A program made the position numbers and the translations under genes. Below, piece by piece: positions 1 to 57,090 of a stretch of 57,090 nucleotides of DNA; position 1 is the first letter of the stretch, and each line of letters opens with the position of its first letter. This DNA is from Stenomitos frigidus ULC18 (GTDB lineage Bacteria; Cyanobacteriota; Cyanobacteriia; Leptolyngbyales; Leptolyngbyaceae), in the NCBI RefSeq assembly GCF_003003795.1, contig NZ_PVWK01000149.1, forward strand, positions 1 through 57,090. Reading direction: 5' to 3'. A model generated the notes under the pieces. The model did no database searches. It had not been told where the DNA came from and saw only the letters and a program-made list of their open reading frames with translations.

Positions 1-75
1 GCGTTCTGAAAGCTTACCTAAATGGGATATTTCAATTGCCCCAACCTAATCGGTACCTTATTTGTTTGCTAGTCC

Positions 76-687
76 CTTACACCAGGGGTGGAAGGCATGA
101 GAGGGGCGATCGCACGCGCAGAACTGATTGCAGCCCAGACGCCAGATGCCTACATTCTGCAACAATTCCGCAATCCTGCGAATCCCAAAGTGCATCGCGA
201 AACCACCGCCGAAGAACTCTGGGCAGATACCGATGGTCAAATCGATCTTCTGGTCGCAGGAGTGGGCACAGGTGGGACCATTACGGGGATCGCTGAAGTC
301 ATTAAGTCTCGCAAACCAAGCTTCAAGGCAGTGGCAGTAGAACCCAGTAACAGTCCTGTGCTGACGGGTGGCAAATCGGGGCCGCACAAAATTCAAGGCA
401 TTGGTGCAGGCTTTGTTCCGGCCATTTATCGGAGCGAGCTGGTTGATGAAGTGATTCAGGTTTCGGACGATGATGCGATCGCCTATGCCCGTCGCCTCGC
501 TAGAGAAGAAGGCTTGCTGTCTGGCATCTCATCAGGAGCAGCTCTGTGTGCCGCCATTCAGCTTGCTAAACGTGAAGAAAACCGCGATCGGCTCATCGTC
601 ATGATCCAACCCAGCTTTGGTGAACGCTACCTCAGCACAGCACTGTTTAAAGACCTGGAGCCAGTGGAGTATGCGGTGTTGCATTAG
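76..687 (+). pseudogene. cysK: Cysteine synthase (O-acetylserine sulfhydrylase), 5'-truncated
   Basis: The open frame matches the C-terminal two thirds of cysteine synthase A. It has [12 protein letters not shown] at its left end, then QQFRNPANP, the phosphate-binding loop [10 protein letters not shown] and the SGISSGAA segment. Homology begins at about base 76. An in-frame TAG lies at 70-72, and the bases before it do not encode cysteine synthase in any frame. The N-terminal domain carrying the PLP-binding lysine is therefore missing, and a protein from the GTG at 88 could not be a working enzyme. The sequence to the left is open in another frame from base 3, so an insertion or rearrangement junction near base 73 is likely. 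Family assignment is firm. The cause of truncation is inference, because the window starts here. Confidence 0.8.
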
Positions 688-898
688 TTGTTGGTTGTTG
701 GTTTTTAGTTGTTAGCAAGAGGCAGAAGGCAGAAGAGGAGTCAAGAGTCAGTTGAAACTCAAAACTCAAAACTTTCATCCCTCATCCCTCATCCCTCTCT
801 TACAACTCAAAACTCTCACCCCTTACCCTCACTCCTCACCCCTCTCCCACTCCATGCCACAATAGTTGGGTGCTATAGCGGTCTGAGGAGACGGGTTT

Positions 899-1099
899 GT
901 GAGCGGCAGTCCGAATAACGTGGGTATTTCCATCATCTTGTACATCATCGGCATCATGCTGGTGCTGACAGCGGTGCTCATTGTGTTGAAGGGGATCGGC
1001 GTCTTAACGACGCTACCCAATTACGTCATCTGGGCATTGCTGCTGCTCTCCGTGGGGATCGGCATTATTGGTGGACTTCGCAACAGTCAGAGGCGCTAG
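899..1099 (+). CDS. Small two-helix membrane protein (first of a tandem pair)
   Basis: This is a 66-residue protein starting at GTG. It has two predicted membrane helices, roughly residues 9-28 and 40-60, separated by the short turn GIGVLTTLPN, and ends in a basic tail (RNSQRR). I recognise no named family. The next small gene starts seven bases after this one stops and encodes a similar protein: VLKGIGVLTTLPNYVIW here against VLRGIGLLTFIPGSVLW there. The pair looks like a duplicated two-gene unit. Function is unknown, and location in a membrane is inferred from hydrophobicity. Confidence 0.6.
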   Translation: MSGSPNNVGISIILYIIGIMLVLTAVLIVLKGIGVLTTLPNYVIWALLLLSVGIGIIGGLRNSQRR

Positions 1100-1105
1100 A
1101 CGGCT

Positions 1106-1276
1106 ATGGGACGATCGCTCAAGCCAAGCATGGTGGCATTTCTCGCAGTGTTGTCGATGACAGTGCTCGTCTGGGTGCTTCGAGGCATCGGACTATTGAC
1201 CTTCATTCCGGGTTCGGTGCTTTGGGTGTTGATTTTGCTCAGCATTTTGACTGCTGTTTTGACGACAGTGCGATAA
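1106..1276 (+). CDS. Small two-helix membrane protein (second of a tandem pair)
   Basis: A 56-residue protein starts at ATG (MGRSLKPSMVAFLAVL) and stops at TAA 1274-1276. It has two hydrophobic stretches around residues 9-25 and 37-54, linked by RGIGLLTFIPG. This centre matches the upstream neighbour, so the two are paralogues placed head to tail, seven bases apart. The gene is short enough to be skipped by automatic callers. The evidence that it is real is the paralogy and the close spacing. Function is unknown. Confidence 0.5.
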   Translation: MGRSLKPSMVAFLAVLSMTVLVWVLRGIGLLTFIPGSVLWVLILLSILTAVLTTVR

Positions 1277-1313
1277 GTAGGGAGTAGGGAGTAGGTTTGG
1301 AGATTGCTTAGAG

Positions 1314-1829
1314 ATGGCAGAGGCATCGGGTGCCTTAAAACCTGCTTGTTGCGCGATCGCGCTGGGCAGCAATTTAGGTGATTCTCTCGCCACGCTAGAA
1401 GGGGCGTTGATGGTCTTAGCGCAAACTCCGGGCATTGCTGTGGCAGCGCGATCGCACTGGTATCACACCAAAGCCGTTGGACCACCGCAGCCCGACTATC
1501 TCAACGGTTGTGCGCTGCTGCAAGTCACGCTTACACCGCAAGCACTGTTAGAAGCCTTACTACAAACAGAAGCCAACTTTGGTCGCCTCCGTCGAGAGCG
1601 CTGGGGCGCACGTACCCTTGACTTAGATTTGTTGTTGTTTGATGATGTAATCCTCAACACACCTGCGCTGCAAATTCCCCATCCACGTATGATAGAACGA
1701 GCGTTTGTGCTGGTGCCCTTAGCCGAAATCGCGCCCAACTGGATCGAGCCAATTTCAGGAAACGCGATCGCGACACTAGTACAAACGGTAGACTGGTCGG
1801 AAGTTAAAAGGCTAAAGGCTGAAGGCTAA
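1314..1829 (+). CDS. folK: 2-amino-4-hydroxy-6-hydroxymethyldihydropteridine pyrophosphokinase
   Basis: HPPK transfers pyrophosphate from ATP to 6-hydroxymethyl-dihydropterin in folate synthesis, in the cytoplasm. The family signature is clear: the N-terminal ALGSNLGDS, then RSHWYHTKAVG, the pterin-contacting region QPDYLNGC, the RRERWGARTLDLDLLLFDD signature near residues 95-115, and IPHPRMIERAFVLVPLAEI. Length (171 residues) is normal. The last codons (RLKAEG) and the stop lie inside the heptamer repeat that follows, so the C-terminus seems to have been rewritten by the repeat. Confidence 0.95.
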   Translation: MAEASGALKPACCAIALGSNLGDSLATLEGALMVLAQTPGIAVAARSHWYHTKAVGPPQPDYLNGCALLQVTLTPQALLEALLQTEANFGRLRRERWGARTLDLDLLLFDDVILNTPALQIPHPRMIERAFVLVPLAEIAPNWIEPISGNAIATLVQTVDWSEVKRLKAEG

Positions 1830-1871
1830 AGGCTGAAGGCTAAAGGCTAAAGGCTAAAGGCTAAAGGCTAA
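1810..1871 (+). repeat. Heptameric tandem repeat (GGCTAAA/GGCTGAA)
   Basis: About nine direct copies of a 7-base unit, alternating GGCTAAA and GGCTGAA, begin inside the folK 3' end and continue downstream. Copies of the modules AACTCAAAACTC and TCATCCTTTA follow up to 1978. This is the short tandemly repeated repetitive (STRR) type known from cyanobacteria. The same heptamer class occurs near 8695, 13300, 30850, 39896 and inside coding regions near 32590. Confidence 0.85.
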
Positions 1872-1982
1872 GAGACAGGTGAGAGGGGTCAGAATCAACT
1901 CAAACCTTAGAACTCAAAACTCCTCTCTTAAAAACTCAAAACTCAAAACTTTTTCATCCTTCATCCTTTATACTTTCCCCCC

Positions 1983-2531
1983 ATGCCTCTCGGTCGTGAA
2001 CCGCCTCAACTGCTCAAACGACGCTTGCTCTATCAAGGGCGTAAATTTGCGTTTGAAGCCAGTCGTTATCGCTTGCCGAACCGCAATGAAGGAGAGTGGG
2101 AATGCATTCGACACCCTGGCGGGGCGTTGGCTGTACCTGTAACGGCTGAGGGCAAACTGGTGATGGTCAAACAATACCGCTTTGCGGTGCAGGGACGGCT
2201 GCTAGAATTCCCCGCTGGGACGGTTGAAGCGGGGGAGACACCGGAAGAGACGATCCACCGGGAAATTGAAGAAGAAACGGGCTACCATGCCGATCGCTGG
2301 CAAAAGCTAGGCGAATTTTTCGTCGCTCCTGGCTACTCAGACGAAATTATTTACGCCTATCTGGCTCAGGATTTAACGTTGCTTGAAAATCCGCCGGGTC
2401 AAGATGCGGATGAGGATCTTGAAACCGTTGTGATGACGATCGCCGAAGTCGAAAAAGCCATCCAGCTAGGCGACATCAGCGACGCCAAATCAATTTGCAG
2501 CTTTGTGTTGGCACGTCCTTTTTTGGCATAG
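1983..2531 (+). CDS. Nudix hydrolase, ADP-ribose pyrophosphatase type
   Basis: This 182-residue protein carries a full Nudix box at about residues 78-100: G-x5-E-x7-REIEEETGY, where the glutamates bind the catalytic metal. Around it are MVKQYRFAVQGRLLEFPAG and LGEFFVAPGYSDE, typical of the ADP-ribose/NDP-sugar pyrophosphatase branch (NudF-like), which cleaves nucleoside diphosphates linked to another moiety. The C-terminus (GDISDAKSICSFVLA) also fits that branch. ATG 1983 is the only sensible start. Substrate is inferred from the subfamily and not certain. Confidence 0.85.
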   Translation: MPLGREPPQLLKRRLLYQGRKFAFEASRYRLPNRNEGEWECIRHPGGALAVPVTAEGKLVMVKQYRFAVQGRLLEFPAGTVEAGETPEETIHREIEEETGYHADRWQKLGEFFVAPGYSDEIIYAYLAQDLTLLENPPGQDADEDLETVVMTIAEVEKAIQLGDISDAKSICSFVLARPFLA

Positions 2532-2900
2532 TTGTTAGCGGCTAACCCACCGGCGACTAAAGTGAGGGCTAATCGGCTCAAGTCCTCTGAAGAAGACTGG
2601 GTAAGAATTGAGTCCGTTAAAAACGGACTTGGTTCAATTAGCACTGAATTTGAATTCAGGGCGGGATGACAACGAAGCGACAGGGTTTCAGCAGTTTTGT
2701 CAGTCAATCAGGTTGTTAGCGCCTAGCTGTTATACCGATTTAAAGCATGACGGCTACAGATCCAATCGCTGGGTAGGGGCAATGCCTTGCCTTGCCCCTA
2801 CAAGATGTGTCGCCTTTTCAATTCAAATTGGTATTAGTTGTTAGCAGCGAACCCCTAACCAACAACCAACAACCAATCACTAAAAACTTTGCAGCTATCC
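2532..2900. repeat. Intergenic region with three dispersed hairpins
   Basis: No gene is seen. The region holds compact inverted repeats of the sort scattered in cyanobacterial genomes. AGTCCGTT/AACGGACT lies at 2611-2629, CTGAATT/AATTCAG at 2644-2659, and GTAGGGGCAA/TTGCCCCTAC at 2773-2801. The rest is filler with short modules such as ACCAACAACCAAC just before the photolyase gene. Confidence 0.7.
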
Positions 2901-4334
2901 ATGTCTGATCTCATTCTGTTTTGGCACCGTCGGGATTTGCGGATCTCAGACAATATCGGGTTGGCTACCGCTCGCGATCGCTCACAAAAAGTTGTGGGTG
3001 TGTTTTGCCTCGACCCTGCGATCTTAGAGCGGGATGATGTTGCACCTGCCAGAGTGACCTATATGATCGGCTGTTTGCAGTCGCTTCAAAAACGCTACAT
3101 CGAAGCAAGCAGTCAACTCTTGATTGTAAAGGCTGATCCTCAGAAAGGTCTGCCAGCACTGGCAACGGCACTGAACGCCAGCGCTGTTTACTGGAATCTG
3201 GATGTGGAGCCTTATGCGAAAGCACGCGATCGCGCCGTCCAGGAAGCCCTCCAACAAGCTGGGATCGTCTTCCAAAATTTCTGGGATCAGCTTCTACATG
3301 CACCTGATGAAATTCGCACGGGAGCAGGCGAACCCTACACGGTTTACACTCCTTTCTGGCGCAACTGGATCAGTAAACCCAAAGCAGAACCTGCAACGGA
3401 TTTTCAGAACGCGATCGGGCTGACGGAGCAAGAACAGAAAAACGCTCACAAAGCAGGGGGAATCGCGCTGCCGACCGCGAAAGACTTGGGCTTCGTTTGG
3501 GACAATGCGCTGCTGCTAGAGCCAGGAGAAGCCGCTGCACACGAACGCCTGGAGGCCTTTTGCGATCGCGCCATTGCCGACTATCAGGAGCAACGCAACT
3601 TCCCCTTCAATGCCGAAGGGACATCGCATTTGAGTGCAGCGCTGAAGTTTGGCGCGATCGGCATTCGTACTGTGTGGGCCAAGACCACGGAAGCGATGGA
3701 ACAAACCCGTAGCGATGAAGCCCAGGATGGTATTCGCGTGTGGCGACAAGAATTGGCGTGGCGCGAATTTTACCAAACCGTGATGTACCATTTTCCGGCA
3801 CTCGCGGATGGTTCCTATCGCAAACCGTTCAAAGACTTCCCGTGGGATAACAACCCGGAGCATTTCAAGGCATGGTGCGAGGGCAAAACAGGCTACCCGA
3901 TCGTCGATGCTGCCATGCGTCAGCTCAACGAACTCGGCTGGATGCATAACCGTTGCCGCATGATTGTTGCCAGCTTTCTCACCAAAGATCTGATCATTGA
4001 TTGGCGCTGGGGTGAGACCTACTTCATGCAAAAGCTGTTTGATGGCGACCTGTCTGCCAATAATGGCGGCTGGCAGTGGAGCGCCTCAAGCGGCATGGAC
4101 CCCAAACCGTTGCGAATTTTCAACCCTGCCAGTCAATCCCAAAAGTTCGATGCTGAGGCTGACTATATTCGTCAGTGGCTGCCAGAACTACGAAGCATTG
4201 AGACAGAAGATCTGGTCACTGGAAAAATCCTGCCACTGGAGCGCGATCGCTGTGGCTATCCGGCTCCGATCGTCGATCACAACCAACAGCAAAAACGCTT
4301 CAAAGCAATCTATCAACAGCAAAAAGAAAAATAA
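2901..4334 (+). CDS. phr: Deoxyribodipyrimidine photolyase (class I CPD photolyase)
   Basis: This enzyme repairs UV-made cyclobutane pyrimidine dimers with blue light and FAD. The N-terminus [16 protein letters not shown] is the Rossmann antenna domain. The C-terminal FAD domain shows [54 protein letters not shown] and [20 protein letters not shown], including the flavin-proximal Asn and the Trp chain. Length (477 residues) is typical. The ATG at 2901 is preferred because MSDLILF is the usual family start. The antenna is probably 8-HDF as in other cyanobacterial PhrA enzymes; that is inference from the family. Confidence 0.95.
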
Positions 4335-4486
4335 GCAATCGTTCTCAAAGACTATCCGAAAACCCACCCTACCTCTGACCGTCTGTAGTGAAATCTATTT
4401 AAATCGACATCAAGCAACGCTAATTTTTCACCAGAAATCGGGGATCTGAACACGTCACGCATCAGCCCTATGAGTGAGTCGGAGCC

Positions 4487-4826
4487 CTACTCAGCAGGAC
4501 TTTCAGACAATAATGGCTTGATCATCTCTAACAACTCAGGGATACTTTGCTGAATAACATTCCAAACTATATCAAGGTCAATGCGATCGTAATGATGGGC
4601 GATGCCTCATCCCCGTCGCACGGCTGCAGGGAATCGTAGGATGAGCGTCTCGAAACGGCTGAGACAAGCGTTTGGTTGCTTCACCTACAATTTCAATCTG
4701 GTACAAAATTGCCGATACGCGCATGTCTTCTGTCTCTAGATCGGAGCGACTCAGCCCTTGAGAAAACTCTAAAACTCGTTGCCCAGCCTTAGAGATATCC
4801 GCCAACGAAGCATCATCCCGAAACAT
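4487..4826 (-). pseudogene. hepT: HepT-type HEPN toxin, frameshifted
   Basis: The N-terminal part reads DISKAGQRVLEFSQGLSRSDLE and LYQIEIVGEATKRLSQPFRDAHP, typical of HepT (DUF86) HEPN ribonuclease toxins. The frame then breaks at IPCSRATGMR. The expected continuation, IAHHYDRIDLDIVWNVIQQ down to the stop at 4487-4489, is present but in another frame. About five bases appear to be lost exactly where the HEPN catalytic motif R-N-x-x-x-H should be. The toxin is therefore predicted dead. Its start overlaps the end of the mntA-like gene by 14 bases, the normal operon order for this pair. Confidence 0.8.
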
Positions 4827-5178
4827 AAAGCAGCCTTGCCGTGCCTAAAATTTCTTTGCGTCGAATCCAATTATGACTGCCTTCAATGGACGCTTTTGTG
4901 AGTAAATCAACCTTACGCCCAAACAACTGCTCTAGCTCTTCTTGGATATCCACAATTTCAAACCCCCATCGCGCATGAGGGAGAAACTTCACCATGACAT
5001 CAATATCGCTATCAGAGCGGAAGTCATCACGCAGCACAGAGCCAAACAGGTAGAACTCCTCAATCTGCCAACGTTGACAAAAGTTGACCAGAGCGGCTTC
5101 AAGACTCGATCGCTCCGTTGCCGTTTGAGTGCTTAAGCGCGATAGCAGTTTGGGTTCTAGCTGTAGCGCGATCGCCAT
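4813..5178 (-). CDS. mntA: MntA-type nucleotidyltransferase antitoxin
   Basis: A 121-residue minimal nucleotidyltransferase has the signature FGSVLRDDFRSDSDIDVMV at about residues 45-63. The G-S motif and two metal-binding aspartates of the D-x-D pair are intact. In HepT/MntA systems this protein AMPylates the toxin and neutralises it. It lies upstream of and overlaps hepT, as is usual. The gene looks intact although its toxin is frameshifted. The ATG start is supported by the family-like N-terminus. Confidence 0.85.
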   Translation of the reverse strand: MAIALQLEPKLLSRLSTQTATERSSLEAALVNFCQRWQIEEFYLFGSVLRDDFRSDSDIDVMVKFLPHARWGFEIVDIQEELEQLFGRKVDLLTKASIEGSHNWIRRKEILGTARLLYVSG

Positions 5179-5407
5179 CGTATAGCCCTCTCAATAGTGT
5201 CACCATACTAGCGCTGAATACACTGAAACCCAAGGTGCGATCGGAGCCGTCCAATCTCATCACTTGGGTTCCCGCTCCATTTTTTGGAGCAGTATAGATT
5301 GTGCTTATTTTGCATTCAAGTGGATCGGTAAACGAGAGACAGTTACAAGCCTTTCCCGATAGAAAAGCTTTAGACACAATCCAGTTGGGCAGCTCCATGA
5401 GAGCCGC

Positions 5408-5818
5408 TTACTTGCTGCCAGACTCAAGCATCACATCGGCTTGTTGAGCAGGGAGCGGTTGTCCGAAACCACGCTCAAGAAAATAGCTGTTGAGAAACGT
5501 GCTAACAGCCGACAGCACAACGGGACCCAGAATTAATGCCAGCAAACCGTGAACCGCAAAGCCAGGCACAAAAACAGACGCTAACCAGAAGCAAACACCG
5601 TTCACTACTAGCGAAAACAGTCCGAATGTTACGAAGTTAACAGGTAGCGACAGCACCTTCAGTACTGGTTTGACAACAGCATTGATAAGCCCGATCGATA
5701 CACCCGCCAGCAGAGCCGCAGGGAAGGTAGCGATCGTGACTCCCGGTACAGCCAGGTCAACAATCAACAAACTCAACGCGGTAATTAACGTAGTTAAAGC
5801 AAAACCAAACATAGTCAT
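5408..5818 (-). CDS. Phage holin family 4 / DUF360 membrane protein
   Basis: This 136-residue protein has four hydrophobic helices. Features are VDLAVPGVTIATFPAALLAGVSIGLINAVVKPVLKVLSLPVN (glycine- and proline-rich, with the conserved NAVVKP) and LVVNGVCFWLASVFVPGF. This is the DUF360/YvlD pattern found in many bacteria and annotated as a phage holin superfamily. Despite the name it is normally a chromosomal housekeeping-type membrane protein, and nothing here suggests a phage. Its true function is unknown. Confidence 0.75.
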   Translation of the reverse strand: MTMFGFALTTLITALSLLIVDLAVPGVTIATFPAALLAGVSIGLINAVVKPVLKVLSLPVNFVTFGLFSLVVNGVCFWLASVFVPGFAVHGLLALILGPVVLSAVSTFLNSYFLERGFGQPLPAQQADVMLESGSK

Positions 5819-5890
5819 CCTCCAAAAATTAAGTAAACGAGCGACTGTGCAGTATCACAGCCTTCCAAACCGAACATTGCGCACAGATCA

Positions 5891-6085
5891 CTAGACGGTG
5901 GTTTCCTGCTGTTTAAGCTTTTCATCATGCTTGGCAACCGCCCATAGCCCGTGAATACTACCAGGCACCCAGCCCAAAAGCGTAAGCAGAATATTAATGA
6001 CCAGCGTGCTGCTCACGCCATAGGTGAGAAACACACCCACAGGTGGCAACACAACAGCCAGCACATAGCGAAGTAACGTCATCAT
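5891..6085 (-). CDS. PMP3/YqaE family small membrane protein
   Basis: A 64-residue two-helix protein shows the family pattern LPPVGVFLTYGVSSTLVINILLTLLGWVPGSIHGLWAV. PMP3/YqaE (UPF0057) proteins sit in the plasma membrane and in yeast and plants affect membrane potential under salt stress. Start choice: the ATG at 6083-6085 has AAGGAG about ten bases upstream. A longer reading from 6145 adds an unrelated hydrophilic leader and is rejected. It is on the same strand as the DUF360 gene and may share its transcript. Confidence 0.85.
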   Translation of the reverse strand: MMTLLRYVLAVVLPPVGVFLTYGVSSTLVINILLTLLGWVPGSIHGLWAVAKHDEKLKQQETTV

Positions 6086-6396
6086 GATCGGGGTTCTCCT
6101 TAAAAAACAACTGAACTCAAAACCGTTAGTGGTCATTGCTTTCACTCATTCATAGTCGCAAATCTCCCCCAAAATTTCTGGTGCGGGAAACCCCTGTTTT
6201 TGGCGTAAGATTCCCACCCGTCAATTTTCCGTAATCGCCGTAGGGACGAAGGCCGTGCGACCCCACAGAGGAAACCTTTTGTAGAAATCAGTGCAGTGCA
6301 GTCGCAGAACCTGGCTTCTGTAGCCGTCCAATTGGTTTATCCTGAAAAGGTACTGTTAACGGAACTTAACAGAGCCAACTTGTCTCCCGTTTACCT

Positions 6397-7266
6397 ATGA
6401 AATGCATTATCGATCGCCGCGCTCAGTTCTCCGCCAGCCATCGTTATTGGCTGCCAGAAGTCAGTGAAGCTGAAAACTTTGAGCGGTTTGGTGCCTGCGC
6501 TCGATCGCCCGGACATGGGCACAACTACGTTCTCTTCGTCTCAATGGCAGGCGAATTGGATGAATACGGCATGGTCTTGAACCTATCGGACGTGAAGCAG
6601 GTCATCAAGCGAGAAGTCACCAGCCAACTGGATTTTTCGTTTCTCAACGATGCCTGGTCGGAATTTCAGGAAACGTTGCCGACTACCGAAGCGATCGCCC
6701 GTACCATTTGGCAGCGCTTGGCACCTCATTTGCCGATCGTCCGCATTCAGCTTTTTGAACAGCCCGAACTTTGGGCAGACTACTACGGAAACAACATGGA
6801 AGCCTACCTCACCATCAGCACCCACTTCAGCGCCGCCCACCGTCTGGCTCGCCCTGACCTCAGCTACGAGAAGAACTGCGAAATCTACGGCAAGTGCGCC
6901 CGCCCCAATGGACACGGACACAACTACCACCTCGAAGTCACCATCAAAGGTGAAATCGATCCTCGCACAGGCATGATTGCCGATCTCGTTGTCTTTCAAA
7001 AAGCAGTTGATGATTACGTTGTTGAACCCTTCGACCACACCTTTTTGAACAAAGACATTCCTTATTTCGCGGAAGTCGTACCCACAGCCGAAAACATTGC
7101 GGTACACATCCGCTCACTGTTGGAACAGCCCATTCGCAACATTGGCGCACAGCTTCACAAAATCAAACTGATCGAAAGCCCCAACAATTCCTGCGAAGTC
7201 TACAGCACTGAAGCAGAGGCAGCAGTGACATCAATGTCGGTACGTGAAGCTGCGATGGTCAAGTAG
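6397..7266 (+). CDS. Tandem 6-pyruvoyl-tetrahydropterin synthase/QueD-like protein
   Basis: The protein (289 residues) contains two complete PTPS folds, roughly residues 1-130 and 131-275. Both have the zinc histidines (SASHR and GHGHN in the first; SAAHR and GHGHN in the second) and a catalytic-type cysteine (ACARSPGHGH and KCARPNGHGH). The second domain has the Asp-His pair in FDHTFLN. The first has LDFSFLN, where the histidine of the triad is phenylalanine, so only the second domain looks fully catalytic. PTPS enzymes act on dihydroneopterin triphosphate in pterin or queuosine-precursor synthesis; which one applies here cannot be told. The gene converges on ftsW with an 8-base overlap of the 3' ends. 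Confidence 0.85.
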   Translation: MKCIIDRRAQFSASHRYWLPEVSEAENFERFGACARSPGHGHNYVLFVSMAGELDEYGMVLNLSDVKQVIKREVTSQLDFSFLNDAWSEFQETLPTTEAIARTIWQRLAPHLPIVRIQLFEQPELWADYYGNNMEAYLTISTHFSAAHRLARPDLSYEKNCEIYGKCARPNGHGHNYHLEVTIKGEIDPRTGMIADLVVFQKAVDDYVVEPFDHTFLNKDIPYFAEVVPTAENIAVHIRSLLEQPIRNIGAQLHKIKLIESPNNSCEVYSTEAEAAVTSMSVREAAMVK

Positions 7267-8461
7267 CTCTCGGCGACACCGATCGCCCCGATGCCTTTTT
7301 CTCTGGTCTGCGATCGTCGAGGCGTACCACTTTTGCTTCGCTGCTTTCGCGGGCCACCCGAATCAACAAACCGGCTGACACCAAGCTAGAAATCATGGAG
7401 CTGCCGCCGTAACTGAACAGAGGGAACGGTAAGCCCGTAGTTGGCAACGCACCTGTCGCGACTCCAATATTCAGCAGCGATTGCCCGACCATGAGCACCA
7501 TGACCCCGATCGCGACGAGCCGGTAGACTGGATTTTGCGTCTTCATCGCGACCCGTAGCGCTAACGTTGCGTACGCCAACAGCATCACCATTAATAGCGC
7601 GCAACCCACAAACCCAAACTCTTCTGCAAATACCGAAAAGATAAAGTCGGTGTACTGAATCGGCAGGTAAAACAGCTTTTGCTGGGATAGCCCAAAGCCT
7701 GTTCCCCAATGCCCTCCAGAACCAACTGCCAGTAGGCTCTGCACCAACTGATAGCCGTCTCCCGTCGCATCTGCCCAGGGGTTTAGAAACGACAAGATCC
7801 GGCGGCGCTGATAGCTTCTAAAGCTGACGCTGAGGACTGCTACGCCAATACCTGCGAGCGCAGTACCACTCATATAGGGGTAGGGCACTCCTGCTGCCAG
7901 TGCCACGAGCCATAGCAAAATGCCGCAGAGAGCCGTGGTGCTCAAGTTGGGCTGTAGAAGAATGCCCACCAGCACTAGCCCAAAAATAACTAACCAAAGG
8001 ACGCGAGTGCCACGCTTTAACCGATCCCATTGACCAAAGATACGTGCGCTTTGCAGCACCAGAAAGGGCTTGATCAACTCTGACGGTTGAATTTGGAAGG
8101 AGCCGAGAAAGAGCCAGCGCGTGGCACCGTTCACTGACGTACCCACGCCCGGAAGAGCCGTGATCAGAATTAGCCCCAAAATAATGATGAGAAACCAGTC
8201 GGCAATGCCAACGATATACCGCAGCGGCGAATGTACGACCAGATTGAACCCCACCAACCCCACCAGAATCCAGAGAATCTGTACTTTGAAGTAGTAAAGC
8301 CCATCATTTTTATCGGCATCGGCGATCGCATAAGACGCCGAAAATAGAATCGTCAAGCCGACCAATAACCAAAGAAACGTTAGCCAACGCAGCCAACGCG
8401 CTTCAGACGCCCAGCCCTGAGCAGACGTGTCAAAAAAAGGAATGAGCAGGCGCAGGTTCAC
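7259..8461 (-). CDS. ftsW: Cell division protein FtsW (SEDS peptidoglycan polymerase)
   Basis: This polytopic membrane protein of 400 residues has the SEDS family marks: LPGVGTSVNGATRWLFLGSFQIQPSE, LQPNLSTTALCG, GDGYQLVQSLLAVGSGGHWGTGFGLSQQK, YTDFIFSVFAEEFGF and the C-terminal PTTGLPFPLFSYGGSSM. FtsW polymerises glycan strands at the septum together with a class B PBP. FtsW is chosen over RodA because cyanobacterial FtsW shares this short N-terminus and charged C-tail, but the two are close relatives. The C-terminal tail (ESSEAKVVRLDDRRPEKK) is cytoplasmic and basic. Confidence 0.9.
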   Translation of the reverse strand: MNLRLLIPFFDTSAQGWASEARWLRWLTFLWLLVGLTILFSASYAIADADKNDGLYYFKVQILWILVGLVGFNLVVHSPLRYIVGIADWFLIIILGLILITALPGVGTSVNGATRWLFLGSFQIQPSELIKPFLVLQSARIFGQWDRLKRGTRVLWLVIFGLVLVGILLQPNLSTTALCGILLWLVALAAGVPYPYMSGTALAGIGVAVLSVSFRSYQRRRILSFLNPWADATGDGYQLVQSLLAVGSGGHWGTGFGLSQQKLFYLPIQYTDFIFSVFAEEFGFVGCALLMVMLLAYATLALRVAMKTQNPVYRLVAIGVMVLMVGQSLLNIGVATGALPTTGLPFPLFSYGGSSMISSLVSAGLLIRVARESSEAKVVRLDDRRPEKKASGRSVSPRAT

Positions 8462-8768
8462 GACAATCTAGGGATGAGGGGTAGGGCGTGCGCTTTCAGA
8501 AACCGGGTTTCTTCTGGTTAAGTCAGCAAACCCTATGTGTTTCAGAGCAGAAACCCGGTTTCTTGACTGGTACTCTAGGCTAACCAGTCTATGCCAGCTT
8601 ATTGAAACGGACAAGAAATTTTGGGAAGGCGGGAGTAGGGAGTAGGGGAAGCTGGGGAGGCTGGGGGGAGCAATTCAAAACTCAAAACTTTCATCCTTCA
8701 TCCTTTAGCCTTCAGCCTTTCATCCCTTCTCTCTCCAGTAAGATAGACATAGCGCTGCCTCTTTGGAA
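8462..8768. repeat. Intergenic inverted repeats and purine-rich modules
   Basis: Two exact inverted copies of AGAAACCGGGTTTCT lie at 8498-8512 and 8549-8563. Each copy is itself almost palindromic, so two small hairpins or one large one can form. From about 8630 the sequence turns into G-rich and heptameric modules (GGGAGTAGGGAGTAGGGG, AACTCAAAACTTTC, TCATCCTTTAGCC), the same families found elsewhere in this window. No gene is seen. Confidence 0.75.
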
Positions 8769-9521
8769 ATGGACGTTGGACACGGCATGATTGAAACCCT
8801 GCAAACTCAGCTTTACTGGTTAGAGCATTTTGCCAATACGTTGGTTTCTGAACAACTGGTTCAGCTTACGCCAGCTAGTGTGGGCATCATTTTTGTAGCA
8901 GGCTTACTAACGAGCCTCACACCCTGCATGCTGTCGATGCTGCCACTAACGATCGGCTACATCGGTGGTTACGAAACCCAGTCTCGGCTACAGGCAGCAG
9001 TACAATCGACCTGGTTTGCGCTGGGGCTGGCAACAACATTGGCTGGGCTGGGCATTGTGGCGGCAGTGGTGGGCAAGATTTACGGGCAGATTGGTTTAGG
9101 ACTGCCGATCGTGGTGAGTGCGATCGCGATCCTCATGGGTCTAAACCTCTTAGAAGCATTGCCCTTGCGGTTGCCCTCATTCGGTGGACTGGAATGGATC
9201 TCTAAGGATCTGCCGCAGGGGGTCCGTGCGTATTTGATTGGGCTAGCGTTTGGGCTGGTCGCGTCACCCTGCAGCACGCCTGTCTTGGCAAGCATTCTGG
9301 CGTGGATTTCGGCGACCAAAGATCCCGTCTTGGGCAGCGTGCTGCTGCTGGCTTACACCGTTGGCTATGCGGCTCCTCTCGTGCTGGCGGGTACGTTCAC
9401 AGCATCGATCAAAAAGTTGCTGGAACTCCGTCGCTGGTCGGGTTGGATCACGCCCGCCAGTGGCGCACTCTTGGTTGGATTTGGTGTCTTTTCGCTGCTG
9501 ACTAGAGTGGTTAGCTTTTAG
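8769..9521 (+). CDS. ccdA: Cytochrome c biogenesis protein CcdA
   Basis: CcdA carries reducing equivalents across the thylakoid or plasma membrane to keep apocytochrome c cysteines reduced for heme attachment. The protein (about 250 residues) shows the two membrane cysteine motifs, LTSLTPCMLSMLPLTIGYIGGY and GLVASPCSTPVLASILAW, in a six-helix pattern with internal pseudo-symmetry. The start is uncertain between ATG 8769 and ATG 8787; neither has a clear ribosome site. It lies upstream of ccs1 on the same strand, its partner in system II maturation. Confidence 0.9.
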   Translation: MDVGHGMIETLQTQLYWLEHFANTLVSEQLVQLTPASVGIIFVAGLLTSLTPCMLSMLPLTIGYIGGYETQSRLQAAVQSTWFALGLATTLAGLGIVAAVVGKIYGQIGLGLPIVVSAIAILMGLNLLEALPLRLPSFGGLEWISKDLPQGVRAYLIGLAFGLVASPCSTPVLASILAWISATKDPVLGSVLLLAYTVGYAAPLVLAGTFTASIKKLLELRRWSGWITPASGALLVGFGVFSLLTRVVSF

Positions 9522-9698
9522 TCGTTGTTTTTTGGATTGCTTCAAAACAAACAACCAGAGGATTTACGCATTTGCTCCCAAAACCCCAATGCAAAGGGCT
9601 TAATAGACTCATTTTCCCCAACCTTGGGGGCAAAGGGGCGAACTCTGATCGCTTTTGCGTCAGTCCTGAATCAAATACTAATTACCAACAACTGACCA

Positions 9699-11096
9699 AT
9701 GGCTGTAAATCCTTCTTTTTTAACTCGTCTTTCTAGTTGGGGAAGGGTTCCTCAAGTCTATTTGAGGCGCGAACTGCTGCCCGTACTGTCTGATTTGCGG
9801 TTGGCGATCGCGCTCCTGTTGGCGATCGCGGTTTTCAGCATTGCGGGGACAGTGGTTGAGCAGGGACAGTCTGCCGCGTTCTATCAGGCAAACTATCCAG
9901 AGCATCCAGCCCTGTTTGGCTTTCTGACCTGGAAAGTGCTGCTCATTCTGGGTTTAGATCATGTCTATAGAACGTGGTGGTATCTAGGGCTGTTGATTTT
10001 ATTTGGGTCGAGCCTGACTGCCTGTACGTTTACGCGACAGCTCCCCGCATTGCGCTGGTTTTCGCGCACGTCTCGTAAGTTCTATAACCAGCCACGCCAG
10101 TTTCAAAAGTTTGCCCTCAGCGCCGAATTTAGCCAAACGTCGTTAGATGATGTTTGGCCATTGCTGGAGCAAAAACGGTACACGCTGTTTCGTCAGGATG
10201 ATGCCCTCTACGCCCGCAAAGGCATCGTTGGGCGGATTGGGCCGATCGTCGTTCATGCCAGTATGCTGCTGATTTTGGTGGGCGCGATCGTGGGCGCACT
10301 GACTGGTTTTATCGGGCAGGAAATGATTCCCAGCGGTCAAACCTTTCAGGTGAAGAATATTGTGGATGCGGGACCATTCGCTGCGTCGCAGATTCCGAAA
10401 GATTGGGCAGTCAAAGTGAACCGCTTTTGGATTGATTACACCCCTGAAGGTGCGATCGATCAGTTCTACTCCGATATGTCGGTGCTGGACAGCGAGGGGA
10501 AAGAGGTCAAGCGCAAAACCATTCATGTGAATGAACCCTTGCGCTATCACGGTGTCACCATGTATCAGGCCGACTGGGGAATTTCTGCAGTTCAGGTGCG
10601 CATTAACAAAAGCCCGATTTTTCAGCTACCGATGGCGCAGTTGGATACGGGTGGCAAAGGCGGACGCATTTGGGGCACCTGGATTCCGACGAAGCCCGAC
10701 TTAAGCGCTGGCGTTTCCATCATCGCCAAAGACTTACAGGGCATGTTGCTGATCTACGACACCTCCGGCAAGCTGATTTCCACCGTTCGCGCGGGCATGT
10801 CTACGCCGGTGAATGGCGTAACCCTGGCAGTCAAGGAACTTATTGGTAGTACCGGACTGCAAATTAAAGCCGATCCCAGCATTCCGATCGTCTACGCTGG
10901 CTTTGGGCTGCTGATGTTGGGCGTCATGATGAGTTATGTCTCTCACTCTCAAATTTGGGCACTTCAAAAGGATGGCAATCTCTATATCGGTGGTCTGACT
11001 AATCGCGCCCAAGTGACCTTTGAACGCGAAATGCTAGAGATTTTGGACAAGTTGGAGGCGCAAACACATGATACGGCTGTAGCGGTAACGGCATGA
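9699..11096 (+). CDS. ccs1: Cytochrome c biogenesis protein Ccs1/ResB
   Basis: This is a 465-residue system II heme-delivery subunit. Family features are the N-terminal [28 protein letters not shown], the [41 protein letters not shown] helices, and [21 protein letters not shown] large lumenal or periplasmic domain (about residues 210-390) follows, with the YQADWGIS segment, and a last helix ([19 protein letters not shown]) closes the protein. Ccs1 works with CcsA, which is not in this window. Adjacency to ccdA supports the role. Confidence 0.93.
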
Positions 11097-11120
11097 GGCG
11101 ATCGCACGATCTCGTCAACT

Positions 11121-11158
11121 CTTCTGTAAGGACGTTCCATGGAACGTCCTTACAGAAG
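11121..11158. repeat. 38-base perfect palindrome (GGACGTTCC type)
   Basis: The sequence is a perfect palindrome centred on CCATGG, with arms CTTCTGTAAGGACGTTCC. It lies in the gap between ccs1 and the LD-carboxypeptidase gene. It could act as a terminator hairpin for ccs1 although there is no T-run. A related palindrome with the core GGACGTTACATGTAACGTCC is at 36008-36041 and again at 48970-48989, so this is a dispersed family. Confidence 0.85.
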
Positions 11159-11266
11159 CAAACAGCCAGATCACCGGCTTCTGAATCAGATCAGCCCATG
11201 CAATCAGAACTGGATCAAGAAGTCGGGGATCTTTGTCGCCAATCATGAGGACATCCATTGTTATAA

Positions 11267-12157
11267 ATGCATCTCTGCAAACCACCACCATCGCTACAAC
11301 CCAGTAACTTATTGCGAGTGATTGCACCAAGCGGCACCTTGCGAGAGTTTGAGTCCTTTCAGCGTGGAGTCGAGATCTGGCGATCGCGCGGTTATCGCAT
11401 CGAACTCACGCCTGGCTACGACGATCGTTGGGGTTATCTGGCAGGCACGGATGTCGATCGTCGCCAACAGTTGCTCACAGCGCTGAAAGATCCCTATTGT
11501 CGCGGCATCCTCTGTGCGCGAGGCGGCTATGGCGGTGCCCGTTTGCTCGAAGACTGGTCGTGGTCAGGGCATAATCCCAAATGGCTGATCGGCTTTTCGG
11601 ACATCACAGGTTTGCTGATGAGCCTCAGTCAACAGGGACTCTCAGGCGTTCATGCACCCTTATTGACCACACTGGCAGCAGAACCGGATTGGTCAGTGCA
11701 ACGCTTGTTCGATTGGATTGAGGGGCGATCGCTGCCACCCTTGCAGGGAACGGGATGGGGTGGCGGGCAGGCTTCTGGACTTCTTCTACCTGTCAACCTC
11801 ACAGTGGCAACAAATCTGTTAGGCACACCTGTACAGCCCGATTTTGCAGACACCATTCTGGCCTTAGAAGATGTGGGAGAAGCACCCTATCGCATCGATC
11901 GCATGTTGACCCAATGGCGGCTCTGTGGCGCGTTGAAACAAGTAAAAGGTATCGCGCTGGGTCGTTTCAGTCAGTGCGATCCGCCTGCCACTATTCCCAG
12001 CTTCACCGTTGAAGAGGTGCTGCGCGATCGCCTGGGCGATTTAGGTGTTCCCATCGTTTCCGATCTGCCATTTGGTCACGATGGGGCTAATGCAGCGTTG
12101 CCTGTAGGTATCACCGCTCAGTTGGACGGCGATCGAGGGCTTCTAAGCGTTGGCTAG
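11267..12157 (+). CDS. ldcA: Muramoyltetrapeptide LD-carboxypeptidase (peptidase S66)
   Basis: LdcA trims the terminal D-alanine from peptidoglycan tetrapeptides during recycling. The S66 pattern is present: RVIAPSGTLREF at the N-terminus, ILCARGGYGGARLLEDW, the nucleophile Ser in LIGFSDITGLL, the glutamate in ALEDVGEAPYRIDRML, and the histidine in PFGHDGANAALPVG. Length (296 residues) is normal. The protein has no signal peptide, which fits a cytoplasmic recycling enzyme. ATG 11267 is the only start that keeps the first beta strand. Confidence 0.92.
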   Translation: MHLCKPPPSLQPSNLLRVIAPSGTLREFESFQRGVEIWRSRGYRIELTPGYDDRWGYLAGTDVDRRQQLLTALKDPYCRGILCARGGYGGARLLEDWSWSGHNPKWLIGFSDITGLLMSLSQQGLSGVHAPLLTTLAAEPDWSVQRLFDWIEGRSLPPLQGTGWGGGQASGLLLPVNLTVATNLLGTPVQPDFADTILALEDVGEAPYRIDRMLTQWRLCGALKQVKGIALGRFSQCDPPATIPSFTVEEVLRDRLGDLGVPIVSDLPFGHDGANAALPVGITAQLDGDRGLLSVG

Positions 12158-12218
12158 ACTGCGCCAGACTGAGCAACTCTCACGTCGTGGCGTCGATCGC
12201 TCCGCAAGATGGCACAGC

Positions 12219-13064
12219 TTACGGCTGGGCAGGGCGAAAGAGATGAGAGTGGCTGGGACTATAGAGTCGCGATCGGGCGGGCGATCGTACGCCTCTGTGA
12301 TCGGAATGGATAAAAGCATCCGGTACCGTTGCAGCAGCTAAGGCAGGGCTAATAATGTAAAGTGTTGTACGCGTCAGATTTTCTCGCTGGGTCGTCGCCG
12401 CCATTTCGGCCAACGACACTAACCAAATTTTTTCATCCTGCCAGCCCACCCGAAAGCAAATCGCGGTAGGGGTCTCTGAGGGATAATGCTGCATCAGTTT
12501 TGCCTGTGCCGACTCCACATGTTTGGCACTCAAGTAAAGACACAGGCTGGCTTGATGGGCTGCCAGCGTCGCCAGATCTTCTGCTGGAGGCACTTCAGTA
12601 CGACCGCTCATGCGAGTGAGAATCAGCGTCTGCACTAACCCTGGCACCGTTAGCTCAACCCGTAATTTTGCGGCAGCGGCCTGAAAAACACTAATCCCCG
12701 GTACCACTTCAAAAGGGACATCAGCCTCCAGCAGCGCCTGCATTTGCTCTTGCACCGCTCCATAAAGGCTAGGGTCGCCTGAGTGCAGACGAATGACGGC
12801 ATAGCCCGCCTGCACCCGCGACACCATCAGCGGAAGAATTTCTTCCAATGTTTTGTCTGCAGTGCGAATCAGTTCCGCCCCAGGACGCACATTCTGCAGC
12901 AATTGCTCAGGCACCAGCGAATCAGCAAACAGAATGACGTCTGCCTGCGACAGCAGCCGCTGTGCTTTGACAGTCAGCAGTTCTGGGTCGCCAGGGCCAG
13001 CACCCACAATATAGACAGCGGGTGCTAGAGCCGTATTGCTATGTGGTTTAAGTGGATCAGTCAC
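12219..13064 (-). CDS. cobM: Precorrin-4 C(11)-methyltransferase
   Basis: This SAM-dependent tetrapyrrole methylase makes precorrin-5 in cobalamin synthesis. Motifs are VYIVGAGPGDPELLTVKAQRLLSQADVILFADSLVP at the N-terminus, RLHSGDPSLYGAVQEQM, FEVVPGISVFQAAAA, and LILTRMSGRTEVP. The C-terminal RSRLYSPSHSHLFRP is typical of cyanobacterial CobM. Length (281 residues) is normal. No other cobalamin genes lie next to it, and I see no cobalamin riboswitch upstream. Confidence 0.93.
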   Translation of the reverse strand: MTDPLKPHSNTALAPAVYIVGAGPGDPELLTVKAQRLLSQADVILFADSLVPEQLLQNVRPGAELIRTADKTLEEILPLMVSRVQAGYAVIRLHSGDPSLYGAVQEQMQALLEADVPFEVVPGISVFQAAAAKLRVELTVPGLVQTLILTRMSGRTEVPPAEDLATLAAHQASLCLYLSAKHVESAQAKLMQHYPSETPTAICFRVGWQDEKIWLVSLAEMAATTQRENLTRTTLYIISPALAAATVPDAFIHSDHRGVRSPARSRLYSPSHSHLFRPAQP

Positions 13065-13180
13065 AGAAGCAAAGGGTGAAGGGGCAAGCGGTCTGTCGAA
13101 AAATCTAGGCAGTGTTGGAATTTCTCCGGACGGGGAACGCTAGCGCAGAAGAATAGAGTGGTAGATGCACCCTGATTTCG

Positions 13181-13211
13181 CCCTGGAGCCTTGGCTCTGG
13201 GGTGTTTTTTT
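13181..13211 (+). terminator. Intrinsic terminator on the + strand
   Basis: CCCTGGAGCC at 13181-13190 pairs with GGCTCTGGGG at 13193-13202, and a run of seven T follows at 13205-13211. This is a textbook rho-independent terminator. It faces right, but no + strand protein gene ends nearby: the left neighbour cobM is on the minus strand and ldcA ended 1 kb earlier. It may therefore end a small RNA starting somewhere after 13065. Confidence 0.65.
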
Positions 13212-13236
13212 GGAGTTTTTCACGCCTGCAAGGCAC

Positions 13237-13382
13237 TTAGAGACTGTAAAGAAATAATGTCATAGTCTGTAGTGGTCAGTCATCATCAGTCAGAGAAAAG
13301 CTGATAGCTGATAGCTGATAGCTGATAGCTGATAGCTGATAGCTGATCCAAAAGTATGCAGTTATTTTTTAACAAGTGCTTA
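13237..13382. mobile_element. MITE-like element, copy 1
   Basis: The left end (TTAGAGACTGTAAAGAAATAATG) and the right end (TTATTTTTTAACAAGTGCTTA) form imperfect terminal inverted repeats, best seen as TGTAAAGAAATAA against TTATTTTTTAACA. A second element with matching ends is at 53698-53826. The interior here holds about seven copies of GCTGATA (13300-13347), followed by ATCCAAAAG, which is also in copy 2. The right end supplies the stop codon of lgt at 13380-13382. There is no coding capacity, so movement would need a transposase from elsewhere. Confidence 0.55.
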
Positions 13383-14294
13383 GGGCATTCTGTTGGAAGG
13401 CTGCGATGAGTCTGAGGTCTGAGGCTCACTTGGTGCCGCTATATCTGGTAAGGGTCGATGGAGGACATACAGCCAAATTAAGCCCAAAAGACCGATCGCG
13501 ATCTGGGTCAGACTCACAACCTGGGCGATGCGCAACGGGCCTAGCATCAAACTATCCGTCCGCAGCCCTTCAATCCACAGGCGACCACAGCTATACGCCA
13601 CCAGATACACCAAAAAGAGTGTGCCAATCTTCAAGCGCGATTTCGCTTTCAAGCCCCAGAAAAAGAGCGCAATCAAAACACTGAAAACCATCACGTTCCA
13701 GAGTGATTCGTACAGAAAAGTGGGATGAAAGTACTCAAACCCTTCATAGCCAGCGGGACGGCGTTCTAACGGGATGTAGAGCTTCCAGGGCAAATCTGTA
13801 GGACGACCAAACGCTTCTGAATTAAAGAAATTGCCCCAGCGCCCGATCGCCTGTCCCAAAATCAGCGATGGCGCCACCAGATCCGCCAGTTGCCAGAAGG
13901 AAATACGGCGAAGGCGGGCAAACAGCAAGCTGGCTAAGAGTCCGCCCAGAATGGCACCATGAATGGCAATGCCGCCCTTCCAGATCGCAATAATTTGGTC
14001 GGGGTGTTGAGCATATTCTTGCCACTGAAACGCCACATAGTAAAGCCGCGCGCTTGGAATCGCGGCAATAACCAGCCACAGCGCCAGGTCGCTTAATAAG
14101 TCTGGGTTGATGCCTCGACGATTGGCTAACCACTGTGCAAGCGTAACGCCAATCAACACAGCAGACGCGATCAAAAACCCATACCAGCGAATCGAAAAGG
14201 GACCCCAGTCCACGAGCATCGGGCCAGGAGAGGTAAATTGGACGGCGAGCGGTAAGTCAACCGGGAGCAGGGCGCAAAAGTGGAGAAATGGCAT
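13380..14294 (-). CDS. lgt: Prolipoprotein diacylglyceryl transferase
   Basis: Lgt attaches diacylglycerol to the lipobox cysteine of prelipoproteins in the cytoplasmic membrane. The protein of 304 residues has about seven helices and the family motifs [32 protein letters not shown] (the essential histidine), [29 protein letters not shown], the [11 protein letters not shown] motif and [22 protein letters not shown]. The last residues ([16 protein letters not shown]) are low in complexity, and the stop codon lies in the end of a MITE-like element. Confidence 0.95.
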
Positions 14295-14561
14295 GTTGCG
14301 ATCGGAGTTAATCGTTGAATAAGCCAGACAGGATGCGATGTAACCACATACTCAAAATTGTAAGTTGCGCCGAGCCTTCTGGCAGAAACTTGGGCGTGCA
14401 GCCAGTGTGCAAGTGCTGTGATGCTTGAGGCTGGGTTTTCACTTCAGTCCAGCCTGCAGTTCACAAATCTCCACCAAGCATTGCTTATCTACCTCAAAAA
14501 TTGCACCCGAAAGGGGAACTCTTACCATAGCTGCTTTTGAACCACCAACGATGAGTGATCT

Positions 14562-16295
14562 ATGCCCAAGCGTTCCTCCCCGGTCTTGCCCAACGATCGA
14601 CCCAACCAACCGACCGACGCGCGTATCTCCCCGCCTTTCCTCTGGAATACTGTTCAACGGACGGTAATCAAGTTTGTAGAGCCTCTTGGCTTTCAGCAGA
14701 CGATCGCAGCACCCGATCAGACCGAGGCGGTTATGGTAGCCATGCAGCGTTTAGTTACCATGATCAACACGCTGCAAGCATCGCCACGATCGCCGCTAGA
14801 GGACACCTCCAAACGCTTGCTGAGCAAGGCGCAAACGCTTGCAGCCTTAATCCCCTACGTTAGCGAAGAAGCCTATGACGTTTTGGAAGCATTGCAGGAG
14901 GCAGAAAGCAGGCAGACTCAACACTCAACACTCAACGCGCTTCCTCCCGGTTCCCCCTTGATCACGATCGATACCCTCATCCCTTCGCTCCTTTGGTGTC
15001 TGGCGCGGAGTTCTTACAGCATGATGCAGCTCATTGAAGGCGCCAGGGTAAGGTGCTGGCAACCAGAGCAAGGCTGGGCTTTCGGCATGTTACGGTTAGT
15101 CGTCATGCTCAAAGCAGAAACATCGATCGAGCATTGGTGTTTTGATCTAGCAACGGGATATCCGGTTGAGGCACTGTTAGAGCCAACCGCGATCGTCCAA
15201 TCCGATGAGCATCTTCTTCCCATCCGACCGCTTGCTTCGGCTGAAGATGGCACGAGCAGCGCTGACTGTCAGGCTGGTCGACAACTGGAGGCGATCTTAC
15301 AATCACTAAAAACCGAACGCTTTGGGCTTCAAACACTCCTGCAAGGAATAGCGGTAGAGCTGCTACAACCAGGATCGGACTGGCAAGCAGGCAACCTCCA
15401 ACTCCAATTGGGCTTTGACTTTAGCGCTCAAACCCTTGATGCTATCAGCAGCCACGAAGACCTGCGCTTGCCCGAATTAATTGAAGCGGAACTGATGGAG
15501 GAAGGGAGCAGGGTCACTCCAAATAAAGCAACACAATTTTCGACAGCAGCACCATTCACGCAGACGATCGCGAGTCGTATGACCCAAGCCCATGTCTCTA
15601 TAGTCAACCCGGTGGGTCAGGCGCTCAGTCCGACAACCCTCGTGCAAGTAACAGATGCAGATAGACTGGGGCGCTACACTCAATTGTTCACGCAGCAACA
15701 GCTTGCGCAAAGCCTTGTCCAACCGCACCACCAGCAGACCCACAGCGATGATGAGCAGACCCAACTGAGGCTGATTGTGCAAGCAGCGATCGCCTGTGCG
15801 CACCAGCTTAGAACGCCTGACATTGATCTTGCGCAACCTATGCTGCTCATGGACGAACTCGTGCCAAAACTGTTATGGTCACTGACAAGCAGCACGGGCG
15901 AAATCATGCAACTGCTCGGAGGCATTCCCGCACAAGTGCTGCAGCCCAATGCCGACTGGCAGCAAGGGACATTGCGACTGGTTGCAGCGCTGCACCTCAA
16001 AGCGGCTGATGTTGAATACATACTTGATTTGTCAACGGGTCGATCGGTACTCACAAACATGACGCCATTGGAATTGGGCACGATCGTTCAAACTAGCACC
16101 ACGATGGGCTCACAACCAAACACGATCGAAACGCTGACAGCCGACCTAACGCACCAGCTTGATCATGCCATGTTGGCATACAGAATCTTGCGAGACGGTG
16201 TTGCGATCAAATGGCTTGAAGATGTTGAGCAAGATTGGCAGCCTGGTGCAATGCAGCTTAGTTTGAGTCTTGCATTTGTAGCTGATACACACTGA
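14562..16295 (+). CDS. Novel repeat protein coupled to an orphan gas-vesicle-type gene
   Basis: I do not recognise this 577-residue protein. It contains four degenerate repeats near residues 139-190, 242-288, 433-482 and 532-573. Each has a leucine-rich helix followed by the pattern LLxGIxVxLLQPxxDWQxGxLxLxLxF, for example LLQGIAVELLQPGSDWQAG and LLGGIPAQVLQPNADWQQG. Repeats A and C also share a tail (FDLATGYPV and LDLSTGRSV). The N-terminus has a helical segment (about 25-110), then a short direct nucleotide repeat (CAACACTCAACACTCAAC) encoding residues near 118-126. Residues 225-245 and 375-400 look like linkers. The stop TGA shares its A with the ATG of the following GvpF-like gene, so translation is coupled and the two proteins probably work together. 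Confidence 0.7.
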   Translation: MPKRSSPVLPNDRPNQPTDARISPPFLWNTVQRTVIKFVEPLGFQQTIAAPDQTEAVMVAMQRLVTMINTLQASPRSPLEDTSKRLLSKAQTLAALIPYVSEEAYDVLEALQEAESRQTQHSTLNALPPGSPLITIDTLIPSLLWCLARSSYSMMQLIEGARVRCWQPEQGWAFGMLRLVVMLKAETSIEHWCFDLATGYPVEALLEPTAIVQSDEHLLPIRPLASAEDGTSSADCQAGRQLEAILQSLKTERFGLQTLLQGIAVELLQPGSDWQAGNLQLQLGFDFSAQTLDAISSHEDLRLPELIEAELMEEGSRVTPNKATQFSTAAPFTQTIASRMTQAHVSIVNPVGQALSPTTLVQVTDADRLGRYTQLFTQQQLAQSLVQPHHQQTHSDDEQTQLRLIVQAAIACAHQLRTPDIDLAQPMLLMDELVPKLLWSLTSSTGEIMQLLGGIPAQVLQPNADWQQGTLRLVAALHLKAADVEYILDLSTGRSVLTNMTPLELGTIVQTSTTMGSQPNTIETLTADLTHQLDHAMLAYRILRDGVAIKWLEDVEQDWQPGAMQLSLSLAFVADTH

Positions 16296-16978
16296 TGTAT
16301 ACCTACGCTTTTTTAAAAACGCCCCTCACACCCTTGACGCTCCCAAAAGGAATCACCGCCTTTGTCCAAACCACGAATGCCGGTCAACTGTCAGCGATCG
16401 TTGAGCCAGCAGTCACTTTGGAGCACCTCCCGCAAGACGACGCATCATTAGTACAAGCAGTCTTAGCGCACGATCGGGTGATTCGTAGCCTGTTCTTGCA
16501 GACCACTATTCTGCCTCTGCGGTTTGGTACGAGTTTTAACTCCTTGCCAAGCTTACTTGCACACCTACAGGCGCATCGGCAGGCATATCTGGGCAAACTT
16601 GCTCAACTGGAAGGTCAAGCGGAATACATGCTTAAGCTCACTCCCATACCGTTTCCAGAGGTAGCGATCGCCTCAGACATTAGAGGGAAAGACTACTTTA
16701 TTGCCAAAAAGCAACAGTATCAAGCCCAGCTGTTGTATCAAAACCAGCAGCAAGAAGCTTTAAGGCAAATTGAGCAGTCAGTTGCTCAAACCTATCCGCA
16801 TCATTACATCAACGAGTCACAAACTGGAGAGAAGACGCTTTATCTATTAGTTGCGCGCCATCTTGACAGCCAACTTTGGCAGCAGATTCAAAGCTTGCAG
16901 CAAAAAAGTCCGCACTGGGAGCTAACTCTGGGAGAAGCGTTGCCACCGTATCACTTTGTAAGCGACACAGTTTCGTAA
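16295..16978 (+). CDS. gvpF: GvpF/GvpL family protein (orphan)
   Basis: The 227-residue protein fits the GvpF/GvpL family of gas vesicle assembly proteins. It starts with MYTYAFLKTP, then has LPKGI, LSAIVEPAVTLEHL, LVQAVLAHDRVIRSLFLQTTILPLRFGTSF (the family core) and YLGKLAQLEGQAEYMLKLTP. In gas vesicle clusters GvpF contacts the shell protein GvpA. No gvpA, gvpC, gvpN, gvpJ, gvpK, gvpG or gvpV is in this window, so it is an orphan here. It begins on the stop codon of the repeat protein upstream (TGATG), which suggests a dedicated two-protein unit. Confidence 0.85.
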   Translation: MYTYAFLKTPLTPLTLPKGITAFVQTTNAGQLSAIVEPAVTLEHLPQDDASLVQAVLAHDRVIRSLFLQTTILPLRFGTSFNSLPSLLAHLQAHRQAYLGKLAQLEGQAEYMLKLTPIPFPEVAIASDIRGKDYFIAKKQQYQAQLLYQNQQQEALRQIEQSVAQTYPHHYINESQTGEKTLYLLVARHLDSQLWQQIQSLQQKSPHWELTLGEALPPYHFVSDTVS

Positions 16979-17067
16979 CAGGCTCGCTGAAAGACAGCCG
17001 CTCTCATTCAGAACACCAATCAGCGCACCTATAGCTAGACAGCTGAGCAGCCAATACGACTAAAAAA

Positions 17068-17517
17068 TTACGTTAATAACGGCAACCGATGAGGCCTTCT
17101 GACGTACTTGCAGAGTCTCAGTTCAGTCCCTTGATTGTTCCACTGAACCTGGTCAAAAATTTGATGAAGAAGATACATCCCGCGCCCACATTCTTGTTGT
17201 TCACAAGGAAGCGCACGTTCAAGCTCAGGCTCGGTTGCGTGAGGTCTCTGGAAACCGCTACCCTGGTCAGAAATGACCCACCAGTGCTGGTTTGCAACCA
17301 CCGAGAAACGAACAAGTACAGTCTTTCCAGGGTCTAAAGCGTTACCATGCTTAGCAGCATTCACTAATGCTTCCTGTAAACCTAAACGAACCTCTGCCTT
17401 CCAGTGCTGTGGAATTTCTTCCAGCAAGAGATCCAAGACAGGAATGAGGTAGAGCGTAGAGGCAAAGCTAACCGTGTTCCAGTGACGTTTGACAGGACGG
17501 GATGAGACAGCAATCAC
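17068..17517 (-). CDS. Anti-sigma-type serine kinase (RsbW/SpoIIAB-like ATPase)
   Basis: This 149-residue single-domain GHKL ATPase has the N box EALVNAAKHGN, the G1 box SDQGSGFQRP and the G2 region CGRGMYLLHQIFDQVQW. Stand-alone proteins of this kind phosphorylate anti-sigma-antagonists or bind sigma factors in partner-switching pathways. No antagonist (STAS) or PP2C phosphatase gene lies beside it. It converges with the gvpF-like gene; a functional link is only positional. Confidence 0.85.
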   Translation of the reverse strand: MIAVSSRPVKRHWNTVSFASTLYLIPVLDLLLEEIPQHWKAEVRLGLQEALVNAAKHGNALDPGKTVLVRFSVVANQHWWVISDQGSGFQRPHATEPELERALPCEQQECGRGMYLLHQIFDQVQWNNQGTELRLCKYVRRPHRLPLLT

Positions 17518-18106
17518 TCAGAAAACCCTATAGCTTTCAAATGGATGAATGCAACCCATGACTTGAAGACTAGATATTCATGCTTTATTCAAGCTCTAGT
17601 CAGTCAAGTAGAGGGTTTGCCTAATGAGCGTATTGAAGGCGGACGTTGATCCTAATCAAGCTTCAAAAATGTTCTCCAGACTGCTCTCTAAGCCAAAGTA
17701 GGCAGAGCTAAAAAGGGTTTAGAAAAAATATTCTGCTTTCGGAATCCCCCAACAGGATGAATCCCACTATATGCATAGTATCAAAATATGTTTGAAAATG
17801 CACCCCTAATGTGAATTCTCACTTCATAAGCGATCGCTGAGGCATCACCAGGTGCGATCTGAAAGCAGTTGTTTACGGATGTTATCCTCTTTCAATACTC
17901 CCAAGCCCACTGCTAATCATAAAGATTTGCACATACAAAAAGCGCTGCGATTGAACGAGGCGATCTGAAGAACCAAGTTAGACGCCTGTTCAACGTCAGT
18001 CGCAGTGCCAACCTCTAGCTGAGTCTTACTGAGGGCTATAGCCCGTAGCCGATCGCTGGCAGCTAAACTGCCCCCACGCGATGGCTTGTCCGCACGCGCA
18101 TCACCC
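17518..18106. other. Non-coding gap of about 590 bases
   Basis: No convincing gene is seen on either strand. The DNA is moderately AT-rich between 17520 and 17830 and contains one HIP1 octamer (GCGATCGC, 17829-17836). The promoters of the leftward ATPase gene and the rightward EamA gene presumably lie here, but I could not pick out clear -35/-10 pairs. Confidence 0.5.
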
Positions 18107-18973
18107 ATGAAGAAACTCAAACTCGGTGTACCTGTCTCACCAACCGGACTGGTAATATTCTCTATCGGCTCCGTTCAATTGGGGTCCGCGATCGCCAAGT
18201 CGCTTTTAGCAGAAACCAGTCCGGCGGGCATTGTCCTTTTACGAGTGGGATTCGCAGCGATCGTGCTGTTCTGCCTATGGCAACCCCGTCTAAACGATCG
18301 CGTCTACGCAAGCCGTTGGTTATTATTTGCCTTTGGGTGTGCGTTGGCGCTGATGAATCTCTCGTTCTATAGGGCGATCGAGCGGATTCCACTGGGGATC
18401 GCCGTTGCGCTTGAATTTATTGGTCCGTTGGGCATCGCTCTTGTCCACTCGCGGCGATGGCTGGATGGTCTGTGGGTACTACTGGCAGGCACTGGAATTA
18501 TCTTACTAACGCCCTTTGCAGGCGTTACGCTTGATCCGCTGGGCATCGGGCTGGCAATGGTAGCTGGTATGTGTTGGGCTGTCTATATTCTGCTATCAGC
18601 ACGCATCGGGCAGACGTTGGAGGGAGGCGAAGGGTTGGCATGGGCAATGGCGATCGCCACCCTGATCCTGTTACCCATTGGTGTCTTCACAGAGGGCACA
18701 GCCTTGCTCCAGCCACACTTGTTGCTGATGGGGTTTGGCGTAGCGCTGCTTTCTTCTGCCATTCCCTATTCGCTCGATTTAGCGGCACTACGAGGCTTGT
18801 CTGTAAAGGTCTTCGGCATTCTGCTAAGTCTAGAACCGGTTGCAGCGGCGCTGGCAGCATTGTTGATACTCAACGAAAGGCTGTCACCACAGGCGATCGC
18901 AGCCATTCTGATAATCACTCTGGCAGCGGCAGGATCGTCCTACTTTGCACCGCGTCAACCCCATCAAAATTAG
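18107..18973 (+). CDS. EamA/DMT family exporter (RhtA-like)
   Basis: This inner-membrane protein has ten predicted helices in two EamA repeats, about residues 10-140 and 145-285. The sequence GSVQLGSAIAKSLLAETSPAGIVLLRVGFAA, FYRAIERIPLGIAVALEFIGPLGIAL and SSAIPYSLDLAALRGLSVKVFGILLSLEPVAAALAALLILNERL matches the RhtA branch, which exports threonine, homoserine or other amino acids. The substrate here is unknown. The ATG at 18107 (MKKLKLG) is preferred to an upstream TTG. Confidence 0.88.
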   Translation: MKKLKLGVPVSPTGLVIFSIGSVQLGSAIAKSLLAETSPAGIVLLRVGFAAIVLFCLWQPRLNDRVYASRWLLFAFGCALALMNLSFYRAIERIPLGIAVALEFIGPLGIALVHSRRWLDGLWVLLAGTGIILLTPFAGVTLDPLGIGLAMVAGMCWAVYILLSARIGQTLEGGEGLAWAMAIATLILLPIGVFTEGTALLQPHLLLMGFGVALLSSAIPYSLDLAALRGLSVKVFGILLSLEPVAAALAALLILNERLSPQAIAAILIITLAAAGSSYFAPRQPHQN

Positions 18974-19045
18974 CGTTAGCCCAGTAGTGCAGCAGCGTGT
19001 AGTGTGTAAGAAGGACAAAGCCGTGATGAAGTCAGGATGATATCT

Positions 19046-19861
19046 ATGAGCCTTGATACCTATAGCGATCCCGTTGCAAAGCTGCTGACCTATGGCGATT
19101 GCCATGAGATGGATTTACACGACTGGCACAACTATCCTGAAACCGTTGGTTTAACGGCTAACGACATTCCTGAGCTGATCCGCATGGCAACCGATCCCGC
19201 ATTTTGGGCCTTAGAGAGTGAGCAGCTGGAAGTCTGGGCACCCATCCACGCCTGGCGATCGCTAGGACAGTTACATGCAGAAGCAGCGATCGCTCCACTA
19301 ACCCAACTTTTTGGGGAACATGATAGCGACTGGATCACGGAAGAAATCCCCAAAGTCTACGCCATGCTGGGTCCAGCCGCCATTCCAGTCTTGGCAGACT
19401 ACCTGACCGACGCCTCTCATGAAACGTTCGCACGCAATACAGCCGTTGACTGCCTGCTAAGCATTGCCCAATCGCACCCAGAAAGCCGTGATGCCTGTAT
19501 TGCACCGATGCTACAGCAGCTAGAGTCCTTTGCCGAAAATGATATCACCCTTAATACCATTCTGATTGGTGACCTGCTGGATCTTAAAGCAGTCGAAGCC
19601 GCGCCGTTAATGGAGCCGGTCTTTGCCGCCGAACAAGTAGATGAATTTATGGTGGGAAGTTGGGCTGGGGTGCAGGTAGAACTGGGTCTCAAGCAAGAAT
19701 CGGACTTTGACCCTGACGCGCTGAAGCCAAAGATGTCACCAGAACTGACTGAGATGCAGCAATTACTCAAGACCCTTGAGGCGCTGGACTCAAAACCCCA
19801 GGGCTTTGGTAAAGCGACACAGCCGAAGGCGCAAAAGGGCAAGAAAAAGAAGAAAAAGTAG
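19046..19861 (+). CDS. Helical-repeat protein with polylysine tail (DUF1186-like)
   Basis: The protein (271 residues) is mostly helical with short HEAT-like units, such as WAPIHAWRSLGQLHAEAAIAPLTQLF and PAAIPVLADYLTDASHETFARNTAVDCLLSIAQ. The arrangement resembles DUF1186 proteins. The C-terminus is a linker (SKPQGFGKATQPKAQ) ending in GKKKKKK, a strongly basic tail that could bind nucleic acid or acidic surfaces. ATG 19046 has AGGA nine bases upstream, better placed than the ATG at 19037. No catalytic residues can be named. Confidence 0.65.
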   Translation: MSLDTYSDPVAKLLTYGDCHEMDLHDWHNYPETVGLTANDIPELIRMATDPAFWALESEQLEVWAPIHAWRSLGQLHAEAAIAPLTQLFGEHDSDWITEEIPKVYAMLGPAAIPVLADYLTDASHETFARNTAVDCLLSIAQSHPESRDACIAPMLQQLESFAENDITLNTILIGDLLDLKAVEAAPLMEPVFAAEQVDEFMVGSWAGVQVELGLKQESDFDPDALKPKMSPELTEMQQLLKTLEALDSKPQGFGKATQPKAQKGKKKKKK

Positions 19862-19879
19862 GGGCGTACGCCCCTACTT
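19856..19879. terminator. Palindrome overlapping the stop codon
   Basis: A 24-base perfect palindrome with arms AAGTAGGGGCGT is centred at 19867/19868 and includes the TAG stop of the polylysine-tailed gene. It can form a strong stem in RNA and probably acts as a 3' boundary or stability element. There is no T-run, so intrinsic termination is unproven. The arm GTAGGGGC is shared with the hairpin at 2773-2801. Confidence 0.5.
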
Positions 19880-19933
19880 CCCAAATGTCGCTACTATCCT
19901 GGACAATCAAAGCGATCGCTTCAACGGTTTGCA

Positions 19934-20800
19934 ATGGACCCTCAACTCGCTCAACTGGTGGTTAACGGCCTGGCAGTCGGCAGCATTATTGCCCTGGCGT
20001 CGATCGGGCTAACCTTGACCTATGGCATTTTGCGCCTTTCTAACTTTGCCCACGGTGATTTTATGACCCTGGGCGCGTATCTGACACTGCTGGTTAACAC
20101 CGCCGGACTCAATATCTGGCTCTCGATGCTGGTCGGCGCAGGCATGACGGTGCTTGCTGTGCTAGCGAGTGAGAAGCTAATCTGGTCACCCATGCGGGCT
20201 CGTCGAGCCAACTCCACCACACTGGTCATTATCTCAATCGGGCTGGCGTTGTTTCTTCGCAACGGCATTATTTTGGTATGGGGTGGCGGCAACCAGAGCT
20301 ATAATCTGCCCGTTTCTGAAGCTATTCCCGTCTGGGGGCTACGGATCGCCTATTACGATATTGTCGTCACTGTGCTAGCAGTCGTAGCGATCGCCGCTCT
20401 CCATTACCTGCTGCAAAATACTCGCATTGGTAAAGCCATGCGTGCCGTTGCCGACGACATTGATCTGGCTCGCGTCACAGGCATTAATGTCGATCGCGTC
20501 GTAATTTGGACCTGGATTATTGCTGGTGGCTTAACGGCACTGGGTGGCAGCATGTTGGGCTTGGTCGAAGCGGTGCGTCCCAACATGGGCTGGTTTTTGA
20601 TCTTGCCACTGTTTGCGGCTGTCATTTTGGGCGGCATCGGCAACCCTTATGGCGCGATCGCCGGTGCGCTTGTGATCGGCGTTGCCCAAGAAGTTAGCAC
20701 CTATTGGCTCCCCACTGAATACAAGCTTGGAGTCGCCCTCCTCCTCATGGTGTCCGTACTGCTATTTCGCCCTCAGGGACTCTTTAGGGGAATGGTTTAG
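19934..20800 (+). CDS. livH: Branched-chain/neutral amino acid ABC transporter permease (LivH type)
   Basis: This inner-membrane permease has 288 residues. It matches LivH with the N-terminal NGLAVGSIIALASIGLTLTYGILRLSNFAHGDFMTLGAY, the EAA-like loop RIGKAMRAVADDIDLARVTGINVDRV, and AVILGGIGNPYGAIAGALVIGVAQE near the end. In cyanobacteria such permeases belong to the Nat-type neutral amino acid importers. The partner permease, ATPases and binding protein are not in this window, so the subunits appear to be scattered. Substrate is inferred from the family only. Confidence 0.9.
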   Translation: MDPQLAQLVVNGLAVGSIIALASIGLTLTYGILRLSNFAHGDFMTLGAYLTLLVNTAGLNIWLSMLVGAGMTVLAVLASEKLIWSPMRARRANSTTLVIISIGLALFLRNGIILVWGGGNQSYNLPVSEAIPVWGLRIAYYDIVVTVLAVVAIAALHYLLQNTRIGKAMRAVADDIDLARVTGINVDRVVIWTWIIAGGLTALGGSMLGLVEAVRPNMGWFLILPLFAAVILGGIGNPYGAIAGALVIGVAQEVSTYWLPTEYKLGVALLLMVSVLLFRPQGLFRGMV

Positions 20801-20949
20801 GAAACAAGTCAAGTAAGTTTGCCTCGTCAGTCGCCCGTGATTCATGCGTTCATGCCAAGCATGAGCCGTAGTTCACCACTAGCATCACTAATGCCTCACT
20901 CCGGTACATCAACCACACACGACTGACGACAACCGACAACGAATACACT

Positions 20950-21093
20950 CTAAATATTCAAGTAGCCTGCATAGATTGCAGCAACGAAAAAGTTCACACC
21001 CAGCAGAAGCAGCGCCCAAAAGGTGCGAAAAGGATAGGGAGGACTTCCTGTTTTAGTAACAGGAGTAGCTGGTTTCTTTGCCCGTGCAGTCAT
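20950..21093 (-). CDS. psaX: Photosystem I subunit PsaX
   Basis: A 47-residue protein is encoded on the minus strand. ATG is at 21091-21093, with AAGGAG seven bases upstream, and the stop is TAG at 20950-20952. A basic N-terminus (MTARAKKPATPVTKTG) precedes PYPFRTFWALLLLGVNFFVAAIY, one membrane helix. This closely resembles PsaX as I recall it from Thermosynechococcus photosystem I (FRTFWAVLLL followed by NFLVAAYY), a small peripheral subunit binding one chlorophyll. PsaX occurs only in some cyanobacteria. It is short and easily missed. Confidence 0.8.
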   Translation of the reverse strand: MTARAKKPATPVTKTGSPPYPFRTFWALLLLGVNFFVAAIYAGYLNI

Positions 21094-21270
21094 AAAGAGA
21101 CTCCTTAGAGATTGACTTTTTTAAGAAATACCAAAGAATGCTGACCTTGGTAATGCCATTGGACGAATCTTAACGTCTAGAACGCCCCTAACACTATCTT
21201 CCTTCAAGCAATGAGTCCGGTCGAGCGATGACCGAACCGTTGGAAAGCGTTGCAAAAGGGGCATAGTTCA

Positions 21271-22236
21271 TTAAGACTGCGTCATCAACATTTCATCGGC
21301 TTCACCCGCATGGTAAGAGCTGCGAACAAGCGGCGCCGATCGCACATGGGTAAACCCCATAGTCCGTGCCACTGCTCCCAAACGATCGAACTCTGCGGGC
21401 GTCCAATATCGCTGCACTGGCAGATGTTCCAGCGAAGGACGCATATATTGTCCGATCGTGAGTCGATCGCAATTCACTGCCCGGAGATCTGCTAGCGTTT
21501 CCAGCACTTCTGCCTCCGTTTCACCGAATCCCAGCATCAGCCCTGACTTTGTCGGCAGCAACGGGTTAAGGGTTTTGACCACCTGAAGCACACGCAGCGA
21601 TCGCTCATATTTTGCTCCACGCCGTACAGGCCCCTGCAACTGTCGCACCGTTTCGATATTGTGGTTGTAGCAGGCAGGCAGCGCGTTCACGACCGTCGCA
21701 ATGCGATCCCGCTGAAGATCATGGGGGTCGCCGCCATCACGTCCACCCCAAAAATCAGGTGTCAGCACTTCGACCTGGGCACCCGGGCTACGCTGATGAA
21801 TCTGGTTGATCGTCCGTGCGAACCAACTTGCACCTTGATCAGGCAAATCATCTCGCGTGACCGAGGTGAGCACAACGTAGCGGAGTCCCAACAAGCTTAC
21901 TGATTCAGCTATTTTTTGTGGTTCTTCTGGGTCGAGCGGCATTGGTGCATGTCCCTTATCCACCTGACAAAAACCGCACGATCGCGTACAGGTAGGCCCC
22001 ATGAGCAAAAAAGTTGCGGTTTTCTGGGCGTAACACTCACCCCGATTAGGACAACGCCCTTCTTCGCAAATGGTATGAATTTGGCGCTGCTTAATAATTT
22101 GCTGCACCGTCGAAAGCTCACTGGCTCTAGCGATGGGACGTTTCAACCAATCTGGCAAATTTTCTACCATTGAGGCAGAGCGAGGGGACACAGAATTAAG
22201 CGCATTTGTTTCAGCAGGCATTAAAGTTGGGCACAC
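21271..22236 (-). CDS. lipA: Lipoyl synthase
   Basis: LipA is a radical SAM enzyme that inserts two sulfurs into protein-bound octanoate. Both iron-sulfur motifs are present: [12 protein letters not shown] (C-x4-C-x5-C, the auxiliary cluster) and CTRSCGFC (C-x3-C-x2-C, the SAM cluster). Also seen are [29 protein letters not shown] and the C-terminal RSSYHAGE, whose serine is the auxiliary-cluster ligand. Length is about 321 residues. The first 20 residues are variable, so the start could be internal. Cyanobacteria often carry two lipA copies; only this one is in view. Confidence 0.95.
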
Positions 22237-22681
22237 TACTTAGAACAAGGCATTGCCTTCTCAAATTCTAAGGGATTAGATTCTAAAGAATGAGCGAAGG
22301 GGGTCTAACCGCTTGTACAGTGGATGCAGATATGGATCAAAGACACTCAGCTCTTGCAGTGTGTCTCCTTTACCCAATTATCGGCTAATTGCGAATGCAT
22401 TTGACCCAGTCATCGCCTGTGGCTCTACCTGCAGTCATCTGGGCGGGCATCATTCTGCTGCGTTGAGACTAAACTAGATTGTGCTTCGGCAGGATTACCG
22501 TCTAATCTAAATACAGTTCACTGTTTAATTGTTACTATCTAAGTCTTCATCCTTAGCAAGTTAGCAAATGATCCGCCTAGAACTCATGCGCTCCAGCCGG
22601 ATTGAACAGTCATCATATCCCAAAACTGTGAGCTCTCATCCTTCTCGCTAACCTTGCAGTCTCTACCAGAGGAGTTCAGTT

Positions 22682-23230
22682 GTGGCAAGTCACAAGATCC
22701 TGGTCATTGATGACAGTAATGTCATCCGAAACATGGTTCGGGACATGTTACCCAAAGGTAATTTTGAAGTCCTAGAAGCAAAAGATGGCGTCCAGGGGCT
22801 TGACCTGATTCGTCAAGAGCGCCCTAACCTGATCATGTTAGATTTCTTGCTGCCTCGACTGAGTGGTTGGGAAGTTTATCAGCAGATTCAGATTCAGAAA
22901 GACTTACAGGCAATTCCGCTAGTGCTGATGTCTGGTCGGAAGGAAGAAGTCACCGAAAAGCTTCAGGAGCCGTTTGAGTACTTTGAGTTCGTCCAGAAGC
23001 CATTCGATCAGAAAGAGCTGATCGATGCAATCAAAGCCGCTATGGCAAAGGCGAAACGGCGTCCAGCCACAGTTGCCCCTGCTCCAACGGCAGCACCCAG
23101 TGTAGCTGCAGCTCCAGCAACCGATCTACAAGCTCTGAACGAAAAAATTGTTGCGATGCAGGCCGAAATTGATGGCTTGAAAAAGCAAATGAGCCAAATC
23201 CTGAACTTTATCAGACAAAAGCTGAAATAG
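22682..23230 (+). CDS. Response regulator with receiver domain and C-terminal coiled coil
   Basis: A CheY-type receiver fills residues 4-125: the acidic pair in LVIDDSN, the phospho-acceptor Asp in LIMLDFLLPRLSGWEV, Ser in LVLMSGRKEE and the conserved Lys in VQKPFDQ. An Ala/Pro-rich linker (ATVAPAPTAAPSVAAAPAT) leads to a short coiled coil (LNEKIVAMQAEIDGLKKQMSQI). There is no DNA-binding domain, so output is probably by protein contact. The start is GTG 22682 with GAGGAG just upstream. No sensor kinase is adjacent. Confidence 0.9.
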   Translation: MASHKILVIDDSNVIRNMVRDMLPKGNFEVLEAKDGVQGLDLIRQERPNLIMLDFLLPRLSGWEVYQQIQIQKDLQAIPLVLMSGRKEEVTEKLQEPFEYFEFVQKPFDQKELIDAIKAAMAKAKRRPATVAPAPTAAPSVAAAPATDLQALNEKIVAMQAEIDGLKKQMSQILNFIRQKLK

Positions 23231-23359
23231 CGGCTAGATGCTGACTGTAGCTAGATTTGACCCAAATCATGCCTTGTAGTGGGCATGGAGGGTTCATATC
23301 AACAGTTGCGAACAGTACTGCCAGCCGCTTATAAGAAGGCTAAAAAGTGTTTGCTGCTT

Positions 23360-23692
23360 TTACTGATCGAGCTGATAGAGAACCTGTAACTTGTTGCCTG
23401 ACGATGGATCATCAGCAGGGTAAACGCCTAGCTGGCTGGTTCCTCGCTCTGGGCTCACAATCAGCTCCACCTTTTTATCCAAACGTAGCCCTCTCTCGCT
23501 GCCTGCTGGGACATCGGTGCTGCTTTGCGGTGACTTTGAAACTGGGGCAGACGTTGATGGTCTGGACACTGATCGTTCTTGCAGCCCATCCAGAGAAGCG
23601 GCAGAACCCATTGGCTTCGCTTGGGCGAAAGTTGGGGTAGCTAGGCTAGTCAATATGGCAGCGGTACCGAAAGCTGCGATCGCTTTGAACAT
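23360..23692 (-). CDS. Small exported protein of unknown function
   Basis: A 110-residue protein has a clear Sec signal peptide: MFKAIAAFGTAAILTSLATPTFA, with likely cleavage after ATPTFA. The mature part is Ser/Pro-rich at first (SRPSTSAPVSKSPQSS), then has a short globular-looking end (RLDKKVELIVSPERGTSQLGVYPADD). I do not recognise a family. It stands alone between two + strand genes. Confidence 0.6.
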   Translation of the reverse strand: MFKAIAAFGTAAILTSLATPTFAQAKPMGSAASLDGLQERSVSRPSTSAPVSKSPQSSTDVPAGSERGLRLDKKVELIVSPERGTSQLGVYPADDPSSGNKLQVLYQLDQ

Positions 23693-23970
23693 GATGGGTA
23701 CTCCTGACAGTGTTCTATATTTTTGCTTTGGCGCTCAAACATACAACTCACACCATCGATGCTCCTGGTGCTCTACGAAGGCACAAGGTTGTATTTTTTT
23801 AGCTTGACTAAAATCTAACAAAATGTGTGATAAACAGCATCATGCCTGCGGCAGAGTAGTTGCATAGTTTCACTGCAGGACTTGAGACAATGAGCTGTAG
23901 ACGATAGACTAAGGAACTCAGGCAGCGAGCGAAGCCCCCGTTTGAATTCAACGTTTAGAGTCAATCTCCT

Positions 23971-24462
23971 ATGGCTGCATCCTTTTCCTTTGATGTCGTA
24001 AGTGAGTTCGATCGACAGGAGCTCGTGAACGCTCTCGATCAGACGACTCGTGAGATTCAGAGTCGCTACGATCTCAAAGATACCAAAACCACCCTTGAGT
24101 TAGGCGAGACAGCGATTACAATCAACACCAGCAGTGAATTTACCCTGGAGGCCATCCATACACTGCTACAAACAAAAGCTGCCAAGCGCAACTTGTCGCT
24201 GAAAATTTTTGACTACGGTAAAATTGAATCGTCCAGCGGTAATCGGGTGCGACAAGAAATCACACTGCGCAAAGGCATCAGCCAGGAGATTGCCAAACAG
24301 ATTTCTAAGCTCATTCGAGACGAGTTCAACAAGGTACAGGCATCGATTCAAGGTGATGCTGTGCGAGTGAGTGCGAAATCGAAAGATGACTTGCAGGCTG
24401 TAATGCAACGCTTGAAGCAGGAAGAGTTTCCGATGGCGCTGCAATTTACTAACTATCGGTAG
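23971..24462 (+). CDS. yajQ: YajQ family cyclic-di-GMP/nucleotide-binding protein
   Basis: This 163-residue protein is a full-length UPF0234/YajQ member. It starts with [34 protein letters not shown] and has the [31 protein letters not shown] core and [22 protein letters not shown] at the end. The fold is two ferredoxin-like halves. Some relatives bind c-di-GMP and act with a transcription factor; whether this one does is unknown. Confidence 0.95.
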
Positions 24463-24524
24463 GGGATGGTCAAGAGGGATAGGGTGTAGGGTAGAAGTTA
24501 AACAGAACGCGATGGCGGGTACCC

Positions 24525-25775
24525 ATGCCAGATCACCAGACTGAAGCTCACATTGGCACTCACGATGTGCATAAAGGACGCTTGCGGCTTTGGTGGGAAA
24601 CCCTGTCTCCTGTAGCAAAAGCGCTACTGATTATGCTGGCAGCACCATTGTTAGTGTTGAACGGTTGGGCAATCTTCGCGATCGCTGACTACTTCCATTC
24701 TCTCATCGTCATTTTGGTTGGGGCTTCGCTCATCGCCTTCCTCCTCAACTATCCCGTTAGCATCATGCAGCGGCAGGGCGTGCCGCGCGGACGAGCAGCG
24801 ATCATCGTCTTTTTGTTGGCGCTGTCAGTGCTGCTGGCCGGCGGCATCACGCTCGTACCAAGCGCGTTGGATCAAGCCCGTCAGCTTGTGGCACGGTTGC
24901 CAGAGTGGTTTGATTCGGGTCAACGCCAGCTCATTATTTTGAATCAGCAGTTGGAAGGCACCAATCTACCGCTAGATTTGAGTCTTCTGGCAGAGCAGGT
25001 GAACGATCGCCTCAAAAGCCAACTGCAGCTCATTGCCGCTCAGGTCTTAAGTGTCGCAGTGTTCACTGTCACTAGCCTTCTGGACGTGCTGTTGACGCTG
25101 GTGTTGACATTTTACTTGCTACAAAATGGCGATCAGCTTTGGGAAAGCCTGGTCGGGTGGTTGCCTGACAAAGTGCAAAAGCCTTTTTCGGAGACACTGC
25201 GGCTGAGTTTCCAAAACTACTTCCTGAGCCAGATTATTCTTTCAACCTGCATGGGGTCAATTTTGACCCTCATCTTCTTGTGGTTGGCAGTGCCCTTTGG
25301 GTTGCTGTTTGGCTTGACGATCGGCGCTATGGCGCTTGTGCCCTTTGGTGGCTCGGTAGGTATTGCCTTAGTCACCCTGCTGGTTGCCTTGCGCGATATT
25401 GGCTTAGGCGTCAAGGTGCTGGCAGCATCGTTGATTGTGCAGCAAATTCTGGAGAATCTGGTCGCACCGCGTGTCTTAGGGAGCGTCACAGGTCTAAATC
25501 CAGTCTGGATCTTTGTTTCGATTTTGACAGGGGCTCGTGTCGGCGGACTTCTGGGCGTCATTGTCGCAGTGCCAACCGCTGTGGTCGTCAAAAACATTCT
25601 CGTGGCTGTGCGGTCTTCTAGAGGAACAGGTGGGGCACGATCGCACTCAGCTAGCAATCTTGTGACTCACAGAGAGGTTGCACTCAGCCAAGAGACAGAA
25701 GCGATTGAGCCTCTCAATACACCTCATGGTGAACCTGCAACAAACGAGCAAGCACCTGTCAAAGAGCGTCTTTAG
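24525..25775 (+). CDS. AI-2E family (PerM-type) membrane permease
   Basis: The 416-residue protein has about eight helices, with the soluble helical insert VPSALDQARQLVARLPEWFDSGQRQLIILNQQL after the third, as usual in this family. LTIGAMALVPFGGSVGIALVTLLVAL and QQILENLVAPRVLGSVTGLNPVWIFVSILTGARVGGLLGVIVAVP are the family's C-terminal signatures. Members export or permeate small molecules, or act as Na+(Li+)/H+ antiporters; the substrate here is unknown. The hydrophilic C-tail is about 50 residues long. Confidence 0.88.
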   Translation: MPDHQTEAHIGTHDVHKGRLRLWWETLSPVAKALLIMLAAPLLVLNGWAIFAIADYFHSLIVILVGASLIAFLLNYPVSIMQRQGVPRGRAAIIVFLLALSVLLAGGITLVPSALDQARQLVARLPEWFDSGQRQLIILNQQLEGTNLPLDLSLLAEQVNDRLKSQLQLIAAQVLSVAVFTVTSLLDVLLTLVLTFYLLQNGDQLWESLVGWLPDKVQKPFSETLRLSFQNYFLSQIILSTCMGSILTLIFLWLAVPFGLLFGLTIGAMALVPFGGSVGIALVTLLVALRDIGLGVKVLAASLIVQQILENLVAPRVLGSVTGLNPVWIFVSILTGARVGGLLGVIVAVPTAVVVKNILVAVRSSRGTGGARSHSASNLVTHREVALSQETEAIEPLNTPHGEPATNEQAPVKERL

Positions 25776-26114
25776 AACGTGCTTTCCTTCATTAATTGCA
25801 AGACGGCGATCGTTCGAAATTTGCCTGTGCTTAACCAGTAACCCTCATTCTAGTGAGGACTGGCTAGTGGGACTGGGCAATTGAAGGCCAAACTACGTTG
25901 CACCCAAAATCATTGCCCCATTAAGCCAATAAACAGGTCTCTTGCAGGTTGCTTTGAGAAGAACAATCGAACATTTAGAAGACATATTTAGAAGACAGTA
26001 AATCAGCGAATGGAGATAAGCAATTCAGGCTCTTTGCTTCCATTCTTGTGCTAGCTACTGGTTAACGATCGCGCTCATCGATCAGCCCCTCTTATGAGTC
26101 ATTGGCTCAGAGGG

Positions 26115-26393
26115 TGTGGAGAAGTTTGACTATTTTTTGATCGCTTTTAAATTTTTGTTAAGAATTTTCATTGCGAATGGTAAAGCGATCGTGGTCGTGT
26201 GGAAAACCTTAAGTTTTTCTGTGGAAAAGTATGTGGAAAACCTGTACAAAACCCGCCACGATCGTGGATAAGCTGAATGAGTATAAATACTCTATGAAAA
26301 GTTCACCCTGTTTTCCACAAGTTTTCCACAGGTCTAGAGCCATCTCAAAGAATTGACCAGTCGTACTTCATACAGTTCTCCACATTTTCCACA
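26115..26393. other. oriC: Candidate chromosomal replication origin (oriC) with DnaA boxes
   Basis: Six exact DnaA boxes TTTTCCACA occur within 200 bases. Three lie on the minus strand (26198-26206, 26220-26228, 26232-26240) and three on the plus strand (26311-26319, 26322-26330, 26385-26393). The outer variants TTCTCCACA at 26115-26123 (minus) and 26376-26384 (plus) extend the symmetry, and TTATCCACG lies at 26263-26271 (minus). An AT-rich stretch at 26131-26170 (TTTTAAATTTTTGTTAAG) could be the unwinding element. dnaN follows downstream. A cluster of this consensus beside dnaN is the known oriC layout in freshwater unicellular cyanobacteria. Confidence 0.85.
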
Positions 26394-26640
26394 GCCTCTA
26401 CTACTACTGTTTAAATAAGAATTACTTAAGTCCGGAGTAGAGAAAGAAGCGATCAAAACGCCAAAAAGGACAGGCTGGATTGTTCAAAACAAGGGTGCTA
26501 ACATACGCAGACAACGCCTTCACCCGCTACAGATAGCGTTTAGCTCTTCCAATCCAGCCATACAAACCCCAATCCACTCGCTCAGTCTGCCCCAATTCCA
26601 TCCCAACGCCCCACTCTCTCAACGCAAAGGTCGAACTCCC

Positions 26641-27819
26641 ATGAAACTGGTTTGCTCTCAAAGTAGTCTCAGTGCCAATCTTTCGCTGGTCAGTCGTGCC
26701 GTCTCATCGCGTCCGAGCCATCCGGTGCTAGCAAATATTCTCCTGATTGCGGATGAAGCGCTGCAGCAAGTCAAGCTCAGCGCCTTTGACCTCAGTCTTG
26801 GCATTCAAACGAGCTTTCCAGCCGATGTGGTTACAGGTGGAAAACTGACCCTGCCAGCCAAATTATTGACCGATATCGTCTCACGTTTGCCAGAAGGCGA
26901 CATCACCCTTGAGGATGGCAACGATGAAGCCACCAATGCCGCGGACACTAACTTCTTAACCACTCTGACGTGCGCTTCGGGACGCTATCAGGTGCGTGGT
27001 ATGTCAGCCGAGGAGTTTCCTGAACTGCCAGTGGTTGAAGAGGGCGAAGTGGCGCATCTTTCCGTGGAGAGCTTGATCGAAGGGCTGCGGAGTTCCTTGT
27101 TTTCTGCCAGCAGCGACGAAACTAAGCAAGTCTTAACGGGTGTTCACCTGACGATGCAAGCCGATGGGTTGGAGTTTGCTGCCACTGATGGGCACCGCTT
27201 GACCGTTGTGCAAACGGTGAACGCGGACGCTATTGAGGGTGGAGCCAAGCCCCTTGACCCCGAAAAAGCACTGGATGTCACGATTCCTGCCAAGGCGTTG
27301 CAAGAGTTGGCAAAAATGCTGGAGCGACAAACCGTTAGTAATGTTGCCGTTCACTTTGACCACAGCCAGGTGGTGTTTGAATGGACGGATCAACGGCTTA
27401 CCAGTCGTCTGCTAGAAGGGCAGTACCCCAACTATCGCCAACTGGTACCCCGTCAATTCTCTCGCCAGATTACGGCGGAACGACGGCTTTTGCTGAGCGC
27501 TTTGGAGCGCATTGCGGTGCTGGCAGACCAGAAAAACAATATTGTCAAACTGACCCTTGATAGTACCAGCCAGCTATTGACGCTCTCGGTGGACGCGCAG
27601 GACGTTGGCAGCGGCAAAGAAACGATTCCAGCCCAGATTACGGGCGATGACCTCGATGTAGCGTTTAACGTGAAGTATCTGATGGATGGCTTGAAGGCGA
27701 TCGCCACCACCGAGATCCAAATCCAGCTCAACACAGCAACAAGTCCCGCGATCGTCACCCCCCTCGGCAGCATCAAAATGACGTACCTCGTCATGCCTGT
27801 CCAAGTTAGGGGTAACTAA
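26641..27819 (+). CDS. dnaN: DNA polymerase III beta subunit (sliding clamp)
   Basis: DnaN forms a ring around DNA that tethers the replicative polymerase. The 392-residue protein has three clamp domains with family marks: MKLVCSQSSLSANLSLVSRAVSSRPSHPVLANILL at the N-terminus, FAATDGHRLTVVQ in the middle, LLEGQYPNYRQLVPRQ, and the C-terminal FNVKYLMDGLKAIATTEIQIQLN with the last residues YLVMPVQVRGN (family MPxR-like). It directly follows the DnaA-box cluster. Confidence 0.97.
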   Translation: MKLVCSQSSLSANLSLVSRAVSSRPSHPVLANILLIADEALQQVKLSAFDLSLGIQTSFPADVVTGGKLTLPAKLLTDIVSRLPEGDITLEDGNDEATNAADTNFLTTLTCASGRYQVRGMSAEEFPELPVVEEGEVAHLSVESLIEGLRSSLFSASSDETKQVLTGVHLTMQADGLEFAATDGHRLTVVQTVNADAIEGGAKPLDPEKALDVTIPAKALQELAKMLERQTVSNVAVHFDHSQVVFEWTDQRLTSRLLEGQYPNYRQLVPRQFSRQITAERRLLLSALERIAVLADQKNNIVKLTLDSTSQLLTLSVDAQDVGSGKETIPAQITGDDLDVAFNVKYLMDGLKAIATTEIQIQLNTATSPAIVTPLGSIKMTYLVMPVQVRGN

Positions 27820-27973
27820 AAGAACAACAACAATGTAAACAAGGTACTAAACCAGGGGGTTTCTGTTCTTTGTAGACACGCAATTATAAGTCTGTCGCTA
27901 TTGTAAACAATGTGTTTAATGGAGGATGTGAGCATGGTTTCGCTTGACTCTTCGTGATAGTTAAGCCAAAAAG

Positions 27974-28012
27974 CAAAGGCAAGCACTGATTGTAGATCAG
28001 TGCTTGCCTTTG
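27974..28012. terminator. Strong 17-bp hairpin downstream of dnaN
   Basis: CAAAGGCAAGCACTGAT at 27974-27990 is a perfect inverted repeat of 27996-28012, with a five-base loop TGTAG. No long T-run follows. It sits 155 bases after dnaN and twelve bases before a tRNA-like sequence. It may end the dnaN transcript or be one end of a degraded element. Confidence 0.6.
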
Positions 28013-28023
28013 CCGAAAAGTTT

Positions 28024-28109
28024 GGGGGTGTGGCGGAATCAGCAGACGCACCGGACTCCTAATCCGGCAACCTGGCAGGGTTTTGTGGGTGCAAGTCCCA
28101 CAAAACCCA
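28024..28109 (+). tRNA. tRNA-like sequence, leucine-type architecture, degenerate
   Basis: The D arm (GCG GAATCAGCAGA CGC), a 5-bp anticodon stem (CCGGA/TCCGG at 28051-28067), a class II long variable arm (AACC/GGTT) and a T stem (GTGGG/CCCAC) can all be drawn, and the order GTGTGGCGGAAT resembles cyanobacterial tRNA-Leu. The anticodon would be CCT (28058-28060), which reads arginine AGG. The T loop is TGCAAGT instead of TTCAAGT. The acceptor strands GGGGGTG and AAAACCC pair at only four of seven positions. Instead, GGGTTTTGTGGG and CCCACAAAACCC form a 12-bp hairpin. A pseudo-tRNA or phage-type tRNA is the likeliest reading. Confidence 0.5.
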
Positions 28110-28385
28110 CGATCGACAACAGAACATAGACGCAGCTTTGGAGGTCACGCTTATGCCCTAAAGACAAGAGTTTTCCTAGGACTCTCATCTACCCAGGTGA
28201 GGACTACAAGCTAATAAAGATTGCAAGTCGAATACGTTGGGATTAGATTATATGATGGCATCTTTCGACAGACTGCTACATATAGTGTCACCCAAGATCC
28301 CGCTTGTCAAGCATGTTGCATTCTGTTGCGGCTTGCAGTCCTCTACCGCAAAACACTTGCGTACATACCGTTAGAGGACACAATA

Positions 28386-29207
28386 ATGTCTAATTCTCCA
28401 AAAGGCACTGCTTTGGTTTACGAAGGCTCGATGATTCACCGCAACGCTAAAAATGGGCTGGTCTGACTGACTGACATGTGGAAGGCAGAGGGTAGTCCCG
28501 CCACCAAGCGGACGATTGACTGGCTTCGCTTGGGCGCGACCCAAGATCTCCTTAAAAACTATATTTCTAAAAGTGGTGCCACACCACTTTTAGATGTAGA
28601 CGGATTGATTGTCGGCATTCCATGCGTCTTAGAAAGAAAGCCTGGGAGATATGGTGGCACTTATGCGACCCCTCAGCTAGCAACTGATTACGCTCAAGTT
28701 CTATCCGTCGATTTTCACGAATGGGCTTTGAACGCTCTTGTAGAGCGAATCGAAGAAGAATCTAATCCTGAACTTGCGTACAATCGTGGTCGTGAACGGG
28801 CTGTTAAAGGCTGGAAACGACAAGGAAGGTCTGATGACTGGATTCAAGACCGAGTGAATGGGATCGAGAACTATAAGCAGCACACATCCGTACTCCATGC
28901 TCATGGGGTTAAAGCGGGGAAAACCAATGGCTTTGCTTCCTGCGCAGATGCAATTAACGAGAATGTTTTAGGGTTTCGCTCTAAAAAAGCAAAAGTTGTC
29001 TTAGGGCTTACCAAAAAGTCAGCCCGATTGAGAGATAGCTTGAGTCGATTGCAGCTAACCGCTCTTAGCTTTGCTGAAGCGATGGCTGACGATGATATTG
29101 CAGCACGATCTCTCCACGGGAACATCGCCTGCCGTGATGCGTGTTCCAAAGCTGCTGAAAGAGTGGTTGTGGCAGCTAAAGGCGCTACACGGATTAAGTC
29201 TGCTTAG
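28386..29207 (+). pseudogene. KilA-N domain protein with in-frame TGA
   Basis: Reading from ATG 28386 gives VYEGSMIHRNAKNGLV, then TGA at 28464-28466, then LTDMWKAEGSPATKRTIDWLRLGATQ in the same frame. This is a KilA-N DNA-binding domain split by one stop codon in its best conserved part (x-LTDMWKAEG). The domain continues with RYGGTYATPQLATDYAQVLSVDFHEWALN. The C-terminal 150 residues are helical and basic, without a family I can name. KilA-N proteins are typical of phages and large DNA viruses. A shorter 243-residue protein could start at ATG 28476, but it would lack the first strands of the domain. Confidence 0.75.
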
Positions 29208-29217
29208 TACAGACGTT

Positions 29218-29454
29218 TTATTTTGGCGCACTTAATGGGTGTCGTTTCAGCATTTCTTCGAACGATACCCATTCTTCGTTTACTGTTAAAACAAGAATCT
29301 GACCATCATCTTGTGTGCTTGCCATCGCAATGCCTTCGCCATTTGCCCAAGAAAACCACTCGTTGAACATCTTCAAATCTACTTTCTGAGCATAACTATC
29401 GTTAGGTCTCCACTCTTCTTCAATGGCTCGTTTAAGCCATCCTCCTGGGTTTCC
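29218..29454 (-). pseudogene. C-terminal fragment resembling a plasmid/phage replication protein
   Basis: The minus-strand frame ending at TAA 29218-29220 reads NPGGWLKRAIEEEWRPN and then KMFNEWFSWANGEGIAMASTQ, LVLTVNEEWVSFEEML and KRHPLSAPK. The opening resembles the NPxGxLxxAIKxxWxPN segment near the end of many plasmid and phage replication initiators. There is an in-frame stop just upstream (29467-29469) and no proper start, so this is a remnant. It lies back to back with the broken KilA-N gene. The assignment to replication proteins rests on that one motif. Confidence 0.45.
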
Positions 29455-29496
29455 TATGCTGCTAGATCACCCTTTCATTCTCCTAGCGCAGCAAAT

Positions 29497-30294
29497 ATGC
29501 GATCGATTGTCTTGACTCTAGCTTTTGTGGGTTTAGCCAGCCCCGCTTTGGCCACTACTTGCGAAGAAAGCTTTCAGAAAAAAGGTGACTTCTTCAACGG
29601 AAGTGCCTTTGCCGCTCGGGTGCAGGTTGAGGGCGGCACCGTAGAGAAAGTGTTTTCCCAGTTGCGCCCCATTTTGGCTCGCGATGGCATCAAGACGCTC
29701 AGCACTGATGTCAGCACGGGAGTGCTGAAAGCCGAAAATCCTGCCACCTTATTGCAGCGTGCCTTGCCGATCGATGTCTATGCAACCGTGGATGGCACGC
29801 TGTTAAATGTCGAGATGGTTTTCACTCTTCCGAGTGGCGTGGGTGCTCGCAGGGAAACCGTCAGGGAGCACCTGTGTAGTGCTCTCAATCAATTGCTTCC
29901 TAAAGAGACGGCAGTTGTTCCAGTAAAAGATGATGCCACCACGATTGAGGTCGATGCAGCGACTCTAGCCAAACAGGTTAAGGAGTCGGCGGACAATCCA
30001 GCCCGTCTGAAAGTGAATTTTACTGGCAAAACGTTTCGGGTGAATGGGAAAGTGCTCAGCATCGCGGAAAATGCTGGTTCCTATATGGTGTCGTTTGACA
30101 GCGGCCAGCCTGCCTCGGGTAACACCTCGACAGACAAGACGAATCGGGTGACCGTTCTGTGTACGATGGCTAAAAATCAAGATGCCGCAGTAGCAGCCTT
30201 GCAGACCAATCAACGTGCGACCTTAGTGGGGCGCTTCCAGGGCTTTGACAGTAAAGTGAATGCCATTCAGCTACAAGACTGCGTCGGACGCTGA
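29497..30294 (+). CDS. Exported protein with C-terminal OB-fold-like domain
   Basis: This 265-residue protein starts with a Sec signal peptide, MRSIVLTLAFVGLASPALA, cleaved before TTCEESF. The middle part (about 30-140) is unassigned. The last 100 residues, with FRVNGKVLSIAENAGSYMVSF, RVTVLCTMAKNQDAAVAALQ and RATLVGRFQGFDSKVNAIQLQDC, have the spacing of the tRNA_anti-like OB fold found in secreted bacterial proteins. ATG 29497 is chosen because the signal peptide begins there. Cysteines near both ends could form a disulfide. Confidence 0.7.
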   Translation: MRSIVLTLAFVGLASPALATTCEESFQKKGDFFNGSAFAARVQVEGGTVEKVFSQLRPILARDGIKTLSTDVSTGVLKAENPATLLQRALPIDVYATVDGTLLNVEMVFTLPSGVGARRETVREHLCSALNQLLPKETAVVPVKDDATTIEVDAATLAKQVKESADNPARLKVNFTGKTFRVNGKVLSIAENAGSYMVSFDSGQPASGNTSTDKTNRVTVLCTMAKNQDAAVAALQTNQRATLVGRFQGFDSKVNAIQLQDCVGR

Positions 30295-30352
30295 GTGAGA
30301 ATTCCCCTGGTGAGTAATTAGAGCCGCACCGAGTGCAGAACACTACTAAACG

Positions 30353-32332
30353 CTACTTGATGAGTCGGTAGCGACCGATCGCCGTCAGTGGAAAGTGCTG
30401 TTGATACAGGTGATACTTCAGGTAAAAGTGACAGGGAAAGCCGGTACCTGTGAAATAGTCTTCATCCCAGGTGCCATCAGGACGTTGGGTTTGCAGGAGG
30501 TAATGGATACCGCGATCGAGCGCTTCTATCGCATACGTCCCACTGGCATCACCTGCTGCCATCAGCCCAATGAGCGCCCAGGCCGTTTGCGACGCGGTAC
30601 TGTCTCCCTGCCCTTTCAGCGACGGATCGTTGTAGCTAAAGCAGGTTTCACCCCAACCACCATCAGCATTTTGGCACCCAGCTAACCAACTTGCACCCCG
30701 CTCAATTTCCCGCTGATGCGTCTTCGGTGCCACCAGAGACAGTGCTGCCAGTACCCCACTTGTCCCGTAAATGTAGTTCACACCCCACCGACCAAACCAA
30801 CAGCCTTCGGGTTCTTGCTCAGCGCGAAGGTAGGCGAGGGCGCGGTGTAAGGATGAAGGATGAAGGATAAAGGATGAAGGATCTGCTTCTCCATTTAGCC
30901 TTAAGCCTTTATCCTTTATCCTTTCCAGCTTCCCAACCATCTCCAATACTCTCGCCGTCACATCTGCCGTATTGGGGTCAATCATGGCTTTGAGATCGCC
31001 GTAAGGGATAGCGTTGAGCCAGTCTTGATCGTTGTTGAGGTCAAACGCTGCCCAACCGCCGGGGGTGCATTGCATGGTGGCGATCCAGTCAACGGCACGG
31101 GCGATCGCAGCTTGCTTCAAGGGTTCATTGGGCAACTGGACGGCACAAAGCGCCATGACGACGACAGCAGAATCATCCACATCGGGATAAAAGCGATTGT
31201 CGAACTCAAACGCCCAGGCTCCGGGTTTGCCTTTGCGGTTCTTCACTGCCCAATCGCCGTAGTCAAGGATTTGCTTTTCCAGAAGCCACTCGCCGCCGCG
31301 CACCAGAGCCGGATGATCGGGAGCCAGACCCGAATCAACGAGCGATCGCATCACCAGTGCCGTATCCCACACGGGCGAAATGCAGGGCTGAATCCAGTAG
31401 TGGTCGTCGGTTTCGAGCGCAAAGTTATCGACGGCTTTCAGACCCCGTTCGATGATCGGGTCTGAAAGGTTATAATCGAGCGCTCGGAGAGCCAGTAAGG
31501 AATTGAGCATCGCAGGAATGATGCCACCCCAGTCGCCAGTGACTTCCTGCCGTTCCAGCACCCATTTTTCGGCAGCATCAATGCCTTCTTGCCGGAAGGG
31601 TACGAGATTCAGATTTTCTGCCAGCTTAAACGCACTGTCCAGATACACAAATAGATCTGTCCAATCGCCCTGTCGCGGTAACTCAAAGCGGACGTTGCTG
31701 CGTCCTTCCACATACAGTTCGTCCAGGTTGATGGCTGGCTCGGTGACATAAACGGGCTTGCGATCGAACACAATCAGCAGCGGCACCGTACTGCCTCGTG
31801 CCCAGCTCGACAGTTCGTAAATGTTGACGGGAAACGCATCTGGCAGCAGCATCACCCAGGAGGGAATGGAGGGCAAGCCACGCCAGTCGTAGCAACCAAT
31901 CAGCCCCAGGTGAAACTTGGTGAAAATGCGCGTCTTGCTGATGCCGCCCCGTTTCAAAATGAACGATCGCGCCTTTTGTAAAGCTGGATCGGTCGCCGAT
32001 ACGCCTAGCAACCGTAGCGCCATGTACGCCTCAACGGAGGTGCTCAGTTCACCACCATCGCCGTAGAACAGTTCCCAGCCACCCTGCTCGCGTTGCTGCG
32101 ATCGCAAGTACGCCTCGATCTTGTGCAACGGACGCGTCTTATCCGTACCCCAAAGCTTATGCAGCAGCACCACTTCTGCCGTGATCGTCACGTTCGATTC
32201 CAGTTCTGCCCACCAGTAGCCATCTGGATCTTGCAGCGAGAGAAGGTAATGCTGACTGCGAGCGATCGCGTCCTCTAATGCTGCTGGCGTACCCTTCGTG
32301 CTCTTGACTGCACCCTGTTCTTGCGTCTGCAT
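30353..32332 (-). CDS. shc: Squalene-hopene cyclase
   Basis: The enzyme cyclises squalene to hopene, the first step of hopanoid synthesis, as a monotopic membrane protein. The catalytic DXDD motif is DVDDSA (about residues 384-389), and QW repeats are seen throughout, for example QREQGGWE, QNADGGWGE and QRPDGTWDE. WIQPCISPVWDTAL and the C-terminal GTGFPCHFYLKYHLY are also typical. Relative to the family there is an extra segment of about 28 residues (KLERIKDKGLRLNG to SFILHPSSLHR), encoded by heptameric repeats. ATG 32332 is preferred to a GTG twelve codons upstream. hpnB is divergent, 122 bases away. Confidence 0.95.
   Translation of the reverse strand: MQTQEQGAVKSTKGTPAALEDAIARSQHYLLSLQDPDGYWWAELESNVTITAEVVLLHKLWGTDKTRPLHKIEAYLRSQQREQGGWELFYGDGGELSTSVEAYMALRLLGVSATDPALQKARSFILKRGGISKTRIFTKFHLGLIGCYDWRGLPSIPSWVMLLPDAFPVNIYELSSWARGSTVPLLIVFDRKPVYVTEPAINLDELYVEGRSNVRFELPRQGDWTDLFVYLDSAFKLAENLNLVPFRQEGIDAAEKWVLERQEVTGDWGGIIPAMLNSLLALRALDYNLSDPIIERGLKAVDNFALETDDHYWIQPCISPVWDTALVMRSLVDSGLAPDHPALVRGGEWLLEKQILDYGDWAVKNRKGKPGAWAFEFDNRFYPDVDDSAVVVMALCAVQLPNEPLKQAAIARAVDWIATMQCTPGGWAAFDLNNDQDWLNAIPYGDLKAMIDPNTADVTARVLEMVGKLERIKDKGLRLNGEADPSSFILHPSSLHRALAYLRAEQEPEGCWFGRWGVNYIYGTSGVLAALSLVAPKTHQREIERGASWLAGCQNADGGWGETCFSYNDPSLKGQGDSTASQTAWALIGLMAAGDASGTYAIEALDRGIHYLLQTQRPDGTWDEDYFTGTGFPCHFYLKYHLYQQHFPLTAIGRYRLIK
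30850..30928. repeat. Heptameric repeat inside shc
   Basis: Nearly five copies of AAGGATG/AAGGATA run from 30850 to 30883. After a short spacer, the complementary-type heptamers AGCCTTA, AGCCTTT and ATCCTTT follow to about 30928, so the whole can fold back. The block length keeps the reading frame of shc and adds a charged insert between two conserved parts. The same repeat class is otherwise intergenic in this window. Confidence 0.85.
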
Positions 32333-32454
32333 ACTGTCATTCACTCTCAACACACACACTTGAAACACATATCTGCCAATCGTACCGATACACCTGTCGT
32401 TACAATTGGCAGATGTTGTATTTTGCCTCTTAGTAAGAGTCTTGGCAATTGGTA

Positions 32455-33789
32455 ATGGCTGAAATTGGCTTGGGAATCACGCTACTGTCGCTCGTCATCT
32501 GGCTCGTACTAATCTTTGGGCGCGGACAGTTTTGGCGATCGGATCAGTTTCTAAAGGATGAATCCTTAATGGACGAAGGCAAAAGGCAAAAGGATAAAAG
32601 CGATCCAACTTATCCTTCAGCCTTTAGCCCTTATCCGTTCATTTGTGCCATCATCCCCGCTCGCAACGAAGCCGATTTGCTGCCTGTAACGCTGCGATCG
32701 CTCCTCACCCAAACCTATCCCAACCTCCAGATTGTGCTGGTGGATGACCATAGCACCGATGGTACGGCTGATGTAGCACGGCAGACGGCTCAAACGTGCG
32801 ATCGAGCCTCCACGCTAACCGTCATTGCGGCTGAACCACTTCCGGCTGGCTGGACGGGTAAGCTATGGGCGATGGAACAAGGCATTCGCTACGCGCAAAC
32901 TCTGTCACCGCAGCCTGATTACTTTTTGCTGACCGATGCGGATATTGAGCATCATCCCGAAAAGCTGCATCAACTGGTTGCTAAGGCTCAGGCGGACAAC
33001 CTGGATATGGTGTCACTGATGGTATTGCTACGCTGCAAAAGTACCTGGGAAAAACTGCTCATTCCAGCTTTTGTCTTCTTCTTCCAAAAGCTCTACCCGT
33101 TCCGCTGGGCAAACGATCCTAGTCGTAAACTTGCCGCTGCTGCTGGCGGTTGCATCCTGATTCGTCGTGAAGCCCTGACAGAGATTGGTGGGTTGCAAAT
33201 TCTCCGGCAAGCGTTGATTGATGATTGTTCGCTCGCTCAAGCCGTGAAGGGGTTGGGGAGCAGAAAGGCAGGGGGAGCAGCGGAAGCTAGGGAGCAGACT
33301 TCCGAACTCAAAACTCAAGACTTAGAACTCAAAACTCTCCACCCCCACACCCCACACCCCACACCCTATACCCTGCAACCCACTGGCAAAATCTGGCTCG
33401 GCCTCACTCGCCAAACCCACAGCCTGCGTCCCTACCCGTCGCTCAAAACGATTTGGGATATGGTGGCTCGTACCGCGTTTACCCAACTCAACTATTCGCT
33501 TTTGATGCTTGTGGGAACGTTGGTTGGCATGACGATTATTTACGTGGTGCCACTGGTTAGCACGATCGCGGGGTTGCTTACCGGAAATTGGACGATCGCC
33601 CTTGTTGGACTCGTTACCTGGCTACTGATCGCTGTGGCATATTTGCCCACGCTACTGCTCTATCAATGCCCACCGCTGTTGGCGTTTGGGTTGCCTGCGA
33701 TCGCCTTTCTCTACACGTTGATGACACTCGACTCGGCTTTTCGGCATTGGCGCGGGCAGGGTGGAGCCTGGAAAGGGCGAGTTTATTAG
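32455..33789 (+). CDS. hpnB: Hopanoid-associated glycosyltransferase HpnB
   Basis: This GT2-type glycosyltransferase has an N-terminal membrane helix, ICAIIPARNEADLLPVTLRSLLTQTYPNLQIVLVDDHSTDGTADVA, the D-x-D site FLLTDADIEHHPEKL, GGCILIRREALTEIGGL, and DDCSLAQAVKG before three C-terminal helices. It matches HpnB of hopanoid clusters; its exact acceptor is not settled. Two in-frame insertions of repeat-derived sequence interrupt it. One is at about residues 35-61 (heptamers), the other at about 267-309 (PHTPHPTPYTLQP and SELKTQDLELKT). ATG 32455 is used rather than the TTG at 32449. It is divergent from shc. Confidence 0.88.
   Translation: MAEIGLGITLLSLVIWLVLIFGRGQFWRSDQFLKDESLMDEGKRQKDKSDPTYPSAFSPYPFICAIIPARNEADLLPVTLRSLLTQTYPNLQIVLVDDHSTDGTADVARQTAQTCDRASTLTVIAAEPLPAGWTGKLWAMEQGIRYAQTLSPQPDYFLLTDADIEHHPEKLHQLVAKAQADNLDMVSLMVLLRCKSTWEKLLIPAFVFFFQKLYPFRWANDPSRKLAAAAGGCILIRREALTEIGGLQILRQALIDDCSLAQAVKGLGSRKAGGAAEAREQTSELKTQDLELKTLHPHTPHPTPYTLQPTGKIWLGLTRQTHSLRPYPSLKTIWDMVARTAFTQLNYSLLMLVGTLVGMTIIYVVPLVSTIAGLLTGNWTIALVGLVTWLLIAVAYLPTLLLYQCPPLLAFGLPAIAFLYTLMTLDSAFRHWRGQGGAWKGRVY
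33254..33382. repeat. Composite intergenic-type repeat inserted in hpnB
   Basis: The block contains GGGGAGCAG-type G-rich units, then AACTCAAAACTCAAGAC and AACTCAAAACTCTCC, then CCCCACACCCCACACC units. These modules are the ones seen in gaps near 740-850, 1900-1960, 8630-8700 and 41940-42000. It sits within hpnB without breaking the frame and encodes a Thr/Pro/His-rich loop. A smaller heptamer insert lies upstream at 32553-32637. Confidence 0.8.
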
Positions 33790-33912
33790 CTGTTTGTGCC
33801 GTGTCATGATGGCTAAGGACAAGGAACGACTTGAAAATTAAAAGTGGCTATCACTTGCCTTTGCCATTTTCAAGGTTGCCTTTTATTTTCTCGGGAACGT
33901 AGGAGTATCACT

Positions 33913-34374
33913 ATGGACGTGCAATTTCGGGAATTTGATCCCTTTAACGTCTGGATCTGGGTCGAGTTCAACACGGTTCCGTCCGAGATTGAAAAGCAGT
34001 ACGTTGAGGAAGTCTTCAATTCCTGGTTCTTTTTAGGTAAGCTCGGTGGCTTTAACGCTGAAAATCTTCAGGTGCAGGATGTTGGGCTCGACATTAGCTA
34101 CATGGAGTACAACGACGATGCGGCTGACGACAGCCTGGTTGCACTCATGCACAACATGGGCGAAGTGGAGTATGAAGCCAACTGGGGGCGCTGCTGGTTT
34201 GACCTCGGCACCAGCGATGCGATCGCCATCGATGTGCTCATCATGGCACTGCGCCAGTTCAGCAAGGATTATGTGGTGCTGGACAGCCTGATTATCGGGG
34301 GCGAAAACGATGATTGGCCGACTGGGGAGAGTCGCTATGGCACAGAAACATTTTTAGACAATCAGCGTAATTGA
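33913..34374 (+). CDS. DUF3531 family protein
   Basis: A 153-residue acidic protein carries FDPFNVWIWVEFNTVPSEIEKQYVEEVFNSWFFLGKLGGFNAENLQVQD and YEANWGRCWFDLGTSDAIAIDVLIMALRQFSKDYVVLDSLIIGG. This is DUF3531, shared by cyanobacteria and chloroplast-bearing plants; its function is unknown. The ATG at 33913 has AGGAG nine bases upstream. The following Nudix gene begins at the very next base after the stop, so the two are probably co-transcribed. Confidence 0.88.
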   Translation: MDVQFREFDPFNVWIWVEFNTVPSEIEKQYVEEVFNSWFFLGKLGGFNAENLQVQDVGLDISYMEYNDDAADDSLVALMHNMGEVEYEANWGRCWFDLGTSDAIAIDVLIMALRQFSKDYVVLDSLIIGGENDDWPTGESRYGTETFLDNQRN

Positions 34375-34881
34375 GTGGAGGAGCCAGTGGTTGGTGGTCA
34401 GGAGTCAGGAGTGAGCGGGATTGGCTCCACCGAAGCAGGCGGCGATATCGTTGGAAGGATTCAAGGGATTCGGGCGATCGCGTTGGGCTTAATTCAGCAT
34501 GGTTCACGTCTATTTGTTTCGGAAGGATTCGATCCCGTCAAGGAAGACACCTTCTATCGTGCGCTGGGCGGTGGCATTGAGTTTGGCGAAACGAGCCTAG
34601 ACGCGCTGAAGCGGGAATTTCAGGAGGAGCTTCAGGCAGAACTGACGAACATTCGCTACCTTGGCTGTCTGGAAAACCTGTTTACCTATGACGGCAAACC
34701 AGGGCATGAGTTGGTGCAGCTTTACCGCTGTGACTTTGCAGACAAAACCTTTTACCAGCGAGAGCAAATCCCGTTCTCTGATAGCGATCAAACTTATATG
34801 GCGTACTGGATTGAGCGCGATCGCTTTCATTCTGGTGAACTGCGCTTAGTGCCGCCTGCATGCTTGCAATACCTTGACTGA
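34375..34881 (+). CDS. Nudix hydrolase with atypical Nudix box
   Basis: A 168-residue protein starts at GTG immediately after the DUF3531 stop. The Nudix box is near residues 64-86: GGIEFGETSLDALKREFQEEL, with the catalytic REFQEE intact. The glycine that normally follows (EExG) is replaced, giving EELQAEL. The first 25 residues (VVGGQESGVSGIGSTEAGGD) are encoded by GGTCAGGAGTCAGGAG repeat modules and look recently added, so the true start may lie downstream. Substrate is unknown. Confidence 0.8.
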   Translation: MEEPVVGGQESGVSGIGSTEAGGDIVGRIQGIRAIALGLIQHGSRLFVSEGFDPVKEDTFYRALGGGIEFGETSLDALKREFQEELQAELTNIRYLGCLENLFTYDGKPGHELVQLYRCDFADKTFYQREQIPFSDSDQTYMAYWIERDRFHSGELRLVPPACLQYLD

Positions 34882-35040
34882 AAGAGACCGTCTACCTGTA
34901 AAGTCCCTACAGAACGTTTCTACAGAACCTCAACCCCAAGAGGTTTCCCAACTTCGTGCAGCCGTAGACTAATCTCACAACCAAGTGCTGCTATAAGTAA
35001 TCTCATTGTGTACTTAACAGCGCGATCGGACTTAAGCCCT

Positions 35041-35412
35041 ATGTCTACCTTGATGGTTCAACTGTTGCTCATTGGTTTGGCTGCTGGCATTGCCGGTGGC
35101 ATGTTTGGGATCGGTGGTGGCGCGATTATGGTGCCTGCAATGGTGATTCTGCTAGGGATGGATCAAAAGTTAGCGACTGGAACCTCGATCGCTGCTCAAA
35201 TTTTGCCGATCGGTCTTCTTGGCGCAGCCGTTTATTACAGAGAAGGCAATCTCAACATTCGTGATGCCCTTTTTATCGCCGCAGGGCTGTTTGTAGGCTT
35301 TCTCTTTGGCGCACTGTTTGCCAACCAACCCTTTATCAGCAGCAGTCTGATGAAAAAGCTCTACGGCATCTTTCTGTTTGTTATTGGCGCTCGCTACCTA
35401 TTTTTTCGCTAG
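35041..35412 (+). CDS. Half-size TSUP (TauE/SafE) permease
   Basis: This 123-residue membrane protein has about four helices and a single TauE/SafE repeat: LLLIGLAAGIAGGMFGIGGGAIMVPAMVILLGMDQKLATGTSIAAQILPIG and DALFIAAGLFVGFLFGALFA. Normal TSUP exporters are near 250 residues with two such repeats, so this protein probably works as a dimer. It ends cleanly (LYGIFLFVIGARYLFF) and does not look broken. The substrate class (sulfite, sulfonates or others) cannot be told. ATG 35041 is preferred to a GTG at 35008. Confidence 0.82.
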   Translation: MSTLMVQLLLIGLAAGIAGGMFGIGGGAIMVPAMVILLGMDQKLATGTSIAAQILPIGLLGAAVYYREGNLNIRDALFIAAGLFVGFLFGALFANQPFISSSLMKKLYGIFLFVIGARYLFFR

Positions 35413-35420
35413 AACGCTGA

Positions 35421-35963
35421 TTAGCCTGGGAAAAGACGCTGGTATTCGCGCTCGGTGATGAGATCTTGCGTACTTTCAACGCGATCGATGAACACAATGC
35501 CATCCAGGTGATCGAGTTCGTGCTGGAAGATACGGGCGACAAAATCGGTTAATTCCTGCTTGTGCAGTTTGCCGTCGCGTCCGGTGTATTCAACCTCGAT
35601 CGCCTGATAGCGAAGCACTTGTCCCCGAATGCCTGGAATACTGAGGCAGCCTTCCCACCCGTTTACTGTTTCGTCAGAGTGAGCGAGAAGGCTGGGATTA
35701 ATCATTGCGGTCGGTTCCATTGTCGGCGCATTGGGATAACGCAAATTGGGACGCGAGGCCACGATAAAAAGGCGATCGGACTGTGCGACTTGCGGCGCGG
35801 CAATGCCAACCCCGTTCGCCTCTTTGACCGTTACCAACAGATTTTCGACCAGCGTCTGGATGCGTTCCGACGGCACAGCCTCCACCCACTGCGCCTGCTG
35901 ACGCAAAAGGGGATTTCCTAACTCAATCACTTCAAGCAGTTCAGGCATAGGAACGTGTGGCAA
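35421..35963 (-). CDS. def: Peptide deformylase
   Basis: Def removes the formyl group from new N-terminal methionines with a bound metal. All three motifs are present: GVGIAAPQV, EGCLSIPGIRG (metal-binding cysteine) and QHELDHLDGIVFID (two metal-binding histidines and the catalytic glutamate). Length is 180 residues; the start could also be the ATG at 35948. The gene converges with the TSUP gene with only 8 bases between stops. Confidence 0.95.
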   Translation of the reverse strand: MPHVPMPELLEVIELGNPLLRQQAQWVEAVPSERIQTLVENLLVTVKEANGVGIAAPQVAQSDRLFIVASRPNLRYPNAPTMEPTAMINPSLLAHSDETVNGWEGCLSIPGIRGQVLRYQAIEVEYTGRDGKLHKQELTDFVARIFQHELDHLDGIVFIDRVESTQDLITEREYQRLFPG

Positions 35964-36007
35964 TACGTGGACAGTTACAGTCTAAAGCGATCGTCTTTTT
36001 GAGAAAG

Positions 36008-36041
36008 GGTGTAGGGACGTTACATGTAACGTCCCTACACC
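36008..36041. repeat. 34-base perfect palindrome (GGACGTTACATGTAACGTCC type)
   Basis: A perfect palindrome centred on ACATGT, with arms GGTGTAGGGACGTTACA, lies just downstream of htrA and upstream of def, both read leftward. The 20-base core recurs exactly at 48970-48989, and a relative is at 11121-11158. It could be a transcript-stabilising hairpin or a mobile palindrome; a protein-binding site is less likely given its varied surroundings. Confidence 0.85.
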
Positions 36042-36046
36042 GAATG

Positions 36047-37306
36047 TCACTCATTCTGCGCTGTTTGCGTTGGGAATGCACCAGGACGGACTGCCAGCGT
36101 CATCGACTGCCCATTGCGCTTGAACTCTACCTGGAGACTGCCGCCAACAGCGCTTTTCTCAACCGCTTGCTGCACACCGTCTGCTGTTTTGACGGGCTGC
36201 CCGTTGATTTTTTGAATGACATCACCGGGTTTGAGTCCTGCTTGAGCAGCAGGAGAACCCCGCATCACGCGATACACCAACACACCACTGTCTTCCTTTA
36301 CGTTGACGTTGGCTTCTGGGTCGCTGTTAATTTGCTTCTTTAGTTCAGGCGTGAGGGTTGTCATGCGGATGCCCAGGTAGGGATGACTCGCCTTACCAGT
36401 GGCAATCAACTGGCTTGATATTTGCTGTGCAGTGTTGATGGGAATCGCAAACCCCAAACCCTGTGCACCACCAATAATTGCCGTGTTCATGCCGATCACT
36501 TCGCCACGCTGGTTGAGCAACGGCCCACCAGAGTTACCAGGATTGATGGCCGCATCGGTTTGAATGAAACTAACGCGCTTATCGGGCGCTTGAATTTGCG
36601 AACTGGAGCGGCCTGTTGCGCTAATGATGCCAACAGTAACCGTGTTGTCAAGCCCCAGTGGGTTGCCGATCGCGATCGCCCATTCACCCGGTCGCAGCTG
36701 CTCAGAATTGCCCAAATTCACAGTGGGCAAACCCGTTGCTTCTACTTTGATCACTGCCACATCGGTTAAGGGATCGGCACCCAGTACCTTGCCCTTAAAC
36801 TCACGCTGATCTTTCAGCGTCACCGTCACCGTATCGGCACCATCCACTACGTGAGCATTTGTCAAAATCAGTCCATCGGCTTTGATAATGAAGCCAGATC
36901 CGGTGCCGCGTTCCACCCGCGTTGAAGGGCCAGTGGGTACATCACCAAAAAATTGTCGGAAGAACGGATCATTGAAAATTTCGGGTCGGCGACTCCTGAC
37001 TGTGCGAGAGGAATTGATTCTCACAACAGCAGGGCCAACGCGATCGACCGCATTGACAATAAAGTTGGGATCGCTGGAGGAAAGAATGGCGCTACTGCGG
37101 TTTGGTGTTTGGGCGACGACTTGGGTTTGAGCCGCAGGAGTAGCTGTTTGCGCGATCGCCGTCTGCGCTGAAGCCTCGCTAGACGACATCCAGTGATCAC
37201 CCAGCAGTGCAGTCCCTGCTCCTAATAGCGGCAGTAACAAGTAAGCCGCTGGCTTGCTCCAGAGGAATTTGCGTTTGTTGCCTTGTCTACGAGTGGAAGT
37301 GTCCAT
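36047..37306 (-). CDS. HtrA/DegP-family serine protease (HhoA/HhoB type)
   Basis: A 419-residue trypsin-like protease with one PDZ domain. An N-terminal signal anchor ([20 protein letters not shown]) exports it to the periplasm or thylakoid lumen. The catalytic triad is His152 (TNAHVVDG), Asp182 ([10 protein letters not shown]) and Ser259 ([12 protein letters not shown]). The PDZ domain follows at about 305-405 ([32 protein letters not shown]). This architecture is that of the cyanobacterial Deg proteases HhoA, HhoB and HtrA, which degrade or refold damaged proteins; the exact orthologue cannot be fixed from sequence alone. Confidence 0.93.
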
Positions 37307-37916
37307 TGGTGTCCTGTCTATTTATTCGCGAGTGTGAAAATGTTGAGTCCAAGCCATGCAACCGATCGCGCAGTTACTCCCCTCTGAGTGGCTGTGAGAG
37401 GATGATTGAGAGCACCGCACTCACCCTTACCGCTCATCCTAGCCTATCCAAAATCTAGATCAGATGTATGACGTTGTGGTCACACTGACGTCGCGGTGGA
37501 GTGAAGGCTAGACATCTTTGGCGTTGCATACTCCCGGTGCAGAGGCTACAAGGCAGAGGCTACAAGGTAGACGCTATCAGCATTAGTTTTGCTCCCAGAT
37601 ACGCAAACAAATGTCATTTTAAGTTCATCCTGGGAACATGGGATTGACAAACCGAGTTGATAGCTTCTATTTACAGGTGAATGAACTGTTAAGGACAGGC
37701 AGCAAAAGACTAGACATGGTGATCCTTATGCTCCTTTGCTGTTGTAACAATAGCCACCAGGTGCATGTTTGGTAAACCAATGCTTGACTGATGCTGTCTG
37801 GCCTTTTTCCTTACAGGCCTTTAGGTTGGCTTCAAGAGGTTGGTTTCAAGACGCGAAATGATAGAGCGATGCTGAGATCGATGCTGTTGCTGTCTCTCAA
37901 GCGATAATCAAGGCCG
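37307..37916. other. Non-coding gap of about 610 bases
   Basis: No gene is supported. A short tandem pair of CAGAGGCTACAAGG with a third partial copy (TAGACGCTATC) lies at about 37540-37580. The promoter of the leftward htrA gene should be at the left end. The remainder shows no further structure that I could support. Confidence 0.5.
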
Positions 37917-39845
37917 CTAGTACGTGCAAACATCCTTGAGCCATGCGGTTTCCTCTGGGGTGAGAGTGGGAGTGAGCTTGGCAACGATCGCCTTGTTGTA
38001 TTGTTCAAGCCATTGGCGTTGGCGATTGTCGAGGCGATCGCGATCGATCAATCGCTTGTCAAAGGGAATGTAGGTCAACGATTCGAAGCCATACCAGGAA
38101 AGCTTATTGGGATCGGGCTTTGCGTCTGCTGTGGGTGTCTCATCTTTCGGAGTCAAGTCCTTGACGACGTAGAGATTCTCAATACGAATACCGCCCCAAC
38201 CCGGTTTGTAAAAGCCTGGTTCAATACTGGTGACCATACCCGGTTCCAGCGGTTCGCTCACTCGCTTGCTAATGCCATTGGGGCCTTCATGTACGTTGAG
38301 AAACGCGCCGACGCCGTGCCCCGTCCCATGTCCATAATCTAAGCCAGCGAACCAGAGAGTCGATCGTGCAATACCGTCCAGTTGCGCTCCCGTCGTCCCT
38401 TTGGGAAACCGTTGCATGGCACAGTTAATGTGCGACTTGAGCACTTCGGTGTAGCACTCCACTTGCTCTGGTGTGGGATCCCCAACAACTAAGGTGCGCG
38501 TATCGTCTGTAGTGCCGGATGCGTACTGTGCGCCAGAGTCGAGCAGCAGAAATTCGCCCGAATGCAGCACTCGCTGAGGGTTGGGCGTGCCGTAATGGAC
38601 GATCGAACTGTTGGCTCCTGCACCTGCGATCGTATTGAAGCTTAAGCCCTGAAAGTCAGCTTCTTCCGCATAAAACCGCTCCACCGTGGCTGCCACATCG
38701 GCTTCTGTGAGCGTTTTCCCGCTGTTAAATTGATCAGCAACCCATTTCAACGTGCGGGCTTTGGCACGGCTGGCCTTCAAGTTTGCCTGCTGCATTTGCG
38801 ACACTTCGATCGCATTCTTGCGGGCTTTCATGCCCTCGATCGGGTTGTTGGCTTCGCTAATTTTGCACGCGATCGCAGCAAAGGGATCAGTAAGCAGCTC
38901 ATGCGTGCCCATAGTGGTGTGTTTTGGGTCAAGCAATACCCGATGGTTTGGAGATTGAGCCACCAGCGCTTTCAGTGTCTCGGCATACGCTTCATACGGC
39001 AGCAAGGCGACCTGAGCTTGCAGCAGCTCTTGCAGATCCAGAGGGATGCGATCGAGGTTGGTGAAGAGGTAAGCTTCGGTATTTGTGACGATCGTATAAG
39101 CGATGAACACGGGGTTGTAGGGCACATCCCAGCCGCGCAAGTTGTAGAGCCACGCAATCTGATCCAGTTTTGTGATGGGCAGAACGTCCGCATTGGCTTT
39201 TTGCAAGGCTTCCCGCACACGCTTCAGTTTTTCTGCGATCGTGGCTCCTGTCAGCGCATCCGGCAAGTAAAACAGCTTGGAAACGGCGTAGGCAGGCAGT
39301 GGCTCCGCTGTGACCCACGGCTCTTGCAAACGGACGCGATCGACCAAATTACCAGCAAGCGGCACCAGCGTCACGCCTGACGGTTCTAGCTGCTGCTCAA
39401 AGCTGCGAAACTGGCTGACAGTAATGGTAAACGGGTCAAACCCTAAACGAAAGGTAGAATCTGCTTTGATCGCCTCTCGCCCCAATGCCTCCAGGGTTTC
39501 ATCAAGGGTCTTCTGCTGCTCTAACCCCAGCTTAGACACTTGGATCAACGAGGGATCAACCTCCAGATCAGCCTGCTCGTAATAGCGCGAATCGACAAAC
39601 AGCCATGCGTTCTCTTGCCCGACCAGTAAATCGCCAGCCGAACCCGAAAAGCCACTAATCCAGATCCGTCGCTGCTTTGCCTCTGGTAAATACTCATTCA
39701 AATGCTCGTCAGCAGCAGGAACAAGATAGCCATCCAGCTGATGCGTGGCAAGCAGCGATCGCAGCGCTAAAAACTTCGACTGAATTGCAGCAGACAACGC
39801 TTGAGGCACTGACAACGTAGCGAGAGACAAATCAATAGGAGTCAT
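37917..39845 (-). CDS. pepP: Xaa-Pro aminopeptidase (aminopeptidase P, peptidase M24B)
   Basis: The enzyme removes N-terminal residues preceding proline, using two Mn ions. At 642 residues it is the long, eukaryote-like three-domain form. Two creatinase-like N-terminal domains (DGYLVPAADEHLNEYLP, RIWISGFSGSAGDLLV) precede the M24 catalytic domain. Metal ligands are Asp in LLLDSGAQY and GTTDDTRT, His in GHGTGHGVGAFLNVHEGP, and Glu in SIEPGFY and IRIENLYVV. ATG 39845 (MTPIDLS) is chosen over a TTG two codons upstream. Confidence 0.93.
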   Translation of the reverse strand: MTPIDLSLATLSVPQALSAAIQSKFLALRSLLATHQLDGYLVPAADEHLNEYLPEAKQRRIWISGFSGSAGDLLVGQENAWLFVDSRYYEQADLEVDPSLIQVSKLGLEQQKTLDETLEALGREAIKADSTFRLGFDPFTITVSQFRSFEQQLEPSGVTLVPLAGNLVDRVRLQEPWVTAEPLPAYAVSKLFYLPDALTGATIAEKLKRVREALQKANADVLPITKLDQIAWLYNLRGWDVPYNPVFIAYTIVTNTEAYLFTNLDRIPLDLQELLQAQVALLPYEAYAETLKALVAQSPNHRVLLDPKHTTMGTHELLTDPFAAIACKISEANNPIEGMKARKNAIEVSQMQQANLKASRAKARTLKWVADQFNSGKTLTEADVAATVERFYAEEADFQGLSFNTIAGAGANSSIVHYGTPNPQRVLHSGEFLLLDSGAQYASGTTDDTRTLVVGDPTPEQVECYTEVLKSHINCAMQRFPKGTTGAQLDGIARSTLWFAGLDYGHGTGHGVGAFLNVHEGPNGISKRVSEPLEPGMVTSIEPGFYKPGWGGIRIENLYVVKDLTPKDETPTADAKPDPNKLSWYGFESLTYIPFDKRLIDRDRLDNRQRQWLEQYNKAIVAKLTPTLTPEETAWLKDVCTY

Positions 39846-39895
39846 GGGCAACGAATGAGCGTCTAGTTTGATTTATAGCACTTATGCCAGGAGCC

Positions 39896-40024
39896 CGCTT
39901 TCAGCTTTCAGCCTTCAGCCTTCAGCCTTAAATCCAAGCTGACCGCTGACCGCTGACTGCTGACCGCTGACCTGACCGCTGACCGCTGACCGCTGACTGC
40001 TTTCTATTGACTGCTGACCGCTTT
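39896..40024. repeat. Heptameric tandem repeats (CAGCCTT and GCTGACC types)
   Basis: First come four copies of TTTCAGC/CTTCAGC from about 39898 to 39928. Then about ten copies of GCTGACC/GCTGACT run from 39938 to the ycf20 stop codon. These are STRR-type heptamers like those near 1810, 13300 and 30850. The array touches the ycf20 3' end. Confidence 0.85.
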
Positions 40025-40357
40025 CTATGAACCCAACTTGAATGCATCCACAAACAAACTGTAGGTCAAACCCACTTTGATGGCATTGAGGCAATCCAGC
40101 AGCAGCGATCGCGTGGCCTGTGGTTTGCGGCGATAGACGACGACACTCACCAGTTCCATAAGGGCAACAAGCAGCGCCGCAACGACAATATCTAACTGCC
40201 CCCGTTGACCGGCTACTAACGAAATGGCTGGCCCTAAATAATTACCGAAAAGCAGGCTGATAATCAGCACAGACGACCGTCGCCACGGGTTACTTAACCA
40301 GCCGTTGAGGCGCTCGATCGTCACGTCCACCAGACTATTTAGACGAGTATTTTGCAT
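40025..40357 (-). CDS. ycf20: Ycf20/DUF565 family protein
   Basis: A 110-residue membrane protein has RLNGWLSNPWRRSSVLIISLLFGNYLGPAISLVAGQRGQLDIVVAALLVALMELVSVVVYRR. This is the Ycf20 pattern: the NPWRR motif, a GQ after the first helix and E-x(4-6)-Y at the end of the second. Plant homologues affect non-photochemical quenching. The protein has two or three helices and is probably in the thylakoid or plasma membrane. The stop abuts a heptamer array. Confidence 0.85.
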   Translation of the reverse strand: MQNTRLNSLVDVTIERLNGWLSNPWRRSSVLIISLLFGNYLGPAISLVAGQRGQLDIVVAALLVALMELVSVVVYRRKPQATRSLLLDCLNAIKVGLTYSLFVDAFKLGS

Positions 40358-40517
40358 CCCTTCTGTTCTCTTAATTTCCTAATCAGCAGCACCTCAAGCT
40401 AGCCAGCGTAGACCTCGCTAGCAAACGATCCTTTTTTGCTTAATTTAGAATGTTTCTCGCCCGTATGAACCCAAAGATTGTTATCACTAGGGTAGGGATG
40501 TGGATGGCAGACAGGCA

Positions 40518-41168
40518 ATGGCAAGCAAAACAGTGAAGCAGATGAAGTCACGGTGGCAGTTTGCCGCTGGCGTGACTTTAGCGACCGTCTTGTGTGTAGT
40601 GAGTGCATGGGTTGTGTTGAAGCGCTTCACTGTCACCGTGATCGTACCCTCAACGCTCGACCCACTGCCAGCACCCATTAGTGAAGCCACAAAAGCAACG
40701 GGAGGCCAGCCCACATCGACTCCCAATAGCGCAACCGCACCTGCAGCAACGCCAACCCAACAGGCAGAGCTTCCTCTTGCCAAACCGGTTGGAGCATTAG
40801 CCACCCGCCAGGGAGTCTTCCGGATTGGCAACCCTACTAGTTACCCAGTGCGTGTCGCTCTGTTGTCGAGGAAAGCCTCTGCCAACGCTGCCTTGTCTGA
40901 AGGGAGCGCTGCGTCAAGTGCCAAATCAGTGGCGCAGCCCAGCTATGAAGTTCCTGCACACTGGGATTTTGCTCCCGAAGAGGGTGGTGCCAAAGGTTTG
41001 CTGGTTTCGTTGCCCGATCGCACCCTCAAGTTGAAAAAAGGCGACGTGCTGGTTGCCTTTGCCCAAGATGGCTCTGGACGGTATTGGGGGCCTTATGTTG
41101 TGGACGAAACAGCCGTACCAACTTGGGATGCTAAAGCCGTTGAGTGGCAGTTAATTTTGCAGCCCTAA
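40518..41168 (+). CDS. Membrane-anchored protein of unknown function
   Basis: A short basic N-terminus (MASKTVKQMKSR) leads into a signal anchor (FAAGVTLATVLCVVSAWVVL), then an Ala/Pro/Thr-rich linker (STPNSATAPAATPTQQ). A compact domain of about 110 residues (RQGVFRIGNPTSYPVRVALLS, LLVSLPDRTLKLKKGDVLVAFAQDGSGRYWGPYVV) is predicted mostly beta. I recognise no family. The domain should face the periplasm. ATG 40518 gives a classical anchor; a GTG at 40500 is also possible. Confidence 0.65.
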   Translation: MASKTVKQMKSRWQFAAGVTLATVLCVVSAWVVLKRFTVTVIVPSTLDPLPAPISEATKATGGQPTSTPNSATAPAATPTQQAELPLAKPVGALATRQGVFRIGNPTSYPVRVALLSRKASANAALSEGSAASSAKSVAQPSYEVPAHWDFAPEEGGAKGLLVSLPDRTLKLKKGDVLVAFAQDGSGRYWGPYVVDETAVPTWDAKAVEWQLILQP

Positions 41169-41202
41169 TTATTTTGCTTTGCAGCTCTCAGTGCTCTAGC
41201 CT

Positions 41203-41925
41203 TTAAAGCCCTGCAAACCACTCGTAACCGAGATCTTCCCAATACCCCTTCTGCTGCGACAGGTCGCTGACCAGAGTAATACCTGTCACCCACTTGCTTT
41301 GCTTGTAGCCCAACTTAAGAGGCGATGCCAACCGCAACGGCGCACCGTTTTTAGCCGGTAACGGCGCACCATTCATTTGATAAGCAAGCAGCGTTTGAGG
41401 GTGAAGCGCTGAGGCTAGATCCCAGCTTTCATAGTAGCCATCAGCCGACTGAAAGTAGACGTAACGCACGTCTGCCTTTGGTTGCGCGAGTTGAATGAGA
41501 TCCCGCAGCCTGATACCACCCCACTGAACGATCGCGGCCCACCCTTCAACACACACATGACGAATCACCATTGAGGTGAGCGGCATTTGCTGCAGGCTCG
41601 CCAGTTCCAAACTAAGCGGGTTGTTGACAGCACCCTCGATCGTCAGCCGAAACGTCTCTGGCTCGATACGCGGGATGAACCGAAACGTATTCTCAATCAA
41701 CGCGGTTGGCTCGATCGCGCTGGCCGAAAACTCTGGTATCAGCTTTTGCGGGTTTAGCAACAACGCATCCAGTCGATCGTTCACAGGCATAAATAGTTTG
41801 CCAGCTAGACTTTCTGCCAACGTCAAACCAGCAGTACTGACGATCCATCCTGCGCCTGTGAGTCCAGCAATGCGAAGAAAACTGCGGCGAGGAAGGGAGT
41901 CGGGAGTGTCAGGAGTCGGGAACAT
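41203..41925 (-). CDS. Molybdopterin-dependent oxidoreductase (sulfite oxidase/MsrP fold)
   Basis: A Tat signal (LPRRSFLRIAGLTGAGWIV) exports the folded protein. The molybdopterin domain shows FRLTIEGAVNNPLSLELASLQQMP, the cysteine ligand in IRHVCVEGWAAIVQWGGIRLRDL, and APLRLASPLKLGYKQSKWVTGITL. Length (240 residues) fits the catalytic domain alone, without the dimerisation domain of sulfite oxidase, as in MsrP/YedY. Downstream-to-upstream order with a cytochrome b gene 127 bases away suggests a two-protein periplasmic redox unit. The substrate is not known. Confidence 0.88.
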   Translation of the reverse strand: MFPTPDTPDSLPRRSFLRIAGLTGAGWIVSTAGLTLAESLAGKLFMPVNDRLDALLLNPQKLIPEFSASAIEPTALIENTFRFIPRIEPETFRLTIEGAVNNPLSLELASLQQMPLTSMVIRHVCVEGWAAIVQWGGIRLRDLIQLAQPKADVRYVYFQSADGYYESWDLASALHPQTLLAYQMNGAPLPAKNGAPLRLASPLKLGYKQSKWVTGITLVSDLSQQKGYWEDLGYEWFAGL

Positions 41926-42052
41926 GAGGGGCGGGGAAAAGTTCTGAGTTTTGAGTTTTGAGTTTTAGGAGAAGGGAAAGGCGTAAGAGTTTTGAGTTTT
42001 GAACTCACCTGACCACTCACCCTTGACGGCTGACGGCTGACGGCTAATTCTT

Positions 42053-42670
42053 TCACTCCTCCAGAAACATAGAATCAACTAACCGTTCACCGCCAGCTTT
42101 AAGCGCCAGCAAAGAATGGACGATCGCAAACACAATCACGGTGGGCACGGTCAAAAAATGGACCACTCTCAAAGCAAACCAATCGCCAAAGAAGTCCACA
42201 ATCCAATGAAACTGGGCCGGTTTGTACATGCCTACGCCACTCAGCAGCGCCAGCAAGAGAATTGGAATAATCGACGTATAGACAATGCGGTGCCATGCGT
42301 AAACGCGACGTTTGGGATTTTTGCTCTGCTGCAATGCCTTGATGTCGTTACCACCCACATAGCGATGCTTCCAGCGCTGGGTCACTAAAACGTACACGCC
42401 ATACCAGAGCAGATTCAAGGAGAAAAACCACATAGCAGCGAAGTGCCAGTGCCGTCCACCTGCCAACCAACCGCCAAGCAAGCCAACAAAAGGAAAGTGA
42501 AAACCCTCCCGTCCACCAAAGACTGGATTGGCATTGTAAATCTGCAACCCGCTGGTCAGCATGAGAAACAGACTGATGATGTTGACCCAGTGAAAAACCT
42601 TCGCAGGGGCTGCTTGCAGCGATCGACGTTGAGGTTTTGCGACGGGCTTGGCGACGGGCGATGAAGTCAC
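42053..42670 (-). CDS. Cytochrome b561-type membrane subunit
   Basis: A 205-residue protein has four helices and candidate heme histidines in KVFHWVNIISLFLMLTSGLQIYN, RHWHFAAMWFFSLN, YAWHRIVYTSIIPILLLALLSGVGMYK and LRVVHFLTVPTVIVFAIVHSLLAL. This is the Ni/Fe-hydrogenase cytochrome b / b561 pattern (PF01292). It is upstream of, and on the same strand as, the molybdopterin oxidoreductase and should pass electrons to it from the membrane. This differs from the flavocytochrome MsrQ that usually partners MsrP. Confidence 0.88.
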   Translation of the reverse strand: MTSSPVAKPVAKPQRRSLQAAPAKVFHWVNIISLFLMLTSGLQIYNANPVFGGREGFHFPFVGLLGGWLAGGRHWHFAAMWFFSLNLLWYGVYVLVTQRWKHRYVGGNDIKALQQSKNPKRRVYAWHRIVYTSIIPILLLALLSGVGMYKPAQFHWIVDFFGDWFALRVVHFLTVPTVIVFAIVHSLLALKAGGERLVDSMFLEE

Positions 42671-42794
42671 TGTTTCGGATTGTAACGACTATGCCCTTAC
42701 TGTACCGCGTTGGGCGCGATCGATGTCACTTGACTGTTCCAACGCTGCACCCCACTCATGCTAGTTGCGATCGCTATTCGAGGCTGGACTTGAG

Positions 42795-42880
42795 CTTTAA
42801 CGTTCAGGTTAATCGGTGCCCATAAGGCCGTGCCGAATCGGTGCGGGGTATCCGCGTCCGCGTTGAACCGCCAGTTAGGC
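42795..42880. other. attC-like recombination site 1
   Basis: The right end GTTAGGC (42874-42880) fits the attC R' consensus GTTRRRY. Reading leftward it continues as CTAACTGGCGGTTCAACGCGG, a sequence form known from environmental integron cassettes. The left end CTTTAACGTTCAGGTTAATCGG can pair with it (GTTCA/TGAAC and CGG/CCG), but its outer box only loosely fits RYYYAAC. The site is directly downstream of the leftward VOC gene, as an attC should be. Span 86 bases. Confidence 0.5.
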
Positions 42881-42906
42881 TGGGGCACGGAGGCATGGTA
42901 TGTTAC

Positions 42907-43320
42907 TTATTCGGGCTGATGGCAGACTGCTTCAATGTTATTGCCTTCTGGGTCAATGACGAAGGCACCATAGTAGTGAGAGTGATAATCTGGGCGGAGA
43001 CCGGGGGCACCATTGTCTTTTCCTCCGGCGGTGATCGCTGCAAGGTAAAAAGCATCTACTTGAGCACGAGTCTCTGCCCGCCATGCCAGGTGACAGCCAG
43101 TAGTCGCTGGTGGCCCCCCGTATGGTGAGGGGCCATCGATGAACCATACATCGGCCTTTTTGCCGTCAGGCTCAGAGGCGTCAGGGTAGGCAAGCCCCAA
43201 AATGTTCATACCGTAGTTGCCTTCGAAGGATACGTTGTAGCCCAATGGCGCAAGGGCAGCACTGTAAAACGCTTTGGCGCGATCAATATCAGCCACGCGG
43301 AAAGTCATATGGTCAAGCAT
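42907..43320 (-). CDS. VOC (glyoxalase/dioxygenase superfamily) protein
   Basis: A 137-residue protein starts MLDHMTFRVADIDRAKAFYSAALAPLGYNV, contains WFIDGPSPYGGPP, HLAWRAETRAQVDAFYLAAITAGGKDNGAPGLRP and ends YYGAFVIDPEGNNIEAVCH. This is the paired beta-alpha-beta-beta-beta fold of the vicinal oxygen chelate superfamily, with metal-type residues His4 and the Glu in NNIEAV. Reaction unknown. VOC genes are frequent integron cassettes, and attC-like sites flank this one on both sides. A longer start at 43383 is possible but less like the family. Confidence 0.88.
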   Translation of the reverse strand: MLDHMTFRVADIDRAKAFYSAALAPLGYNVSFEGNYGMNILGLAYPDASEPDGKKADVWFIDGPSPYGGPPATTGCHLAWRAETRAQVDAFYLAAITAGGKDNGAPGLRPDYHSHYYGAFVIDPEGNNIEAVCHQPE

Positions 43321-43398
43321 GATGAGTTGCTCCCGGGGTAGATTTGGTGCGTGCGCGAACATGCGTACTATATGCGTATACATTGCTTATGGCAAGAG

Positions 43399-43485
43399 GC
43401 CTAACGGTCGTGTTGAGCGGCTGCAAGTAATTTTTGCCTCGACATCAGAAGTATTGGTCAGTCCGCTCCAGCCGCATTGTTAGGT
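43399..43485. other. attC-like recombination site 2
   Basis: GCCTAAC at 43399-43405 and GTTAGGT at 43479-43485 match the attC boxes RYYYAAC and GTTRRRY exactly. Inside, GAGCGGCTG on the left pairs with CAGTCCGCTC on the right, leaving one unpaired T, the kind of extrahelical base that attC hairpins carry. Span 87 bases. Read on the minus strand, the site begins inside the last codons of tetR (PPNNAAGAD), again typical for a cassette gene. Confidence 0.65.
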
Positions 43486-44129
43486 GGCATTGGATCGGAT
43501 GGGAAATAGTTTTGCAGGTAGTTTAAAGCAAACCGCTTTGTCTCTTTTACCAATCGCTGCCGAAACAGTTTCTCTTGGCTGAGGGATAGCCACAGTAACG
43601 TTCCGATCGCTTTCACCAACACATAGGCGATCGCTTCATAATCCATCGGTTCTGAGCTTGCATTGCGTTTGGCTAAGGAGTTGGCCAGATCCTGGATTAA
43701 CTTGGCATCCGTTGCCTCATCGATTTCTGCCAATTCGCGGATCGTTCCCTGAACCTCCATAAAAATGGCATAGTAGCTGGGGTTTTCGGTAAAGAAGCGA
43801 TCAGTAGTATCAATCAACTGATCCACGTAATCCGATAAGGAGAGGGCGACTAGCTCTGCCTCATCAATGGCTGCTAACTGTTGATGCAGCATTTCCCCAT
43901 AACGCAGGGCTAAGGCTTGTAGAATCGCTGCCTTGTCTGGAAAGAACTGATAGAGCGACCCGATCGGTACCTGGGCTTGAGTGGCGATCGCGTTGGTCGT
44001 CGTTGCGGTGTAACCCTGGCTGGCAAACAGGTCTTCTGCCACATCCAAAATGCGATTGACTCGCTCCTGACTGCGAGCCTGTCGCGGTTTGCGGCGCATT
44101 CCGCCTGTGGCTAGTGGGCTTTCAGACAT
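43458..44129 (-). CDS. TetR family transcriptional repressor
   Basis: A 223-residue regulator has the N-terminal helix-turn-helix RILDVAEDLFASQGYTATTTNAIATQAQVPIGSLYQFFPDKAAILQAL (about residues 26-75), followed by a helical ligand domain. It is divergent from the coq4-like and MFS genes. Three copies of TGAGN5CTCA lie between them, including one inside the likely promoter. It should repress both itself and the rightward genes. Its last residues are encoded by the adjoining attC-like site. Confidence 0.93.
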   Translation of the reverse strand: MSESPLATGGMRRKPRQARSQERVNRILDVAEDLFASQGYTATTTNAIATQAQVPIGSLYQFFPDKAAILQALALRYGEMLHQQLAAIDEAELVALSLSDYVDQLIDTTDRFFTENPSYYAIFMEVQGTIRELAEIDEATDAKLIQDLANSLAKRNASSEPMDYEAIAYVLVKAIGTLLWLSLSQEKLFRQRLVKETKRFALNYLQNYFPSDPMPPNNAAGAD

Positions 44130-44158
44130 GAGCGTTCTACCTGGCTTTTAGAAATAAA

Positions 44159-44229
44159 TGAGGGTTACTCACATTTTGCTTGACAAAACATGAGAGCCGC
44201 TCATATTATAAAAACATGAGCGATGCTCA
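44159..44229. promoter_or_regulatory. Promoter with three TetR-type operators
   Basis: Three copies of TGAGN5CTCA occur: 44159-44171 (GGTTA), 44191-44203 (AGCCG) and 44217-44229 (CGATG). A rightward promoter can be read as TTGACA at 44180-44185 and TATTAT at 44204-44209, 18 bases apart, so the middle operator fills the spacer and the third covers the expected transcript start. The first operator lies towards tetR and suits autoregulation. The half-site repeat is seen directly; binding by the neighbouring TetR is inferred. Confidence 0.75.
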
Positions 44230-44587
44230 CATACTAACTCAGTTTGCTCCAGAGAGTCATGTGATGTCCCAGAATTTGCTGATTCCAAACTCTGGCACTG
44301 ACAGAGCCAGTATGCGCTCTCGCTGTCTTCGGCAATACGTCCACGTTGGGTTTCGTTTTGCGCGCTACCAGTGTGCTCCCTGGTTGGTGTTGGCGATCGC
44401 ACCGCTCAAGTTGCTCTTTACATCTGGAGTGGAACGGATTCATGCACAGGTTCGTTATTTCAGCGCGATCTCCAGGATTGATTTTGTCGGTGTCTATGGG
44501 CTGCTCAATGACTTGCTTTGGTAGAAGTGCCTGAGTGTTTTTGATGTGTTCAATTGGTCAACCTTTAAATTTTTGGAGTGATTTCCT
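44230..44587. other. Long leader between promoter and coq4-like gene
   Basis: About 360 bases separate the predicted promoter from the coq4-like start. A frame from ATG 44216 to 44524 would code for 103 residues (MSDAHILTQFAPES onwards), but it starts inside operator 3, has no ribosome site and resembles nothing I know, so I do not call it. The stretch may be an untranslated leader or leftover DNA from an insertion. Confidence 0.4.
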
Positions 44588-45322
44588 ATGCAACTGCTCA
44601 ATGCCGCTACGTCCAATGCATCTGCTAACTCTCATGTGCAACAGCAGATACAGAATCCAATCCTTAAGAGTTTTCATTCATTTCTGGCAAAGCTGGCTCT
44701 TGTTAAAGCATCGGTATCGATGCTCTTTGGAGACAATAGCCTGCAAACGGTTGGTGATCTGGCCTATGGCTTGTTGGCAACTCCTGCCTATGATCTAGTG
44801 GCTCACCACTTAAACCAAGATCCAGCTTGTGCTGCCCTGATCCGCGATCGCTACATTCCGCCTGCCCACGACCTTGATACCTTACTGACCTTGCCCACCG
44901 ATTCTCTGGGGCATATCTACGCAGCCCAGATGAAGAAAGCAGGGTTCGATCCCAATCTCCATGCTGGAATGACCGCAAAATCGGATGCTGAATATGTTGA
45001 GCTACGACTGAGCCAGACTCATGATCTGTGGCATATTGTGACCGGCTTTGACACTTCCGAAATCGATGAAATTGGCTTGCAGGCATTCCATTTGCCACAG
45101 TTTCCCTATCCGCTGGGAACCATGTTGGTCGCAAATAGTTTGATATCCACCACCCTGATGGAACCAGATATGTTGCCCAAGTTGCTGGCAGCGATCGCCC
45201 AGGGTTTTCAAATGGGTAAAACGACCAAACCACTCTTTGCCCAGAAGTGGGAAGAGGATTGGGAAAAGCCCCTGACTCAGTGGCAGAGGGAGTTGAATCT
45301 TCAACCGATCAATAATCAGTAA
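44588..45322 (+). CDS. Coq4-family protein
   Basis: This 244-residue protein contains the Coq4 metal motif HDLWHIVTGFDTSEIDE (H-D-x2-H with the downstream glutamate) at about residues 144-160, preceded by SLGHIYAAQMKKAGFDPN. Coq4 in mitochondria acts on the ubiquinone ring. Cyanobacteria make plastoquinone, and their Coq4-like proteins have no proven role. Here the gene sits between a TetR operator region and an MFS exporter, so a role in handling a lipophilic or toxic compound is plausible but unproven. GGAG precedes the ATG. Confidence 0.85.
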   Translation: MQLLNAATSNASANSHVQQQIQNPILKSFHSFLAKLALVKASVSMLFGDNSLQTVGDLAYGLLATPAYDLVAHHLNQDPACAALIRDRYIPPAHDLDTLLTLPTDSLGHIYAAQMKKAGFDPNLHAGMTAKSDAEYVELRLSQTHDLWHIVTGFDTSEIDEIGLQAFHLPQFPYPLGTMLVANSLISTTLMEPDMLPKLLAAIAQGFQMGKTTKPLFAQKWEEDWEKPLTQWQRELNLQPINNQ

Positions 45323-45516
45323 TTTCTAGAAGATGCTGTTGCGGGATCATGCCTCAATCCAAAAGGATGGGGCTGATCTCGCAAACAGTCAGGTAGCTTT
45401 TTGACTCTATGGTGCGCCTGTTTCCTGACATCAATGTTCGCGATCGCCCTGTCAATGAGCTCTTTCTAGACAAGTAGCCAATTTAACCAACCTTCGCATG
45501 AGATGAGTGAGAAATC

Positions 45517-46722
45517 GTGCTGAAATCCCCTCTACAACTCCCCAGTTTTCGCTGGCTATGGTTGGGTCAAACCTTCATTTTTTGTGCTGCTCAATTCTGG
45601 TTTGTGGCACTAACCTGGCTGGTACTGCAAAAAACAGGCTCAGGTGTTGCTTTAGGAGCAGTATTAATGGCAGCCGCAATTCCCCGTGGCTTGCTCATGC
45701 TGGTGGGCGGTGTCATCAGCGATCGCTTCCCACCCAACGCTATTGCGGCGATCGCCACTGTCATAAACACCATGTTGTCTGGATTGATGACCATGATGTT
45801 GGTGACCGACACCTTTCATCTTCAGGTCGTGGTTGTGATTGCCGCTCTATTCGGCATCTCCGATGCCTTTTTGTACCCCGCGACGCTTGCCTTGCTGCCC
45901 CGCCTGATTCGCAAAGCTCGCTTAGGGCAGGCCAACGCCTGGATGCAAGGGAGTGAGCAGATTACCAATGTGATTGGTCCGGCAGCGGCAGGGTTGATAA
46001 TCGGTACTCTGGGTTTAACCGCCGCCTTTGCCTTCAATACCACCCTCTTTGCGATCGGTGCAGGCTGCGTCTATCTGCTGCGAATCCGTCACAACCCGGC
46101 GATTGTGACCCTAGAACCGCAGGCACTGACCAGCGGTATTGTAGAAGGTCTGAACTATGCCTGGAAACATGCCGGCATTCGGATCAGTTTGCTACTGATC
46201 GCCATGATTAATTTCGCCATTTTAGGACCCATTGTGGTTGGCGTTGCCGAGTTGGTCACGGTGCGGTTTGATGCCGATGCAACAACATTTGGCTACTTGC
46301 AATCGGCTTACGGCATTGGGGCATTACTGGGAGTCTGGATTGCGGGTCAGATGAGTGCGATTAAGCAGCTCAAAACACCCTTAGTGTTACTGGCGGGTGT
46401 GCTGGGTTTAGGACTAATTGCGCTAGGTTTTGCCCCTCACCCCTGGATCGCTGCAACTATCATGATGATGATGGGAATGGGTGGTGGCATTGTCGGCGTG
46501 CTCGGAATCACCTGGTTGCAACAGGAAACTGTCATCTCCATGCAAGGTCGCATGATGAGTCTGGTCATGTTTGCATCGGTGGCGCTTGATCCCTTCTCTC
46601 AAGCCATCTCTGGTGTGCTGCTTGAAATAAATTTGACAGGCTTATTTATTGCAGCAGGCGTCACAATGTTAGTCACGGCTATTGTTTCGTTACTGAGTCA
46701 AGCTAGCGATCGCTCTCTATGA
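45517..46722 (+). CDS. MFS transporter (Bcr/enterobactin-exporter EntS-like)
   Basis: A 401-residue twelve-helix transporter starts at GTG (MLKSPLQLPSFRWLWLGQTFIFCAAQFWFVALTWLVLQKTGSG). The A-type loop MLVGGVISDRFPPNAIA and GISDAFLYPATLALLPRLIRKARLGQANAWMQGSEQITNVIGPAAAGLII are characteristic of the drug:H+ / siderophore exporter branch (MFS_3). It is the last gene of the TetR-controlled module, 194 bases after the coq4-like gene. Substrate unknown. Confidence 0.88.
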   Translation: MLKSPLQLPSFRWLWLGQTFIFCAAQFWFVALTWLVLQKTGSGVALGAVLMAAAIPRGLLMLVGGVISDRFPPNAIAAIATVINTMLSGLMTMMLVTDTFHLQVVVVIAALFGISDAFLYPATLALLPRLIRKARLGQANAWMQGSEQITNVIGPAAAGLIIGTLGLTAAFAFNTTLFAIGAGCVYLLRIRHNPAIVTLEPQALTSGIVEGLNYAWKHAGIRISLLLIAMINFAILGPIVVGVAELVTVRFDADATTFGYLQSAYGIGALLGVWIAGQMSAIKQLKTPLVLLAGVLGLGLIALGFAPHPWIAATIMMMMGMGGGIVGVLGITWLQQETVISMQGRMMSLVMFASVALDPFSQAISGVLLEINLTGLFIAAGVTMLVTAIVSLLSQASDRSL

Positions 46723-46749
46723 GTTTTGGATAAAAGGTTCGGGATTGCC

Positions 46750-46841
46750 ACCTAACGTTTGCGCTCACCGGACGCAGATAGTCTTTGTAACTAACCAACG
46801 ATGTTGAATTGTTCAGGCGCAGCGGGGTTGTTCTACCGCTG
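46750..46841. other. Degenerate attC-like half site
   Basis: ACCTAAC at 46750-46756 fits RYYYAAC and is followed by GTTTGCGCTCACCGGACGC, the same sequence style as the other attC-like sites. The opposite end is weak: GGCGCAGCGGGGTTG at 46817-46831 (roughly GCGCT against AGCGC) lacks a clear GTTRRRY box. It lies downstream of the leftward brnA gene, the expected place. I treat it as a decayed or partial site. Confidence 0.35.
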
Positions 46842-46852
46842 GCAAGGTGCGA

Positions 46853-47146
46853 TCAATTAGATGTAGCATGAGCGACTTCACTCAACGCCTCCTCAATCAC
46901 CGAGTCACTCACGCCACGACGTTTCAAACTTGCTACCAAAGCTGTCACCGTTTCACCTTCAAATCGCTCTAAATCAACTCGCAACCCTTGACCGATATAG
47001 GCGCGAATTAAAGGCTGATAGCCTGAAAACCCCAATAACGGCGCAACTCTCTTCAGATCTTCTACCACATCTTCAGGCATCCTAATGGTCACACTGGTCA
47101 TCGGGCGGTTGCGATCGAGGCGTTGCTTTAGGGCTTCAACTTTCAT
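46853..47146 (-). CDS. brnA: BrnA-type antitoxin (ribbon-helix-helix)
   Basis: A 97-residue protein starts MKVEALKQRLDRNRPMTSVTIRMPEDVVEDLKRVAPLLGFSGYQPLIRAYIGQGLRVDLERFE. The central part is the ribbon-helix-helix DNA-binding fold seen in BrnA antitoxins, which neutralise BrnT and repress the operon. Its start overlaps the end of brnT by 11 bases. The ATG at 47146 has GGAGAGAG upstream; a longer reading runs back into brnT and is rejected. Confidence 0.85.
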   Translation of the reverse strand: MKVEALKQRLDRNRPMTSVTIRMPEDVVEDLKRVAPLLGFSGYQPLIRAYIGQGLRVDLERFEGETVTALVASLKRRGVSDSVIEEALSEVAHATSN

Positions 47147-47426
47147 AATCTGCTCTCTCCTGACGAGTTGCTTTGCGTGCTGAGATAATCCGTATGCCCA
47201 TCTCTTCTTGCTGAATGTGAACGACATACAGCAGATTCCATCGAGCATCTAGCCCAATGACAGCATCCCGTGCCTCATCATTGCGGCTCACATCAACAAG
47301 CATGAGGAAGGGATCGAAAAAAGCTTCAGCCGCTTGCTGAAAGGTAATCCCATCATGATTGAGCGGATTGATTCGCGCTTTTTCATCATCCCAAGAGAAG
47401 GTAATGCCATTCAGGACAAAGTACAC
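47136..47426 (-). CDS. brnT: BrnT-type toxin (ribonuclease)
   Basis: A 96-residue protein fits BrnT: FSWDDEKARINPLNHDGITFQQAAEAFFDPF, then ARDAVIGLDARWNLLYVVHIQQEEMGIRIISARKATRQERADYE. BrnT is a RelE-like ribonuclease that blocks translation; the C-terminal RIISARKATRQER patch carries residues important in the family. The pair looks complete. It lies between attC-like sequences, and toxin-antitoxin genes are common in integron cassettes. Confidence 0.9.
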   Translation of the reverse strand: MYFVLNGITFSWDDEKARINPLNHDGITFQQAAEAFFDPFLMLVDVSRNDEARDAVIGLDARWNLLYVVHIQQEEMGIRIISARKATRQERADYES

Positions 47427-47521
47427 ACTTATACTCTGTTATTTTAGACAAGGCGTATGTACGATGTCAATACGAATTAATGGAGACCGACTATGCTCTA
47501 CGATCACAACCTAAAACGAAG

Positions 47522-47608
47522 CGGTAACGGCAAAACGCAGCGGCGGCAAAATAAACTTGGCAACCCAGCAGGTGGCTTTTGTCCGTCCGCTGCCGTGACG
47601 TGTTAGGC
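47522..47608. other. attC-like recombination site 3
   Basis: GTTAGGC at 47602-47608 matches R' exactly, and the opposite end CGGTAAC (47522-47528) roughly fits R''. The inner arms CAGCGGCGGCAAAA (47538-47551) and TTTTGTCCGTCCGCTG (47577-47592) pair over 14 bp with two unpaired T bases on the right arm, as in attC hairpins with extrahelical bases. Span 87 bases, equal to site 2. No gene lies between 47427 and 47724. Confidence 0.6.
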
Positions 47609-47724
47609 ATCAATCGCTGGAATAAAAAAGCGGTAAAGGCTTTGGACAGATGTCAATATTGGTTTCCCTTACGCTAAACTATCCAGAACGCTAGAACGGG
47701 AATGGTTATGCTGCAATACTTTGA

Positions 47725-48705
47725 TCAACAGCCTCGGGGATGATAGTAGAGTAGAGTCCCTTGTTCTGGTGTCCACCACTGAATCCAACCTTCATGGAAC
47801 TCAATCGGTTCGCTATGTGTTTTGCAGTAATCTTGGGGAATGCTGATACGAACCCGCATCCAGTTTCCTTGAATTTCTATCGGTTCGATCCCATAGTCTC
47901 CCTCTAAGAAGGTTCCGTCAGTTGGAAAGCTAACCTCACTTGTAGGGGTAGATTCACGTCTAAGTCGCTGATCAGAAGATGGAGCATGATCCCGAAACTG
48001 CAACCAACCCCGATTATTCCTTTGGTTTACGTCGCTGGGTTGAAAAATATCCTTCCAGTATTGAATTCTCAGTGGGCGATCGCCCAGCCTCAAGTGAGAC
48101 GTATATGCCCAAGCAACTCCACGATGGCTCAATGTAGGTAAGCCATAGCGAAACTGAAACCAACCATCAGATTGTTCATTCAACACAATAAATGAGAAGG
48201 TCTCGTAAGAAGTTTGAAGCAAACTGGGTTCTAGCCTAGAAATTTGGGGCTTAGAGGAGGATAAATCAACTAGCCAACCACAGGCAATCCATCCCCATGC
48301 GTTGCCATGGGGGGCATCGTAGAGGGGAAGGCGCAGATGACTTAACCACTCATAACCTGGATTCCATTCAGCATGATTAGAGTCTGAACGTTCTTCTCTA
48401 CGTTCAACTAAAAATCCGATACCAAAATTCGAACCTACAGGATGAGTCTTTTGAATCTGAGTGACAAAGAGGGGTTCTGGGAGAGGGGGAAATGAAACCG
48501 ATTGAGGAGAAGAATTGACAACACAAGAAGAGGCTCTATTCTCGATTTGAGATGGGTTAGAGCGGATGCTACCCGAAGTCGGTATCTCTGCTTCTCGATG
48601 GCGGCTAGCTTGGGTAGCAGAGATACCGCTGTTAAACTGACAGGCTGAAGTTACCATCAGCGAAAGTGGCAGGATAAACACAGTTCTTTGCCGCTTTAAA
48701 GTCAT
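47725..48705 (-). CDS. Probable lipoprotein of unknown function
   Basis: A 326-residue protein begins with MTLKRQRTVFILPLSLMVTSACQ, a lipoprotein-type signal with the modified cysteine near residue 22. A Ser-rich stretch (about 25-75) follows. The main domain has repeated Trp/Gly segments: WLSHLRLPLYDAPHGNAWGWIACGWLV, WFQFRYGLPTLSHRGVAWAYTSHL and WMRVRISIPQDYC. The pattern hints at beta-rich SH3-like units, but I cannot name a family. It lies between attC-like site 3 and a 40-base tandem repeat. Confidence 0.65.
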   Translation of the reverse strand: MTLKRQRTVFILPLSLMVTSACQFNSGISATQASRHREAEIPTSGSIRSNPSQIENRASSCVVNSSPQSVSFPPLPEPLFVTQIQKTHPVGSNFGIGFLVERREERSDSNHAEWNPGYEWLSHLRLPLYDAPHGNAWGWIACGWLVDLSSSKPQISRLEPSLLQTSYETFSFIVLNEQSDGWFQFRYGLPTLSHRGVAWAYTSHLRLGDRPLRIQYWKDIFQPSDVNQRNNRGWLQFRDHAPSSDQRLRRESTPTSEVSFPTDGTFLEGDYGIEPIEIQGNWMRVRISIPQDYCKTHSEPIEFHEGWIQWWTPEQGTLLYYHPRGC

Positions 48706-48768
48706 CGTGAATGCTTCTTAAAATCTTTGCTTTGATAGATTCAGATCGAAGCTGCCTAACTTGTTATT

Positions 48769-48927
48769 AGACGGAATCTTTCCACAGATCCATCCTGAAA
48801 TGGGTGAATAGGCAGACAGTTTCCACATAACACCCCTGTTTGGGTAGATAGACGGAATCGTTCCGTATAGTATGCTCATTTGGGCGGATAGGCAGAACCT
48901 TCCCGCATATGTTCGGGTTTGGTATGG
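48769..48927. repeat. Four tandem copies of a 40-base repeat
   Basis: Imperfect copies start at 48769, 48810, 48850 and 48890, with almost exact 40-base spacing. Copies 1 and 3 open with AGACGGAATC and copies 2 and 4 with AGGCAGA; most continue with TTTCC or GTTCC and CATA, and end in TTTGGG plus GAT. The alternation points to doubling of an 80-base unit. The period is not a multiple of three, so it is not a coding repeat. It lies upstream of the lipoprotein gene on that gene's 5' side. Confidence 0.75.
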
Positions 48928-48969
48928 CGATCGAGACATCACTTAGACAAAGGCGTCTCACCAAAATAC

Positions 48970-48989
48970 GGACGTTACATGTAACGTCC
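48970..48989. repeat. 20-base palindrome GGACGTTACATGTAACGTCC
   Basis: An exact 20-base palindrome identical to the core of the one at 36008-36041. It lies downstream of the leftward argD gene. It is one more member of the dispersed palindrome family of this genome. Confidence 0.85.
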
Positions 48990-49038
48990 CTAGCAAATGA
49001 AAGATGAAAGATTTGACTTCGCTTTTGTTGGCTTGGCG

Positions 49039-50316
49039 TTAGAGAGAAGCAAACGCTTGCTCAACAGCGCTTAACGCCTGATTGATCTCATCTGCCGTCA
49101 CAATCAGCGGTGGCACAAAGCGCACCACTTTAGGGCCCGCAGGCACCAACAGCAGCCCGTTTGCCATTGTGACTTTGACAATTTCGGGAGACGTCAGCGG
49201 CGAGTCGGCTTTAATTTCCAGACCGTTGATTAAGCCCCACCCGCGCACTTCAGCGATGTGATTGGGGTACTTTTGCGCGATCGCCCTTAGTCCTTCTCTC
49301 AACTGCTCACCCCGATCGCGCACATTTGCCAGCAGGTTTTCGCGTTCGATCGTTTCGCAGACAGCTAGCGCGACCCCGCAGGCAAAGGGATTACCGCCAA
49401 AGGTGCTCGCATGATCGCCAGGTTGGAAGACATTGCAGAACGACTTGCAGAGCATGGCACCGATCGGAATACCGCCACCGAGACCTTTTGCCGAGGTAAA
49501 GATGTCTGGTTCAATGCCCAGATTTTCGTAGCCCCAGAGTTGCCCAGAGCGTCCCATCCCAACCTGTACTTCATCGAGAATCAGCAGGATGCCGCGCTCA
49601 TCACAAAGCTGCCGCACTCGCTGGAAGTAAGCGCGATCGCCCGGACGCACTCCGCCTTCTCCTTGTAGAGCCTCAAGCATGATAGCTGCGACTCGCCGCC
49701 CACCATTGTCCAGTTCATCCAGCGCTGTTTCTAGAGCAGCAATATCGTTGTACGTCACATAGTGGAAACCAGGCACCAGCGGGCTGAAGCTTTTCTGGTA
49801 CTTGGGCTGTCCAGTCGCAGTGACCGTTGCCAGTGTCCGTCCGTGGAAGCTGGCGTGTGCCGTAATGATGACTGGATCCGCAATATTGAGGACTTCGTGA
49901 GCGTATTTCCGCGCCAGTTTGATGGCACCTTCGTTGGCTTCGGCTCCAGAGTTGCAGAAGAACACGCGATCGGCGCAGGAATGTTCGACCAACCATTTCG
50001 CCAATGCACCTTGCTGCGGTACGTAGTAAAGGTTAGAGACATGATGGAGCGTCTGAATTTGCTCCGTTACTGCTTTCACCATCACCGGATGCGCGTGACC
50101 CAACGTACAGGTAGCAATCCCGGCGACAAAATCCAGATACTCGCGCCCGTCCGTATCCCATACACGGCAACCCGTTCCACGCTCCAGGGCGATCGGATAG
50201 CGGGCATAGGTCGTCATCACATGCTCGTCAAAGTCCGCTGCACTGAAAGGACTGTCGTGATCAAGCAAGGGGGTTGCGATCGTGGGTAGGGGTTGAACTA
50301 GCGCTTCTGGACTCAC
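49039..50316 (-). CDS. argD: Acetylornithine aminotransferase
   Basis: This PLP enzyme of arginine synthesis makes N-acetylornithine from the semialdehyde. The 425-residue protein is a class III aminotransferase with FVAGIATCTLGHAHP, HVSNLYYVPQQGALAKWLV, FFCNSGAEANEGAIKLARKY, HGRTLATVTATGQPKYQ, ILDEVQVGMGRSGQLWGYE (the PLP aspartate lies in DEVQ) and the Schiff-base lysine in TSAKGLGGGIPIGA. The N-terminus is slightly longer than in E. coli. No other arg gene is nearby. Confidence 0.95.
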   Translation of the reverse strand: MSPEALVQPLPTIATPLLDHDSPFSAADFDEHVMTTYARYPIALERGTGCRVWDTDGREYLDFVAGIATCTLGHAHPVMVKAVTEQIQTLHHVSNLYYVPQQGALAKWLVEHSCADRVFFCNSGAEANEGAIKLARKYAHEVLNIADPVIITAHASFHGRTLATVTATGQPKYQKSFSPLVPGFHYVTYNDIAALETALDELDNGGRRVAAIMLEALQGEGGVRPGDRAYFQRVRQLCDERGILLILDEVQVGMGRSGQLWGYENLGIEPDIFTSAKGLGGGIPIGAMLCKSFCNVFQPGDHASTFGGNPFACGVALAVCETIERENLLANVRDRGEQLREGLRAIAQKYPNHIAEVRGWGLINGLEIKADSPLTSPEIVKVTMANGLLLVPAGPKVVRFVPPLIVTADEINQALSAVEQAFASL

Positions 50317-50506
50317 CGAAATAGCTCCTCAAACTGACACAATAACTTGGAAAAGTGTCTTCTAGACTTTGGACTATAGACGTTAGACTCTAGACTGCGT
50401 GAAGGGTCTGGTCACGCACCGGAATTGCTTTCGGTTTAACGTCAAGTGCTGAGCGTTCAAGTCTAAGGCACTGAACCTGACTATAGCTTATCCATTTGCC
50501 AGCGCT

Positions 50507-52123
50507 ATGCGTTGGCTCTCAGGTCAAGTTCCCATGACATCTTTGCTTGCAGTCGTCGGTGGCGAACAGTCGAACGCCGCTCAATTAGTCACGGTGCTCA
50601 TCATTCTGTTGTTGGTGGCAACAGGTGTAGCACTGGTGTCACGGTGGCTTCGCATCCCCTATGTCACTGGGCTCGTAGTGGCCGGACTGTTAATTACAGA
50701 ACTCCTACCGCGCCGGATTGGACTCGATTCGGCGTTGATTCTTAATCTTTTCCTACCCATTCTGCTGTTTGAAGCCGCGATTAATACCGATATTAGTCGC
50801 CTTCGCAGCACAATCAAGCCCGTCACCCTACTGGCAGGCCCTGGTGTCATCATTGCCTCTGGTGTCACTGCCGCCATTCTCAAGTTTGGCTTAGGCTTGC
50901 CCTGGATTTCAGCCCTACTGATCGGCGTGATTCTCGCGATTACAGATACGGTTTCTGTGATTGCTGTCTTTAAAGAAGTGACGGTGCCGCCGCGTCTTAT
51001 CACCATTGTGGAAGGTGAAAGCCTCTTTAACGATGGTATGGCGCTGGTCTTGTTCAGCTTGATTCTAAAAGTAAACGCGACAGGCTCCCTCACTGTTGCT
51101 GAGGGCATTCAGGAATTACTGGTGGTGATCCTCGGTGGGGGCATCATCGGCTTGGCGATCGGCTACCTGGGTGTAGGACTCTATGCCCGATCGGACGACT
51201 CGCTCAGCAATATTCTGTTAACCGTCGCGATCGCGCTGGGTACCTTTCAGCTCAGCCAGTTCTTAGGAATGTCAGGCGTCGTGGCCGTGGTAGTAGCGGG
51301 ACTGGTCGTCGGCAATCTAGAGCGCTCCCAGACCGTCTCTGCGTCCAGTCGTATTACCGTCCTGAGCTTCTGGGAATATGCAGGCTTTGGGGTCAACACC
51401 TTCATTTTTCTGCTGATTGGCATTGAAATCAACCTGGAAACACTGCTGCGAACCTTGCCTGCCGTGCTGTTGGCGGTACTGGCTTACCAGGTAGGACGCT
51501 TTCTGTCGGTGTATCCACTGCTGGCGATCGTCAAGCGGTTCGATCGCAACTTGCCCTTACGATGGCAGCACGTCCTTTTTCTTGGCAACATCAAAGGCTC
51601 GCTGTCGATGGCCTTAGCCCTCAGCTTGCCCGCCGCACTACCCGATCGCGAAGCCCTCATTGCGCTTGTCTTTGGCTCTGTTTTGCTCTCGCTCGTCGGG
51701 CAGGGGGTGAGCCTACCGTGGCTCATCAACCGTCTAGAATTGGTGCATACCTCCGAGTCGCAACAGTGGATTGAGTCACTTCAATCCCAGCTCATCACCG
51801 CAAAAGCCGCTCAGGATGAATTGGATACGCTCCTCAAAACGGGCGTACTGCCCAAAGCCGTTTACGAAGAAATGCGTGCCAGTTATCAGGTGCGTATTGC
51901 CGCAGCCGAACGCACCTTACGCGACTTCTACAACCGTCGCCCCGACAAACTGACCGCCGCTAGCGGCAGAATTGCTCGCCTCGATGCCATTCGTCGTCGC
52001 CTCCTGTTGGCAGAAAAAGATGCCCTTAACGAAGCTCTCCGGAAGCGAGTCCTGTCAGAAGATGTGGTGCGATCGCGCGTCCAGGCGATCGACCAACAGC
52101 TACTGAATCTAGAAGATGATTAA
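50507..52123 (+). CDS. Na+/H+ antiporter, CPA1 (NhaP-like) family
   Basis: This 538-residue protein has twelve or more helices and a cytoplasmic C-tail of about 125 residues. CPA1 marks are the IPYVTGLVVAGLLI opening, LPILLFEAAINTDISRLR, ILAITDTVSVIAVFKEV with the T-D pair, VEGESLFNDGMALVLFSLIL with the N-D pair that carries the ion, and GNIKGSLSMALALSLP. It exchanges Na+ or K+ for protons for pH and salt balance. The start may be ATG 50507 or 50534. The C-tail is helical (LQSQLITAKAAQDELDTLL, LNEALRKRVLSEDVVRSRV) and may regulate activity. Confidence 0.92.
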   Translation: MRWLSGQVPMTSLLAVVGGEQSNAAQLVTVLIILLLVATGVALVSRWLRIPYVTGLVVAGLLITELLPRRIGLDSALILNLFLPILLFEAAINTDISRLRSTIKPVTLLAGPGVIIASGVTAAILKFGLGLPWISALLIGVILAITDTVSVIAVFKEVTVPPRLITIVEGESLFNDGMALVLFSLILKVNATGSLTVAEGIQELLVVILGGGIIGLAIGYLGVGLYARSDDSLSNILLTVAIALGTFQLSQFLGMSGVVAVVVAGLVVGNLERSQTVSASSRITVLSFWEYAGFGVNTFIFLLIGIEINLETLLRTLPAVLLAVLAYQVGRFLSVYPLLAIVKRFDRNLPLRWQHVLFLGNIKGSLSMALALSLPAALPDREALIALVFGSVLLSLVGQGVSLPWLINRLELVHTSESQQWIESLQSQLITAKAAQDELDTLLKTGVLPKAVYEEMRASYQVRIAAAERTLRDFYNRRPDKLTAASGRIARLDAIRRRLLLAEKDALNEALRKRVLSEDVVRSRVQAIDQQLLNLEDD

Positions 52124-52275
52124 GCAGAAGGCTAAAACTCAAAACTCTTAGAGTCACTGACCACTGACCACTCAAAGCTCCTTTCCTCAATTCCTTCCGA
52201 CTCACTAGACTGGGCATACAATTGAATTAACTGAATACACTTACTAACTCTGCATCACCCGCAGGAGCAATATCT

Positions 52276-53079
52276 ATGGAATCTCTGATTGCCGCCCTGG
52301 CCTTAGCAGTGGTTGGCTACATCGCTGGTTCAGTCAAAATCATCAACGAAGGCAACGAAGGTATTGTGGAGCGCCTGGGACAGTATCGGCGTAGCTTGAA
52401 GCCGGGACTCAACTTTGTCATTCCTGTCTTCGATACGGTGCTGGTTGAAACAACGCGTGAACAGATTCTTGACGTCGATCCGCAGCAGACCATTACCCGC
52501 GATAACGTACCGCTAACCGTTGATGCGGTCATGTTTTGGAAAATCCTTGATGTCCCAAAAGCCTACTATGGCGTTGAAGATCTAGAGTCAGCCTTGACTA
52601 ATTTGGTTGTCACGGCGCTCCGGGGTGAGATTGGTCAAATGGATCTGCGGGAAACGGTTTCGGGACGCAACAAAATTAATCAATCGCTCCTGCATCAACT
52701 GGACGAAGCAACCGAAAGCTGGGGCGTGAAAGTCATGCGAGTCGAAGTGCAGGAGCTTGCGCCTTCTAAAACCATGCTGGAATCGCTGGAGTTAGAACGC
52801 GCGGCTGAGAGTAAGCGCAAAGCAACGATGTCAGAAACGGAGTCAACGGTCGAGTCGATTCAACGCATTTCCAGAGCCCTTCACGGGCAACCCAACTCGC
52901 AAGCCGTGCTGCAATACCTGATCGCACAAAAATATGTGGATGCCAATCTGAAGTTGAGCGAAAGCGATAACTCCAAAATCATCTTTATGGATCCCAAAGC
53001 TCTGACCGAAACGATCGGCGAACTCATCTCAGCCGATCAGACCGAACTTGGGAATAATGGGAATGGTACCAATTTGTAA
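52276..53079 (+). CDS. SPFH/stomatin-like (paraslipin) protein
   Basis: A 267-residue membrane-scaffold protein. An N-terminal hydrophobic anchor (LIAALALAVVGYIAGSVKII) is followed by the SPFH domain: EGIVERLGQYRRSLKPGLNFVIPVFDTV, TRDNVPLTVDAVMFWKILDVPKAYYGVEDLESALTNLVVTALRGEIGQMDL. A helical C-terminus (LELERAAESKRKATMSETESTVESI) follows. Such proteins form oligomeric rings and organise membrane domains or regulate proteases. It is preceded by AGGAGCAA. It follows the antiporter gene after a 152-base gap. Confidence 0.9.
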   Translation: MESLIAALALAVVGYIAGSVKIINEGNEGIVERLGQYRRSLKPGLNFVIPVFDTVLVETTREQILDVDPQQTITRDNVPLTVDAVMFWKILDVPKAYYGVEDLESALTNLVVTALRGEIGQMDLRETVSGRNKINQSLLHQLDEATESWGVKVMRVEVQELAPSKTMLESLELERAAESKRKATMSETESTVESIQRISRALHGQPNSQAVLQYLIAQKYVDANLKLSESDNSKIIFMDPKALTETIGELISADQTELGNNGNGTNL

Positions 53080-53127
53080 TGGCTTTGCAGCTAAATAGCG
53101 ACTAGAGGAAGCAGGGGAGAAAACTTT

Positions 53128-53685
53128 GTGGCTGATGAAGAGCACATGGCGCTGCTAAGACAAGGGGTTCGGGTCTGGAATGATTGGAGGCGAGATAATG
53201 CCCAGGTCATGCCCAGTCTCGTCGGGGCGGATCTCAGCCATACAGACCTGAGCCAAGCCGACTTTCAGACTACCGACTTAAGCGGTGCCGACTTAAGCGG
53301 CGATAACTTTAGTGGTGCTAACCTTCATCATGCTAACCTCAGTGGCGCCAACCTCACGGGAGCGCAGCTAACAGGCGATGATCTGATTGAGGCGACGCTT
53401 CGTGGTGCCAATCTGATTGGTGCCAATTTGAGCGGTGCCGATCTAAGCGGTGCCAACTTGATCGGTGCCAATCTCATTGGTGTCGATCTGCGAGATGCAA
53501 CGTTGACCAACGCGGTCTTGCGAAGCGCCAATCTACGCTACGCAAAGTTGCAGCGCGCCAATTTGACGAATGCTGACTTTACCGACGCCATTCTGAGCCA
53601 TACCGATCTCACCGATGTATTGCTAGCAGGAACAACCTTAACTGGTGCCGATACCAGCGATGCCAAGCTGATTCAGGCACACTGA
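53128..53685 (+). CDS. Pentapeptide-repeat protein
   Basis: A 185-residue protein starts at GTG with GAGGAAGCAGGGG upstream. The N-terminal LLRQGVRVWNDWRRDN is the usual leader of cyanobacterial pentapeptide proteins. From about residue 30 on it is built of A(D/N)LxG repeats, around 30 units, for example ADLSGADLSGDNFSGANL, which fold into a right-handed square beta-helix. The function of most members is unknown; some mimic DNA or target proteins to membranes. Confidence 0.92.
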   Translation: MADEEHMALLRQGVRVWNDWRRDNAQVMPSLVGADLSHTDLSQADFQTTDLSGADLSGDNFSGANLHHANLSGANLTGAQLTGDDLIEATLRGANLIGANLSGADLSGANLIGANLIGVDLRDATLTNAVLRSANLRYAKLQRANLTNADFTDAILSHTDLTDVLLAGTTLTGADTSDAKLIQAH

Positions 53686-53697
53686 GGTGGATGACAC

Positions 53698-53826
53698 TCA
53701 GGCGCTGTAAAGAAATCACCTCATAGTTTTGCTGTCAGCCGTCAACGATCGACTTTGCTCTGAGTGCTGCCGGTTGAACGCTGATCGCTCATCCAAAAGG
53801 TGACGTTATTTTTTAACAAGTCCTGA
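53698..53826. mobile_element. MITE-like element, copy 2
   Basis: The ends TCAGGCGCTGTAAAGAAATC and GTTATTTTTTAACAAGTCCTGA are imperfect inverted repeats: TCAGG, then TGT, A-rich, then CACC on both sides. They match the ends of the element at 13237-13382, which also shares the TCATAG and GATCCAAAAG/CATCCAAAAG positions near each end. Length 129 bases, with no coding capacity. It begins 12 bases after the pentapeptide gene. Confidence 0.55.
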
Positions 53827-53918
53827 ACAGATGACATAAAGAGGCTTGTCGGCAACACCATCGACAGGTGCTACTCGAAAGACAGAGCCGATGAGAAGGC
53901 CTCTAGCGATCGCCCTGA

Positions 53919-54305
53919 CTAGCCAATCCCCAGGTACGTTTTGCCCAGATAGTGCGTTAAGCGCTTCAGTGGGTTTGCCAAGACAAGTGTGGCCGCATCA
54001 TCGTCCACCGATACATCGACGAATGTTGCGAACTCAGCATCGGATAACTCACCTGACTGATGCTTCTGGAACGCATCGACCACAGCAACCAGATCTTCAG
54101 CAGAAAAGGCGTAACCATTCTGAGCCGCAAAAGCCGCCACAACAGGAGCACGTTCGCCTTTCAATGCCTCGGTTTCGGCAGCATCGAGCTCTGCTTCACT
54201 ACTAATGTTGCCATCACCAACCCCTAGCAAAGCCTCAAGTTCTTGACGTAGCGCTTCGTCTTCGGCAGTCTTTTGCATGAATCGCAATACGGTTGCAGGT
54301 GCCAT
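53919..54305 (-). CDS. Nif11-domain protein
   Basis: A 128-residue acidic protein. The first 85 residues fit the Nif11 domain: ATVLRFMQKTAEDEALRQELEALLG, then APVVAAFAAQNGYAFSAEDLVAVVDAF. Nif11 occurs in nitrogen-fixation regions and as leader of ribosomal peptides in cyanobacteria. Here the C-terminal 40 residues (SGELSDAEFATFVDVSVDDDAATLVLANPLKRL) lack a Gly-Gly site or cysteines, so a peptide natural product is unlikely. ATG 54305 opens directly with the domain and is preferred over a start 32 codons upstream. Confidence 0.75.
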   Translation of the reverse strand: MAPATVLRFMQKTAEDEALRQELEALLGVGDGNISSEAELDAAETEALKGERAPVVAAFAAQNGYAFSAEDLVAVVDAFQKHQSGELSDAEFATFVDVSVDDDAATLVLANPLKRLTHYLGKTYLGIG

Positions 54306-54589
54306 ATCAAAAGTGCTCTGATTGCTTTTTCGCCACGATGCTAACAAACGTTTACAACGATGCTGCTTAATAAAAGCTGAAGTTTCCCTCTCCGTGAGCA
54401 AAGTAGCATGAGTAGATGGGCAACCTTAGTGTGAGCATGTGACCTTAAAGCCTGAGTCAGAATAGACGATCGCTGGCTCTGGTTCTCTTGTAGACATGCT
54501 GAAGCAAGCAGGATCGACCTGTGCCACTGTCGCTCCAGGTCTGTTGTTGCTTTGAGGACGGTTCGCCACATAAGGAATGTATTGCAACG

Positions 54590-55003
54590 ATGACCAATTT
54601 AGCGCCGAAGGTCGCTGTACTCGACCATGACGAGCGATGGTGCCTTGCCATTCAGCGTTTTTTCAGAGCTCATTTTGACGTTATCACTTTTACAGATGCT
54701 CAAAGTTTTCTACTTTCTGCGCTTGATTCGTATGATCTCATCATTGTCGATTTTACGATCGCGCCGAACCATCGCCATGAGACCTCTACGAATGGCATCG
54801 AAATCATCCATCAGCTAAAAACCGACCTAAAACAGCTACCCCTGACCATTCTGACTTCCGCCTTCATTAGCCGTGGCGATCTGGAGTTCGATCGCACGTT
54901 GGGCTCCAAGGCAGATGCCGTCATGCCGAAAGACTGCGGATTAGATGAAATCTTACAAACTACTCAAGCGTTGCTGCACTCCAGGGAACTACTAAGCAAT
55001 TAG
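54590..55003 (+). CDS. Stand-alone response regulator receiver protein
   Basis: A 137-residue receiver-like domain has the acidic cluster in VAVLDHDERW, a phospho-acceptor Asp in LIIVDFTIAPNH, the Thr/Ser in LTILTSAFIS and the Lys in AVMPKDCGLDEI. All active-site positions are present, though the loop after the Asp (APNHRHETSTNGIEII) is longer than usual. There is no output domain. ATG 54590 starts just before the first strand; longer readings add a Cys-rich leader that does not belong. No kinase gene is adjacent. Confidence 0.75.
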   Translation: MTNLAPKVAVLDHDERWCLAIQRFFRAHFDVITFTDAQSFLLSALDSYDLIIVDFTIAPNHRHETSTNGIEIIHQLKTDLKQLPLTILTSAFISRGDLEFDRTLGSKADAVMPKDCGLDEILQTTQALLHSRELLSN

Positions 55004-55140
55004 CGTCAGATCAAACACCAGAACGATAAGTTAAATGAAAAAACAATTCCAACGCTCATGGCTGACCGCTGACTGCTGATCGCTCCGAAAAACCCATGCA
55101 TCTCGCAAAGAAGAGCGCTCCGATCATCCTTTCTCAAGCC

Positions 55141-56190
55141 CTAGCGATCGATAATACCGCCACCCAGCAATACGTCGCCGTCATACCAGACAGCAGCCTG
55201 ACCGGGTGTGACGCTTGATTGAGGCTCGTCAAAAACCACACGGACACGATCGCTCTCCAGTGGAATAATTGTTGCAGGGACAGCAGATGATCGATAGCGG
55301 ATTTGCACCTCTGCTCGAATGGGTGTAGTGGGTGCATCAATCGACACCCAGTTGAGACGCTGTACGGTACAGTCAGGTGCTAACGTAGCGGTGCGATCAC
55401 CCACAATCACCCGATTGTTTGCAGCATCCAGTGCCACGACATACAGCGGTTCGCTATGGGCAATACCCAACCCCTTCCGCTGGCCTAGCGTGTAGTGATG
55501 CACCCCTTCATGCTGACCCAGCACATTACCAGCCTGATCAACAATGTCGCCCGACTGTGGCGTGATGTACTTATCCAAAAAAGCCCGCATGGAGCCATTG
55601 GCTTCCACCAAACAGAGATCCTGGCTTTCGGGCTTGTCGGCAGTGTGCAAGCCAAACGCAGCCGCCACACGACGCGTTTCGGTCTTGGCCTGTTCTCCCA
55701 AGGGAAAGATGACTCGCGCTAGCACATCTTGGGATAGGTCGTACAGAAAATAGGATTGGTCTTTGGTGCGATCGACCGCTCGTAGAAGCTGATGGCGTCC
55801 CGTAGCGATGTCGTAGCGAGTGCGAGCATAGTGGCCCGTAGCGATGCGATCGATCCCCAGGGTTTCCTTCGCGTACTGCAGCATCGGGCTAAATTTTACG
55901 GCTTTATTGCACTGCGAACAGGGCAGTGGCGTCACACCAGTGCTATACCCAGCCACCAGGTAATCCACGATATTTTCCTGGAACGATTCACGCGTATCGA
56001 CGATGTGATGGGGAATGCCTAACTGCTCACAGAGCTGAGCTGCATCCACCATGCCTTCAGAGCAGCACTGACCCTTCCCCTTCATGAGCCAGAGGGTCAA
56101 ACCAACGACCGAATAACCCTGATCGTGAAGAATAGCAGCAGCTGTTGAACTATCGACTCCGCCAGAGAGTCCCACCACAACGTTTTTCAT
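55141..56190 (-). CDS. mnmA: tRNA-specific 2-thiouridylase
   Basis: MnmA thiolates uridine 34 of tRNA for Lys, Glu and Gln. The PP-loop [14 protein letters not shown] is at the N-terminus. The two catalytic cysteines are in [13 protein letters not shown] (about residue 97) and ESQDLCLVE (about residue 193). [21 protein letters not shown] and [13 protein letters not shown] are the other family marks. Length (349 residues) is normal. Confidence 0.96.
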
Positions 56191-56757
56191 GGACGCGAAA
56201 CCAAGATACTTGCAGAAATCCTCTCTCTAGGCTAACACCCGTGAAGGCTTGACGGTTTGGAAGCTTTACCACAACCGTCACTTCAGTGTGTTGAAGGCTT
56301 ATTCATCAAGTTCCTAAGCCAACTGAGAAACGGTCATGAGCGATGGGTAGGTCGATCGCTAGTATTGATCATCAAGCATGGCGGACAGCACTCTAAAAAA
56401 CCAGACTTAACCTGCAAAGGTTCTATTTAGTCTGGACTTACACAAACCTCGGAAGTTTTAATCAGAAATTGAGCCTTATGACTAACCTCGACGCTTTAAA
56501 CCTCTGAGGTTTTAGCAAAATGCATAAGTCCTATTAGTTTCTTGTGGTGCGGATGTTAAGCCGTTCACCATTTAACTTTTCAGTCTGATTACCTTTCAGC
56601 AAGGGCTTTAGCGATCGTTTTACCCAGTTTAAATGAGCGACAGCTTACCCCGCCGATATGACTGATAATTTTAAAAGGAGTAGATGTTTATGCGTCGAAT
56701 GCTTCATTCAGGATTTAAGTTCGTCTCTTTTCTCCTTTACCTATTTGGAAGCTGTAT
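56191..56757. other. Non-coding gap of about 570 bases
   Basis: No gene is supported. Related inverted stretches ACAAACCTCGGAAGTTTT (about 56443-56460) and AAACCTCTGAGGTTTT (56499-56514) occur; the second is a nearly perfect palindrome. The mnmA promoter should be at the left, and the promoter of the right-edge gene towards 56650. Confidence 0.5.
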
Positions 56758-57084
56758 ATGGTGAGTCGGAAGCGACAGCAGGCAGAATTGATGTTTTCGC
56801 TCGGACAGTTCTTTGGTCCGATCCTACGCATTGCAGATAACCCTAACGACTTTGATGCGGATGAGAAGACTCGGATTTTTGCAAGATTTTTCCACGATCA
56901 TAATGCCTTTAATCAATTGCTGGTCGAATTCTGCAACACGGGCGAACCCGGTCATCAATACGCGATCCAGTTTGCACAGGCACAGCATCAGATTGGGCTG
57001 ATCCATGCACTAGTGGTCTGTCAATTAATTGTTGACGGGTCACAAGGGGGTAAAGTTGAGAAGGATTCCCTTGCCTTCAATTGA
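56758..57084 (+). CDS. Hypothetical protein at the window edge
   Basis: A 108-residue protein (MVSRKRQQAELMFSLGQFFGPILRIADNPNDFDADEKTRIFARFFHDHNAFNQLLVEFCNTG onwards) is mostly helical and soluble. I recognise no family. GGAAG lies eight bases before the ATG. The bases ATGACG at 57085-57090 directly follow its stop, so another gene probably starts there and runs out of the window, in one operon. Confidence 0.6.
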   Translation: MVSRKRQQAELMFSLGQFFGPILRIADNPNDFDADEKTRIFARFFHDHNAFNQLLVEFCNTGEPGHQYAIQFAQAQHQIGLIHALVVCQLIVDGSQGGKVEKDSLAFN

Positions 57085-57090
57085 ATGACG

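Follow-up and report, generated by a model that had tools for sequence, protein, structure and literature searches.

Two forward-strand genes lie in tandem in the window, by which we mean the whole stretch of 57,090 nucleotides analyzed here, and the stop codon of the first is interleaved with the start codon of the second (Table 1). The upstream gene encodes a protein that we call KGK4, a name coined in this analysis, and the downstream gene encodes a member of the GvpF/GvpL family. The two open reading frames confirm the one-base TGATG overlap between a 577-residue protein and a GvpF-family gene that an earlier note on this DNA had described, and the same overlap is kept in five relatives (L122, L123, L124, L125 and L132). 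In comparison with Tildeniella nuda, dN/dS is 0.25 for the KGK4 gene and 0.17 for its partner, and two further pairs, in which dS is high, give 0.18 and 0.20 for KGK4; by this measure KGK4 is under purifying selection. Its 5' neighbor in the window is an LGT gene on the opposite strand (PF01790, E 3e-82). In the region of 13159-13211 and 13299-13347 the window has a match to the Rfam family NsiR1, a nitrogen stress-induced RNA best known from heterocyst formers (56.4 bits, gathering threshold 39), with seven exact copies of AGCTGAT close by.

Table 1. Features of the KGK4 locus, with positions in the window and residues of KGK4 where applicable
Feature	Position	Strand	Description	Basis
KGK4 gene	14562..16295	+	577 aa, internally duplicated KGK-repeat protein	ORF; PF08872 E 4e-9
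First helical hairpin, residues 55-118	14724..14915	+	MazG-derived by sequence comparison, without ExxD	PDB 3crc, hhalign, NCBIfam
Unit A (helix-helix-beta), residues 133-213	14958..15200	+	Repeat copy 1 inside (158-183)	Model, hhalign
Unit B, residues 236-291	15267..15434	+	Repeat copy 2 inside (260-285); best PF08872 stretch	Model, hhalign
Second helical hairpin, residues 366-417	15657..15812	+	No MazG sequence signal	Model
Unit A', residues 427-512	15840..16097	+	Repeat copy 3 inside (452-477)	Model, hhalign
Unit B', residues 519-577	16116..16292	+	Repeat copy 4 inside (544-570)	Model, hhalign
TGATG stop/start overlap	16293..16297	+		Sequence; one base common to both ORFs
gvpW-type gene	16295..16978	+	227 aa, second GvpF/GvpL-family protein	PF06386 E 4.3e-32; tree 100/100

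Identity of the GvpF/GvpL-family gene

The 227-aa protein matches PF06386 over residues 1-222 (112.5 bits, where the cut-off is 23.6), and so shares this family with GvpF and GvpL over nearly its full length. The NCBIfam models for GvpF (cut-off 350) and GvpL (cut-off 200) give it 16.4 and 17.5 bits. A 71-protein tree, comprising 17 gvpF rows and 54 gvpW-type rows (from 53 of the 80 best loci described below, plus the window's own), splits the two kinds with 100/100 support, the bootstrap being not fully settled, and the window protein stands on the gvpW branch, apart from cyanobacterial gvpF, where it groups with the Tildeniella nuda protein (98/89). The same side holds the Microcystis aeruginosa and Aphanizomenon flos-aquae proteins from the gvpW place of the gas-vesicle cluster. 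Because the tree separates the two kinds this firmly, we assign the window gene on sequence grounds to the gvpW type, which is the second of the two GvpF/L paralogues in cyanobacteria and with whose products it shares the Pfam family, a similar length and a side of the tree. It nevertheless differs from the gvpW of gas-vesicle clusters, since the cluster-linked rows form a separate group (15 rows, 99/96) that excludes the window protein, and since the window gene lies on contig C26, with the gvp cluster on C129, does not follow gvpG or gvpV, and overlaps KGK4.

Two paralogues of this family are usual in gas-vesicle genomes of the phylum. PF06386 and PF00741 were found in an identical set of 46 of 292 cyanobacteria, and the number of PF06386 proteins in these gas-vesicle genomes is two in 40 of the 46, three or four in 4, and one in 2. 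By score they fall into two kinds, at about 180-240 and about 75-142 bits, and both are annotated within one cluster on plasmid p4 of Nostoc sphaeroides, where the second PF06386 gene follows a reverse-strand gas-vesicle gene and precedes genes for an ArsA-family and an AAA ATPase. The available text of one study names the two genes after gvpG as gvpV and gvpW, with alr2245 as gvpW of Anabaena PCC 7120 (PMC7204071). One genome of the sample, G262, holds two gvpW genes (on C148 and C206), one of them a gvp-cluster gene and the other preceded by KGK4. Moreover, according to the portion of a genome report that was accessible, gvpW is absent from Planktothrix PCC 11201 (PMC5259702), where our scan found a KGK4-linked gvpW-type gene (L191). 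Because G262 carries both kinds and L191 is present where gvpW was called absent, the KGK4-linked gvpW may, judging from these sequences, be an old paralogue rather than a moved cluster gene. GvpV to GvpZ are called not essential in the accessible part of PMC9501494, and the open-licence literature, as far as its texts were available, yielded no stated mechanism for GvpW.

Architecture of KGK4

The repeats of KGK4 had earlier been described as four degenerate copies that matched no family. All four could be located, and their family is now identified: they are KGK domains, with PF08872 matching the protein over its curated cut-off in three stretches (37.4 bits against 25.6) and matching 7 of 8 KGK4 members. 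Among ungapped 26-mer pairs the highest score, 72, falls around copies 2 and 3, where none of 300 shuffles exceeded 46, and copy 4, weak in ungapped pairs (scores 11-23), has profile support (unit B against B', E 1.3e-18). Residues 25-292, in the first half of the protein, align with residues 345-577, in the second, at E 2.1e-42, and units A and A' do so at E 2.8e-35 (hhalign). KGK4 is one module, made of a strand, a helical hairpin and two KGK units, that has been duplicated. An AlphaFold2 model from 26 sequences (pLDDT 73.9, pTM 0.62), which superseded one from 8 sequences (pLDDT 56.8), gives each half a short strand, the helical hairpin and a pair of helix-helix-beta units (A and B). Neither model gave a Foldseek match in the PDB at E <= 0.001, the best hits, at about 0.3, being unrelated proteins, and the best VIA-align score (Z 4.7) concerned helical pairs; for these reasons we claim no fold. 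KGK domains pass the Pfam cut-off in 72 of the 292 cyanobacterial genomes. In the accessible text of a 2018 paper KGK proteins are small and adjoin a 'KGK clade' of cyanobacterial dynamin-like proteins, and the function of the domain is termed enigmatic (PMC5827413). KGK4 differs from those proteins of about 120 aa, as they appear in that text, in having 577 residues, four units, an internal duplication and a MazG-like hairpin, and from other KGK proteins in that it stands beside gvpW and its long matches occur only in gas-vesicle genomes of our samples.

The first hairpin matches E. coli MazG in the PDB (3crc) at E 2.5e-8 and a set of 13 cyanobacterial MazG proteins at E 3e-19 (hhalign), and the MazG models of NCBIfam recognize all 8 KGK4 members (best E 1.1e-7), the window's own protein weakly (0.0036). 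The shared region includes a PYxxEExYEV motif, and these comparisons indicate that the hairpin derives from MazG. The complete metal site of MazG is EExxE...ExxD. EExYEV...ExxD is present in all 13 cyanobacterial MazG proteins, whereas the KGK4 match spans only about 55-60 residues and ends before ExxD, and no conserved EExYEV...ExxD columns were found in 26 KGK4 rows, where E103 is invariant, E102 is replaced by P or D in 7 of the 26, and position 106 varies among E, D, Q and H, so that EExxE is not conserved either. Because the match stops before ExxD and positions 102 and 106 vary, KGK4 is very probably not a working MazG pyrophosphatase. VIA-align of the KGK4 model with MazG 7yh5 gave Z 2.3 over 61 residues only. 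The second hairpin was also considered as MazG-related and this was rejected, as its hhalign E-values of 0.1 and 0.017 are not significant; its relation to the first hairpin is likewise doubtful by hhalign (probability 9.8%), and the two are taken to correspond because of their place in the duplication and in the model.

Distribution of KGK4 and its gene neighborhood

The assembly to which the window belongs measures 6.98 Mb in 167 contigs, the window's contig being C26, and gvpA, N, J, K, F and G are all found on C129. PF00741 has three matches in this genome, all on C129 and labelled gvpA, gvpJ and gvpK, and PF06386 finds the canonical gvpF on C129, the window protein and no others. The earlier remark that no shell gene occurs in the 57 kb therefore holds for the window's contig, which gave no match to PF00741, the gvpA family, and does not extend to the genome: with the gvp cluster on C129, 'no GvpA' is true for the window only, and the description of the pair as one without GvpA has to be withdrawn. 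As to the genes gvpA, gvpC and gvpN across the genome, the first and last are present on C129, and a 326-aa gene at the gvpC place of that cluster matches neither GvpC nor another family. gvpV was not found in the C129 cluster; an ORF there (L008:14990-15295) was considered as gvpV and rejected, having no Pfam match and no likeness to Nostoc gvpV. The gene at the gvpC place (L008:9940-10920) shares a segment with the genome's own GvpN (495 aa, L008:11042-12529; phmmer E 1.8e-6), in which several EEVALA repeats can be seen by eye.

For the comparison between genomes we counted as KGK4 a match of at least 240 model positions, a cut chosen after the list was seen, and as gvpA-positive a PF00741 match of the gvpA, J or K type. 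The count leaves out many hits at model positions of about 40-110, which are MazG genes, a partial relative of 155 positions in a gvpA-positive genome (G229), and KGK units that stand singly and cover about 45-115 positions, some of them in genomes without gvpA (G111, G074, G030, G301 and G321); it includes a KGK4 split in two reading frames (G027), one with a single TAA (G328) and one on two contig ends (G324). The phylum search scored at most four candidates per genome, with matches listed to E of about 3e-8, the search of the window's order scored nearly all candidates, and the two samples have G000, G060, G185 and G289 in common. Among the matches listed, long KGK4 is present in 12 of 46 PF00741-positive and 0 of 246 negative cyanobacteria of the phylum sample (Fisher 6e-11, uncorrected for kinship), and the 12 genomes, again among the matches listed, are spread over seven families. 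Within the window's own order it is present in 19 of 34 PF00741-positive and 0 of 8 negative genomes (p 0.004, likewise uncorrected for kinship). Two genomes of one genus show the same contrast, G328 having both KGK4 and PF00741 and G329, which is 85% complete, having neither. A link between KGK4 and the gas-vesicle system is thus well supported. Since a long match is absent, among the matches listed, from 34 of the phylum sample's 46 gas-vesicle genomes, gas vesicles do not generally need KGK4.

The view of the pair as fixed is borne out by tandem arrangement in 7 of 7 genomes of the genus and in 14 of the 19 KGK4-bearing genomes of the order (n = 42), with 3 of the others divergent at about 2 kb and 2 apart, and in the phylum sample a KGK4-type gene immediately precedes gvpW in 7 of the 43 other genomes with gas-vesicle genes (the one in G027 being split). 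A survey of genes adjacent to this branch of the gvpF family in cyanobacteria, covering the best 80 of 200 gvpW loci, found a same-strand KGK4 gene immediately 5' of gvpW in 20, all from Leptolyngbya-, Oscillatoria-, Laspinema- and Planktothrix-type genomes, which is no frequency in nature because the ranking of the 80 named loci reflects their similarity to queries among which KGK4-linked gvpW was abundant; 39 of the 80 are in or by gvp genes, 1 has KGK4 nearby on the other strand and 20 have neither. One locus in one of the 20-locus classes of these best 80 of 200 (L160) has a gvpV-like gene 3 kb upstream as well. The pairing thus occurs in other genomes, and the family that KGK4 matches, PF08872, is one of unknown function, neither a gas-vesicle nor a housekeeping family. 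At two loci a protein kinase gene (Pfam Pkinase) overlaps or abuts the start of KGK4 (L082:8608-10527 and L099:3336-4835).

These distributions bear on whether KGK4 might be a passenger, drawn from the many KGK proteins of cyanobacteria and kept beside gvpW by linkage only. KGK domains are indeed common in cyanobacteria and most gas-vesicle genomes have no KGK4, yet KGK4 is not beside gvpW in G129, G213, G011 and G170 of the phylum sample (nor in G307 and G328 of the order), and because those four genomes carry gvpA-family genes all the same, linkage alone does not explain the association. Together with the purifying selection and the overlap conserved in relatives, this leaves the passenger reading rather improbable. 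The idea of a repurposed GvpF partner complex, put forward in the earlier note and taken here to mean that the pair serves some function other than gas vesicles, fares worse still and we consider it very unlikely. It could draw on the separation of the gene from the gvp cluster in this genome, and on two genomes of the order in which PF00741 has no match and a PF06386 protein scoring like gvpW is retained (G309:C1:1503221-1503895 and G320:C49:32346-33005); neither of these, however, has KGK4, and their proteins suggest relics or missing contigs. The gene is of the gvpW type, all genomes with long KGK4 have a PF00741 match (in the samples of 292 genomes from the phylum and 42 from the order), and the window's own genome carries a gvp cluster.

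A candidate accessory module for gas vesicles

We propose an accessory role in gas vesicles for KGK4, which would probably act as a scaffold without catalysis and as a partner of GvpW in shell assembly, a reading by analogy to which we give a probability of roughly 55%. The KGK4-gvpW pair would then form an accessory module of the gas-vesicle system, located apart from the main gvp cluster, in which the one-base overlap would cause the two proteins to be made in a fixed ratio and KGK4 and GvpW would bind each other. KGK4, as a scaffold or co-chaperone, would present GvpW to GvpA-type shell proteins during vesicle seeding or growth, and its duplication would offer two copies of one surface. Gas-vesicle shell protein is very hydrophobic. 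The analogy for a role in its handling comes from Bacillus megaterium, where, in the part of PMC11445434 that was accessible, GvpF is proposed as a shell-protein chaperone and the contact of GvpL with the shell protein requires GvpS, K and J. Because GvpW is another branch of the GvpF/L family, a GvpA-type protein is its most likely client, and because KGK4 shows the one-base overlap and purifying selection and follows gas-vesicle genes, it is most simply understood as a stoichiometric partner.

KGK4 could instead be a regulator or sensor of gas-vesicle production, whose dead MazG-like hairpin senses a nucleotide or kinase signal and so controls GvpW. This would suit its MazG-derived part and the protein kinase gene found directly upstream of KGK4 in G255 and G129 (Pkinase E 1.1e-51 and 4.5e-26), with a similarly sized ORF in that position in G262. 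The metal site, however, is not conserved, and the window has at that place not a kinase but the LGT gene on the other strand, and we therefore hold regulation to be unlikely, although less so than the passenger reading. 

Returning to the scaffold reading, what is known here is gvpW and the KGK domain, and what is new is the link between gvpW and KGK4. The pairing appears to be undescribed, as no connection between the two was found in open-licence literature; neither was one between gvpW and MazG, nor, in those texts to the extent they were accessible, between KGK domains and gas vesicles. Because KGK4 sits outside gvp clusters, mining of the clusters would miss it. Its presence, following gas-vesicle genes across several families, offers a concrete gene and a concrete candidate complex for shell-protein handling, and a gas-vesicle link would place KGK domains in a functional setting. 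For cyanobacterial gas vesicles as ultrasound reporters, KGK4 is a candidate assembly factor.

A second gene outside the core set also follows gas vesicles. In the phylum sample, with at most four candidates scored per genome, a Cdc48-like protein (E <= 1e-150) is present in at least 44 of 292 cyanobacteria, 44 of 46 gvpA-family-positive and 0 of 246 negative, and it looks like a near-universal gas-vesicle gene that is often unlinked. The idea that KGK4 excludes the ArsA and Cdc48 genes was considered and, as regards Cdc48, rejected, the gas-vesicle-type Cdc48-like gene being present in 24 of 25 gas-vesicle genomes searched, those with KGK4 included. More tentatively, KGK4 and GvpW, perhaps with the Cdc48-like ATPase, might form a module for shell-protein handling or quality control apart from the core gvp cluster, in which KGK4 would be an undescribed duplicated pseudo-MazG/KGK scaffold; we regard this wider version as possible and clearly less probable than the scaffold role itself. 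The window's own genome has Cdc48-like genes at G000:C155:31022-32869 and C105:78538-80301, and in many gvp clusters such a double-AAA ATPase gene lies near gvpW, for example at L091:11650-13491 on plasmid p4 of Nostoc sphaeroides. Of the 39 cluster-linked loci, 36 have a gene downstream of gvpW that is labelled as an ArsA-family double ATPase (as at L091:9708-11612).
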